64,000 nt of DNA from Ehretia macrophylla. Its lineage: Eukaryota; Streptophyta; Magnoliopsida; Boraginales; Ehretiaceae. Positions within the stretch are counted from its first letter, which is position 1, and every line of letters starts with the position of its first letter. Below the pieces are notes generated by a model that searched no databases, was not told the origin of the DNA, and was given only the letters and a program-made list of their open reading frames with translations. Positions 1-64,000 of the stretch are shown here, in pieces. The stretch lies in the NCBI GenBank assembly GCA_037974665.1, contig CM075777.1, forward strand, positions 11,555,001 to 11,619,000. The letters run 5' to 3'. A program made the translations under genes and the position numbers.

Positions 1-313
1 AAGGCATTACTACATGGCTATTGACCCCAAGGGTATCCTTGGTGGTAGTGGTCAGACTCCTTTGCCAAAAGGTCTTAGGTTCTAGTATAACTACTATCGT
101 TGAGGATTATACTTTTACTTACCTGGTACATGCCTTGAATCAGGCCTCTGTACCGCGGAAGTTTTGGTTCACATTCAATCGTTAGGCTAACGAAGGGACG
201 CCGACATTTCCCATATGATGACAATGAGTGGTGGCTAATCCGGTTTATAATTCGTGGGCTGGTTGAGTGAGAATGTTTCCCCAGGTTAGCAAAAAAAAAA
301 AACAACAACAAAA
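1..313 (+). pseudogene. Unidentified degenerate coding-like stretch with A-rich tail
   Basis: The first 260 bases read like protein, but only in pieces. One frame from base 2 gives a plausible stretch interrupted by TAG at about 95 and TGA at about 110, and the protein-like signal moves to other frames after about 190 (for example RRHFPYDDNEWW). An A-rich tract follows at 290-313. Mixed frames, several stops and a terminal A tract fit a decayed retroposed cDNA. I do not recognise the family; a retroposed host gene and an integrated RNA-virus cDNA are both possible. The feature is cut by the window edge. Confidence 0.25.
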
Positions 314-1645
314 GGCCAATCATTTCATTTTATACAATCCATTTCCAATATGACTCTAGTTTACTGACTAACAAATATAGTTTTGGAATCAAATGGGAAT
401 CACTTTGGCTTTCTTTTCTTCTGGCTACAAAGATGTTTTAGTTCGACAAGTTGTCTCTAATTATCATTCTTGCAAACGTACTACCCAAACAAGCCAAACC
501 AATAGGATGAACAAATCAGTTTTACACCATGAACTTTGAACTACATAGATTACATAGATGGGTTCCACATCCATTTCTTTATTCATGGAGCATACAAAGC
601 ATAATGTACTTTTTTTCAAGTTCATTACATTTCTTGTCCTATTTCGTTCTTTAACTCATTTCATTTATGTCCAATTATTTTAAGGTATCAATCATCACCT
701 AAAGATCAAGTAATGAGAAGTCATATATGTTAGAATTTACAAGATCTAGTATTAGAAAATAGAACACAATAACATATGTTAAACTTGACATTTAAAACAT
801 GCCGAAGGTCCATGCCATAATTTATTGATTTGTTGCAATCATCTCTCGAAGAAGCTTCTTGTCATAATCTTGCAAGAAAAACTTTATAAATAACGTGTTA
901 TGGAAGGCACGCCTAAATTATGTGTTCTCTCTCTCTCTCCAACCCTAACAGTCTAATATATATAGACTATCAGTATTATGGATGAGAGAGACGTCTAATC
1001 TTAGAATTTTATTAAACCACACCACCAAATTGCCTTAATATTTAAACAGACTTTATACTATGCATATCACACCATTAGTAAAAATAATATCCTTGAGATA
1101 AGCCTAGGGCCAACTGAAGCGAATTACCATAATTATATATTGGACTTTACCAATAAATCTCAATCTTTTTTTTTGAAATGACAAAATATCACAATTAGTA
1201 GTAGCTCGTAATTTAGAAATTCTAACAATGAAGGGGCTTTGCAATGACCAAACGCTACGATATTGAAAGGGCAAGAGTAGAAAAATTGATGGGACTGTTG
1301 AATCTGATTGGGTGTTACACTTTTATAGGAGGTTAGTGAAAACTATCAAGAGCTCTTCATGTCTAACAAAGTTTGGAGCAAGGATTAGACGTAGAGAAAA
1401 AATATGCCAGACAAGGTGTCCAATAGTAGAGTGGGATGGTAGATAAGTTCAATAATTTAGATAACAATTGTCCTAGTAGTCCAAACTCAATTTCCTTTAC
1501 TAGATGTGAATAGCGTGAATTTTTTTTTTTCGGAAATAGAGTGGTAAGGTGGGCTACCTACACCTTGTCAGGGAAAGTTAGGCTTTTTTGGGTTACTGTG
1601 ATGTGTCAAACGATTTAAATCGAGTAGACAAAGCGGGTATGACTT
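314..1645. other. AT-rich intergenic DNA, no gene seen
   Basis: No open frame with protein-like composition on either strand. A short CT microsatellite lies at about 930-941. Nothing else recognisable. Confidence 0.6.
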
Positions 1646-2080
1646 GAGCTTCGTTTGTTTGTCGTAAAATAATATATTTATAAAAAATATTTTTTAAAAA
1701 AAATAAAATATTGTATAAAATTTTATTTATTTGTCGTAAAATAATTTATTAAAATAAAATATTTTTTAAAAAAATAAAAATAGTAAAAAATATTTTTTTG
1801 GTGTTTAAATATATAGTGAGTTCTGTAAAATATTTTTTTATCTCAAAAGAAATGAAAATATTTTTCACAATTTTGTATTAGTCGTAATTGTTGAGCAAAA
1901 AATATTTTATAGTTGATTAATTTTTTGGTATTACTAAACACTATAAAATAAAATAAAAAACAGTTATAATTATTGACCAAAAAATATTTTATAATTAATT
2001 AATTTTTTAATATTATCAAATATTATAAAATTTAAAAAATATTTTTAAAAAAAATATTTTACGGTAAACAAACGGAGCCC
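1646..2080. mobile_element. AT-rich MITE with TTCGTTTGTTT-type terminal inverted repeats
   Basis: The left end (GAGCTTCGTTTGTTT) and the right end (reverse complement GGGCTCCGTTTGTTT) are matching inverted termini. The interior is very AT-rich and repeats blocks such as AAAAAATATTTTATA in both orientations. There is no coding capacity. The target duplication is not clear, so the superfamily is uncertain (hAT-like or Harbinger-like). Seen: the inverted ends. Inferred: a miniature transposon. Confidence 0.5.
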
Positions 2081-2311
2081 TGGACTCGCATTATCATTCG
2101 GATTTGAGCTTCAAAATGTTTATGGGTGCCATCATATTTAACGTGTGGTTCTACGTGTTAAAGTGTATTTCACAAATTGTATTTGGGCCGTTAAACGTCC
2201 CAAGATTTTGAAGCCAACCTCCATCATCCGAGTTTGGCTTCCAGGAATCTTTCTGATTTAACTAGACATGTATATGAGAGCGAAAGTCTCCTAACTATGT
2301 TATATATATAA

Positions 2312-3966
2312 GGGCAAATTTCACAAATGGTCCCTATTGTTATCTTTTTATCTCAGTTTAATTTTTTTTGTTTCATTTATCTCAATTTAGTCCCCATTAT
2401 TTATAAAAAAATCTCAATTTGGTCCCTTCCGTCAAATAAGGGTTAAATCTAACAGAAAGTTGGTCACGTGCACTACACGTGACCACGGTTTCAGGGACAA
2501 TTTTAGAATCTAACAATAAAAGTTCAATTTAGTCCTCAATGTTTTGAAAAAAGTTTAATTTGAGTCCTCAATGTTTTAAAAAAATTTCAAATAAGTCCTC
2601 AATGTTTTAAAAATGTTTCAAATAAGTCTTCAATATTTTAAAAATATTTCAAATATGTCCTCAATATTTTAAAAATGTTTCGAATAGGTCCTCAATGTTT
2701 TTAAAATGTTTCAAATAAGTCCTCAATATTTTAAAAATGTTTCAACTAAGTCCTCAATGTTTTGACAAGATTTCAATTAACTCCTTACTGTTCTATAAAA
2801 TTGAAAATAAACCCTTAAGGTACCCCATCTCTTAAACACACAAGGTTTAGGTGGTTAACAAGGAGGAAATAGACTTGTCTTAATAGATGTAGCTCAAAAA
2901 ATTTAGTCGAGTTAGTTTTTAACTAATAAGTGATAGATAACTAAGATAGCGTCCGCGAAACCAAATTCGAATTTGTCAAAACCAAAATTAGGGAAGTCAC
3001 AATACGTAAACAAAGAGGCAGAATAAGGACACAATATACGTTACCAACTACAGACCTTTAGCATTTTTCATTTGAATACCTGTTATGAAAACAATCAAAA
3101 ACATCTCAACAATAGAAAAAAAGATGTTTCTTCATCCTTAATCCAAAAAAAACATAACAATAATATTATCAAAGCATCAGTCATAAAAGCCTGTCATAAT
3201 CTCATAACCTGTCATAAAAAAAAGTCATTAAATATGGTTAAAGTCATTACATTTAACTATCATAGTCCCATCCATATACAAAAATCATCTTTACATATCC
3301 TGTCATAATCTCATCCATCTACAAAAATATCCATCAGTCATGTCATAACCTATTTGTAACCTATCCACAAAAACCATTAGGTTGACTAACTTTGTTCATA
3401 GCATGTTCATTCATCAATATGAACAAAGTTATAAAAAATATCCATCAGTCCTGTCATAACCTATTTTTAACCCATCCACAAAAACCACTGGGTTGACTAA
3501 CTTTGTTCATACCATGTTCATTCATCAATATGAACAAAGTAAGGACTTAATTAAAAAAAATTTAAAATATTGAGGACTTATTTGACACATTTATAAAACA
3601 TTGAAGACTTATTTAAAATATTTTATTGAGGACCTATTTGAAATATTTTTAAAACATTGATGACTTATTTGAAATATTTTTAAAATATTGAGGACTTATT
3701 TGAAATTTTTTTAAAACATTGAGGACTCAAATAAAACCTTTTCAAAACATTGAGGACTAAATTAAACTTTTATTGTTATATTCTAAAATTGCCCCTAAAA
3801 CCGTGGTCACGTGACCAACTTTCTGTTAAATTTAACCCTTATTTGACGGAAGGGACCAAATTGAGATTTTTTTACAAATAATAAGAACTAAATTGAGACA
3901 AATGGAATAATAGGGACTAAACTGAGACAAAAAAGTAACAATAGGGACTATTTGTGAAATTTGCCC
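2312..3966. mobile_element. MULE-type element with ~450-bp TIRs, inserted in the CYP79 promoter
   Basis: Starts GGGCAAATTTCACAAATGGT and ends with its inverted counterpart. The inverted match runs about 450 bp at each end (2312-2780 against 3520-3966). Both sides carry the perfect 9-bp duplication TATATATAA (2303-2311 and 3967-3975); 9 bp is the hallmark of Mutator-like elements. Each TIR contains a degenerate minisatellite built on AAGTCCTCAATGTTTT. The middle holds a 111-bp unit present twice (3327-3437 and 3438-3541). No transposase is present, so it is non-autonomous. Its right end lies 81 bp upstream of the CYP79 start codon. Small ORFs inside are by-products of the repeats. Confidence 0.88.
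3805..3816. promoter_or_regulatory. Palindromic G-box (GGTCACGTGACC) in the MULE terminal repeat
   Basis: A perfect 12-bp palindrome with a CACGTG core, about 150 bp upstream of the proposed TATA box. The left TIR of the same element has two CACGTG cores (2465-2470 and 2476-2481). CACGTG binds bHLH and bZIP factors in plants; use by the CYP79 gene is inference. Confidence 0.4.
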
Positions 3967-3975
3967 TATATATAA
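3967..3975 (+). promoter_or_regulatory. Probable TATA box of the CYP79 gene, also the MULE target duplication
   Basis: TATATATAA lies 73 bp upstream of the ATG at 4048. It would place transcription start near 3997-4005 and leave a 5' leader of about 45-50 nt. The identical 9-mer at 2303-2311 is the other half of the target duplication, so the transposon landed inside the TATA element and copied it. Confidence 0.55.
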
Positions 3976-3991
3976 TGGTGATCGATCAAGC

Positions 3992-4048
3992 ATGGATAGC
4001 AAGCATCAACATAACAAATCTTATCTTCCATTCCAATTTTCGGCTTGA
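3992..4048 (+). other. Upstream ORF ending in TGATG overlap with the CYP79 start
   Basis: ATG at 3992 opens an 18-residue frame (MDSKHQHNKSYLPFQFSA) whose TGA at 4046-4048 shares its A with the main ATG. It matters only if transcription starts upstream of 3992, which the TATA position makes borderline. Confidence 0.3.
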
Positions 4049-6443
4049 TGTTGTCGCCGATTAATTCAATGTTGTATGCTATTCTGCTTGCTTTTCTTTT
4101 TATTGTTATCACCTATAAGTGGAACATCCACAAAAGAAACAAGCAACCACCACTTCCTCCAGGTCCATCTCCGTGGCCAATTATTGGAAACCTTCCAGAA
4201 CTAAGAAAAAACAGGCCAGCATACAAATGGATCGATGGCGTAATGAAACAACTCTCAACTGACATTGCCTGCATACGTTTAGGCAATGTTCACGTTGTAT
4301 CAGTCTCTTCTGCAGAGCTAGCCCGCGAATTTTTGCACAAGCACGACGCCATTTTCGCTTCAAGGCCTCGTTCCATGACGTTCGAATATGCCACATACGG
4401 GTACTTGAGCATGGGACTTACTCCATTTGAACAACAATGGAAGAAAATGAGAAAGATGTTCTCTCGTGAATTGGTGAGTCCATCAAGACTTCGATGGTTA
4501 CTTGAGAAACGAAATGAAGAAGCAGATAACCTTGTTAGCTTCATTTACAATCAGTGCAAGGATTCGAACAATGGCGGAGTTGTTGAGGTAAGGTTAGCAT
4601 GTCCCCATTATAGTGTAAATGTTGTTAGGAAAATGACTTTCAACAGAAGATATTTTGGGGAAATTCGAAAGGATGGCGGTCCAGGAGAAGCTGAAAAAGA
4701 GCATCTTAAGGCACTTTTCACTTTGTTAGAGCATATGAACGCGTTTTGTACTTCTGATTTTCTTCCATGGTTGAGAGTGCTAGACGTTGATGGCCATGAG
4801 AAGATTGTGAAAAATGCTATGAGAATTCTGAACAAGTATCATGATCCAATTATAAATGATAGAATGAAACACTGGAAAGAAGGAAAAAGAAAGGAGCCCC
4901 AAGACCTGCTTGACGTTCTGATTTTGCTCGAGGATGAAAGTGGTGAACCTTTCCTAACGCTGGACGAGATCAAGGCCCAGTGCACTGTAAGTGTTAAACC
5001 TGTGAGAAACGCTAAAGTCACTCCCCTTTTCATTACCCATTTATTTCCTTCCATATGAATGTTTTTTTTTTTTTTAATAGGCATATAAAAATAAGAGATA
5101 TAAATAAATTTTTTTTTTGTTATTTTAATATGTCAACTAAACAACTAAAAAATAGTTAATAAAAATATGGTGACATCTAGTAATATTCTAAACGGTTCCA
5201 ATGCTTCAAATGAACCACTATTCTTTTTTTTGTTTTTTAAGTATTAAACTTGTATGAGAAATACTAGAGGTCACCCTCTTTTTCATTACCCATGTATGTG
5301 AATGTTTAATTAGCATATTAAAATAAGAGAGATAAATAAATTTTTTTTGTTATTTTAACATGCCAACTAAACAAATACGTAGAAGATGATAAATAAATGA
5401 TGAAAATAGAGTGATATCTAACAATATTCTAAGCGGTTCCAATGCTTGTATTGAACCTCTATTTTTTTTGTTTTTCTTTTCCCAAACGATTTACATTACT
5501 TTGAGTTTGTCTCAAACCAGCCATTTCGTGCATAATTATCCTTAACATGGCGTCATAGAACCAATTCATATTCTTGTTTTTTAGCTTATACAACATCTGG
5601 TTTTTCCTTAACTTCTTCGTTATAGAGACCATGATGGAAAATGAGATCATACATATTGCATTTTGCATTAGAATTTCTATGTAAAATATATAAAATATAT
5701 AATATATCCTCTTTTCTTGAATCTTAATTTTATTTTATTTTTACTATTTTCTTTCCCACAATAAGCGACTGATCCGAATGCTAATAACATGACAGGAGCT
5801 TTTCTTCCCATCTGATAATCCAGCAAATGCAGCGGAATGGATTATCGCGGAAATGATCAACCAACCAGATATACTCCACAAGGCAACAAAGGAAATAGAT
5901 AGGGTGGTTGGTAAAGAAAGGTTGGTTCAAGAATCTGATATTCCACAACTGAACTACTTGAAGGCTTGTGTAAGGGAAGCTTTTAGGCTCCACCCTGCGT
6001 CACCTTTCAACCTCCCTCATGTCGCAATATCAGATGCCACTATTGCTGGTTACTTTATACCTAAAGGCAGCTACATTCTCTTGTACCGTGTTGGACTTGG
6101 GCGACACCCCAAAGTGTGGGACGAGCCAACAAAGTTCAAACCTGAACGTCATTTCAATGACAATATTTCAAGTAAGATAGAAATTAGTGAGCCAGATTTG
6201 AAATTCGTAACGTTTGGTACAGGCAAGCGTGGATGTCCAGGAATGTCCCTCGGCACTGCGATGACTATGATGGCATTAGGAAGGCTTCTTCAAGGATTTG
6301 CATGGAGTGCACCGCCAACTGAGAAGAAAATCGACCTCTCTGAGTCTTCTCATGGACTCACCAAGGCTAGAGCATTACATGCACAAGCAAAGCCGCGTCT
6401 GCCTATGACCACATACCCTGTTGGCACTCATGCTGCAATATAG
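4048..6443 (+). CDS. CYP79: CYP79-family cytochrome P450 (amino acid N-monooxygenase), two exons
   Basis: Exons 4048-4986 and 5796-6443 (donor GTAAGT, acceptor ACAG, phase 0) give 528 residues, normal for the family. CYP79 enzymes on the ER membrane convert an amino acid to its aldoxime, the entry step to cyanogenic glucosides and volatile defence aldoximes. Seen: an N-terminal hydrophobic anchor (about residues 5-22), hinge [15 protein letters not shown], ExxR as EAFR (374-377), PERH (429-432) and haem loop [10 protein letters not shown] with Cys460. [12 protein letters not shown] and the [10 protein letters not shown]-helix, which replaces the usual AGxDT, are CYP79-specific. The sequence looks closest to the CYP79D group (Val/Ile or Phe substrates), but substrate cannot be read. 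Odd point: the I-helix start ELFFPSDNP is one residue shorter than the family's ELMxATVDNP. The codon before the ATG is TTG, so 4048 is the first ATG in frame. Confidence 0.9.
5017..5468 (+). repeat. Duplicated ~215-bp block inside the CYP79 intron
   Basis: Within the 809-bp intron (4987-5795), the block at about 5017-5230 recurs at about 5267-5468. Shared landmarks are TTTTTCATTACCCAT at the start and ATTCTAA, GGTTCCAATGCTT near the end. A more diverged relative of the same AT-rich motif is visible near 63520-63660, so the unit is probably a small dispersed repeat that duplicated locally. Confidence 0.65.
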
Positions 6444-7795
6444 AAGAATTAAGTTTTCTATTTTAAGAAGCAACCCATATAAAGAATTAGATTTGTAGCT
6501 TTACTTGTTGGAGAAATCTACTAACCGTCAGTGGCAATTCTGCCATTCATAATGGGACAGTCAACGTAACAAGATTTGGACATGTGGATATGTCAAGTTG
6601 CGGGGATGAGCAATAGAAATATATAAAATATCAAATATATTCTCTTATATAAGAAGAAATGTCTAATATACCATCATATTTATTTTATAAAATAATATTC
6701 ACTAAAAACAAAATATAGTGTAAATGACCAAAAAGAACTGCTGGCAAAAGACCATATCGGGCTCAAGCATAAAGACAAGAGAAACACAAAGTATGAAAAT
6801 GGACATATAACATTTGGGTCTGGGCTTGATAGTTATTCAAATTAATGGGTTTGTTTAGGCTTTGGGTTGGTTGGTTCATTACAAACTTATTAAAATTGCT
6901 CATAAAAAGAAATGTCCATCAAATCTATTATAGACTTATCACCACATGTATACTATGTTATAAAGGGCAAATAAAATAACAATATTAACATACCCAATAA
7001 CAGAGCATAAAAAGATAAATAAAACGAGGAAAATATAGCAAATTATAAAATTAAAACAAAAAAACATAGCAAAATAAGATGAATAAAAAGAAAGAATCTT
7101 AGCAAAATAAGAAAAGTAAATCAAAAATTGCATATTTAAAAATGTATCACCGTCGACGAGGATCTGAAATATGTTGCCGAAGAAGTTGACTAACTGTAAA
7201 GAAGAAGCTACGTCTTCGTCAGAGAAAAACCGCCGTCGGAGCAAAGTTAAGTTGGAAGGGAATGACCAGTGGCCAAAGAGCAAAAATGACAACAATGTAT
7301 TGGATAAATTTTGAATTAAGGTTATAATAGTGATTTTATGCATATAATTGATGTTAATGATAAGGGTATAATAGTCATTCTAAACACAAAGATGTGAAAA
7401 TTGATCCACAATACATATAATTTTTTGGTTTGTCATGTGGGCCCCGCGTCTAATTGGAGGATATCTTGGTCATTATAGCAGATAAGAAGCCCTTTTTTTT
7501 TTAAATTAAAGATATCATCAACGACTTAGAATCTTAATCACTAACCAACGAACCACATTCATTAAGCATTCCTGCAAAATGATGGACCAAAGCCTGACTC
7601 TTGTTATATCTTTTGTGGGCATAATAAAGCTCCTAATATGGCAGCAAAGGGAAAAGGAGTTATGCTGCTCATGGAAAATTATTGAGGAAACTGTTTCTTT
7701 TTCCTATGATCTACTCTATCTTTGTCTCATTCCATACATATAACTGTTATATTTTGAATGGAAAATTGATGACAAGGCAAGGATGAAAATAAAAA
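6444..7795. other. CYP79 3' flank and intergenic DNA
   Basis: The 3' UTR of CYP79 must lie in the first few hundred bases, but no convincing poly(A) signal stands out. A 134-codon hydrophobic frame on the minus strand (6939-7343) has AT-driven composition and no family resemblance, so I do not call it. Confidence 0.5.
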
Positions 7796-8379
7796 GGATG
7801 AAGTGCACAGGATTCTCTGTATTTTTGTAAAGTTGTATAATATTTTTTTTTATTTTAAAAGTGTATAGTACCCCTTTGTGGTTTTTAAAACTAAGTACAA
7901 TAGCCCCTTATGGTTTTAAAAGTGCACGGTACCCCCCTGTGGGTTTTGAAACTAAGCACAACATCCCCCTTCGTCAAAAAATCCGTATATTTTAACAGAA
8001 AGCATGATGCACGTGCGTCAGATACGCTTTTTTGCTTAAATTATTAATTGTTTGTATAAAAATAACCATTTTTTCCAACCCTAAAGAAAAAAAAATGTGT
8101 CATATAAGGGTATTTTTGTCTATATAATTAATAATTTAGGCGAAAAAACCTTGAATAATCACATTTGATGGTATTTTTGTTAAAACAAATGGATTTTTGA
8201 TAGAGGGGGGCTATTGTGCTTACTTTCATAAATTACAAGGGGATATCATGCATTTTTAAAATCACAGAGGGCTATCGTACTTCATTTCAAAAACACAAGG
8301 GAGTATTGTGTACTTTTAAAATCACAGGGGAGTATTGTGCAACTTTACAAAAATATAGGGGGTCCTACACACTTCACCC
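7796..8379. mobile_element. MULE-type MITE with perfect 9-bp TSD
   Basis: Left end GGATGAAGTGCACAGGATTC and right end (reverse complement GGGTGAAGTGTGTAGGACCC) begin inverted repeats of roughly 200 bp, made of units of the type TTTAAAAGTGCACGGTACCC. Perfect 9-bp duplications AAATAAAAA flank it (7787-7795 and 8380-8388). No transposase. A short plus-strand frame at 8216-8440 is a by-product of the repeat units. Confidence 0.85.
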
Positions 8380-10822
8380 AAATAAAAAATGGGAAATATG
8401 TCTTATGAGATTCTTTTTTCCCAACAGTTTTAAAGTTTAACAGAAAACAATTGCAATGGAGAATTTATCATGGTACCATATGCAATGGTTAAAGCATTTG
8501 CGACATTTTTATTTTTTTTCCTTTTTATAAAAGTTTAAAGTGTTGTAATAGATAAAAAAAAAAAAAAAAATGTGTTTGCTGATATATTTGTTAATTACAA
8601 GGGTGAAAAGGAAATTGAAAATATTGTGAAGGATTTGGAAAAAAAAAAAATTTAAAAGGCAAAGAATTTAATGATGGAAACAAACCTTCAGTTGGTTGGA
8701 AAGCAGCGATGGTGGATGTATTACTACTCTATGTCATATTAGGATTAATTAGCAATGTAGATGTATATACTATATGGATTTGAAATAATGTTTGATGGAA
8801 AAATTAATTAAAAGAGTATATATAATTTGCATCTTGGATAAAAACGCATTTAACGGAATTGTCATATTATTGCAAATTAGAATCCAAATAAAAATAATAA
8901 TAAAACTACAAATAACAAACTAACAAAAGAGACTTGCTTGTTCTTGATTAAATATTTTGCAAAGTAATAGAATACCAAAATATACCAATAAGAACGAGGC
9001 ATGAATTTGATTCAGTGATCGTAAGACTTTTATCACCCTATTACAGTGCTTACGATTTTTGGCTCAAGTCTCTCATGATACAACCATCTTCATCTTGTAA
9101 TTATAGCATTTCAAATCACAAGACTTGGTGAATCCAATAAAATAGAACTCTCTCTATTATGTAGACTCTATATGCATGCATGCTTTTGAAAACTCTTATT
9201 TCTCATGCCAAATAACCCGGGTAAAATAGGAAAAACATGTAACGGATTTCTAATCACAATAATGACCACTTAGTTTTGGGATTAGTTTTGAATAATGACA
9301 TTAATTGCTGAAAATAAAATAGATATAACTGATAACACATTTATTTCTTTTACTTGTTCCTAGAATAAATCATGAATAAATTCTGAATATATTTATTTCA
9401 AATTTGAGCAAAAAATCACAAAATAACTTTTATACCCCCAAAGGATCTTCTTCTTAATTTTCAAATTGGTCAATAATATTCACTTGGATTTGTAAGTTGA
9501 TCCACAAAAAAAAGGCATGCATTTGGCCTTGGTCATTTTTCATCACGTTTTTTAATATATAAAAAGATAACTTTCATGAACACTTATTGCCAGCACTAGA
9601 TACACTTTACGTTCCGCAAAGGTAAGACCCTTTATTGAATAAGAACAAGAGGTTCGTGCATATAGAGATAATGCATAATTTCTAGAGATTTCTCCACCAA
9701 CATGGTGGAATCATCTTTATGAGAAATGCTTATAGCCTTTAAGCGCTAATGCTATTGTAGCAGCTCCTTAGCCCCCATTAACTTCTTTCAGTCCTAAATC
9801 ATTTAATCATTTCTGAATCAGTTATTCAGGGACCAAAACGAAAAAATAAAGTAATTTTTTCTTAAGCATCTGTTTGCCTCAGGCAATAGCAATTCTTGAT
9901 CAAACTAAACATTCGTTCAGAGTCGCTACGAGAGAATAGTTACCGATTTTCTTGCTTCGTCTTCTCGGTCTCGAAGAATGCTCGACTCAAACTATTAAAT
10001 TGACAAAAATATCTTTGAAAGTGAAATATATATTGTTGGTCACATAGCCTAAGGGCTACCACAGGAAGTCAGATTCGCCTGTGACCTTAAGAAATACAAA
10101 TTGTTACCCGGAATTCGTAGCAAGGACTTTACTTTGCCTGCTATTCTTTCCTAAATCCATTTCACCAGAGAGATGGGGTGGGGTGATGAAAGAAGCATTG
10201 AGCAGTGAGAAGTGAAGGGAGGGTGTTAACACACTTCAAAGAGTATCTGACTTAAGAATTTTATTTAGATATAATTGATTCCCAACGGCTAGATAGTGAA
10301 CGGCATGTATATTAGTTTGGAAGATCATTGTACAAAATTAGAGGATAAAAGGGGTGGGGCATTACAAATCCAATCTAAAACTGAGCTGAAGCAATGTGCT
10401 GCACATGTTCATCCGTTTGGGCTGATCCAAGAAATGATCATCAACAGCAATTGTGTGTACTAGATACTTATGATCTTGCTAAGCCTGACCTGTGGCTATG
10501 CTTGATTGTTAGCAGCTGTCAAAAACCATGCTTAGTCCATGTTATGCTCCAAGATTGTGCTGTGCAGTCGAAAGCTTCTGTACCTGATCAAGAGATTGAG
10601 CAGGGAGCTAAGCCTCAGACTAATCAGCTACACTATGCAGGAGGATAGAAAGGCTGACCACTAGGCTGAACAGAGCCAGTAGAACCTTGACTTGGAACTT
10701 CAAGTGCAATGTTGCACCAGAGTGAGAGTTTGTTATCGGGCCAAATGGCGATCATCTACAGTAAATCTTTAGGCTGCATGAAGCAAAGGAAAAGGGGGGA
10801 GCTCTACAGAGGACAGCATAAA
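8380..10822. other. AT-rich intergenic DNA
   Basis: Scattered A and T runs and a small inverted ATGCATGCATGC patch near 9175. I found no gene or well-bounded transposon. An 84-codon plus-strand frame at 10394-10648 is not protein-like beyond its length; it lies antisense to the tail of the possible exon described next. Confidence 0.5.
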
Positions 10823-11010
10823 CTACAAACCAGGCAAAGGCTTAGAATGAATCTGAGGGTGAGGCGGTATCGGACCTTGAGGCTGCAGCTGATTAGGAGC
10901 AGTGTGCAATTCTGAATTTTGAAACGAGTATGATGTTATGCTTGAACTTGAGGATGAGGCCTTGGGTAAAGCCCGGGCCTGCAGCTGACCATCAATGTCA
11001 TCTCGCAAAC
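10823..11010 (-). pseudogene. Possible 3' exon fragment of a Ser/Gln/Pro-rich protein
   Basis: On the minus strand a TTTCAG acceptor-like site is followed by a frame beginning GLRDDIDGQLQAR. It then runs through a serine stretch and a Gln/Pro-rich tail and stops at 10823. Below it, on the same strand, another frame reads QGSTGSVQPSGQPFYPP, so coding-like composition continues across stops. This resembles the low-complexity C-terminus of a plant nuclear protein, but I do not recognise which one. No upstream exons are visible. Confidence 0.3.
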
Positions 11011-11801
11011 CTGAAACATGTAATTTAAACAGCTTGGATTACTAAACTAGGTCCGGAAGGCTTGTTTTGGACTCTGCCTTTTTTCTTTAAATTCAAATAT
11101 TACATAAATTGCGAAATGACAATCTGTTCACTGTGACATATTTCATAATTTACATCTGTAGTTACTAAAGTCCATAGGCACAGTTATGAGTAGAAGTATG
11201 CTACAAAAATGCAGGCATAATTTAGTTCCTAGCTTTACACATTTTTATAGAAATTATAGATGCATACCAGTTGCCAACACCTCAAATAGCAAACCAAATG
11301 ACAAAAAATTGCGCAGTATGATACCTTACACAAATCCACTTCCCACTTCGCTTTGGCCCTGCATTTCAAGTCTTTTGACATAATAAAGAATCTGCCTATA
11401 TTCTTCTCTTATATTAATCAGGTCAACAACAACAAATATCTCAAACATGGAAAAGATGCTCCTGGGTCTCGCATAATCTTTCTATTGAAACATCTTCATA
11501 GCTGCATCAAGGGATACAAGTGCCTTATAATTGAAAGTTAAAATGGACCAAACTTTATCAGTAAAATTGTTTTGAGGACAAAATAGCATAACTCTATAGA
11601 CAACCATGACATCAAATATCATGACTACTTATGAATTCCACATTGAGAAAGGGTAGAGAGATATACAGTTTTGCTGATTCAACATGAAAAAAAAAAAAAA
11701 AAAAAAAAAAAGGAGTTAAGAAACTTGTACAAGATAAAAATTTCTTTCAAGATATAATAAAATTCTAAGTTATAGATATAAAGCTGCAACAAACATGGAG
11801 A
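11011..11801. other. Intergenic DNA with a 27-A run
   Basis: Contains a long poly(A) run at about 11684-11710 and no recognisable gene. The A run is about 90 bp past the PPR stop codon in plus coordinates, on the opposite strand from that gene's message, so it is not its tail. Confidence 0.5.
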
Positions 11802-13655
11802 TCATGTCTTTGGAACTGTTGCCAACATCTCACATTGAAGTAAGGAAAATAAAGTAGCACTTGAAACTTGGAGACTTCTTTTATCATTCGGAACCAATTT
11901 CTGAATCACATCCTGAAAGATAGGATCTTGACCTTTTGTTGGGAATAGATCTATCAAGATGTAAAATGTGGATGCATCAGGTGAGAAACCTCTTTTGACC
12001 ATTTGTTCAAGATACATCATTGCCTCATGACAAAGACCCTGCTTTAGGAATTCTTGGATAATAAAATTGTAAGTGAATTCGTTTGGCAAGCAACCGTTTT
12101 CTTCCATTTTCACAAAAATCGTCTTTGCGTCCTCCAATAGCTCTTCTCGACAAAGTCCCTTTATCATCATATTGTCTGTCTTAACATCTGGACACAACCC
12201 TTTGAAAGCAAGATTATTGAACATATTGCGAGCAGCATCGAGTTTCCTTCTCTTGCATAATCTATCAATCATAATGTTGTAGAGAGAAATATAACTAACT
12301 AATCCTTTGCCCTCAATGTGATTAAAAAATGATAAAGCTTCTTCAATGTGCTTGTTCTTACAAAGTCCGTCTAACATAATACAATAAGTGTAAGTGTTTG
12401 GAAAGATACCTGCCAATTGCATATCCTCAAAAAGTTTTTGTGCAGTATTACATTCCTGTATCATGATATTATAACTCACTGCGTTAGGAACCAACCCTTG
12501 ACGAAGCATCTGTCGAAACAAGCACATTGCATCATCTATTTCCTAATTTTTACAAAATCCATTCAGTAAAATGTTATATTGAATAACTTCAGGCTTCAAG
12601 CCTTCAGCCATCATACGTTCAAAAACTCTTTGTGCTTCGTTTAGTTTGCCTTGCAAACAATATCCATCCATCAGTGCACCATATGTAACCATGTCAGGAT
12701 GCAAACCCCTCTGGATCATTAATTGGAATGCATGCTCTGCATCTTCTATTAATCCTTCATTACAAAATGCATCCACCAAAATATTAAAAGTAAGTAAATT
12801 GGGACAGATTTTGTAATCAGTCATCTCATTCAATAACAATTTTACTTCATTACACCGGCCGAAATTGCACAATCCTTGAATTAACGAATTGTAGGTGACA
12901 ACATTTGGTGGAATGCCCTTATCAATCATTTCGGATAAGAGGTTCATAGCATCATCAACCATTCTATCTTTACATAAACTATCAAGAACAGTGTTATATG
13001 CCCCGATGATTGGTTTACAATCTCCTTTCTCTAATACCCTGAGCAGCTCAACCACTTTGTTTGTATGTCCTGACTTACACAATCCGTCTAATACAGTGGA
13101 AAAAGTAACTCCATCAGGCTCACAGAGTTTATTTCTCATCAACTTTTTGAACAACTCTACAGCCTCAACAACCTCATCTTTCAAAAACAGACCCTTAATT
13201 AGAGTGTTGTAGGTAGTGACATTAGGCACATGGCCAAGCTTGAAAAAGCAGGCCAAGATTGCAAAATCCAAATCGACGACACGTTTCATACGGCAATAAC
13301 AGTTTATCACAATATTCATCGTATATTCATTAACAGGAATACCCAAAATGCGCATATTCTTGAACAAAGAAACAGCAGCCGAATAATGTTTCATCTTCAC
13401 AATAACAGTAAGAAGCTTGCAGTATTCTACAACAGAAGGCTTAGGACTCATTCAAACCATTCGATGGAATAGAGAAATAGCATCATCAACATCCTTAACG
13501 GATTCAAACCCATATCTTGATTTTAGTGAAAAGGAGGTGTGGCTTGTACTAGTATGAAGAGGTGATGAGAAAATTAGTGGGTGCATAAACAAAAGATTAG
13601 ATGTACCTCGTTTATGTGAAGAGAAAATAAACGCTGCTGTGTTGCTCTTCTTCAT
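11802..13655 (-). pseudogene. P-class PPR gene, restorer-of-fertility-like, with two in-frame stops
   Basis: One uninterrupted frame of 618 codons, intronless as usual for the family. It starts with a Ser/Arg-rich presequence of mitochondrial type (about residues 1-50) followed by about a dozen 35-residue PPR motifs such as VTYNSLIQGLCNFGRCNEVK. P-class PPR proteins bind organellar RNA base by base, and the RFL subgroup suppresses male-sterility transcripts. TGA at 13452-13454 (codon 68) stands where relatives have arginine (CGA to TGA). TAG at 12543-12545 (codon 371) stands inside GFCKN-EIDDAM. One motif near codon 400 has lost about eight residues (SYNIMIQ joined to ECNTAQKLF). Everything else is well conserved, so the loss looks recent. 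A sequencing error at one stop cannot be excluded. Confidence 0.85.
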
Positions 13656-15330
13656 CTTTCGCCTTCAATATGGGGAAATAGAAAAGGAGAAGATGCAAAA
13701 GAAAAAAATGGGCGAGGATCGAATTCTGAAGGTCCAATACTTACCTCCACTTTTCTAGTTAAGCCCCTAAACTTGCAAATTTTCTTAATTAAGCCCTCAT
13801 GGCTTTTTTATTTTTTTGGTCAAACCCTCATGGCTAACTTGCCTAGATTTTGGGCCAAGGACAAATAAGCCTATCATAAAATTAAGAAATAAAGACAAAT
13901 AGCGATCTAGATTTTTTTCACATTATTTATTTATTTTTGGTGTTCAAATTAAAACTTTCATAAAACTAATAAAAGAATGAGAATTATAAAGACCCGATTA
14001 ATAGGCACATGAGCAATTAGCCTATTTTGAAACCAAAATACAATTCAAAGAATTTGAATGTTAACTAATTGTTGACCCAAAAAAAAAATGTTAACTAACA
14101 ATTGAGGCAAAAAAAAAAAAAAATGAGAACTAACTAATCTAATGGCAAAATACCATTTATTAAGTCGTGTGCAACTCTTGACCAAAAAACAAAAAAGAAA
14201 AGAAGTTAAGTGCAACCTGATCTCTAAGATTATTACCCATTTTATTGATCTAAATAAACTGAACAAAATTAAAGGAAGCTTGTAATAATCTGATATCATG
14301 AAGGATATTATTTTGTAAAATTAAAATAACTAAAAAGAAAATTTTTTGAAGTTAGGAGACTAAATTGTCATTTTTATCAAAGTTAAGATACCTATAAATG
14401 TATTTATTTAAAATATATTTAGTTTTTATTTTAAATTAAATATCATCATATTACTGTTTTCTAATTATTATGTGTTTTTTGAATTATATGAATATTTCTA
14501 ATTGTTGTGTTCTACCCTGCCCATGTCTCTTTATAGGGCACAAAAGGCACTAACCTACTTATGGTTTGTCTACCTTTATGGTTTGTCTACCTTTCTAATT
14601 AAGCCATTTAAATTTACAAATTCTATAAATTATCATTGAAGTGAAAAATATGTTGTTGTATAGTAAATAATTGGCAAAGCCAGCATGGACTTTGATGCAT
14701 TAAGCCTCCAAAAGTGAATGAGCCAAGTGGAGATTTATATAATGATAGTTAAATGTATTGGTGAATGGTATGAATTAAATGTTATATGGGATTAATAAGA
14801 TGATCATTATTCAACTGTTGTTTCTTTGTTCAAGATTAAATTGTATTTTTTGTGCTCCAATTAATAACTAAGCCAATTATCATTGTGATCAACTTTTATT
14901 GGCATATGAAATGTGTGAACTAAGAGTTTTGTGCGTTTGCCACATCTATGGCCTTAGAAGCCGTAGATGAAAGTGAAATTCGTGTTTAGGCTCAAGAGTA
15001 TCTAGTAGCTTCAAAGAAGTTAGCACTCGAAATATTATTTAATTTCAAAACACCAACTTAATAATGTAAAACTTTACTAAATTATTCCCCGAATTTAATA
15101 ACCTTTTTACTGGTACATACACAATTCATATACCATCAGTTTTAGTTCTCGCACTTTTGACAAATATGTCATACCCCAAGCCTAAAAATTTGGATCCGCA
15201 ATGACATTGATTAAAGATATTATAGTGTAAAAAAATGAATAATTCTTTGAAGTTGTTCCAAGAGATGCCTTGTAGAGGATTGAATATTATTATTCTCATA
15301 AGAGGATTGCACCCCAATATTAAAACTTAA
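13656..15330. other. Upstream flank of the PPR gene, AT-rich
   Basis: No gene seen. A 19-bp direct repeat (GGTTTGTCTACCTTTATGGT type) lies at about 14560-14595. Several A and T homopolymers. Confidence 0.5.
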
Positions 15331-16538
15331 GGTTAATACTACTTTTGATCCCTTATCTTTGACTTAATTGACATTTTGGTCTCTTATCTTTAAAATGAGA
15401 CATTTCAGTCCCTTATCTTTTAAAGTTGGGACACCGTTAGTCTTTTTCATTCAATCCATCAAAAAATTAACGGTAGAAGCATGTGCAAGACACGTGACTC
15501 GTGTTTTTTTTTCAATTTGCAGGGGTATTTTGGTCAAAACAATTTTTTTAGTCAAAACACAAAAAAAAAAAAAAAAATCATCAACACCATCTTATCCAAA
15601 ACCCCCAACCACCACTACCACTACCAGCACCAGCACCAACAACCATTAACACCAAGACCAACACTACTACGTCAATCAAATACTAACAGTAAAAAAATGC
15701 AATACTAAAATCAGCTCCTTTTGATCAATAAATCAACACTAAAATCAAGTTTCTTATTATCAAAAGAAGGAAAAAAAAAAAAAAACACCTCCATTACCAC
15801 CACGGCCATCACCACCAATCACCTTCCTCAACCACCATGACCATCATCACCAGTAGAAGACCTCTGCACCCAACCCCTACCCTTCTATTTCTCTCAGCAG
15901 TTGTAGAGTATTAAAAAAATAAAAAAGATAGCTAAATGAAGAAAATAGTTTCAAAGCTTCGAAAATCTTCGTCTTCTTCTACTTTAGCTTCTACAATTGC
16001 AAGAAAGCTCTTTGTTTTGTCAGATTATTATTATTATTAATTCTTTTTTTTTCACATTTAATTTGCTAATAATTTATTTGGCGAAAATTTTCCAAGACAA
16101 TGGTGCTGAAAATCAGTCAAACCAAGAAAATGAAGAAAATGGCAGCAAATAACAGTAAAACTAAGTCAGGGAAGAAGACCAAAACAGCATCGTCAAAATC
16201 GACTCCTTCCTTGTCGGGTTGATTCTTTGTTGTTGTTGTTGGTGGTCGATGGATTGTACCAGCTGCTGTTGGGGTTGTACCAATTGGAGTTGAAAAGAAG
16301 ATGAAGGAGAAGGGTTTAGAGCTGAATTATGTGCGAACCAAAATACCCTTGCAATTTGGAAAAAAAAAGGCCCATGTGTCAATCACGTGTTGTTACTATC
16401 AATTTTTTGACAGATTCAGGAAGAGGGACTAACGGTGTCCTATTTTGAAAAGATAAAAGATTGAAATATCTCATTTTAAAAATAAATGACCAAAGTGTCA
16501 ATGAGATTAAAGATAAGAGACCAAAAGTGATATAATGT
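15331..16538. mobile_element. Long-TIR non-autonomous transposon, probably MULE-type
   Basis: The left arm (from GGTTAATACTACTTTTGATC) and right arm (reverse complement ATTATATCACTTTTGGTCTC) align over about 145 bp, ending in GGACACCGTTAGTC in both. The interior is A-rich and CCA/CAC-rich with no transposase. I could not find the target duplication, so the end points are good to about 10 bp. Confidence 0.65.
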
Positions 16539-17241
16539 GTTGGAGAGATTTTTTTTAATGTACGTAGATGCACATTATAAAACATTGTTGACTTCTATGA
16601 GATAGTAAACATTAAGTACCTAGTGTTAAATTTGTCATGATTTTATATGCATTGTAGAAAATTACGAGACCTTGATTATTCAATAAGAAAGGTAAAAAAA
16701 TTATGCCTAAAGGGATCTTCATAATCAAATATTCAACAGTGCTTTATTATCCAGACAGAAGGGTTGGTGTTAGATTTTCAAATGCATAATTTCTACATAT
16801 TTCTTAATAACATGATAGAACCGTCATTATGAAAAATGCATAAGTTGTAACATTCAAGGTAATTCAATCACCTAAATTTATTAGTCTCATGAAGATGTTG
16901 ATGCTAGTTAGCAAAAAATATTATAATTTTGTGAAAATAACCTTTTAAATTGGTAACGAGTCTTTTACAATTTTCTTTTCCTTTTATTTCCCTTTTATAT
17001 TTCCTTTTTATTTCTTTCTTTTTCCTACTAGTCTTTGCCCTATTTGCAAGGAGCCCAGTTAGTTCATGTATTTTTTGCAGGCAGACGCTCTACTATTCTT
17101 TCTTTTTTATAAAGAATTTTTATGGGAGCCAAAAGCCAATTTATACTATTCACATATTTAGGAGGACAATTTGCCCCATTTGTCTCTCTCTCTCTACGAG
17201 AATGCAAAGTGCCCCCGAGGGTGATTGAGGTTGTGGCTTCT
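16539..17241. other. AT- and pyrimidine-rich intergenic DNA
   Basis: A T/C-rich stretch at about 16965-17025 and a CT microsatellite near 17180. No gene. Confidence 0.5.
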
Positions 17242-19380
17242 TGTCACGCCCCAAAATAATTTTTTTTACATATATAGCACGTGACAATCATTGTGCTTCT
17301 ACTGCAAGATCAAACATCACTTTTAAAATAATTATAAAATGCCACAAAATGTAACTAATTCCCTCATATACAAAAGCTTAGGAAACTCCAAAATTCAAAA
17401 TGTCAGAAAATCTCATTTTGGTCATGCTCACATCAAATACAAGAGCTAACTAATAAGTTAAAACATATTCTAAAATTAATCCCTTGCGCCCCTTTTACAT
17501 ATCAATCTTTTACCTATCAATGATCAACGCGAACTTCACACTCTAATTCTCCTACCTCATTGTAGAATTTGCGCCTTCATAATCTGAAATTATAACGAAG
17601 ATTGAGCTACACAGCCTAATAAGTATTCCACAACTTTTCTAGCATGTTGACATGACTCAAAAAGTATTTTGGAAATATTTTCTTCATATTAAATATTAAA
17701 ATATACTAAGTCCGAAATATATTTAATTTGTCAAAACATACATACTAAGTAAAAGTGCACGTATTCACAAGCGACATACTTTGTAGCCGCACAAAGATCC
17801 ACAAAACAAAGTCAAAACTAGTTTCGAATAATGCAACTCATAGCATATCCAAAGTCACAAAGATGTTACCTTTGAAGACACACATATCGAATATCAATCA
17901 TAGTCGACCTGTGTGTAAAAATCACATATATAATTTTCAAAAACTAATTTTCAAAGGTTGAAGACTTAGTGAAATTTATATGTGTCATGCCAACGTCATT
18001 TAACAAATCAAATTTTAACGTAATAAGTAATTTTCACTTAATAAACCAAAGTTTAACTCATAAAAAATAAATTCATATATATTTTAAAAAATAATTTTTT
18101 TTCGTAAACTATTTGTTATAATTTCAAATAAAAATAACTAAGATTTTCATAAACAAAGGCTCCACTTTGAACAAAGATACAATAAATATATTTCTTCGAA
18201 AAAAAATACTAGAAGAATTATGGGTACTTACACAAAAAATACTACTCGAATCCAAAGAATGAGATGATTAATCACCACCTAAATCATTGCAGACTCAGAT
18301 CCACAAATACTCCCTTAGCTTTGTCAGCCATTCTTATCCCTTCCTTTTCTAACTATCCTTATGTTAAGCTCAGATAATAATAAGATTAATCAGAATTACT
18401 CCTATGTAATAATATAGTAATGCTACATATAAAGAAATATAGATATAACTCCAAGCTCATTAGCTTCCCACTTAAAACAAATATTTTCGGTTACAATATA
18501 ACCTACCCATTAAGCTATCCTCAATGGAGTCTCTATATGGGTCTCTATAAATCATTTATAGAGACCCATATAGAGACCAAATAGTGTTTTAGAGACCCAC
18601 TTAGAGACTAAGGCTATCCTCAATAGAGTCTCTATAAATCATTTATAGAGACCCATATAGAGACCAAATAGTGTTTTAGAGACCCACTTAGAGACTAAGG
18701 CAAAAAAATTATTTTAGAGACTCATTTAAAGACCAAGATAAAAAAAAATCTACAATGACGGTCTCTATAAAATTGAATCCTTATATCGTGTTAATTTTAA
18801 TTTTACATAATAATTTGATTATGTGTAATTTTTTATCGTGTGTTACTTTTTTTTTAAATTAATTGTTATGTAGATTATCTCAATTGTTTTCCCAAATATT
18901 TCAAGCAAAAAAATATATAATTTGTGTCAAACATAACGTTTAAAAAATTAGAATTACGTTTAATTACATAATTGCATTTTCAAAAAAATGCATTAAAAAT
19001 CTCTAATTAAAAAAACCCTACGTAAAAAAATATTAATTAAAAATCCTCATTAATTTACCCATTAAATTAAAATTTTCTCGTGTGTTGCGTTTATATTTGT
19101 TTTTTTGTTCTTCATTTTATTTAATTTGTAAATTAATTAATTTTATTAATTTAATCACAAATCTAAAATTAATTAATTTTACCTAAACTAAAAAAACGTA
19201 AAATAAAAAAATTACAAAAACTAAAAAAGTTTACCAAAGAAAAAAAAATAAATTAAAAAATTAAAATAAAAAAATAAAATACAAAACCATAATTTTAAAA
19301 AAAAGTCTAATTAAAAAAAAAAAAAAAAACGCAAAGCAGCAAAAGCAAAAACAACAATGGTGAAAGCCCGCCGCCCCCCA

Positions 19381-19735
19381 CCCTCTCCCCCGCTCTTTCC
19401 CTTTCTGTTCGCTGCACCACCCCCGCCCCCCCCCCCCCCCACGCACCTACCCCCATCCCCTCTTTCCCTTTCTGTTCGTTGCACTACCCCCCCCCCCCCA
19501 CGCACCTACCCCCTCCCCTCTTTCCCTTTCTGTATGCTGCACTACCCCTCCCCCCCTCCTCCAACGCACCTACCCCCCCTTCCCTCTTTCCCTTTCTGTT
19601 CGCTGCACCCCTCCCCCCTACCACGCACCCACCCCCACTCCCCTCTTTCCCTTTCTGATCGCTGCACCCCCCTCCCTCCCTCCCCTCCTCCACGCACCTA
19701 CCCCCCTCCCCTTTTTCCCTTTCTCTTCCTCGCTG
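19381..19735. repeat. C-rich minisatellite, about six ~62-bp units
   Basis: Each unit contains CTCTTTCCCTTTCTGTTCGC followed by a C run and CCACGCACCTACC. Units start near 19388, 19458, 19517, 19581, 19642 and 19707. The minus strand is therefore a series of long G runs. Long open frames here on both strands are composition artefacts. Confidence 0.85.
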
Positions 19736-19777
19736 TTGATGTTCAAAATCTTTTTTTGTACTTTTTTTTTAAAAAAA

Positions 19778-19813
19778 ATCTGACGATGTCAGAAAAATCT
19801 GACATCGTCAGAT
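19778..19813. repeat. Perfect 16-bp inverted repeat (hairpin)
   Basis: ATCTGACGATGTCAGA (19778-19793), a 4-base AAAA loop, then its exact reverse complement at 19798-19813. A second palindrome centred on CAACAAATTTGTTG lies at about 19860-19898. Confidence 0.85.
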
Positions 19814-20761
19814 CTGATCTTGTTTTTTTAGAGACTCGTTTTTGTCTTTTTGTATAGTCTCCATTTTTTTCAACAAATTTGTTGAAGAAAATGGAGACTA
19901 GGTGCTATTTTGGAGACTCAAAGCTTGAGTGATGTCATAATTTTGCCAAAAACTAGCAAATAGTGTTTTAGAGACCCCCATTGGTGATGAATTTTGATCA
20001 ATAGAGTCTCTAAAACAGCAATCATTACTGTTTAGAGACTCTTTAGAGACTCCATTGAGGATGCCCTTACACCCATTCAATTCAACAATTTTGATTACAA
20101 CATTTCCCCTTCCTTTTAGTTATTTTTTTAATTATTCTTTTTCTAACGAAAATCTCGAGTATTACATTTTTTTTCCTTTATAAAAGTTTCATCCTCGAAA
20201 CTTTATTGAATCTTTTAAAAAAAAACCTAGTATACCTTACACCCCTGTATTCTTATTGGAGTAGATGATCAGAACAAATACTTTTCTTGTTAGTCTCCTC
20301 GTCGAATTGAAAAACTTTCTTCCTAACTCATAAGTGACCTACAAAATGTAGCTCTTTATGATGGTCAAATTTCGTAGCACCCATGAAATTGAAAATAAAG
20401 AATGTTATCATATAAAATTTTAACATGCTTTCGACTTGCAAATTTTCCTGCATTCTTCAGACCTTTCGTCTTGGGGGTACACTTCATTCATTACACTAAC
20501 TTAACTGCTTTATAACAAATCTGCAACTTAAGAATTCTTATGCCAACTTTATTCGCTACTCATTCTCATGCCACTTTTAAATCTCCCAAAAACAAATCAA
20601 GTGACATTCCAAAACTTTTAAGATTTATCTTAATTCGATTAATCGTATTCAATCTTGAGTTGTCACATAACATTCGTTCCACACTTCCAATTAGTCAAAT
20701 CAAACCTATAATCTAACCATGAGTTATTAAAATTTCTATACTTAATATATCATCATAGAAA

Positions 20762-21160
20762 GGGTAAATAGCACCACAACCCCCTGTACTTTAACAAAAA
20801 TGCACATGACCCCCCTATGGTTTAAAAAGTGCACCGGACCCCCCTGTGGTTTCAAAAGTGTAGCACCACAGACCCCTCCGTTAAAAAAACCGTTACTTTT
20901 AACGGAGAGTGTGTTACACGCGCGTTTGATGCAATTTTTCATGTTTTTAGGCTTAAATTATTACTTAAGTAGACAAAAATGCCCTTACATATATATATAT
21001 TTTTTCTTTTTTTTTTCTCCCAATGCAATTTTCACCAAAAAAAAAAAAAAAAAAACCAAACCCATCTTCCTCAAACCACCGCCCCCCCCCCCCCCTCCCC
21101 CACCCTCACAGTCAACCCCCCACCTCCACCCACCTAACCCCACCATCACACACACACAAA

Positions 21161-21192
<32 letters not shown>

Positions 21193-21382
21193 GATGCACA
21201 CACACACACAGACGCACACACACAGACGCACAGACGCACACACACAGACGCGCACACACACACCTGCGAATCTTTATATATATATACATGTGTGTGTATG
21301 TGTGCGTGTGTATATTATATATATATATGCGTGTGCGTGTGTGTCTGTGTGTGTGTGTCTGTGTGTGTATGTATGTGTGCGT

Positions 21383-21422
<40 letters not shown>

Positions 21423-21668
21423 ACGTCTGTGTGTGTGTGTGTGTGTGTGTGTAAACAAAAAAGAAAAGAAAAAGAGAAATAAAAAATAAAAAATTGAAGG
21501 GCATTTTAGTCTTTTTATACAATTCAGTTAAATTTGTTGACGAAAAATTAGGGAGGGGGTGCGTGTGCACGGTTTGAAAACTATAGGGGGTTCTGGTGCA
21601 CTTTTTAAACCACAGGGGGGTCATGTGCATTTTTGCTAAAGCATAGGGAGTTGTGGTGCTATTTACCC
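20762..21668. mobile_element. MULE-type MITE carrying opposed CA and GT microsatellites
   Basis: The termini GGGTAAATAGCACCACAACC are inverted and match over about 80-90 bp. They are flanked by the perfect 9-bp duplication TCATAGAAA (20753-20761 and 21669-21677). The interior holds a C-rich tract, a long CA/CACAGACG repeat (21143-21268), a TATA centre and a long GT repeat (21290-21452). All frames here are simple-sequence artefacts. It lies inside the body of the LTR element 17242-24345. Confidence 0.87.
21143..21452. repeat. Inverted (CA)n / (GT)n microsatellite pair
   Basis: About 125 bp of CA-type repeat with interspersed GACG, then TATATATATA, then about 160 bp of GT-type repeat. The two arms are reverse complements in type and could form a very long hairpin. 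Confidence 0.85.
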
Positions 21669-21677
21669 TCATAGAAA

Positions 21678-23074
21678 TAAGATCATATAGATGTCCATGA
21701 ATTCACATAATTTATTATTTATTTTTGATCCACAATCCTGTTTTCACAACTCCTATAAGTATTGCTCTTTGACTAAACATATAACCTCCATGATATCAAA
21801 ACAACTGCCAATATTAGTTTAATCAAATTCTAACTAATAACAATTAAAGCCCATAAATGACAATCACAAAGACATCTTCCAACTGACCATAATAAGGAAT
21901 TGCTCAATGTTATCAATAGATTTAAGTTACAAACTTCTATCATAATTCCTTGTCCATAACACCATAGAATAAGAATTTGAGGAGCATAAGCTACAGACTT
22001 CAATTACTTATATCTTCCAAATTTGCGATTGTTCTTTTAAATCATACAAGTCCCCATACAAATTATAAATTTGATGTTCTTATATACGAATACAGTTAAC
22101 AACCACGATAGCCCAAGAATTACATAAACTTTTATAATATTACGTAATATTGCAACCTATTTGTTCTAGCAAAATCTATCCTAATCATTGTATCGGTTGA
22201 TGGAGTTTTGCCCTTATCATGAAATCTGCCATTGAGGAAACATATCGACAAACTTAAAGAAAGAGATCTTAATCTCTAGTCCACCATAAATTACAAGATT
22301 GGGAATATAACCACATTAGACATCATCAGTTCAACATTTAAACACTACAAACACAATCATCTTCAATCAAAGTTGACTTCAGTCTTGTATAAAAATTCTA
22401 GGACAGAGCTTGCTATAGAAATAGGTCATAAGTCAGACACTAACCACACAAACTTTTTTTTTAATACAAATTACTCTTGCCTGAAACACAGTCTATCATA
22501 TTTAACTTCTTTTTTTTTTTCCAGTTTAATCCCTATTGTTACAAAGGTGAAGTGCTTTGTTCTTAAAATTTACAAAAAAATTCAATTTGGTCTTAAATGT
22601 TTTCATTTTTTTAATTTAGTCCTTAAAGTTTTATGTGCAAATCATAAATTACAGAGAATAAACTAAAACTTTTTATAAACTTTAGAGATTAAGCACGTTA
22701 TTTTTAAAATAAAGGTGACGAAATTGAAAGAAAGTGTAAATTTTGAATAATATTCGTGAAATTTAGCCAAAGAGAAATACCAAGCTTTGATCGTAGGTTA
22801 GACTTTTCCAACTGTCTAATTATTCAATTAGCTTTTATGTTCTGTTCGAGGTTTTTTTTTTTTTTTAAAAAAAAAAAAATCTAACCCATTAATGTAAGTT
22901 ATAAAATAATAACATTGTTTTTAAAATTACAAAAATGTTAACTTATGTTCAATTTGTGCATTCCCAACATTAACTTGGAAACTTAATAAACGGAAGACCT
23001 ACTAAAAGTTAGTAGACAATTCTATATTCTCCTATCTCCAAGATACCACTAAATTCTAGATCGTCAAACCTATT
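21678..23074. other. Non-coding body of the LTR element
   Basis: AT-rich sequence without gag or pol similarity on either strand. A 97-codon frame at 22373-22666 is not protein-like. Paired poly(T)/poly(A) runs at about 22851-22880 form an inverted homopolymer. Confidence 0.5.
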
Positions 23075-23086
23075 GCTCTGATACCA
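23075..23086 (-). other. Primer-binding site, initiator Met tRNA type
   Basis: GCTCTGATACCA, i.e. TGGTATCAGAGC on the element strand, six bases from the right LTR. It is identical to the canonical plant retrotransposon primer site. Confidence 0.85.
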
Positions 23087-23092
23087 TTTAAT

Positions 23093-24345
23093 TGTCACGC
23101 CCCAAAACCAAAAATTCACACAACTGGCACGTGACAATCGCTGCACATTTAGTGCAAGGCTCAAACTTACTTCTCAATATTCCACGAGTTCGAAACTATA
23201 TATTACAAATACTTCAAATTTAGTTACATTCAATAAATGTATTAACTGAATATCATTTCTATCCAAAGGTAAAGTCATATTTTTAATATCTAGTACATAG
23301 ATGAAGACAAAGCTTAAGTCGCAAACTTCAAGCTCTAATGTTCTCGTTTGATCTCACAAATTTGTATTCGCTACATCTGAAATGATAACAAAGAGTGAGC
23401 TACATAACCCAGTAAGTACTCTACAATTTTCCTAGTATGTTGGCATGACTCAAAAAGTATTTTAGAAATATTTCATTCATAAAAGTACCAAAATATACTA
23501 AGTCCGAAATAAATTTGTCGAAGCATACATAATAAGTAAAAGTGCACGTAATTCACAAGCGACTATGATTACGAAGAGTCACATACCACGTAGCCCACAA
23601 AGATCCACAAAAACAAAGTAGAAACTAGTTTCGAATAACGCATCTCATAGCGTACACAAAGTCACAAAGATTAGCCCCTTGAAAGGACACATATCGAAGA
23701 TCAACCATAGTCGACTTGTGCATCAAAATCACATATATAATTTTTTTTTTTAAACTAACTTTTCAAAGGTCGACTTAGCAAAATTCATGTGTGTCATGCC
23801 AACGTCATTTAGCAAATCAAATTTTCATAAACTATTTTCTAAATAAATATTATTTTAGAATCACGATTTAAGTAAAGATAGCTAAGATTTTCATTAATTA
23901 AGGCTTCATTTTGAACAAAGTTACAATAAACATATTTATTCAAAATAAAATACTAGAAGAATTGTGAGTACTTACATGAAAAATACTACTCGAATCCAAA
24001 GAATGATTAATTACCACCTAAATCATTGCAGACTTAGATCCACAAATACTCCCTTAGCTTTGTTAGCCATTCTTATCCCTTCCTTTTCTAACTATCCTTA
24101 CGTTAAGCTCGGATAATAGTAAGATTAATCTGAATTCCTCCTATGTAATAATATAGTAATGCTACATATAAAGAAATATATATAACTCCAAGCTCATTAG
24201 CATCACACTTAAAATAACAACTTTCAGTTACAATATAACCTACCCATTACACCCATTCAATGCAACAATTTGATTACAACCTTTCCCATTCCTTTCAGTT
24301 GTTTTTTTTACTTATTATTTTTTAACGAAAATCTCGGGTATTACA
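23093..24345 (-). repeat. Right LTR (5' LTR) with the intact pre-insertion site
   Basis: 1253 bp, TGTCACGCC to ATTACA. It carries the uninterrupted junction CTACCCATTACACCC that is split by the Harbinger element in the left LTR. Confidence 0.8.
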
Positions 24346-24821
24346 TGTGGGGTCCACATTCTTAAGAAATTCATCTACCATATCGAAACCATAGGTATGA
24401 TCTGTAGCTCTATCAAGTTCAACTAAAGTTCGTGAGTCTGATCGAGATGTAATGACTAAGTCAAAAGAAATCACGTACCTATAAGCTCAAAGAGATGGAA
24501 GGAGCAAATAAGCTTAAAAATAGTACAAAAGCGAGCAACAACAGCTGAATGCAAAAAGAAGAGATAGACATGATAAAGGAGAAAAGAATGGGAAAAACCC
24601 TACTAATAGAAGAAATTGGCAGGAAGCCCATGCCATTTCAAAGGCTCACGACAGTGCGTGGCCAAGTGGCGACCCTTCATTAGCGGGATATAGAGTAGTG
24701 GTAGATACCAAATTCAATGAAGGGTAACAAGATTATAGGGAAACAAATCAAAACAGCGGACTCACAATCAAAGTGGCACGATATCCCAACCACTTGCAGA
24801 GGTTGAAAGATTAGGGGCAAT
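24346..24821. other. Repeat-derived intergenic DNA
   Basis: No open frame. The style resembles the untranslated internal part of a retrotransposon. A purine tract (GATTAGGGGCAAT) precedes 24822. Confidence 0.35.
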
Positions 24822-24822
24822 T

Positions 24823-24962
24823 GATGTGGCAATAATAAGCTGGCCTAAGCTCACGAACATGAAGTTCAAAAAGAGTTCAAGTAACAGGTTGGGATGTGGC
24901 AATAATAAGCTGGCCTAAGCTCACAAACATGAAGTTCACAAAGAGTTCAAGTAACAGGTTGG
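24823..24962 (+). repeat. 70-bp tandem duplication
   Basis: Units 24823-24892 and 24893-24962, starting GATGTGGCAATAATAAGCTG, differ at only two positions. Confidence 0.9.
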
Positions 24963-25101
24963 GCATAGACCCAACCTCGCCGACCTCCCTTAATAGGAAA
25001 TAATTTTAGCTCGAGCCCCCCGTGGCTATTGTCAGGTAGGTTTAGAACCGAGACTTGCAAAGGTTGATTAGGGATAAGCGAGAAAAAAAGAGTACTTCTA
25101 A

Positions 25102-25341
25102 GGCCAACTCCAACAGCTTCTCTATCTTTCTCCCTACATGTAGGGAATTTAGAACATTTTTCCTATATCTAGGAATCCCATATTTGAGTTACACTCCAAC
25201 AGTTTCCCTACATTTAATTAATCTATTAGTTTAGGGAATCCCTGTTCCAGTTTTACTCCAACAGCTCCCCCATTGTAGAGACTCCCTATTTTTATTTTAT
25301 TCAAATATTTTCTTCTTTTATTTCAATTAAACATATCACTA

Positions 25342-25409
<68 letters not shown>

Positions 25410-25773
25410 CGGAGACCTGCTATTTTTAATTACCAACATAAATTTTTATTTTTAAAAATTATTTTTTATTTTTTGATTTAAAACTTTTCCAATAATTTTT
25501 AATTTTTTGATTATATTTGTTACTGTTGGAGAGCTTAATTTTTAAAGTTTTGCTTTTATTTTATTTTTTAATATTTTTCTGATAGTGAACAGTGTTTAGA
25601 GGATGAAGTAGGGGATAATGGTTTTTCTCTTACATGTAAAAAAGATGAAAAAAAGTGTAAGGATTCTCTACAATTTAAGAAATGGGGTAAGGGATCTGTT
25701 GGAGTGCAATTGCTCAAATTCCCTCCCTACATGTAGAGTAGGGAGTCATGTAGGGGTTCTCTTGGAGTTAGTC
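25102..25773. mobile_element. Harbinger-type MITE containing a TA microsatellite
   Basis: The left end GGCCAACTCC and right end GGAGTTAGTC are imperfect inverted termini. Subterminal CCCTACATGTAGGG-type motifs are present at both sides, and the 3-bp duplication TAA (25099-25101 and 25774-25776) fits PIF/Harbinger. A (TA)n tract lies at about 25338-25407. No coding capacity. Confidence 0.72.
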
Positions 25774-26033
25774 TAAGGGAAGAAGTTTGATGCAAAATAA
25801 GGTAACTCCTAGGCTCTAGATACGAGGGATCTATCCTTATCAATGCAAGCATTTTGGTAAGTATAAATAATTGTTGCTCCAATGACAACAGGTAACTCAT
25901 CTCTCACAAACTTGAGCATTCTCTTTCTATCTAGCAATTAAGCAATCTTACAGGTCCACAACTGACTTGAGTGTCGAAGTAGGACCCTGAGGACATTATT
26001 TTGCAGAAAAGCAGGTCGGCTAACTCCAACAGA

Positions 26034-27075
26034 CCCTAAACGGGTCAAACAACTTATTCCATCCTCTCTCGCTAAATTTTACCTTATAATAGGAAAACAT
26101 AACTTGTTTTCAATTAATTTCTAGAAGGCCTTTGTCTTCTTGAATTTGATTTTGGACCATAGTCAATAACAACTTTTATAATGCATAAATATCGACTTCT
26201 ATATAAATAATTTCATAACAGATTGCAACTATTCATGAAATTTAAATTTACAAATTAAATTCAAACCACCCATAAAAATATATAGGCTATTTAGCTTAAC
26301 TCCGCACTCGCGGCCAAGGTTTGAGTAGTGCAGTCACGCGGATGTGTTTGATGATTTGGGCTCAAACGCACCAATAGATAGGTCTTCTCCCCCAAAACTC
26401 GGTTTCCCTAGGGGTCCAACCCTTTGTGAAGATTTAGCCTGTATAAATTGAGTTAGCTTTTCATATGTAATCAATGTGGAGATAACATTTACAAAATCAC
26501 TAGTCCACCCATAAAAATATTGGGTGAATCATTACAACTAATAAATAATGAGCTTTAATTAGATATACCAATACTACTCAATATGTTCGACAAAAAAAAT
26601 ATTAATCAATATGTGTGACACATTATTTATTAGGTCAACTTTAGACAAAAAAAATTAAATATATTAACAATTATGTGATGTTGATATTCACCTTTATTAA
26701 CAGGCACTCAATAATATCTTCTACCTCAGCACATTAAAAAATTATATTTGTTGTTAACATTTGTACAAGCATATATAACAATACGTGCGACCTTCTCATT
26801 CTTACATCATTAAAGTCAAATGTTATGTCCACCTAAATAGCATCATCCACAAGGGCCATAAAAAACATTATACTTTTGATTATTTATAACAAATTAATTA
26901 CTAAAACCCATGACGCTGAAATGCATTGTAATTAATACAGTTTGCATAAACACATCAAACTTAAGCCTAAATTCTTGAGCTGCTTCCAAGAGCAAATTTT
27001 ATTGAGTTATTCTTTTCTCGTCATATTTTTTTTCCTATTTATTGACTAATAAAAGAAGTGGTTGCAGTTCTAAAC
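26034..27075. other. Intergenic DNA with a dispersed-repeat copy
   Basis: 26117-26225 is closely similar, in the same orientation, to 58626-58742 (shared AAGGCCTTTGTCTTCTTGA). No gene. Confidence 0.5.
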
Positions 27076-27429
27076 TGTTATGAACGGAGAAGACTCAAAG
27101 TAGCCCAACTCAAATGTTATTAAAGATGATACGAAAGGTCCAAGAAGGAGGACAAGGCCCAAATGTCAGCCCAAGTATTTGAGTGAGTATGTGGATAGTT
27201 AGTTATAACTGGGCGTGGCATGTGTGAAGTGAAAGAATATATAAGCTGTGATACCATAGAGAGAGCTAAGAAAAGATCCACTTTATTTTTATAGCTTCTT
27301 CTTTGTTTCTTCTTTGTAGTTGGAATTCTGTTTCTTTTTTTTTTTTCATTTACAGAAATTCAATCAATACAACCTCACTTTAGCTCCAATCGTTTAATTA
27401 TTCCGCTCCTTAACATCCAAACTGTTACA
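27076..27429 (+). repeat. 5' LTR of the gene-capturing retrotransposon
   Basis: Begins TGTTATGAACGG and ends CTGTTACA. A TATA box (ATATATAAGC, about 27237-27246) sits at a sensible distance from the 3' end. A primer-site-like TTGGTGCTTTCATTGA follows at once, as in several plant gypsy families. No partner LTR was found in the window, so the start is inferred. Confidence 0.6.
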
Positions 27430-27449
27430 TTGGTGCTTTCATTGACTCT

Positions 27450-27815
27450 ATGGCCGAAGGTACCGTACTCAACGCCATGGATGACACGGAAATGAAGCTT
27501 CTGCAAACTACAACACAAAATACTCGAAAGCTTGATGGCTTTCAACAAACACTTGGCGACCTCGTTTCTAAGCTCACGGCAATTGATGGCAAACTCGATA
27601 AGTTGCAGCTCCTTGTGGAGAAATTCGTGGCGCCGAATGCCCTTTTATCTACTTCTTCAATAGCCACCCATGGTGATCCCACACATTATGATGAACGCAT
27701 AACTTCTTATTTCAACGGCCACGTGGCCTTCTTCTCAATCCAGCCACCGCTTAAACCACAAGACCCTTTGCCGTCATCTTCCAACTTCGGCAAAGAGCTT
27801 GAGTCTGACCTCTAA
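27450..27815 (+). CDS. Gag-like N-terminal ORF (121 residues)
   Basis: ATG 20 bases after the LTR end, the usual place for a gypsy gag start. It encodes a heptad-like helical region (residues about 10-60, e.g. LVSKLTAIDGKLDKLQLLVE) as in the N-terminus of plant Ty3-gypsy Gag, then a short unrelated tail ending in TAA. No capsid core or zinc knuckle follows. The tail probably marks the junction with captured sequence; the next frame opens only 22 bases later. Confidence 0.5.
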   Translation: MAEGTVLNAMDDTEMKLLQTTTQNTRKLDGFQQTLGDLVSKLTAIDGKLDKLQLLVEKFVAPNALLSTSSIATHGDPTHYDERITSYFNGHVAFFSIQPPLKPQDPLPSSSNFGKELESDL

Positions 27816-27908
27816 AACCTCGACAACGAAGGTGAGTTGGATACTCGATCCTCAATTCACGTCGATTGCACCCTCGACTACGAGCGAGCGAAAGAAGAGA
27901 AAACCCTG

Positions 27909-29100
27909 ATGGCTTTGGTAGCACATCCACTGCAACTACCCTACCACCACCACCTCTACCTACCCATCCATAAAACATACCTCCAACATAAAATACACTC
28001 AACACATTTCTTTAAACCAACTATTTCCCTTTCCACACCAACGCACCAATCAAGCCTTTGTGAAACCTCATCATTACCCTCTTCAGCTCACCATGTTTCC
28101 ATACTTCAACACATAACAAGCCTTTGCGAAACCAAGAACCTTCCAGAAGTGTTATATTTCTTCCAGCATAATCAAAACGACACGTCGCTTGACGTATCTC
28201 AAAAAGCGGAGGCCATTGTTGTACTCTTACAGGCATGTGGCCAACAAAAGGACATCACAACAGGACGCGAAATGCACCAAAGAGTCTCCAACTCGACCCA
28301 TTTGAGAAACGATTATGTGTTCAATACACGAATAATCACAATGTACTCATTGTGTGGGTACTCATCTGATTCTCAATTGATTTTTAATTCATTAAAAAGG
28401 AAAAATCCTTACCAATATAATACCCTTTTGAGTGAGTATGTGAAGAACGAATTTTGGCATCAGGCATTGTTTGTCTTTTACGAGTTAATAGAGGTGTCAA
28501 TGTATATGACAAATAATTATACGATGCCCTACGTGATAAAGGCCCTACGTGATAAAGGCGTGTAGTGGGCTAATGGATGTCGGTTTAGGTGAGGCTATTC
28601 ATAGGATGGTAGTAAAGATGGGGTTGAGTGTTGATGTGTTTGTTAGCAATGCCTTGATTGTTATGTATGGAAAATTTGGGTTTGTTGAGGAAGCGTTGAA
28701 AGTGTTCGATTTTATACCTGAGATGAACTTGGTAACTTGGAATTCAATGATTGGAGGTTATGCTAGGGAAGGAGATGTGAATGGAACATTTGTTCTGTTG
28801 AGAAAAATGCAAAGGTTTGGAGACTGTGTGAAGGTTGATGTGGTCACCATTTTGAGTGTATTGTCTGTTTGTTTAGATGAGTCAGAGCTGTTGAATGTGA
28901 AGGAATGTCATGGGTATTCTATTAAACATAGGTTTGAATACAATGCATTGGTCGTGAATGCAATCGTTACGGCATACGCAAAATGTGGCTCTTTGTGTTT
29001 TGCTGAGCAAGTCTTTTATGGTATAGAGAACAAGAATGTGAATTCTTGGAATGCAATAATTTTTGGGTCTACTCAAATTGGTAGATTCAACAAGGCGTTG
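27909..29100 (+). pseudogene. PLS-class PPR gene fragment, frameshifted
   Basis: Starts with ATG at 27909 and a Ser/Thr/His-rich leader, then PPR motifs in the PLS style (TRIITMYSLCGYS, AIVTAYAKCGSLCFAEQVF). From memory of the family it is closest to the Arabidopsis At1g18485 type, a long E/DYW-class organellar RNA-editing factor. Only the first third is present, and a middle block is deleted between GNALI/WNSMIGG and LLRKMQ. A perfect 16-bp tandem duplication (28526-28541 and 28542-28557) breaks the frame; without it TMPYVIKACSGL would be continuous. No E or DYW domain. It cannot make the normal protein. Confidence 0.8.
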
Positions 29101-29257
29101 GGTGCACTTGAATTGGACGATTGGGTAAGGTCTTGGATTAAGCTATTTGCTCTAATACTTTATCGGAATATAGGTATTTGGAATGCGATAAAATTATATA
29201 GTAATGAGGAATTGTATAAGGATATGCATGAAGGAATGAATGTGCGAACTATGGTAG

Positions 29258-29531
29258 TGTCTGAGTTGGTTTCCGATGAGAAGTGGAAAGGGCAGATTGC
29301 GAAGGATTTGCCTAGAAAATTCACAGGGCATCCTGCTCTGGATGAAGATGGAAGAAATGCTTCGAGACGTCTACTAACAGCATTTGCTCGTCATACTTTT
29401 GATGTCGGCTACTGTCAGGCCATGAATTTCTTTGCGGATCTATTATTGCTATAGATGCTGGAAGAAAATACATTTTGGACATTGAGGAACATTATTGATG
29501 ATTATTTTGATGGTTATTATTCAAAAGGGTC
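29258..29531 (+). pseudogene. TBC (Rab-GAP) domain fragment
   Basis: Reads WKGQIAKDLPRKFTGHPALD, then VGYCQAMNFFADLLLL and FWTLRNIIDDYFDGYY. These are the conserved central blocks of plant TBC domains, GTPase-activating proteins for Rab GTPases in membrane traffic. The arginine-finger position is degraded or absent, and the domain is cut at both ends. TAG at 29452-29454 interrupts a Leu run before MLEEN. No intron is present in this stretch, which suggests an mRNA source or a single exon. It joins the neighbouring PPR fragments without a spacer. Confidence 0.8.
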
Positions 29532-29549
29532 TACGTTATTCAGAAATAG

Positions 29550-29829
29550 GTATTATAGGGCTAAGAAAATAGAGGAGGCTGAGAAGTATTTTGTGGAAAT
29601 AATAGGGAGGAATATAGAGCCTACGGTGATAGCGTATACGACTTTGATAAAAGGATATATTTCGATTGGACGTGTTGATGATGCATTGAGAGTGTTTGAA
29701 GAGAGGAAGAGTTATGGGATCAAGCCAAAGGCTGTGACATACTCGATCTTGTTGCCTGGGCTTTGTGATGCAGAGAAGATGTCCGAAGCTAGAACTATAT
29801 TAAGGGAGATGGTTGCAAACCGTCTGCTT
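29550..29829 (+). pseudogene. P-class PPR gene fragment
   Basis: Two to three PPR motifs: KKIEEAEKYFVEIIGRNIEP, IAYTTLIKGYISIGRVDDAL and VTYSILLPGLCDAEKMSEAR. They are in frame with the preceding TBC fragment after its stop. The LLPGLCDAEKMSEAR block recalls the Arabidopsis At2g37230 type (recall, not a search). It is a different PPR subclass from the fragment at 27909, so it comes from a separate source gene. Confidence 0.72.
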
Positions 29830-29845
29830 AGACTAGTTCACATGG

Positions 29846-30556
29846 ACAACTCGAGCTTGGAGAACATTTCATTTCCCAGCTGCATTTTTCTTGGCCTCGG
29901 GTGTTAGGTGTTTCTTAGTCCCCTGTTCGAGGTAACAGAGCTATTTTCGCAAGCTACAAAGACTCTGCAGGCCGGATACAAAAATTTGCCATGCGCTTTC
30001 CGAACGCCTTTAAATCATAATCATTTGTCAATTCTGTAACGACCCGACTCCCCACGTGGAGCCCACGCAGAGTCTCACCGAGCCGTCACTACCCAGGAAT
30101 TGTCCGCTATTGGCGGTCCCTGGCCCGCAGGCACAAGTCCCTCACGGTTTTGTCCTCTCGAGAATCTCTTCTCAAAAGGGCCCTGGGCTGATATAAGAGA
30201 CTAACTCTTATATCCAGCTCTCTCACTTCCAAATCTTTCGATGTGAGGATTGTGTTACCACAAATTCTCTGAAGGAAAGCTTAAAATATGTGAAGACTGC
30301 TGGGCATCAATACTACATCACATACTCAGTCACAGAATGGGCTAACCATGTATCCTATTACTAACTTTGAAGATTACATCTATCCCACTGGCAATCAAGA
30401 TCCCGTAGTGCAACCTCTATTGGATGAGAGAGTGCAATATAAATCTTCTGTGGAAAATAGACTTCTTCATGACCATCGACAGGTGTGCCCTGTTTTACCT
30501 CCAAGTTTCACAAGCTACTGTGCTGATTCTTGTACTGAGCCACATCAAGACTAGCA
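29846..30556 (+). pseudogene. Probable PHS1 (POOR HOMOLOGOUS SYNAPSIS 1) fragment, split by a solo LTR
   Basis: Protein-like pieces are HFISQLHFSWPRV, IFASYKDSAGRIQKFAMRFP, then after a 228-bp insertion SLKESLKYVKTAG, and finally NGLTMYPITNFEDYIYP and VLPPSFTSYCADSC. Their order and spacing match my recollection of plant PHS1, a cytosolic/nuclear protein needed for RAD50 localisation and homologue pairing in meiosis. Stops and frame changes are present (e.g. TAG about 29926). The identification is from memory and needs a profile search. No introns are evident. Confidence 0.5.
30035..30262 (+). mobile_element. 228-bp TRIM-type solo LTR with 5-bp TSD
   Basis: Begins TGTAACGACCCGACTCCC and ends GTGTTACCACA, flanked by the perfect duplication AATTC (30030-30034 and 30263-30267). 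It is GC-rich, and its ends and layout resemble a widespread plant TRIM LTR family ending in GATGTGGGATCTCACA-type sequence. It splits the PHS1-like fragment, so it arrived after the capture. Confidence 0.82.
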
Positions 30557-30653
30557 AAAGGTTATAGAGGAAGATGTCTTAGAGACTTGCCCAAATTTGA
30601 ACTTTGAGGAGAAGGTTCTCTCAAATGGGGGAGGCATAGATTCTTTTTTCTAA
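30555..30653 (+). pseudogene. Ty3-gypsy pol C-terminal tail and polypurine tract
   Basis: The frame reads CPNLNFEEKVLSNGGGIDS and stops at 30651-30653. Plant gypsy polyproteins commonly end with FPxFxLEDKVxxxGGGID after the chromodomain-like region, and AAATGGGGGAGG in the same bases would serve as the polypurine tract. It shares its frame with the preceding PHS1-like piece, separated by TAG at 30552. Confidence 0.5.
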
Positions 30654-31384
30654 AAATTGTTTTCTTTTAAGTACTTTAAGATAACTCAAACCTTGTATGC
30701 ATGTAGCTTTCACAATCGAATATGATATATAGTTTCTTTCTAAATGTTAATATATTTTCTTATTTACTTTAAATTATCTCATAATCATCCAATTGCGTCC
30801 AAATTAACTCCTACTCTGACTCATTTGCCTTCTTCATTCTTCTTTGTTATATTATAAAAATTAATATATTAGGATTAATTAATTTAATTATGATATTAAG
30901 TTAGTTTCCGTTTGTAAGTATTCTTGGTTACCAAACTTTAAGATTTATCATTCATAGGGTGATCTTAGGATTTGGCTCATCTGCAATTCTTTTGTCTACA
31001 ATGATACACGATACTCATCCCGATAAACAATAAGACACCCCAATATCATCTACGGATTACGTTAATTTTGCTAACTAATTTTTCAACTATGATCAGAAAG
31101 TATTAAAAATCAAAATTTAAAATGTATCAAATATTTTAATTAATTACCTAAATCTTACAATATTTAGCAAAACAAATGGAAGCCATACAATTTTATTGTA
31201 TAACCAAATCATATTTAGCAAAACAAAAGCAAAAAAGTGAGTATTAATTGAATTATATGTATTTTTTTTGGTTGAAATATAATGTATTTTTTATATATAT
31301 TTTTCAAGTTGTACTCAAACCATTGAGATAGGATTTCCTTTGGTTGAAATATGTGTACTTTTTTTCCAACTGAAATTTTGGTTG
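30654..31384. other. AT-rich DNA with small repeat pieces
   Basis: Includes a CYP82-like scrap (see 30670-30722) and, at 31060-31210, a block that is the inverted relative of about 47915-48030 (shared TATGGCTTCCAT, GTAAGATTTAGGTAA). No gene. Confidence 0.5.
30670..30722 (-). pseudogene. Scrap matching the end of CYP82 exon 1 and intron
   Basis: The minus strand reads ATTGTGAAAGCTACATGCAT, nearly identical to the exon-end of the CYP82 pseudogene at 52855-52885. It continues with TTGAGTTATCTTAAAGTACT, which resembles that pseudogene's intron near 52537-52560 (with about 300 bp missing between). Two collinear matches make a rearranged copy plausible. Confidence 0.35.
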
Positions 31385-31668
31385 TGTTGGGCTACAGCCC
31401 GTATTTGTAGTTAATCAATAATTGTCTTATAAGCCCACTACCTAGAACTCTAGAAATTACCTATAAATAGTCTTATGACTACTGTAATAGGTGTGGCAAA
31501 ACAAGAAAGATAATAGGCTTTGTAAGAGAGTGCTTGTAACAGTTTCATCATATAGTAAATTATTCTCCTATTGTCCGTGGACGTAGGCTTTAGACCGAAC
31601 CATGTAAATTCCTGTGTTCATCTTAATTTCTAGTTTACCCTGCGTTATTACCTTGGATTATCCCAACA
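31385..31668 (+). repeat. Copia 5' LTR
   Basis: 284 bp, TGTTGGGCTACAGCCC to ATCCCAACA, with inverted TGTTGGG/CCCAACA ends. Repeated from 46634 on. Confidence 0.88.
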
Positions 31669-32420
31669 AACTAGTATCGAGAGCAAGGTTGAGGGTAGAG
31701 TGATGCGAAAATCAAATTTGCGAAGGAAAAGACACAGAAAGCTCCCAAAAAGAGATAAAAATTTTCGTGAGCAAAAGCTTACAAATTATATATTGTTAAA
31801 CTCGTCTCAACAAGAGGATTCTAATGGTAGTGTTCACACAGTCTAAAACTCACCGGAAAGCCACCAGAAAAGGAAAAAACAAAGTGGGTCTCGTCCGAGT
31901 CAATTTTTTCGGAGTTGTCTCATGAGGCATGAAGTATATCAAAAGCTTCCTCATCGCGAAATGAGTCCATTGGTACTGGTTTCGTCGCAATCAGAAGTCA
32001 GTGGTGGGCCGGAATCACAGCTTAAAGTTGGTGAACGGCAAAGTGGTGGTTGACAACGTGGTGGTACTATCGGCGTGTTGATCTGATGGCCGGATCTTGG
32101 TTTGAGTACGAGTCAAGTCGTGAAATTTTTTTTGGAGTTTTCTTTTGTATTTTGTCTTTTTTGTTTTTTTTGGAATTCTTATTTTTTTTAAAAGAACAAA
32201 AAAAGGAAAAACGAGGAAGGAAAAGTTGACTAGACCAGTTAACTGAAGTTGACTAGATCGTTGGCCAGGGTTGACCAAGCCATTGACCAAGGGTTGACTT
32301 TGACCAGGGTTGACCAAAAGTTGACCAGTGCATTCCTAAGGTTTTCGGACATGTTGAGTCCAAATTCGCAGTCCGTTTTGTCAAATTTCAACCTGAAGTG
32401 TGTGTTTTGAGTAAATCAAA

Positions 32421-32762
32421 ATGGCTACAATTGCATAAAAGTTTGAAATTTGGAAATTTGATAGGAGGAGTAATTTCAGTCTGTGAAAAATCAAGTTCAA
32501 GGCATTCATGATGATGCAAGGTCTGTGGAATGTTGTTGAAGATAAGATTCCGGGAGGACGAAACCCAAAGAAAAGGAAGAGTTACAAGCAAAAACAATAA
32601 GAGCAATACATATGATAGTGAGAGATAATGTATTGATGGAGATTGTTGAGAAGAAGATGGCATATGAGGCTTGGAAGGCTATGACGGATCTTTATGCATC
32701 CAAGTCTCTTACAAATTGCCTCTACCTGAAGAAGAGATTGTATAATCTCCCAATAAAAGAAG
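32421..32762 (+). pseudogene. Copia gag, N-terminal part
   Basis: ATG at 32421. Family blocks KFEIWKFDRRSNFSL, FMMMQGLWNVV and, in another frame, RDNVLMEIVEKKMAYEAWKA and DLYASKSLTNCLYLKKRLYN are the copia Gag (UBN2-type) core that packages element RNA. There are stops after residue 5 and at 32484-32486 (TGG to TGA in FSLW), and a frameshift near 32590. The reading continues after the gypsy insertion at 45066. Confidence 0.85.
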
Positions 32763-35057
32763 TGTAACACCCCAACTCGACCCCTTCTACGATTAGTCAG
32801 GACGCAACGGAATTTCGGCAGTATAATGACAGTAACACCGACAACAGAGCTTTAAACCAACCCTTTTAAACTTCATACAACTATCTCCACAAATCATCAA
32901 CCAACTCCACAATCAAGTTAACAACATACAACGCAACCATATTTTACATTAAACATCCTTTCAACAATTCCTTCATAGTTATACGCCTCCGTTCCAACAT
33001 CATACATAGGCTATAATATACATTAGCAAAATAGATTATAATCAGTCTAGTAATCTAACCATACTTCAAAAGAAAGACTACTAAACCAATATAACATAAG
33101 TCTTATATTTAAGTAGTTATACAATACAAGATATTTCAACAACTAGGACAAACTCATGGCAACGACTTCGGCACATAAGACTCGTCCATGTAAGGCACAT
33201 TCTCATCTTCTTGAGGCACATACCCGTAATCTGGCTCAGTAAAACCTGCTTGCAGATAACGAATGAGAGTGAGCTTATATAAAACAAGCCCAGTGAGGAA
33301 TTTTATAGATCTTTCACAAAATATCAACATTTCAATTTAAACACATAAATAACCATTCATTGAGAAAGGATACTCTAGTTGGTGTAGCTCCAAACGCCAT
33401 CATGATCTCAACCATCTTCTTATAACTCCCCATTACTCACACACCCAAGGTACCTCACTAGCCCCTCCCTCCATGGCACCTCCGCCACATGAGCTGGGGG
33501 TAGTCTCTGATAGTCATGCCGTTATCAACCCGACGGCCAAATGCCACCCGAGAGGTGGCACACACGTATCAAGACTTATGACAATAATAATAATCATTCA
33601 TATCTCAAAAGGACAACAAAGTAGGTTGCCTATCTCCCAGCTCATCAATAATCAATCAGTTAATCATCATTTCAATAACATAACATCAATTAATCAAATA
33701 AATAGTAAACAACTAAGTTAGATGACAAAGTAGGCCACCCAACTCAACATGCATTAAATCACACAACCAAACCCGAACCTAGCCATCAACAACCCAAGAT
33801 CAATCACTCAAACACTACCCAAACAACCAAAGGCAACATTTTAACATTTTAAAGAATAGCATTCCAAACTTCTAAAAGTTATAACTTACATTCTACTAAT
33901 CCAATAACCTCCAAACCAGTTTCTATTACTCACCCACTCAAGCATCTACATAAGCCCCCTCAGAAACTAACCATAATCCATCCAAAACAAGCCCAACAAC
34001 CCTAAAACCTCAATGCACCATGGCTGATTTTATCGGACTTTCACCACAACATCACAATCAAAATTTTGGCATTACAACATTACTACCACGTATTTAACAA
34101 ACTTTTAGAAACTAACAGCAATCAATTCCAACCACCACAACAACAATTAATCAACATTAAGCCAAATTCTCAACTTTAATACCCAAAAAATAGAAATACG
34201 TGCTACTACTGTTCAAAACATCTATAAACCTATATAAATGAACCTTAGCATCTACTGAGCAATATTCTAACATCAAAATAGCATTTTAAGATCTAAAAAT
34301 TTTCTCTCACCTTTGATGTTATATGATGCAAGAAAGGTGTAGAATGGATGCCCAACAAGTGCAATCAAACTTTGGTTCAAGATTATTGGCTTTGTATTGC
34401 AAATTCTATGAGAAAAATTGATAAAAAAATAAAGCAAAAATAGCCTTAGGATTTTCGGTCATGTGTGTGTGTGTTTGTGGTGTTTTGAGCTTTGTTTTAT
34501 GAGTTATTTTAGTTATTATGTATAAATAAGCAAAGTCAAATGCAAAAATAGTAAAGTCAAAGGTGAACACTTGTTAGTTTTTTTAGTATTTTAGTCTTTT
34601 AATTAGTATTTTAAACTATTTTTGCTCAAAACAAGTATTCAACACTTAGACTATTTCTAGATAGTTTATTTTAGGTGACAAAAATTTTCATTTACATACA
34701 TTAACATCCGACTCGGTTAAAAACTCGATTTTCGCAAAAGAAGGTATAAAAACCTTTAAAATTCCTAATCCGATTTGAAATCTGTTTAAATCAGATACAT
34801 GTCTTTTATAAACCGAGGACTATGTTTTAAAATGTTTAAAACACCCGTGTCAAAATTTTAGCGGACGTGCATTCAAAATACTATTCACAAAAATCGATGA
34901 TAAAATTTATGATGCTGTTTTTGATAAAAATTTCATGACTGCACACTTAGCATGTAATAGGAATATAAATCACAAAATTAGCATATTTTAACACATATAA
35001 CACATAAACATGTCAAATCACGCAAATCGAGGCAAAAATAAAATCTGGGGTTTCACA
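32763..35057 (-). repeat. Left LTR (3' LTR) of the gypsy element
   Basis: 2295 bp. Uninterrupted, and shows the sequence CGCCATCATGATCTC at the site where the other LTR carries the 3.3 kb insertion. It lacks about 50 bp present in the right LTR near 44240-44290. Confidence 0.9.
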
Positions 35058-35069
35058 TTCTTCCCCCTT
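35058..35069 (-). other. Polypurine tract of the gypsy element
   Basis: Minus strand AAGGGGGAAGAA directly abuts the start of the 3' LTR, where plus-strand DNA synthesis is primed. Confidence 0.8.
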
Positions 35070-35122
35070 AAAGAAATTTCATCCTCGGAATTCTTACTTG
35101 CTGAACGGAACAGATCTAGATA

Positions 35123-38030
35123 CTATTGCTGCATCTGATCTCTCTTCTCCCAAGTAGCCTCCTCAATCCTGTGATGCTTCCACAATACTTTGACCATCGG
35201 AATCTTCTTCGACCTCAACTCTCGTTCTATCTGATCCAGAATACGAATCGGCCGCTCATCATAAGTCAGATTCTCACGAAGCTGTAACGGCTCTGGCTCT
35301 AGAATATGAGAAGGATTCGGATTATATTTCCACAAATTAGACACGTGAAAGACATCGTGGACATTAGAGAAGTTCTCCGGTAAAGCCAACCGATATGCTA
35401 ACTTGCCAACTCTGCCGGTAATCTCAAACGGCCCTGCAAACCTCGGACTCAGCTTACCACCTTTACCATATTGAGGAAACAATCTCAAGAAAACTCGATC
35501 CCTGGTTGTAAACTCCAAATCCCGATGACGCTTATCAGCATAACTCTTGTATTTGCTCTGCGCTATCAGCATTCTCTGCCTGATCAACTGAACATTCTCA
35601 ATCTTCTCTAGAAGTTCTGGCATGATAGTCGGATCAATAACCTTCATCTCCCCTACTTCATCCCAATACAAAGGTAATCGGCACTTACGGCCGTAAAGAG
35701 CTGCAAAAGGTGGCATCTCAATAGTAGCTTGATAACTCTTGTTATAGGCAAAATCGGCAAGTGGTAGATGTTTCTCCCAGTTCTTCCCGAAGTCCAGAAC
35801 ACAAGCCCTAAGCATATCCTCCAGAATCTGAATAGTCCTCTCAGGCTGATCGTCGGTCTGTGGATGATACGATGTACTGAAGTTCAACTGAGTACCCAAG
35901 GTCTCTTGAAGTTTCTCCCACAATCGAGAAGTAAATCGAGGATCTCAATCTGAGACAATACTAGATGAAATCCCGTGCAGTTTAACAATCTGATCCATAT
36001 AAAGATCTGCCAATTTTGCAATCTCATCCCTAACCTCATCGGAATGAAATGAGTTGACTTCGTCAAACAGTCCACAACAACCCAAATTGTATCATTACCT
36101 CTCGGTGTTCTAGGAAAACTAGAGACGAAATTCATCGTAATATGCTCCCATTTCCACTCCGGTATAGCCAACAGCTGAAGCAACCCTACGGGTCGTTGAT
36201 GTTCGGCTTTCACTCGCTGACAAGTCAAACATTTGGATATAAACTGAGCAACCTCCCTCTTCATGTTATTCCACTAATAGTGTTGTTTCAAATCCTGGTA
36301 CATCTTGTTTCCATTGGGATGAATGGTGTACTTAGAATTATGAGCCTCCTCCAAAATACATTTCCTCAAGCCTGGTTCATCGGGAACACAAACCCTGTTT
36401 CGAAACCGAAGAATACCATCTTCATGTAATTTGAAGTCAGACTGATCATCCGTGATCTGATCCTTGATCTTCTGAAGTTTTGCATCCGTTTCTGAGTTAA
36501 CTTAAAAAGTGGCCCTACAATCTTAGAAAAGTCTTTCACAAACCTACGGTAATAACCTGCCAAGCTAAGGAAGCTACGAGCTTCTGAAACATTCTCCGGC
36601 CGTTTCCAAGACATCACCACTTCAATCTTAGTAAGATCTACTGAAATACTGCTCTGTGTAATCACATGGCCAAGAAAAGATATTCGTTGCTGCCAGAATT
36701 CACACTTACTGAACTTTGCAAACAACTGATGCTTCTGCAGCTACTGTAGGACAAGTCGTAAATGTTGCTCGTGCTCTAATTCAAACTTAGAATAAACCAA
36801 GATATCATCAATAAAGATTACCACGAACTGGTCCAAGTACGACTGAAAGACCCGATGCATATGATCCATGAATGCTGCCGGTACATTAGTTAATCCGAAT
36901 GGCATAACCACAAATTCATAATGCCCGTACTGAGTCTTGAAAGCAGACTTTGGAACATCCTCCGTACGAATCCGAAGCTAATAATACCCCTGCTTCAAGT
37001 CAAATTTAGAGTAAACTTTGGCTCCCTAAAGTTGATCAAACAACTCGTCAATCAATGATAAATGATATTTGTTCTTGATGGTCACCTGATTCAACCCACG
37101 ATAATCGATACATAATCTCCAAGGTACCATTATTCTTCTTCACAAATAAAACAGGTGCTCCCCATGGTGAAGAACTCTGCTGAATGAAACCCTTCTCTAA
37201 CAACTCCTGCAACTGAGTTTTTAGCTCCTTCAGCTCAGCTGGTGCCATCCGGTAGGCTGATTTAAAAATAGGTTGAGTATCGGGAATAAGATTAATCACA
37301 AACTCAACATCTCTCTCTGGCGGTAATCCTGGCAAACCCTCGGGAAATACATTGGGATATTCCCGAATTATAGGAACTTCCTCCTGCTTTAGCTTATCAG
37401 ATGGCTTGTTGATCAAATATACTAGATAACCCGAACACCCCTTACTCACCAGCTTAATAGCTTTAGTTGATGAGATAATAAAATTAGTCTTAGTACCTCG
37501 GTTCCCTGCTACCTTAACCACTGGCTGTTTTGGCAACCGAAACCGTACCACCTTTGTTCTATAGTTTAACTGAGCATCATACTTAAAAAGTCAATTCATA
37601 CCCAAGTTAACATCATACCCCCGGATAAGAAATAAGATAAGGTCCGAAGGAAAATCTTGACCCTTAACATGTATTTTACAGTCTTTACATACTAAGCCAG
37701 TTACATATTTATCAGTCAAAGAAATATTAATCTCAACCATATAAGGCAATCTTTCAGGTTGCATATTAACACGTTGCACACAAGTAGGCGTAATGAAAGA
37801 ATGCGTAGCACCAGAATCAATCAATACTTTAACAAGTTGATTGAGTATAAGGAAGTTACCTTCTACAACTGCTGCTGCCTCAGGTACTTCCTCCAAATCC
37901 ACTGCGTAGGCCCGAGCCTGAACCCGCTGCTGCTAAGGTGTACTACCGGTAGGTCGACCCTGATAACCCTAGGTCACAGGTCGACCCTCAGTTCTCTGAA
38001 ACCTAGGACAATCCCTCGCCTTGTGTTGGT
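35123..38030 (-). pseudogene. Gypsy pol: protease, reverse transcriptase, integrase, chromodomain-like end
   Basis: Protease DSGATHSFITP (about 37815-37850). Reverse transcriptase runs from YPNVFPEGLPGLPPERDVEF through FIDDILVYS (YxDD-type site, about 36795-36835) to [10 protein letters not shown]. Then KLTQK runs into a spacer and the integrase HHCC finger, with no RNase H between. Integrase D-block WVVVDCLTKSTHF, IVSD and [14 protein letters not shown], then a GPFEITGR block and the chromodomain-like tail. Nonsense codons include 37591-37593 (Trp in LGMNWL), 37026-37028, 36978-36980 (Gln), 36274-36276 (Trp in YWW) and 35944-35946 (Arg in SDRD). There are frameshifts near 37100 and 36050. 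Confidence 0.9.
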
Positions 38031-39153
38031 TGTTGCCGCAACCTAAACATGTTCCTGCTTTCACCCTACAATCGGCCTCCAAATGGCCCTGGCGTTTACA
38101 ATAAGCACACTGCGGTGATGAAGCACTAACACTACCCCTAGAAGACCTAGAAGCTAAAAAAGTAGTTGTACCAGCCTGCTGCTGGGGTCTCGCAACGCTA
38201 GGCCTATATTGACCCTGAGATTGGGCCGGCCTGTACTGTGACTAAGCCTGGTAAGTCCCCTGCTGAAACTGGGACCGGTAGAAACCCTACTAACCCTGTG
38301 GTCTAAAAGAGCTCTGCTGTACTGGTGGCCTGTACACAACCTGCTGTACTAGAGGCCTATACACACCCTGCTGACCCTGCGGCTGAAATGGCCTCTTACT
38401 AGGCTAACTGGGACCAATCTGCTCCCCTTTCATCTTCTCCAACCGAGAAGCCGCATCAAAGGTTTTAGAAAATATATCATACTGATTCAGGGCCATTGCA
38501 TCCTGAATCTCTGGCCTCAAACCCAACATAAACCTCCGGGTCTTACGTTCCTCATCTACTACAAATTCTGGTGCATAACGGGACAACCTGTTAAAAGTGG
38601 CCTCATACTGAGCCACTGTAGAATTACCCTGAACTAATGACAAGAACTCCGCTTCTCTCCGTTTCCGCGCAATCCTCAAAACGTACTTGGCCCAGAACGC
38701 TCTAAGAAAGGTATCCCAAACATAAGGAGTACCTCGTGTTTTCCAACCGGCTTTCACTGTACGCCACCACTCTTCGGCCTCATCATCAAACAAATAAACT
38801 GCAAAAGTGACTTTCTTCTCATCAGTGTAATCCAAAGGATCAAAAATCTTCTCAATCTTATTGATCCATGCCTCCGCCTTTCTATCATCTGGCTCACCCT
38901 GGAATCTTGGTGGATCAAAAATCTTCTCAATCTTGTTGATCCATATCCTCTATGTATTCATCATCTGTGCTTGTATAGCCTGTGCCTGGGCAGCCTGCCC
39001 TGCTAATAACTGTGTATGTCCTGCCATGATTTCCGTCATTCTATCCATAGCTGCAGCAATACAGTCATCACCCCGATCTCAGCCCGGTGCCACATTACCC
39101 AGTGCCTCGTCATCACCCTGGGGCCTATCCCGTGTCCTCAGTCGACCCGCCAT
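38031..39153 (-). pseudogene. Gypsy gag with two CCHC zinc knuckles
   Basis: ATG at 39153-39151 (MAGRLRTRDRP). The capsid-like core is 38404-38900, with EAWINKIEKIFDPLDYTDEK, EEWWRTVKAGWK and MLGLRPEIQDAM. A Gln/Tyr/Arg-rich linker and knuckles CAYCKRQGHLEADC and CLGCGNNQHKARDC follow. Stops occur in the linker (several at Gln codons) and at 38404. A 33-bp segment (38837-38869) recurs at 38912-38944 with a 75-bp period, inserting a second WINKIEKIFD upstream of the normal one. Confidence 0.87.
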
Positions 39154-39406
39154 TCTACTATCAAAGCGTTAGTACAAGTTATAGCACATAGACAAGCTAT
39201 AGACAATTATTAGCACATAAGCAACAAACTCACATAAAGCACATAAATCACATAAACAAATTGATCACATAATCATATAGTCACTAAATCACATAATCAC
39301 TTAATCATATTAACACATATTTCACTTTGCTTTCACTTCATACATACTTTCATGCTAAGACCATTACCCACATTCCGAGAATACCCCTGCTAACAACTAA
39401 ACATGC

Positions 39407-39418
39407 GCTTTGATACCA
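39407..39418 (-). other. Primer-binding site of the gypsy element
   Basis: Minus strand TGGTATCAAAGC, one mismatch from the initiator-Met tRNA complement, five bases from the 5' LTR. Confidence 0.82.
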
Positions 39419-39423
39419 CTTAA

Positions 39424-42400
39424 TGTAACGCCCCAACTTGACCCTTCCTATGATCAGTTAGGACGCAATGAAATTTCAACAGTATAATGACAGTAACACG
39501 GACATCAGGACTCTAAACCAACCCTTTTAAAACTTCATACAACTATCTCTGCAAATTATCAACCAACTCCACAGTCAAATTAACAACATACAACGCAACC
39601 ATATTATACATTAAGCATTCATTCAACAATTCCTTCATAGTTAAACGCCTCCGTTCCAACATCATATATAGGCTATAATATACATTAGCAAAATAGATTA
39701 TAATCAGTCTAGTAATCTAATCATACTTCAAAGAAAGACTACTAAATCAACATAACATAAGTCTTATATTTAAGTAGTTATACAATACAACATATTTCAA
39801 CAACTAGGACAAACTCATAGCAACGACTCTGGCACATAAGACTCGTCCACGTAAGACACATTTTCATCTTCTTGAGGCATATACACGTAATCTGGCTTAG
39901 TAAAACCTGATTGCAAATAACTAATGGGAGTGAGCTTATATAAAACAAGCCCAGTGAGGAATTTTATAGATCTTTCACAAAACATCAACATTTCAATTTA
40001 AACACATAAATAACCATTCATTGAGAAAGGATACTCTAGTTGGTGTAGCTCCAAACGCCATCACTGTGACGACCGGGAACCTCTTCATATTCATTTTAAA
40101 TTGTTGAATGTCTTATTTGAGCATTAAATGTGCATTTATTTAATTTTTAGCATAAGCCACTATTCATAAGAAAAATTTACTGTTTAATTTTTCTAAAACT
40201 GTATTTTTCTCCTATCACATATCATGTAGGAGGAATGTGAAAAATATTATTTTATGTATTTAATGTTAGTAGTATGCATTTAGAAAATAGTTTTTGTCTT
40301 GAATGAATAGTATTACGAAAGAATAATAACTTTTTGTAGAAAATTTATTTGGGCTTCTAGTGAATTAGCTAGACTTTGGACTTTTATTAGACCCTTAAAT
40401 ATGTTTAATTAGATCCAATTTACTAACTCAAACCCATTATTTCCTTAGTCTATTATTTATATAACATAATAAGAGGCAAAACAAAAGCAAAAACAAAAGA
40501 GAGGAGAAAAGCTGAAAACACTGTAGCAAATCCGAAAATGGCATAGGAGAAGAATTTCTTCATCAAACCTTGGAGTTGAGCTCTTGGCTTGCTTAGGGAG
40601 GATTCTAGAGCACCTAGGAGCTTCACCTCCTTGTCTACATCTTCATACAAGTGAGGGAGTTGTTTTTTTATAACTATCAAAATTTATATTCATATATTGA
40701 AATTTTTGATTTGTTGATTATTGCTATAATACTTACTATAAATGATTAATATGCGTTTATTAGAGCCTATAGAGTAGACTTTTAAAGCTTGTTAGCAAAT
40801 TTTATGGTAGAATGCATAGATTGATTGAAAGAGATGATGAATAGTGCAGTGAATAGTGAAATCCAAAAATTTAGGAATTTCTTTTTATTTAATTTGTTAA
40901 TTAGATTGAATTGAGGCTTCCTTTAGGTGCTTTAGACATTAATCAAACTAGACAAACACTCACGTGAGGTTGAATTACCCGAAAATGAGTTAAAATGCAA
41001 AATTTGTTAACTTTAAAAAGGGGATTCTTCACGTAGTGCAATCCGGGCACGTTTGGGCTATGGTTTGGGTATCCTTGGGGTAAGGAAGCACTATTGGTGC
41101 TTTTGTTACGTGAAATTAGGGTTTGGTTAGTATAGTTGTAGTTAAAACCCGCTCAGGGCCTTCCCGAGTTTTTGCTTCTAAAATGGATTTTTATGATCTT
41201 AATAGGTGTCACTTGGCTTGGTTGGGAATGTAGTATGGTTTGGTTGTGGGTTGGTAACCTTGAAATACACTTAGGAGAAGAAAAGATTGGCTAAAGAAAG
41301 GGGAAAATGTAGTAATTGGCTTCTTTGGCGCACCTAGAGCTTGCTATTGTGTTGTCACATACTATTGTGTTTATCTAAAGCTAATTGAGCTATTTGAATT
41401 GGATTTTGGGTGAAGTTGTGTTGGTTGCCTCTTTTTGGGATTATATAGTTATCTCGTGCAGATGTTGGTTATAATGTGTTTATGTGAGGGCAGCCAGTTG
41501 AGTTGCCATACTCCTTTTCTTCTTCTTTAATTATATTGGTAATATAAGAAATGTGTTAGCTTGATAAAAGTTAGAATTGACTTGTAAAATGTTTTCTTTG
41601 ACTTGAGTTGTTGTGGGTGTTGAGATATGATTAACTTATTTTGAGTTGTTATCAAGTCAGTGTTGAAATTGTTGATAGATAAGTTTCTCTGCTTCTTGTT
41701 CAACTTATGAAATGTTGAACTATAAATTTTGTTAGAGCTTGTTATGCTAGTCTAGTTTATGAATTTTCTTAACTTGTATTTAGCTAATGAATCTAATGAA
41801 TTATGATAGTTTAATGGAGTTATTAACTAGCTAAAGGAAGAATGCTGCTAAGCTTCATTTAGGTACAAGTTATGGCCTTTGAAAGAGAATAATGCATGTG
41901 TATTTCATAATCATGCACTAGTAAACTATAGTTAAACTTAACTTGCACTTAAATTCTAGTATACTAGTTAAATGTTGATGTAGTAGTGTCCTTCGTAAGA
42001 TTAAAGAAATGTTTTTGAGATATTTATATGACTTTTAAGCTATGTGGCAATATGATATACATGAGTGATTATATATAACTTCTATTGTTGTGGATTGAGT
42101 TAAGCAAAAGTTAAGTTAAGTTAGAAATTAATATAGATAATTGCTAAAGTGCTAAACTCATATGAACACGCTAGGGTACATGTCCAAGCTAGTTCGAGGA
42201 GGTTAGGGTAATCAGAGCTATTTTCTTGTATATTTAGTGAGGGAGTATGTATCTTTTTTGTCCATTTTAACTTATTTTGTTGTTTCTAGATTATATTATT
42301 TGGTAATTGATAAAGTTATATGTATTATTTACTTGCTATCTTGTATCTTTTCTTGTTATTTGTGATTAACTGCGAGGGCGGCCTACTTTGTCGTTCCTCT

Positions 42401-45065
42401 TATGTGATTTGATATTCTTGTTTCTCATGATCTTGTCCCGGGGTTGCGCAACCATTTTGGACATGGTAGTGTCGAGAAACACAGGCGGCATCGGACTTGC
42501 CGTGCTCCCTAGACTACCATGGTGCCTATTCCCTTCTCGCTAAGGCATACTCCACTACCCCAGAGGCGTGGTTCACCTGCTGGGTATAAACCTACCTCAG
42601 GAGAAAGGGTCATAGGATCGGGATACATCCGGAGTATCCCAACTTGTTGGTGTATGGGTTTACCGGCATTAGCGTGAAGTTCGTGGCTCGTGGTCTGAGA
42701 TTGAAGACTTGAAGTGGAACCGTATCCTTTTTAATGTGGTTAATCACTTGCTATTTAATATTGTTGTTTTATGTTATATATATATGACTTCTTGTGTTTG
42801 CATATCATATTGCACGCCCCGGTATGCTGCATCACCTCCCTCACTGGGTAACTTTGGTTACTCATTCCTCGATTTAACATGTTACAGGTGCAGTTAGAAT
42901 AACTACCTTGTGTGCCGTGCTGTTGGTTGCTTATCATGTTGTGGTTAGAAGCTATTGTGAAGATGGAACTTGGTGTATATTTTGTACTGTTTTGAAACCC
43001 TTTAAAAGTATTGTATGTACTTTGTACAACTTGTTGGATAGTGATTAAATTAAGAACTTATATGGTTTGATAGAGCAGTTGGCATGTAATAGCTAAAGAT
43101 AGATTTTATTGCCTTTTATTTGCCTGCTTGTATGATTATATTTTGTCTAAGGCTCGGATGGCCTTGAGACTGGGAGAAGTTGGACAATTGAAGTTGGGGT
43201 GTTGTATTGTGATTATACTTGTTAGTTACAGGTTTTTGATAGTCCTATATATATGGGAAACTCCGTCCGTTTTTTCCTAAATTTCGTGCCCTGGGGTTTG
43301 GAATTAGGTGAGAATAGCATGATAAATAGGAGTCTCGGTCTCGTGAGGGATCGGGGCGTTGCAATCACGATCTCAACCATCTTCATATAACTCCCCATTA
43401 CTCACACACCCGAGGTACCTCACTAGCCCTTCCCTCCATGGCACCTCCGCCACACGAGTTGGGGGCAGTCTCTGATAGTCATGCCGTTATCAACCTGACG
43501 GCCCAATGCCTCCCGAGATGTGGTATAAGCGTATCAAGACTCATGACAATAATAACAATCATTCATATCTCAGGAGAACAACAAAGTAGGTTGCCTATCT
43601 TTCGGCTCATCAATAATCAATCAGTTAATCATCATTTCAATAACACAACATCAATTAATCAAATAAACAACAAACAACTAAGTTAGATGACCAAGTAAGC
43701 CACCCAACTCAACATGCATTAAACCACACAACCAAACCCGAACCTAGCCATCAACAACCCAAGATCAATCACTCAAACACTACCAAACAACCAAAGACAA
43801 CATTTCAACATTTTAAAGAATAGCATCCCAAACTTCTAAAAGTCATAACTTACATTCTACTAATTCAATAACCTCCAAACCAGTTTCTATCACTCACCCA
43901 CTCAAGCATCTACATAAGCCACCTCGGAAACCAACCATAATCCATCCAAAACAAGCCCAACAACCCTAAAACCTCAATGCACCATGGCTGATTTTTTCGG
44001 ACTTTCACCTCGACATCACAATCAAAATTTTGGCATTACAACATTACTACCACGTATTTAACAAACTTTTAGAAACTAACAGCAATCAATTCCAACCACC
44101 ACAACAACAATTAATCAACATTAAGCCAAATTCTCAACTTTAATACCCGAAAAATAGAAATACATGCTACTACGGTTCAAAATAGCTATAAACCTATATA
44201 AATGAACTTTAGCATCTACTGAGCAATATTCTAACATCAATTCAACATTTTAACGGTTCAAAATTCAATTATATGAAAAGACATAAAAATAGCATTTTAA
44301 GATCTAAAACTTTTCTCTCACCTTTGATGTTATATGATGCAAGAAAGGTGTAGAATGGATGCCCAACAAGTGCAATCAAACTTTGGTTCAAGATTATTGG
44401 CTTTGTATTGCAAATTCTATGAGAAAAATTGATCAAAAATCAAGCAAAAATGGCCTTAGGAGTTTCGGCCATGTGTGTGTGTTTGTGGTGTTTTGAGCTT
44501 TGTTTTATGAGTTATTTTAGTTATTATGTATAAATAAGCAAAGTCAAATGCAAAAATAGTAAAGTCAAAGGTGAACACTTGTTAGTTTTTTTTAGTATTT
44601 TAGTCTTTTAATTAGTATTTTAGACTATTTTTGCTCAAAACAAGTATTCAACACTTAGCATATTTCTAGATAGTTTATTTTAGGTGACAACAATTTTCAT
44701 TTACATACATTAACAACCGACTCGGGTAAAAACTCGATTTTTACAAAAGAAAGTGCAAAAACCTTAAAAATTCCTAATCCGATTTGAAATCCGTTTAAAT
44801 CAGATACAAGTCTAATATAAACCGAGGACTAGGTTTTAAAACATTTAAACACCCATGCAAAAATTCTAGCGGACGTGCGTTCAAAATACTATTCACAAAA
44901 ACCGACAATAAAATTTCTAATACTGTTTTTGATGAAAATTTCATGAATACACATTTAGCATGTAATAGGAATATAAATCACAAAATTAACACATTCTAAC
45001 TCATATAACACATAAACATGTCAAATCACGCAAATCGAGGCAAAGATAAAATATGGGGTTTCACA
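39424..45065 (-). repeat. Right LTR (5' LTR) of the gypsy element, interrupted
   Basis: LTR sequence at 39424-40064 and 43364-45065. The 3.3 kb between is a solo LTR. Without it the LTR is about 2.3 kb, like its partner. Small ORFs at 33473 and 43438 are the same LTR shadow in both copies. Confidence 0.9.
40065..43363. mobile_element. 3.3 kb solo LTR nested in the gypsy LTR
   Basis: Starts TGTGACGACCGGGAACC, ends GGGGCGTTGCA (TG...CA), and is flanked by the perfect duplication ATCAC (40060-40064 and 43364-43368). It contains no gag, pol, primer site or internal direct repeat. A whole element that recombined between its LTRs would leave exactly this. The length fits large gypsy LTRs. A 75-codon frame at 40453-40680 (-) and others inside are not protein-like. 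Confidence 0.85.
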
Positions 45066-45950
45066 AGAAGGTACGCCCATTAAGAAACATCTTGATGTAT
45101 TTAATTCCATTGTGATGGAACTAAAGAACATAGGTGCCACCGTTGATAAAGAAGATCAGACTCTCATATTGTTGTGTTCTTTACCACTCTCATATGAGAA
45201 TTTCGTGGATACTCTGTTATATGGAAATGATAAAATTAGTTTGGATTATGTGAATTCTGCACTAAAATCCAAAGATCTTCATAAGCAATTCCCGAGGAAT
45301 ATAGTGCAAGTTCTAGGGGAGGGTTTAGTGAGTAAAAGGGAAACACATTAGAGAGGGAGGTCTTTGGGGAAGTCAAAATCAAAATCAAGAAAAAAAAAGA
45401 CACTGTTATAAGTGTGGGGAACTGGGTCACTTGAGGAAGGATTGTTCGAATAGAGATAGAGGTAGGAGTTCAGCAAATGTGGTGAATGTTGATGAGGGCG
45501 AGAGTTCTAGTGATGCGGAGGTTTTGTCTATCAGTATTGGATAGTGGCAAAATCAATAGATTCTTGACACAAGTGCATCATTCCACATATGTCCTAGAAG
45601 GGACTGGTTTTCTTCTTATTCTAAGAAGAATGACATGGTCTACCTAGGCAATGGTTTCACTCTGAAGGTGGTCAGAACAAGTATTGTGAAATTCAAGATG
45701 TTTGATGGCATTGTTAGATCTTTCAAGTATTAGCATGTCTCAAATCTGAAGAAGAACCTAATTTCTCTTAGGCATTTAAATTCTTGTGGTTGCATATTTT
45801 ATGGCGAGAATGAAGTTGTGGAAGTGATTAGGGGTTCTGAGGTGCTCTTGAAATGGATTTTGAAGAGAGGGCTATATGTTCTTCAGGGGAATACGGTTAA
45901 AGGTATTGAGGTGACAACTACTGGTTCAAACTGCAGTGTCAGGGGATAGG
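45066..45950 (+). pseudogene. Copia gag C-terminal part and protease
   Basis: Continues the gag as GTPIKKHLDVFNSIVMELK and LPLSYENFVDTLLYG, then a zinc knuckle CYKCGELGHLRKDC (about 45400-45450) and a retropepsin-like block ILDTSASFHICPRRDWFSSY. The active-site DTG is DTS here, and TAG replaces the preceding Trp codon (45557-45559). The LKKNLISLRHLNSCGC block after it is the usual region ahead of integrase. After about 45950 no family match remains. Several stops and one frameshift; non-functional. Confidence 0.82.
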
Positions 45951-46633
45951 TGGACCTAGGTGATACAGTTCCAAGGGTTCCGAATTGTGATAAATAGGGC
46001 AATTTAGTTTAGTTGGCAGAGGTACATGAGAAATTTGTATCTCAGGGTGCGTAGTGCAATCCTGAGAAGCTGGGAGGACAGGTTAAAGAATCTCACGGAG
46101 ATGGGGATGTAGTTTTGGTGGCTTATGCTTTGTCTGCTGCAGAGACGGGTCTACGTGAGCAGGGTTCCCAAGGTAAATGTTGAATGTCCAGGTGCATCTC
46201 AGTAGGTTGGTACTGTGGGTGAAGTGAATATTCTTCATAAAGGTTTATTGAGGACGAGGTGGAGCATTTGTCACATGTTTTGTGTTCAAGTGTTGGTAGC
46301 ATTGGAGGTGTTATGGGTTGCACTTGAGATGATGTTTCACAGACAGGCAGTGTTGGTAGCGGGGACATGGCGCTATAGGGACATTGAAGTGCTGTGAAAA
46401 AGTTTCTCAGATGTCTACAGGGCATTGTAGGTGTTGGTCAGTCTTTGGGGTAACCAAGGTGATACCGAGAAGAGGGTTCAGTCGGCGTGGCTGGACTTAG
46501 AGTGGTATGTGCAGTGCAGAACAGTGAGCCCTCATGAGGGGGCTGAGTCCTGGTGGGGACTATTTGGCAAGAAAAGGAAAATAGATGATGTTCTTATATG
46601 ATGATGAAACAAATACATTCCAAGGTGGAGATT

Positions 46634-46852
46634 TGTTGGGCTACAGCCCGTATTTGTAGTTAATGAATAATTGTCTTATAAGCTCACTACCTAGAACCCT
46701 AGGGATTACCTATAAATAGTCCTATGACTATTGTAATAGGTGTAACAAAAGAAGAGAGGTGAGAGGCTTCGTAAGAGAGTGTTTGTAACAGTTTCATCAT
46801 ATAGTGAATTATTCTCCTACTGCCCACGGACGTATGCTTTAGGCTGAACCAC
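46634..46852 (+). repeat. Copia 3' LTR, truncated
   Basis: Collinear with 31385-31600, then similarity ends. The last bases repeat an internal LTR motif (AGGCTTTGGAAGAGAGTG), which points to a local rearrangement at the junction with the neighbouring TRIM-like element. Confidence 0.8.
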
Positions 46853-46878
46853 ATAGGCTTTGGAAGAGAGTGATAAAG

Positions 46879-47704
46879 TGTTTGTAGTGGCGAGCCTAGA
46901 GATTCTAAGAACAAATAGGCCTTAACACCTATGTGTAGAACTCAACTATTGACCCAAAAACGTAAGTTATTGGGTCTTAAGTCTACACATGTTTATTAAT
47001 AGCTCATTATTCTCCTAATATTTTCATGTGGGAGAAATCCTTCTCTTTGCTCTTTAGTTCACTATGTGAAATCCTAACAAATCTCTCTATTTTTACATGT
47101 GAACTCCAATTAGGCCTTAACTTTCCCTTGATCCACATTCATCACCAATGAATCCATCTCCACCACTCTCACAAGCTATTTAGATCTTCTTTTGTACCTT
47201 AGCTACAACTATGTCGGCTCTAGTAGCTCTTTCCCGGGCACCTTAGATCAACCATGAGGCTCCGCGATCTTACTTTCGTACAAGCCTCTGCTTAGAATCA
47301 CCTAGATCAACCAAGTCTTGCTTCATCATGTTACTGTAACCTCATACAACTTTTGAGAGTATAGCTCAAGAATTATGCTTATCGTGTCCCTACTCCATAG
47401 TCCGAGCCCTACTGCCCAGCTCCCCCAAGAGTCTACCACCATAGTCCACCATAATTCTTCGAGAGTCCGGGCCAAGATCATTAAACCATCGGCTTTATTA
47501 CCAATTTGTTGTGGTGAGCCTAGAGATTCTAAGAACAAATGGGCGTTAACATCTATGTGTATAACTCAACTATTGACCAAAAAATTTAAGCTATTGGGTC
47601 TTGAACCTACACATGTTTATTAATAGCTCATTATTCTCCTAATATTTCCATGTAGGATAAATCATTCTCGTTACTCTTTAGTTCACTATGTGAAATTCTT
47701 AACA
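46879..47704 (-). mobile_element. TRIM-like element (terminal-repeat retrotransposon in miniature)
   Basis: Direct repeats of about 200 bp, 46879-47079 and 47507-47704, flank a 427-bp body with no coding capacity. On the minus strand each repeat runs TGTTARGAWTTCACATAGTG to CCAC(T)ACAACA. The body starts after AA with TTGGTAATAAAGCC, a diverged Met-tRNA primer site, and ends in the purine tract AAATAGAGAGATT. The flanks do not give a clean duplication: the right flank is GGTTG, the left TAAAG. Confidence 0.75.
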
Positions 47705-48316
47705 GGTTGAATTATAGCTCCACTGTTATAAAGGCAAACTAAGCAATTCTACATTAGATCGAGATTAATTTGTTTACAGATTGCTCAAAACTAGTTGATA
47801 AAATTATTAAACTAAGTATGTACATGATTTTTATGTTTCTCGATTTAAAATGTTTGCTAGGAACTCGATTTGGTAAGTAAAAAATTACCAAATTATGAAC
47901 TTGACTCATGATCGTATGGCTTCCATCTCTTTTGATAAATATGGTAAGATTTAGGTAAATAGAAGATTTGATGTAGTTTAGATTTTAGTATTTAATATAT
48001 ACTTTCTAATTATGGTTGAAAGGTTAGTGTAGTAAGATTAATATAGTTTATAGACAATATTTGGAGATACGTGGAATTAATTGGGATAAGAATTGAGTGA
48101 AACACATGTTAACACACTTTTTTTTTTTAATTTAAAAAGATGTACAAATCAATATTATATCACATATACTATTATCTTATAACAGGATATGGGTGTCATT
48201 TATTTTGGCCCCACCCCTCTTCACTATAATAATCAAAATACTATTCAAATATCACATAATATTTATAATAATGTATTTTCATGAACTATATTGAGAAAAA
48301 TTGTCAATTTATACAA
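47705..48316. other. AT-rich DNA between the TRIM and the LINE
   Basis: Contains the inverted relative (47915-48030) of 31060-31210. No gene, and no missing CYP82 second exon. Confidence 0.5.
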
Positions 48317-49106
48317 ATGAAAAACTATTCAAAAAGTCTAAACCTCCAAACAAAAAGAGGTCAAACTTTTTGCTCGTAAAATGAATTTGCATATTTTTGG
48401 TATCCTTGAAACTAAAATCAAGATGAACAATGCCCAAAGAGTTGCAACTGGTATATTCAGAGGCTGGGGTTTTATCAATAATTACCAATTCTCCCCTAGA
48501 GGTAGAATTTGGATTTTTTGGAAAAAAAATATTGTTAATTGCCAGATGATTGAAGCATGTGATTAGGTCATTCTCTGCCAGTGTAGTTCGTTGTGTGACA
48601 ATCAAATAAGGTACCTCTGCTTCATGTATGGGAGTAATGATTACTTGGTTAGAAGGAGACTGTGGACCAAGATCGTTGACTGGAATTCAAGATTCAATGA
48701 TCACCCTCTCTGTGTGCTTGGGGATTTCAATGAAATTTTAAGAATCGAAGAAAGGATCAAATGTACAACACTGTCCATTGGATCGATGGAATTCAAGGAA
48801 TGTTTAGAAAATGTTGAATTGTTCGAACACCATTATGCTGGGCCAGAATACACATGGAGCAATAATGCTAGGAATAATACAATTAGAGCGAGTAAGCTCG
48901 ACAGAGTTCTTGTCAACTATCAATGGTTCTTAAAGTTTGAGCATTCTAATGTTAGGGTGGAAATGCCATCTGTCTCTGATCACTGCTCATTGATTATTAC
49001 TACCAGTCAAGAGCAAGTCCGTAGAGCTGCTTTATTTCGATTTTATAAAGCTTGGACTTTGCACGAAGAGTATGCTCCCTTAGTTGCAAATGCATGGATG
49101 CGTTAG
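48317..49106 (+). pseudogene. LINE ORF2 endonuclease domain
   Basis: ATG at 48317 with a short degenerate N-terminus, then LHIFGILETKIK (the metal-binding Glu), RRRLWTKIVDW, VLGDFNEIL, YTWSN and SDHCSLI (catalytic SDH). These blocks nick the DNA target that primes reverse transcription. Stops at 48564-48566 and 49104-49106, plus a small early frameshift. Confidence 0.88.
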
Positions 49107-49109
49107 TTT

Positions 49110-50883
49110 AATGGGGTGCCTATGTTTTGCTTCGTCCAAAAACTCAAGGCTCTGAAGTTGGATTTAAAGGGGTTCAATCTCGCACACTTTAAAAATATTG
49201 AGAGTAATATTAATGATCTTCGGAATAGTCTCTCTGTGATCCAAGAACAAATTCTAAATGGATTTCACTATGATCATTCTCTTGAGCTTGAGCAGTTAAT
49301 CAGGTCACAGTTAGATCAAGCTCTTTTGAAAAAGGAATCTATGTTGAGGCAGAAGTCTAGAATTAAATGGATTAAGGAAGGGGATCTTAATACTGCTTAG
49401 TTCCATAAGGTGATCAAAGGGCACAAAACCAGGAACAACATTCATTCTCTTATCAAGGATGATGGCAGCTTTACATCCTCTTTGGAAGAAGTGAAGCAAG
49501 TGACAGTGAGCTACTTCATAAATTTGCTGGGGAAGGAGAATAACATAAATGAATGCTATACTGTAAACGACCTCAGGGAGCTATTTGCTAAATCCATTCC
49601 TACTCGAATGCACAATGATCTGATTATTCCAGTTACTAATGCTGAAATTAAAGAAGCTCTTTTTTCTATTGATGACAGTAAAGCTCCTGGGCCTGATGGT
49701 TTTTCAGCATGTTTCTTCAAAAATGCTTGGGATTTTATTGGTGAAGACCTTTGTCAAGTTGTGAAGTCATCATTCCTTGCAGGAAGATTACTTAAAGAGA
49801 TTAATACAACAACCATTAACTTGATTCCAAAAGTGGATAATCCTTCTCGAATCCAAGACTTCCGACCAATTTCATGTTGCAATGTGGTTTACAAATGCAT
49901 CTCGAAAGTTCTTGCAAATCGACTGAAAGGTACCCTGAATTCAATCATCTCTAAGAATCAGTCGGGGTTTATCCCTGGGAGAAAAATCTTTGACAATGTT
50001 CTCATTGCCCAAGAGCTCGTGAGGAACTATAGCCGCAAGAGAATCAGCCCTCGATGCATCATCAAATTGGACATTATGAAAGCCTATGACACTATTAATT
50101 AGGACTTCATTCTCAAATGTCTCAAGGCGCTTAACTATCCTGAAGAATTTGTGAGGTGGATTGAAATGTGTATTACCACTCCTTTATACTCTGTGGTTAT
50201 GAATGGTCATTTGGAAGGGTTTTTCATAGGGAATAAGGGTCTTCGACAAGGTGACCCTCTTTCCCCGTACCTTTTTGTCATTGCTATGGAAGTGCTTTTT
50301 ACACTTCTTAACAAAGGTGCATGTATGAAGGATTTTAGGTTTCACCCTAAATGCAAGAAAACCAAGTTGAATCACTTAGCCTTTGCTGATGACCTACTCA
50401 TTTTTGCAAAAGCCAGTTATCATTCTTTGTGTATCATTTCTAAAGCCTTCAATATCTTCTCAAGAATGTCAGGTCTTTGCATCAACAATGTTAAAAGTGA
50501 TATTTTCATCGGGGGATGCAATGAGAGTACAAAGATTCAAATGGCTGAATCTATGAACATTAGTCTTGGGCAGCTTCCAGTCAAATATTTAGGTGTGCCA
50601 TTGATTACAAGGAGACTCAACAAACAAGTGTGCAATCTTCTCTGTTCTAAAATCACTGCTGATTACAAGGAGACTCAACAAACAAGTGTGCAATCTTCTC
50701 TGTTCTAAAATCACTGCCCGTATTGATTCTTGGGCTAACAAATGGCTATCATTTGTGGGGAAAGTTCAACTTATCAATTCAGTGCTTTCTAGTGTGACAC
50801 ATTATTGGTGCAATGTTTTTCTTCTGCCTAAAGGGGTTATTCGTGAAATCGAGAGGAAATTGGCTGCTTTCCTTCGGAAATGA
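49110..50883 (+). pseudogene. LINE ORF2 reverse transcriptase domain
   Basis: KAPGPDGFSACFFKNAWDFI, LIPKVDNPSRIQDFRPISCC, NQSGFIPGRKIFDNVL, GLRQGDPLSPYLFVIAMEVL and the catalytic LAFADDLLIFAKA (about 50375-50410) are all present in order. TAG at 49398-49400 and 50100-50102 (Trp in INWDF) and TGA at 50881-50883 break it. The 58-bp tandem duplication at 50602-50717 shifts the frame after KYLGVPLI. Confidence 0.92.
50602..50717 (+). repeat. Perfect 58-bp tandem duplication in LINE ORF2
   Basis: 50602-50659 and 50660-50717 are identical (unit begins TGATTACAAGGAGACTCAAC). 58 is not a multiple of three. Confidence 0.95.
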
Positions 50884-51354
50884 GGAGGTAAAAATGCCAA
50901 AGGTACTAAAGTGGCATGGACGGAACTTACAAAACCCAAGAGGGAAGGAGGTTTGGGTATTCGATGTATTCATGAGATCAATCATGTTACTCTCCTTAAA
51001 CAATTTTGGCATACCTACATCGATGAACATTCCTTGTGGGGATATTGGGTTAACCGTGTGCTTCTTAACCAGCTTAGTATTTGGAGTATTGAAATCCCCG
51101 TCAATGCGACATAGACGTAGAGGAATATACTTAAATGTCGAATGGTTGCAAGCAAGTTGATCAGACACAGAATCTCAAATGGTAAGAAAACAATGCTTTG
51201 TTGGGACCCTTGGCTACCAACGGGTAACCTTGTGCAGTTTGCTGAGCTGAATAATTTATCCATTCCAAATGCATTCATCAACTCAAGAATGGATCAGTTC
51301 ATTGTTTCAGGCTAGTGGCATTGGCCCCCCGGTCTTCTTTTTGTGTAACAACTT

Positions 51355-51981
51355 GTGAACCCAATTAGTCCTACGAATGGTGACGACCACATTGGTTGGT
51401 ATGCTGATGGCAAAGGTAAGTTCTCCTTTAAAACAACATGGGATTACATTAAGGAGAAAAGAGATGAGGTTGAATGGGCATCTATTGTTTGGAGCAAGTG
51501 TGTGATTCCAAAATATGCTTTTTGTTCTTGGCTTATGTGCCTTAACCGTAGCCCAACCAAACAGAGGCTAATTAACTGGGGAGTTATTGATAATGCAAAT
51601 TGTGAGTTTTGTGGTTTGGGAATGGAGAGCCGAGACCATCTTTTCTTTGATTTCTCCTTTTTGAAAAGAATCTAGGGACACTTTACTGAGTTATTCAGAA
51701 TACATAGTCTCAATGTGCAATGTGATGTGATTGTCCACCGTATCAGTAATCTGAAGAACAGCCTCAAGACTGACATTGTGAAAGCTTCCTTTTGTGCGAC
51801 TATTTACAACATTTGGAGGGAACGTAACAATCGACTACACGACAATAGCTCTAAAACAGAGGATCAAATTATTGTGGATATCTTTGCTGATGTTAGAGAC
51901 AAAATCTCTGTTAGTAGTAAATATGTGGATAGCTTAGCAAATAGAAACCTTTGCTCACGTTGGCAATTACGACTTGATTGA
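51355..51981 (+). pseudogene. LINE ORF2 C-terminal zf-RVT region
   Basis: Reads WYADGKGKFSFKTTWDYI, IPKYAFCSWLMCLNRSPTKQ, CEFCGLGMESRDHLFFDFSF and YNIWRERNNRLH, the conserved C-terminal module of plant L1 elements. Stop at 51673-51675 in place of Trp. The last coding stop is at 51979-51981. Confidence 0.88.
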
Positions 51982-52053
51982 TGTAATGAACTTTTGTATA
52001 TTATGTTTTGATTAGTTGGAATGAATTGATTACTTGCCGAGCAAAAAAAAAAA

Positions 52054-52854
52054 AGTCCAAACTGATCGGTCAACCTGAACTTTTACTCACATAGGTGTGG
52101 CGCTCACATGTGTGAACTCTCTATATTTTGTGAGTGAAAGACCAAACTAACCGATTAATTTAAATTTTTTAAAGAGTTTCCTATACGAAGATACAACTAT
52201 GTCATGTAATTATGACTTTCTCCAAAGTAATGCTCGGTCTTATCAGGGACTCATCTGCTAGTCGAACTAATGGATCTTCACTAAGACACACGATACAGGA
52301 CACTTTTGTACTTCAATATTGAACTCAAGAAAATCTCTCTTCTCAATTACTTGAAAAGGACACTTGTTTAATTTCTTATATAGTGACATTCTACATGATT
52401 TGAGTTTTTTTATTAACTATATTCAACTAATTCATAAGCTCTCCCATTGTAAATATTCACACAAAATAATAAATAAAGATATTGTCTCCTCTCCTCACTT
52501 TCTTTAACTCTAACAATTTTTATTTTTAAGTGTTTCAAGATAACTCAAGCCATTCTATAGCGAAACAAATTGAAGTACAAGTGTTAGAGGGAACACATTA
52601 TTGCGAGTTTGGATGAAAAAATTATTGAAAAAATTATTTTGGATGTTGAAGAAAAAATTTGTATTCAATGTAAATATAGAGATAGTGTAGAGAATAGTAT
52701 TTTATGTATATATTGGAATATCAGCTTTATTAAGTTGATAGTCATGTTTCTTGTATGTGTTTTTAGAGTGGAATGAAACAACTAACTTACTTAGTAAAAA
52801 AAAAAAGAAGGGAATTTCTGCTTTTGAAGTAAGTGTTGCAAGAGGAACCCATAC
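52054..52854 (-). other. Remnant of the CYP82 intron
   Basis: Lies directly after the exon-1 donor site of the CYP82 pseudogene and is non-coding on both strands. No haem-binding exon is present here or beyond the LINE. Confidence 0.5.
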
Positions 52855-53808
52855 CATACATGTAGCTTTCACAATAGTATCAGGATCATAACCAGCAAGA
52901 TCTGTACCTTCCACAACTGACAGCATCACGTCCATGAAGTCTTTTTGGCCACTAGTCTCACCATTGGCTTTCTTTCGACGATGTTCTTGCAACCATTCTT
53001 CCAAAATACTATCCATTTCTTTTGCAACTATTTTCATAGCCCTCTCGTATCCTCCAATATCAAGCCACCCTAGCCAAGGCAACCCATCACCCTCCACAAA
53101 CACCCCCATAAGGTGTAAAAAGTCCCTCATGACCTTTCGACACCGCCTAGCTTCTTTCTCATCATCACTGTTAACAATGTCACCGAAGTATCTTTTCCCA
53201 GCAACCATTCTTAAGATCACGTTTAGTATTAAATCCCCGAACCATTTTTTCATATCCACCAAAACACGGCCTGATGATGCATTTTTCTTCTCATTCCAAA
53301 GCTTATAGAGCTCTTTTATGGAGTCAGTTTCGGAGATTCTTACATGTTTGAGCAACTCAAGGCGGCGATTGGAGAGCACTTCGAGCGAAATTATCTTGCG
53401 TAGCTCACGCCAATATGGACCATAAGAGGTGAAGGCAAAATTGGCATAGTTATAGGCCAAACATTTGGCTGCTTTATACCTTGGACGAGATAATGTAATA
53501 TGATCATGTGTTGTGAATATTTCCTTATCTAGTTCTGAGCTGCTCACCACTAAGGCTCTATGGACCCCGAGCCGTATGATGAAAATTGGTCCATATTGAT
53601 CAGCTAATGATCCTAACGTTATGTGAGGAAGTTGAGTTTCTCCTAGGAGGTGGAGGTGACCAATTACAGGACATGCCTCACCTGCTTCAGGTGGTACATG
53701 TTTTTTACCAATTCTTCTAGACCTTCATGATATGTAGTTGAAAATAAGCAAAAGAACAAAGACTCCAACTATGACAGTGCTGCTAATATCTATGGGGAAG
53801 AAATCCAT
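52855..53808 (-). pseudogene. CYP82: CYP82-family cytochrome P450, exon 1 only, nonsense mutation
   Basis: 318 codons from ATG 53808 to a GT donor after KATCM, the family's intron position. Blocks include a hydrophobic anchor, VPPEAGEACPVIGHLHLLG, FTSYGPYWRELRKI (helix C WRxxRK), LNVILRMVAGKRYFG, GDGLPWLGWLDIGGYE and QKDFMDVMLSVVEG, all typical of CYP82 (oxidation of alkaloids, flavones, coumarins or homoterpenes). TGA at 53725-53727 (codon 28) replaces what is normally Trp or another residue just before RSRRIGKK. The PVIGH block has Cys where Trp is usual. The second exon with I-helix, ExxR and haem Cys is missing, so no enzyme can be made. A LINE sits downstream in the former gene. Confidence 0.9.
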
Positions 53809-53870
53809 GGGTTGTTTTGCACTTAGGTTTTTTGTTAAAAAGTGGATGCTTCATTTGCGAAAATTGGGTC

Positions 53871-53876
53871 TTTATA
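53871..53876 (-). promoter_or_regulatory. TATA-like box of the CYP82 pseudogene
   Basis: TATAAA on the minus strand, about 63 bp upstream of the ATG, a normal spacing. A long T run (53889-53908) lies further upstream. Confidence 0.4.
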
Positions 53877-53908
53877 GACCAACGGGGTCCTTTTTTTTTT
53901 TTTTTTTT

Positions 53909-54719
53909 ATTCTGTTCGTTTCTTTTTTGGGTTCTATATTTGGACAGTAAAGTTGAAATATATCTTATAAGTAATTTTACATATTATCAGGATAATGGAA
54001 AATCTTCTGGTTCGGAAAAGTCATCACCATTGCTATTTGGTCACTATCCTATATGTGACAACGACTCCACTAGAAATCTAGAGATATAGTTGAACTGGAC
54101 AAATTTGAGTCCAGCAAATTTGACGAAGAAAGCCCACTGAGCAAGCAAATGTCATGCATCTATATACATATACATATATACATATACATATATACATATA
54201 TATGTGTGTGTGTGTGTGTGTGTATAATCTTTTGAAACAAATTGCGAACCATTTATTTCTTTAAACAAGTGAATCCAATTTACATGTGATACTTGCTAAA
54301 TGAAATCACATAAGATCCAATTAAGAAATAAATTCTAGCTGGATCGATGACACACTTTGAATATATATATATCAATAGTGAGAAAATATTGAAGTTCATG
54401 CATTATATGAAGCAAAATCTGAAAGATATATAGTATTTTCTAAAGTTCGATCAATCTTCCAATTTTATAGGTTCTAAGTACTTTAAACTTTGGTGCGAAT
54501 TATCAGGAATTTTAGCCTTTTTTATTTTGATTTAGAGGAGGCCTAATAAATTGTACAATTATAATCAATCAGAATTAATCTCGCAATTATTCCTAGCAGG
54601 ACAAAGGTCTAATCAAATAATTGTGATTCTTGAACACTCGCCCTTATCTCTCATGACAAATAGATACCCTACGAAAACAAATAATTGTGACACACCAATT
54701 TCAATTTCAATCTTATAAC
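53909..54719. other. Intergenic DNA with a compound microsatellite
   Basis: (ATACAT)n followed by (GT)n at about 54161-54224. No gene. Confidence 0.6.
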
Positions 54720-56120
54720 TTCACCCATCAAGCAACCAAGGAAAGATCCTGAGGCTGAATGGACCACAGTTCAAAAGAGAAACTCCCGTGGAGCCTCTTC
54801 AGGGAAATCACCATCTCAGCCTGCTCAACAGATGCCTTTCACCTTCAACTTGAGGGAAGCAAAAGGGATTATATTGAGGAACTAGTCTGCAAGGTTAGCC
54901 CTTCACTCAGTTAGGGGACTCCCCAAGCCCTTCCCCTGACCTCCCTATTAAGAATTATGGGAAGAAACCTTAAAACCAATTGGTGCTAAAAGTAGTAGTT
55001 TAGAATCTTATATAAGGTGATCATAGTTTTTATGATTTTTCAATAGAAGATAAATGTATATTCTAACGCCCTCTATTCTTACTATATGTTACTATCATTT
55101 TGGAATATTACATACTATTTGAAATAAATTAATTCTATAAAATTTTATAAAATTCAATTACTTGTGTTTGGAAGCACTTTTTTGAAAAATAGAAGATCCA
55201 AGACTTACAAATCTTGAATTTTACTCAACTTCTTATTCAAAATTTGAAATTTGCGATTCTAAGCTACCAAATACTCGAAGAGCCACTTTGGGCCTCGAAG
55301 AAAATAATAAGGAAAAACCAATTGCTAGAAATCTCATCATGCATAAGATAAGAAATGAAAGGAAACGTTCATCTAGCGGGGTAGATGGCATCCCCTTCCC
55401 CATGGAATCCTTAAAGGCCGCATTGGGAGGAAAGTGAAGTTGTCCAACTCAAAACCCTATCTTCGCTACAATCCATAGTTTAGCGATCCTATAGCCAAAT
55501 GAAGGTAGAGAAGACCTGATATTCTCTCAACTATCACAGCATGGAAAGCTCTAAGAATCAACTCCCTTCTTGTTATCTGACATTAATTAATCCAGTTTAA
55601 AACTATGATTCCAAGGCATCCTTTCATCTGGTTGCTTACATGCCTAGATAGGCTCCCAACAAAGACAAAGACTTTATTGCATGAGGAATCTAGTAGGACT
55701 GCAATTTTACATTCTACCACCATTGCACGAAATCAAGAGATCACTTATACTTCGAATGTAGTTTCACAAGGAAAATTTTGAACAAGGAACTGAAACAATC
55801 TAAGTCCCACTAAGGTACCGCAGTTGGGTATGACTATATATCTTAGCGTTCTGTGGTATTGCTTATCCCATATGGAGGGAAAGAAACAGAAAAATAATAC
55901 TCATTGAAAACCTATTTTTGACAGAATTCATTTTTAATCAGGAACGCTCTATGTAATGGTAAAAACTAAAAAATATAGAAGTAGCCCTTTCAATAGAGCT
56001 ATTTGCAATGCTAGGAAAGTTGAGAACATGTACTTATCTAGGCTATTTATTCTCAATTTTTGTAACCAAACATCATTTGTAACTTTTACACATCGAGAAT
56101 AAAAGAAAGATGTTCATTTA
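54720..56120 (+). mobile_element. Rearranged LINE fragment
   Basis: WTTVQKRNSRGASSGKSPSQ at about 54758 resembles the C-terminal part of LINE/retroelement nucleic-acid-binding ORFs. HPFIWLLTCLDRLPTKTKTL at about 55618-55680 is the conserved zf-RVT stretch of L1 ORF2, and IWRERN-like spacing follows. The 3' part (about 56030-56105) has the typical LINE end with ATTTGTAACTTTTACAC and AATAAAAG. The reverse transcriptase is missing and stops are frequent. Confidence 0.5.
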
Positions 56121-56581
56121 CATTTTGGGTAAATTCATAAATTGTTGTACGTCCTTCAACTATATAAGGTGATCGAAAATTTGTTTATCCATATTTAAAG
56201 TGAACCATTTAGTCCTTAATCAATTCTAATGGAGAATTAGTACACCGCGAATTTTTGTGCCAAAAATTGATAGTCAAGTCAGTTGTACATAAAAAAACCC
56301 ATATTAATAAGGGTAAAACTTAAAAGACATGATCCCTTATATTTGTCTTTCCTCCTCCTTGAATAAGACCTTGATGTTTTGACAAAAACAAAAAAGAAAG
56401 AAAAGACCGTGCTCTTTTAAATTAAAACATACAATTAGAGAGGGCTGTTGTCTTTTCTTTTTCTTTTATTTTCTATCCCCCCCACCTCCCCTCCACCCAA
56501 CCCACCAAGAAAAAAAAAAAACATTAATATCATTTTTAGACTAATCTAGGACCAATTCAAACAATGATGCACTTTATGTAT
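56121..56581. other. Intergenic DNA
   Basis: A C-rich/A-rich simple stretch at about 56477-56522. No gene. Confidence 0.5.
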
Positions 56582-56861
56582 TTATATATTTAGTCGTATC
56601 AAGAAATTGCATGGATGACAGATATTCCGGAAATGCCCTTGAAAAGTCTCCATTGTTTCGGAACAGGATGGTGGAGAATAAGTTTCAATAACATCCGCAA
56701 CACTGGGAATTTGGCCTTGTGTGTGCTTGTTGATAACATTGCTAAGAACTTCATCCACCGAAATTTTCTGCTTGCTTGATGTGCGTTTGGATCCTATCCT
56801 CCAAAAGTTTTCAATGTCGTTGTATGTTCGTCCTGATAGGTGCTTAGCAACTTTTGACCAC
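56582..56861 (-). pseudogene. Orphan third exon of an R2R3-MYB transcription factor gene
   Basis: The minus strand has a TGTAG acceptor at 56863-56862 and an exon starting inside the Arg codon of NRW, the conserved second-intron position of plant R2R3-MYB genes. It reads RWSKVAKHLSGRTYNDIENFWRIGSKR: the second half of the R3 repeat and its recognition helix. It then runs open for 92 codons to TAA (56584-56582). The tail (SVDEVLSNVINKHTQGQIPS) is not one I recognise. Substitutions hit residues nearly invariant in MYBs (LPGRTDNEIKN becomes LSGRTYNDIEN), and exons 1-2 are absent in the 1 kb upstream. I infer a dead fragment, though the frame is intact. Confidence 0.75.
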
Positions 56862-57300
56862 CTACATTTAAATTGTTTTGAAAGAGATGCAAACTTTTGA
56901 ATCGCGAATGATCAGATAAATAACTCTAAATTACTAAATCGTAAATTGAACATTATAGGATAGAAGAATAAAGGGGGTTGGGATTGGGGGATCTGGGGGT
57001 TGCAGGGAAGAATAAAGTTTTTTTTTTTACCCTTGATTTGTCCCTATCCCATGATATTCGGACTCTGGTCTCTCAACTATTAGAGAAAATAAATATAATC
57101 TCCCATCAAAGGTAATCTCCAGTAATAATAATAGTAATTCCGTTAACAACATTACAATAATATCTCTAATAGAGCAAGTAGCCCATTTAAGAATCCAAAA
57201 TCTTTACGGCTCACGGGAAACATTAACATATATTAAGCACTTATAATTTTTTAGATGAGATATTTTGGTTGTTGACCAACAGGGAGTATTTATGATAAAT
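56862..57300. other. Intergenic DNA upstream of the MYB exon
   Basis: No R1/R2 MYB exon on the minus strand. T and A runs only. Confidence 0.5.
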
Positions 57301-57640
57301 AGTTAGTCTAAATGTTGTCATATATGATATAATATGTCCCCAAACAAAATTAGGCAACCTTGTAAGTAATGGTCTAGCAATCGATACAAGCAATTATAAA
57401 ATATTTTGCTAGATCCATATATATCCCCTTGAATTCGTTCTAGAAATATATACGCTTCAATATCAACTTTATTTGGGGATTGTCTTATATAATTATTTTT
57501 CTTTGGGAACAAGTTGCACATAAAAATTCACTTATAAAAGAATCTTACGATTCTTTAATGGGTGTTTATGTCAAATTTCAAAAAAATTTCTCATTGATTT
57601 TACACTCATATGACCTAAGTGGTCATACCATGAAACAAAC
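57301..57640 (-). pseudogene. Ty1-copia pre-integrase/integrase remnant
   Basis: The minus strand reads WYDHLGHMSVKSMRNFFEI, HKHPLKNRKILL and NKVDIEAYIFLERIQGDIYG. This is the GAG-pre-integrase and start of the integrase core of a plant copia element (usual form PTKVGIE...FLERIQGDICG). Stops and frame changes are frequent and the rest of the polyprotein is lost or unrecognisable. Confidence 0.65.
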
Positions 57641-59558
57641 AGTTCTTGGATCAAATAACATATGGTTATTTAGAATATTAGAGTCCACTAGACTCATATA
57701 AACCAGAAGATAATGGTGGCAATTTTCTCATGGTATGCCTTTTGTCAAAAATAAGTGACATAATATAGAGATATTCTTCATTTCTTTCATATGTGGTCTC
57801 AATATGAGGACCATTAAAATATATATCTCTAAAATATAGTAGACGCTCTATGATCTAATACAAACATTGCTTATCTTCAATTATGTCTATTCAAAAAATA
57901 TAATATAAGTTTTTAGAAATATTCAATAGTTTACAAAGATTCTTCAGGAACCTTCAATTGAATGTTCAGTAAATCCATGTTTCTTTAAAATAATAAATAA
58001 AATGCATACATACAAATATTAAATTCATACATTTAAAACATGATACTCGAGATGAACTCTTCTTCATAGTAAAGGAAAGTATATGACATTAAAGTCAAAA
58101 AATAGCATAATACTAATTTCCACTATATGATGCTCTTGATCATGTTAAGATGACAACGAATGTCTAAAAATTAGTCTGTGGTGTTAATATAATATCATTC
58201 GAATGTAAATTATACAATAGGAATGATGAAAACACCAATAGATAGTACACTCGCAATATGCATGTAACTAGAAACTCATATGCATATACCATATGTTATA
58301 TTAAACCTCATATATAGTTGGGATAAAGTCAAATAATTTGTATTATATGTGCCAAAAGCATGATGCAAGTATACTAAATTTTTATTTAAATGTCAACATC
58401 TATAAATGAATTATCATTCATCTTGAGAAGACGTGTAATTAAAGAATACATCTAACACATTACATGAGTCAACTTTTCAATTTTATTTATCATATTCTTA
58501 AAAATAAAACAAAATTAATATAGATATTAAACAATAATAAATATAAAGAGCGACTATTTATAATGACAATATAACTTGAGAATAAATATAAAGAGTGCCT
58601 ATTTATAATGATAGTATAACTTGTTCTCCAAATAATTTCTACAAGGCCTTTGTCTTCTTGAGCTTGGTTTTAGACCATAATCAATAATAACTTTTATAGT
58701 TCATGAATATCCACTTCTATAATAATAATTTCATAACAAACAAAATATAAACCCTATGTTTTTTTCTCATTCATTCAACAATAATAATATTTTAGTCCTT
58801 TAGGATGATAAACCCAAAATGTGATTATTGGAGCAAGCCCCTTGGAAAGATAAATCTATCATCTTTCTTTTTTTTCCTTCCTAACTTTTACCACATAAAC
58901 TTAATTCATAAACCCAAAACGTAATTCCTAAATTCAAAATCTTAGCTTATTAACAAAGTGCATATTAACTTGTACCATATGCCAGCTAATTTCAGTTGTT
59001 GGCCACAATCTCTATTTTACCAAATCAATATAACTACACATTGGAGACAATAATACATAATACATTAAATTAAATTTAAAATCAATTATAACATAATACA
59101 ATAAATTAGAAAAATACAAAAACCCTAAATACAGTAAATTAAAAAGAAATAATACAATAATACACAAATCCTAAATTACAACAATACATTAAATTAAAAC
59201 GCAATAATACATAAACCCTAAATAAAGTAAATTAAAAAAACTACAGTAAATAAAAAAAGGAAACACAACAAATTTTAAAAAAATTACAATGAATAAAAAA
59301 GTAAAAAAAACAAAACAAAAAATACTAACTAAAACTATATATATATACTTATTTTATATACATATATGTACATAAAATAAACAATAAAAATAAATATGTA
59401 ACGTATGTGTGGGGGCGGCAGAGATGGAGATAGAGGTTGCAACAAGGGAGGTGAGAGATGAAGATGTGGTGGTCGCGGAGATGGAGGCGTAGATGCTGTA
59501 GAGATGGATAATCACTGGGAGGGGGAAATGAAAAGGGTAAAAAATGTAACTTTTGCGG
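57641..59558. other. AT-rich DNA, probably further retroelement decay
   Basis: 58626-58742 repeats 26117-26225 in the same orientation. From 59030 to 59340 the sequence is ATACA/ATTAAA-rich. A 70-codon His/Leu/Pro frame (59349-59561, -) has no family resemblance. Confidence 0.45.
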
Positions 59559-60341
59559 CACTGTGAAAAAAAAAATTATCGGGCTAGGTGACGGTTATTC
59601 AGACCATTGCCTAGACCCTATCAATATTTTAAAATTAATAAGCATCGTCGCTAAACCATCAGCAACAGTGAAAACTTAGCAACGGCTAGCGAGCCATTAG
59701 CAATATAATTAAAAATTCAAAAGACCATAGCTAAGTTAGCGCCAATAAACAATAGATTAATGACGGCTGCTACATTTAAGAGCGGTATAATTGAAAATTC
59801 AAAAGACCACCGCCAAGTTGTCACCGTTGTGCGATAGATTAGCGAAGACTACTATATTCAAGAGTGGAATTTTTTATGTCATCTCTACATCGTCTCTGAT
59901 TTGTCACAAATATATGACGACTTGATGAAGACCTTTCAATTTATTCTATAAAATGTGAAACCATCACAAATGTGTTGCTAATTAGTGATAACTTTGCGAC
60001 AATTCAAAAACTAACCTATGGTAGCCTTCTTTATTTCGCCGATGTCGCCAATTCGTCATTGATATGCGAGAACTCAATGATGGCTTTTACATGTTAAAGC
60101 GGGAAATTAGTTGTTGTCGCAAACTCATTGCCACTTGGGGATGAATTAATGACGACCAATAATTGCCGTTGCTATTTGGTCATTATTGGTCATCACTAAT
60201 TCGTCGCGTATTGGACACTATTTTTGGCACCAAATTTTGCCACCCAAGGTCATCACCATACGTCGCTTGTTCATAACTATAGGTGACGATTTGTAGGTCA
60301 GCTCTAGGTAGCCGTCACCTATTACAGTTTTTCTTGTCGTG
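59559..60341. mobile_element. CACTA-like non-autonomous element
   Basis: The left end CACTGTGAAAAAAAAAATTA and right end (reverse complement CACGACAAGAAAAACTGTAA) resemble the CACTACAAGAAAA termini of plant CACTA elements. GGTGACGGYTA follows inside both. The interior repeats short motifs such as TAGCGACGG, CGTCGC and GTCGCC in both orientations, typical of CACTA subterminal regions. No transposase. The 3-bp duplication is not evident, so ends may be off by a few bases. Confidence 0.6.
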
Positions 60342-60860
60342 ATTCGATAATTCCGCTTTGTTGACAGTTCCCCAATCACTTCCTTGGCCAGTAAGATAAG
60401 TCATAGGAATTTAAAATTTTAATTTTTGGAAAAATATTAAAAATTAGTGGATGTTGTCCACGTTTTGCAAAAAAAAAAAATATAGGGAATTTATTATTAA
60501 GACAATGATATATCATATTAAAAATGGTTTGACATTCATACAAACAAATTTTACTAAATTAACCTGCTTTGTGTAATTTTCCAAAAAAAAAAGAAAAAGA
60601 AATTTGTAATTTTGATTTGTTGAATGTTGGATGATTGAAGTAGGTGTTGCTATAGCATCTATGACCCAAAAAAAAAAAGGGCTATAGCATCTTGTAATGG
60701 AATAATTTGAAAGTTGAATTAGAATAATATAATTTGGTTTTTTTTTTTGGTCAAATTTATTCTGATTTGTGATGGCGGTGCTTTCCTAAAGATGGCATTG
60801 GAGTTGCTGGCGATATATATCCTTGGAGGGATTTTTTTCTTTTTTTGTCAAGTATCCTTG
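60342..60860. other. Intergenic DNA with A/T homopolymers
   Basis: No gene. A duplicated TATCCTTGGAGGGAT motif at about 60816-60868 marks the edge of the next repeat array. Confidence 0.5.
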
Positions 60861-61085
60861 GAGGGATTTGAAGTTACTGATTGTACTGGTTTGGACTCAT
60901 TAATCAATTATTGCTTGGCAGATGTGTATCCTATAGGAGGGATTTGAAGTTACTGATTGTAAAGGTTTGGACTCATCGATCAATTATTGGTTGGTAAATG
61001 GTAGATGTCTATACCATGCGAGGGATTTGAAGTTAGTGGTTGTTCTGGTTTGGACTCTTTGATCAATTATTAATTAATAGTTGGG
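60861..61085 (+). repeat. Three-copy tandem repeat, ~76-83 bp units
   Basis: Units start GAGGGATTTGAAGTTAGTG/ACTG at 60861, 60937 and 61020 and share GGTTTGGACTCATTGATCAA. A 66-codon frame across the first unit (60747-60947) is not recognisable. Confidence 0.8.
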
Positions 61086-64000
61086 ATCTGGACAATTGAT
61101 GAAATGATCAATTATTGTGTCCAAGGACGAAAAATTCATCAATTTATCATCTGTTTTTCACATCCACACATATATCCTTTTTTTTTTTTTTGTCACGTAC
61201 TCCCTTCAACTATTTCACAATGTGTCCCATAATTTTCCATGTTGGGCTACATGGCTGCTCACCTGGCCTATCTCCACAGTTGCCTTACTTCTTCGATTGA
61301 GACTAATCTCGATATCTATAGGAACAAAATGATTTTCCACAATCTTTTATTTGTTCATATTTTTAATAATGGACTAATTGTATATTGCTTTAAAAAAATT
61401 GGAGTGAGCCTTTTTTTGTTTTTGTTTTTACTTTTTGAACTTTTTTTGGTTTAACTTGAATCGCAAACAATTACCACGATTCACTGTGATTCGGTGATCG
61501 ATTCACCTAAATTAGCTATTCACTAACTAATTTAAATCGATTTTTGTGCGAATCGAATCAAATCGTACGATTTCGAAAACAATTATCCCAAGTGCACAAG
61601 ATTTCAGCATGTCAAATAATTTAATGGTGTAAGGGCTTGCACTTCCAGTAATCGAACACCAAAATGGCTTGGCAAAACTAGAAAAATTAAACTTACCCTA
61701 TGAGTAAGTCAAGTTGCTCGAGTATTGCTTTAAAGTCTAATGTTGTTGTGACTATGCTAATTAGGTAAACATGTTCGCATAATGTAAGAATGAAGAGAAC
61801 AACTTGTCAATGCTAATTATAATACGACTATAGTCTTACCTGAGAGGGATTATCCACCTTAGGAATTGAAATGATGATAGTAGAATTGACCTCCTAACAA
61901 TATATCCATTTCCTAATCAGTGACAGGATTAGCCAAGAGCTCAATGTTCTCCATAGTGTTTTGTCTTCTGCATTCTGCTTTAAGAGTTTGTCTTCACTCT
62001 CTACTCTCTGGCATTCTGCTTCAATATTGCTTCCTCTGCATTCACTAATTTCCCAAAATGTTTTAAGAGTTCTTCAGCATTAAATTAAAACAATAAAATT
62101 AAAATGTATACAATAATGTAGCTTTGTTTTGATTTCCATGCTTGGTATGATGTAATAAACTTAGAATTCCCATCCTCTAGGTAATCCAGTTCCCCCTAAT
62201 TTGAGATTAACCGCTCCTGACAAAACACATAGGATTATCGGAATGAGCTCATTTGTCAAATGACCTGATCCAATTGTCCATTCTATTTAGCTGGAAACGA
62301 TGTTTGCAAATAACTTAATTTGTTGTTGCTTGAACACTGCGTATTAATTTTGCATTTCGTTTGAGTAGGCTCTATACATTGTTAATTTAGTTGTTGGTTG
62401 TCATTACTATCAGACAATATTTATTTAGGTTGAACACTTATTCATTTATCTTGTTGGCTGTCATTATTTTATGAAACTTATCAAATGCATGAGTTGTTCA
62501 AACACCCCTACCTTTTTTTGCTAAGTACTACTTTTTGCTATACCCTATATCAACACTAAAACACTAACAGTCTAATACCTTTTTTGTTTTTTTAAGAAAT
62601 TATCTCTAAACCCATTTTTTTTTCTTAGTCTTTTAAACCTTTTTCAATATTAAAACAATAATACTCATTTTTTTACAAAAATCATCACTAAACCCATACT
62701 TTTTTGCCAAATAATACTTTTTTTGGCTAAACCCATATCCACACTAAAATACTAGAACACACGCATTTTTACAATAATTTAAAAAATCACTAAACCCTTA
62801 TTTTTTTGCTAAGTAATTTTTTTTTTGCTAAATTCATATTGACACTAAAACACTAACATACATTTTTACTGTAATTTTCGGTAAAATCACTATATACATA
62901 TATGGATTAAAACAGTAAGCAATTGCATCAAAAAAAAAAAAAAAGGAAAGAAAACGTGTGACTAGTGTTGTCATTCATATTGATTTAATGTGTTTCAACT
63001 GTTAATTTAATTGCATAGAAGAAACAAAAAAAATACGTGTATACTAATACAAGAGTATTTATTTTTGTTTAATGTGTTAAAGTGGGTATTCAATTCTGAA
63101 CTAGAAAAAGAAAAGAAAAAGCATTTAATGAAAAAAGATAAAGAATGAAGAAAAAGAAAAAGCATTTTTTATGATCCAAATTTACAAGAACATTTTTAAT
63201 AGTTGAGATCTCCTCTCATTTTGGATTTGAGAGAGTCCATGACATGAGAGGATCTTCTTCCAAGGTCTGGGACCATTGATCTAGACCTACAGTCGTTGCG
63301 ATGCCCCTTGAGGACTACAATTTGGATAAAATAAAGAAGAAGTATAAGACTATCCTTTATTTTAGATAATTCTTGAAGAGAAAATTGAATTAGCATTGTA
63401 GCAAAAAAGTTAATATATGGGAGAATACTGGTTATATGCTAAATCAATTAGGGGTAAAATGGGTTATGAGTTACAAATTATCAAAGGAACATTGTTATAT
63501 ACCACTATATTTTTATCACCTCAATATTACCTCTTACATGGATACTTAGTTGACATGTTAAAATAATAAACTTTTTAATTTCTCTTTTTTCGTTTAATAT
63601 GCCAACTAATTAGATACATAAAAAGTGATATTTAGATGATAAAAATAAAATAGTATATAACATTCCTCTAATCTCAAAGTTAATGAGAAATGGAAATATG
63701 AGGGATGGGAATGGCAGAAGAGTAATTGGAAACAGAGACCATGAAACTTCTCTAACAGTGTTAATGTGGACAAGGGAATCCGGGTAAAAGTTAAAGTTGC
63801 CGGTTTAGAAAAATGCTATAATTACCTCATAGGGAAAATGATATTATCCAAGAAAAGTAGTGACTGTTGTTAGCAGTTGGCCTTACTCTCATAAAGGAAA
63901 GTGAATATTGTCCTTAACATATTCTATATTTTATTGAAGCATGCTTACCAAGTACCATTAGCAAATGTTATCTACTACTCCAACTTTTGGCTTGATGGAC
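61086..64000. other. AT-rich intergenic DNA with diverged repeats
   Basis: At about 62530-62880 a block of the form TTTTTGCTAAACCCATATCA, CACTAAAACACTAACA recurs at least three times with drift. 63520-63660 resembles the AT-rich block duplicated in the CYP79 intron. Short frames at 61115-61454 and 63196-63396 have no recognisable product. Confidence 0.5.

Follow-up and report, generated by a model that had tools for sequence, protein, structure and literature searches.

A decayed copy of a non-autonomous, gene-capturing LTR retrotransposon in Ehretia macrophylla and the family to which it belongs

Organization of the window copy

The window analyzed here is a 64,000 nt stretch of the Ehretia macrophylla genome (GCA_037974665.1, contig CM075777.1, positions 11,555,001–11,619,000 of the forward strand). 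Loci numbered L and contigs numbered C belong to the same genome. The + strand of the window carried, in this order, a 5′ LTR, a primer binding site (PBS)-like sequence, a gag leader, pieces of host genes and a Ty3/gypsy pol tail with a purine tract. This is a decayed copy of a non-autonomous, gene-capturing LTR retrotransposon, which is a member of a large family and no lone case.

The 5′ LTR (27076–27429, 354 bp) had TG...CA ends (TGTTATG...TTACA). Near-full-length matches with 85–89% identity were found in at least 15 other places (40 of 49 candidates scored), and 14 of those 15 sat in one duplicated cluster on C11. The LTR search gave a single match inside the window, the 3′ LTR being missing. 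The PBS-like sequence TTGGTGCTTTCATTGAC (27430–27446), directly 3′ of the LTR, was conserved in the relatives; the sequence and position of TTGGTGCTTTCATTGA, which begins at 27430, fit a candidate primer binding site. The gag leader (27450–27602) corresponded to the N-terminus only and was recognized by tblastn with the gag N-terminus of a larger element, L037 (E 1e-14). It was followed by a family-shared stretch (27603–27890) aligning with L009–L012, L024 and L026, the frame of which was closed by a stop at 27813–27815. At the other extremity, the pol tail (..NLNFEEKV..) with its purine tract AAATGGGGGAGG (30568–30640) aligned with the tails of L016, L019 and L023. These three tails run into a 3′ LTR; the window element ends at the tail. 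Pfam gave no match for the gag ORF and no curated match for the two frames after 30014.

Six host-gene pieces, all in the sense orientation, occupied the middle of the element, and matching genes for all of them were found in the same genome. The PPR-DYW piece (At1g18485-like) was made of two parts, 27891–28752 and 28730–29061, 87% and 92% identical to L015, respectively, and joined over an internal deletion where a 10-bp motif is repeated. The frame of part 1 shifts near 28540–28565. L015, rejected as a further element, is an intronless PPR-DYW gene of 1033 codons on C15. After a family-shared piece common to L023, L030 and L039 (29062–29228) came 58 bp of ZIP4/SPO22 (29229–29286; 86%, E 1e-13 to the L042 gene on C17), of which L039 and L040 carry longer pieces (Pfam SPO22 and matches to ZIP4-named proteins). 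The spliced TBC Rab-GAP piece (29277–29527) corresponded to four exons of the L034 gene on C6, with a stop at 29452–29454. The P-type PPR piece (29544–29819) was 90% identical to the L036 gene on C8, the best of three similar loci in a protein comparison. The CUL3 remnant (29803–29860) matched the cullin gene L048 on C20 at 88% (E 4e-19); in L023, this piece continues for 493 bp. The spliced PHS1 piece was represented by a 5′ part (29862–30035, 93–95% to the L035 gene on C15) and a 3′ part (30265–30549, 87% and 95% to two further L035 exons). In the relative L016, Pfam recognized PH_PHS1 in this piece (6e-29).

The PHS1 piece was split by a later, 228-bp solo-LTR-like insertion, TGTAACGACC...TTACCACA (30035–30262, no strand assigned), with the target site duplication (TSD) AATTC at 30030–30034 and 30263–30267. 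This insertion was not present in the C11 copies.

A sequence-only reading had described the LTR, the primer-site-like sequence, the gag-like ORF and the pol tail with its purine tract, and the matches given above bear it out on all of these. Its PPR and TBC pieces were recognized by Pfam, with PPR (3e-17) and RabGAP-TBC (2e-10) in 28540–29451 and PPR_2 (1e-24) in 29455–29904, and the piece which it called probable PHS1 is indeed PHS1. The four captured genes that it counted were all present in a total of six; ZIP4 and CUL3 had been overlooked, as had the 228-bp insertion, the absence of the 3′ LTR and the preserved reading frame.

Parent genes, missing introns and junctions

Three GT-AG introns of the TBC parent gene were precisely absent from the window piece; three interruptions of the PHS1 parent gene were missing as well, judged by exon gaps. 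The same was observed elsewhere in the family, with five GT-AG introns absent from a piece which we take to be PDI (Thioredoxin_6) and introns absent, judged by exon gaps, from ZIP4 and DFR-like pieces. The names DFR, for the epimerase piece, and bZIP (ABF-like) are likewise our assumption. The intron test was uninformative for PPR-DYW, P-PPR and CUL3, because the parent genes are open over the copied part, and for the 58-bp ZIP4 of the window. The earlier claim that no introns interrupt the pieces, and the retained introns that would have spoken against it, are therefore settled in its favor for TBC and PHS1.

Capture of neighboring genomic DNA was rejected, the parents of the window pieces being dispersed on five contigs. 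The parents of PDI and TBC both lie on C6, 85 kb apart and on opposite strands, for which only chance can be offered as an explanation. Throughout the family, the parent genes were still about 85–97% identical to the captured pieces.

Microhomology of 6, 10 and 11 bp was visible at three junctions. The ZIP4/TBC junction showed about 3 bp, the TBC/P-PPR junction contained about 16 bp of unassigned sequence, and four more of the displayed junctions were unjudgeable; a base-perfect template-switch signature was not found at every junction displayed. PHS1 within an earlier CUL3 piece represents a nested capture.

A family of mosaics derived from a chromovirus-type element

The gag leader had 281 candidate places in the genome (40 were scored, with 87–91% identity, self excepted), and the two elements picked by the gag leader alone were both mosaics. 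The search for other copies proposed by the sequence-only reading thus led, with the LTR and the gag leader, to a large family. Sixteen relatives with paired LTRs and TG...CA ends were fetched (3.1–4.0 kb, LTR pair identity 88.6–99.7%), the window copy having the 5′ LTR only. They possessed common ends and differing serial fragments, from about two dozen host genes overall. By our reading, a 5-bp TSD was exact in L011, L046 and the C11 insertion (L019), matched at four of five bases in L009, L010, L023, L024 and L026, and was not clean in L047. The C11 copies were rejected as independent insertions: in six of the eight compared, the flanks were 93.7–98.8% identical, and they therefore represent one insertion followed by segmental duplication.

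The junctions TBC/P-PPR/CUL3/PHS1 were common to the window and C11 copies, and the PPR/ZIP4 junction to the window, L023 and L039. Modules with sharp ends were common to several elements, and the same junctions recurred between paired LTRs at unrelated sites. Because several junctions are common to relatives, the pieces were acquired step by step and reshuffled between members of the family, and not all captured by the window element. The sequence-only reading was right about a gene-capturing LTR retrotransposon with spliced pieces; its capture of all of them by one element does not hold.

An origin of the pieces in genomic DNA, as serial gene fragments or processed pseudogenes or through a Helitron or Pack-type element, is hardly credible. 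The window copy alone, with a nested insertion and one LTR, could be read as such a patchwork, but introns are gone at exact splice sites, every parent-matched host piece in 17 elements is in the sense orientation (the sole antisense match was the gag leader in L024), and the shared junctions recur between LTRs. Helitron or Pack-type capture was rejected, since the relatives lack introns and end in LTRs, not in the TIRs or Helitron ends that would have contradicted the earlier reading.

The gag leader, the LTR and the pol tail were all related to those of one chromovirus-type family, represented by L037, which we presume to belong to the Reina clade. The match of gag and pol tail to different families, which would also have opposed the earlier reading, was thus not observed. 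The tail match held in most relatives, and the L037 LTR was 71–74% similar to those of the gene-capturing family. Unlike the latter, L037 is larger (5.3 kb) and encodes RT, RNase H and integrase (rve), with a Chromo match that was weak (21.5 bits, under the cut-off of 25.1); no host pieces were recognized in its frames. Neither RT, RNase H nor integrase with a chromodomain was found in the window or in the mosaics read, where the pol-type remnants were those of L023 (protease-like) and L047 (protease-like and SH3_Tf2-1). Because these domains are absent, the sequences indicate that the family is a derivative of chromovirus-type Ty3/gypsy elements and not a member.

Reading frame, proposed mechanism and precedents

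Adjacent parent-matched pieces were in the same frame in 47 of 60 pairs from 17 elements, as compared to 20 expected by chance. When only the worst of the four C11 duplicates was kept, the count was 32 of 45 (P 2.5e-7). Of the 13 pairs with differing frames, one was in the window copy, and young L044 contributed two of its three pairs. An open frame was present in three young copies, with lengths of 1137, 1086 and 912 codons. Young L041, L045 and L009 had no single frame, L031 had a stop, and so did two further copies, on C12 and C19. Over 543 codons compared in four copies, the internal branch had accumulated about 97 substitutions, with neither stops nor frame-breaking indels, for 3.5–4.3 and 6.6 expected, respectively (P about 2–4e-5).

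Alternatively, the products of the long frames might be fusion proteins of use to the element or to the plant, with selection for protein function keeping the frames open. The dN/dS ratio was below 1 in nine of ten pairs (0.58–0.97; the tenth pair was at 1.88 on 16 changes), and the chimeric gene of maize Bs1 is described, in the passages available, as being both transcribed and translated (PMC13317346). However, several pairs were near neutral (0.97, 0.85 and 0.80), the genes fused differ widely between elements, the pieces end in mid-domain (half a Rab GTPase, half a helicase), and none of the 13 matches listed from a set of 5.8 billion proteins covered over 36% of the L039 frame. This explanation is unlikely, and selection that would favor an open frame more than a protein is the best reading.

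A bias that is mainly an artefact seems equally doubtful. Young copies could be unbroken for lack of time (the LTRs of L039 and L044 are 99.7% and 99.4% identical), and open frames were inspected first: several elements were annotated from them, and L039, L040 and L041 were chosen partly because of long frames. Youth accounts for the absence of later mutations, but not for unrelated genes joined in frame at birth. The pairs were counted by hand with parent peptides matched irrespective of frame, most junctions are in frame even in the C11 insertion and the window copy, both of which are old, and the five longest frames of L046, picked by its gag leader alone, were all in one register.

We propose with good confidence that non-autonomous chromovirus-type elements capture spliced mRNAs by template switching and that an open frame is favored. 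The family keeps only the Ty3/gypsy ends, namely the LTRs, the primer site, the gag start and the last pol codons with the purine tract, the middle being host mRNA pieces. The element RNA and a spliced host mRNA would be packaged together in the particle of an autonomous relative, where the reverse transcriptase may jump between RNAs, sometimes at short matching stretches, and then return. The hybrid cDNA would integrate and become a source for later rounds, which, with switching among co-packaged family members, would produce serial mosaics and nested captures. Captures keeping the frame would persist because RNAs open from gag to pol tail are favored. Loss of frame-broken RNAs by nonsense-mediated decay or poor translation is the cause that we prefer, with about equal chances for and against. 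L037 is a candidate helper at most, given that its LTR is just 71–74% alike and its pol is split into at least five frames.

More tentatively, and a little short of an even chance, the family could be an ongoing exon-shuffling machine that samples germline mRNAs and joins spliced fragments serially. It would not be protein function that keeps the fusions in frame but a filter acting on the RNA, which lets pass a frame unbroken from gag to pol tail (through escape from decay, or translation needed for packaging). Young genes about 1000 codons long, each built from some six or more host genes, would arise steadily in this way. ZIP4 and PHS1 are meiotic genes, and their capture would suggest that it takes place in meiotic cells.

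Exon shuffling by retroelements has so far been argued from few cases such as Bs1. By analogy, maize Bs1 and the gene-carrying TRIMs are the precedents. In the available description, Bs1 is an LTR element with exon-only segments of three host genes forming a chimeric frame, a likeness of kind (PMC13317346); it is one element, whereas here a family carries varied sets, reaching six or more genes in an element, with nested capture. Soybean GmaRetroS15 and other gene-carrying TRIMs are, in the passages seen and like our family, non-autonomous LTR elements with 5-bp TSDs and exon-only fragments. They carry up to three host genes and measure 1.2–1.4 kb as compared to 3.1–4.0 kb, and no gag-to-pol-tail frame is described there for them (PMC4717578). 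In the parts available, 22 Mb of maize contained 20 LTR elements that carry gene fragments (PMC2773423), and surveys of rice, sorghum and maize report single captured genes, with no serial, frame-keeping family. Pack-MULEs and Helitrons also gather fragments of several genes; they are DNA elements, and Pack-MULEs hold both exons and introns (PMC4717578), in contrast to the LTR-enclosed, spliced pieces described here. Among the titles and passages searched, in which subscription journals are sparsely represented, no description of such a family was found.

With many related elements of different ages and parents at about 85–97% in one genome, the order of captures, the chemistry of junctions and the fate of frames can be read directly. 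A kept frame can be separated from kept amino acids, which makes it testable whether RNA surveillance influences the set of chimeric genes that survive. Annotators should beware of these frames, which, at about 1000 codons, resemble genuine multi-domain genes.

Layout and source genes of the window element

The element at 27076–30640 belongs to a family of mosaic LTR elements and carries pieces of six host genes. The sequence-only reading had noted an LTR-like sequence, a primer-site-like sequence and a gag-like ORF, and these are present: the 5′ LTR at 27076–27429 (354 bp, on the strand of the host pieces), a PBS-like sequence directly after it from 27430, and the gag start at 27450. Between this start and a 73 bp pol tail, which contains a purine tract and stops near 30640, lie pieces of PPR-DYW, ZIP4, TBC, P-PPR, CUL3 and PHS1, all on one strand, together with a piece lacking a matched gene (29062–29228). 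Captured genes had been correctly recognized, but there are six, including ZIP4 and CUL3, rather than four. The LTR search gave a single match within the window (best 40 of 49 candidates scored), indicating that this copy has lost its 3′ LTR. It is also decayed, with stops at 27813–27815 and 29452–29454, a frame change near 28540–28565, a further one ahead of PHS1, and a 228 bp solo-LTR-like insertion in PHS1 (TSD AATTC) that is missing from the relatives on contig C11. Elsewhere in the window, a 70 bp unit is present in two tandem copies, 97% alike (24823–24962).

The PPR-DYW piece is 87 and 92% identical to an intronless gene on C15 (1033 codons, with a DYW domain), by name the At1g18485 orthologue; the nearest relative of this plant's protein is from Camellia (64%). 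The other parents are ZIP4/SPO22 on C17 (58 bp, 86%, E 1e-13), a TBC Rab-GAP gene on C6 (87–97% by exon), a P-type PPR gene on C8 (90%, two similar loci existing in the genome), a cullin-3-type gene on C20 (88%, E 4e-19) and PHS1 (87–95%), likewise on C15 but distant from the PPR-DYW gene. Since the six parents are spread over five contigs, the pieces were assembled in trans.

The absence of introns was borne out for TBC and PHS1. The TBC piece runs continuously across three gene introns, with all three joins fitting GT-AG introns (33–37 of 40 bases matching), and the PDI piece of the C11 copy L016 lacks five, likewise GT-AG (36–39 of 40). Alignments to the genes show three interruptions missing from PHS1 in the window, one from ZIP4 in the relatives L039/L040 and another one in L044/L045, and two from the DFR-like piece of L039/L040. 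In the 17 elements searched, every parent-matched host piece was in sense; the sole antisense match at E <1e-3 was a gag leader in L024, a second, inverted one inside this mosaic element (element positions 1834–1998). The parents of the PDI-like and TBC pieces are separated by about 85 kb on C6 and have opposite orientations (C6:52041400–52044000 and C6:52126500–52129500), even though the two mRNAs were captured in trans.

Relatives, cargo and order of captures

The genome search proposed for other copies yielded 16 fetched relatives of 3.1–4.0 kb with paired LTRs, 88.6 to 99.7% alike; L012 is rearranged. Exact 5 bp TSDs, read by eye, surround L011, the C11 insertion and L046; five other relatives agree at four of five bases (also by eye), and no clean TSD was assigned for L047. 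The gag-leader search gave 281 candidates, of which the best 40 were scored, the window itself among them; the other 39 were 87–91% identical and lay on ten contigs. Both elements fetched by gag leader alone are mosaics, L046 carrying proteasomal ATPase, PNGase A and H+-pyrophosphatase, and L047 Ras/Rab, PPR, a protease-like gag-pol piece and TCP-1. At C11:23.1–24.9 Mb (L013, L014, L016–L022), one mosaic insertion occurs in eight copies; flanks 93.7–98.8% alike over about 400 bp in the six compared indicate one segmentally duplicated unit.

Gag and pol tail are related to one family, as had been supposed: both ends match the gag N-terminus and pol tail of L037, a 5.3 kb chromovirus-type Ty3/gypsy element on C18. 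It shows gag, protease, RT, RNase H, integrase and SH3_Tf2-1 matches, a sub-threshold chromodomain match, and LTRs that resemble the ones in the window and C11 copies at 71–74%. Being broken into at least five frames, L037 shows kinship rather than identifying the helper.

Cargo, named by Pfam or by parent match, comprised about two dozen kinds of genes across the relatives: tubulin, bZIP-like, PDI-like, TBC, P-PPR, CUL3 and PHS1 (C11 copies); PPR, TBC, EMP70 (below cut-off) and WEMBL (L009–L011); a sucrase/ferredoxin-like piece (below cut-off), PPR, ZIP4, P-PPR and cullin (L023); PPR and ANAPC2 (L024); DEAD helicase, PPR and a phytyl ester synthase-type acyltransferase (L026); HSP70, PPR, ZIP4 and epimerase (L039); a helicase C-half (L040); enolase, PPR, Clp_N, Mlo, ZIP4 and cullin (L044). 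Modules with sharp edges are common to elements otherwise differing in modules. The captures include the meiotic genes ZIP4/SPO22 and PHS1 (L039, L044, window 29229–29286 and 29862–30549), ZIP4 being represented by one part in L039/L040 and by a different one in L044/L045.

In L023, P-PPR is joined to 493 bp of CUL3, which stops just short of the pol tail. This join recurs in the window and C11 copies, where CUL3 gives way to PHS1 after only 58 bp; the last codons ahead of their tail are similar to the CUL3 end of L023 and L044, a likeness not significant alone (E 1.2). In the simplest history, a PHS1 mRNA would have taken the place of the middle part of an older CUL3 capture. The P-PPR/CUL3 join falls within an 11 bp stretch common to both genes, the PPR/TBC join of L009 within 6 bp of shared sequence, and an internal PPR deletion at a 10 bp repeat. 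About 3 bp at ZIP4/TBC and about 16 bp at TBC/P-PPR match no assigned source, so microhomology is not universal.

Reading frames across junctions

Frames were counted by hand over adjacent pieces of different genes, parent peptides being searched in all frames. In 17 elements, 47 of 60 pairs shared a frame, where 20 were expected (P 1e-12 if independent). They are not independent, because a single insertion is represented four times, by L013, L014, L016 and L019; with L019, the worst, as the sole C11 duplicate, 32 of 45 were in frame (P 2.5e-7), some junctions still being common within L009–L011 and within the L039–L041 group. Collapsing by junction type gave 20 of 26, biased upward as the least decayed copy was taken. 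The frame differs, for example, between P-PPR and PHS1 in the window and in two of the three pairs of the young L044. Long open frames are present in L039 (1137 codons, LTRs 99.7%), L040 (1086, 98.7%) and L044 (912, 99.4%, where the gag leader lies in a different frame); L041, L045 and L009 lack a single open frame despite their youth. No more than 36% of the L039 frame aligns with any of the best database proteins (13 hits among the matches listed).

Over 543 codons in five related copies, NG86 dN/dS was 0.58–0.97 in nine of ten pairs and 1.88, on 16 changes, in the tenth. The alignment holds two 3-base gaps only; stops are absent from four copies, L031 contains a single one, and further stops occur in two copies that were not fetched. 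The LTR pairs served as yardstick (nine frame-breaking indels per 132 substitutions, 11 pairs). On the internal branch, taken alone and independent of later decay, about 97 substitutions predict 3.5–4.3 stops and 6.6 frame-breaking indels; none was seen (P about 2–4e-5, in a sample not unbiased, L039, L040 and L041 having been picked partly for long frames). We read this pattern as suggesting selection on the open frame, with the protein only weakly constrained. An RNA-level filter on frames is plausible, because it has been suggested that nonsense-mediated decay defends hosts against retroelements, and Rous sarcoma virus has an element for escaping it (PMC5031192).

LTR elements with captured spliced genes are already known. 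Like Bs1, which carries three host genes (PMC13317346), and soybean TRIMs, with up to three (PMC4717578), this family holds captured spliced host genes between LTRs; elements with captured genes have been surveyed in rice, sorghum and maize (PMC3726574, PMC2773423). In the present family, the scale, the serial and nested captures and the preserved frames seem new.

The same PDI-like piece occurs at eight places in C18:39.1–41.9 Mb (72–81% protein identity) and, in a 690-codon open frame, at C7:87585998, probably marking another mosaic lineage. A relative of L044 (96% protein identity), with a reported open frame of 1100 codons, lies at C4:14868720–14871347.
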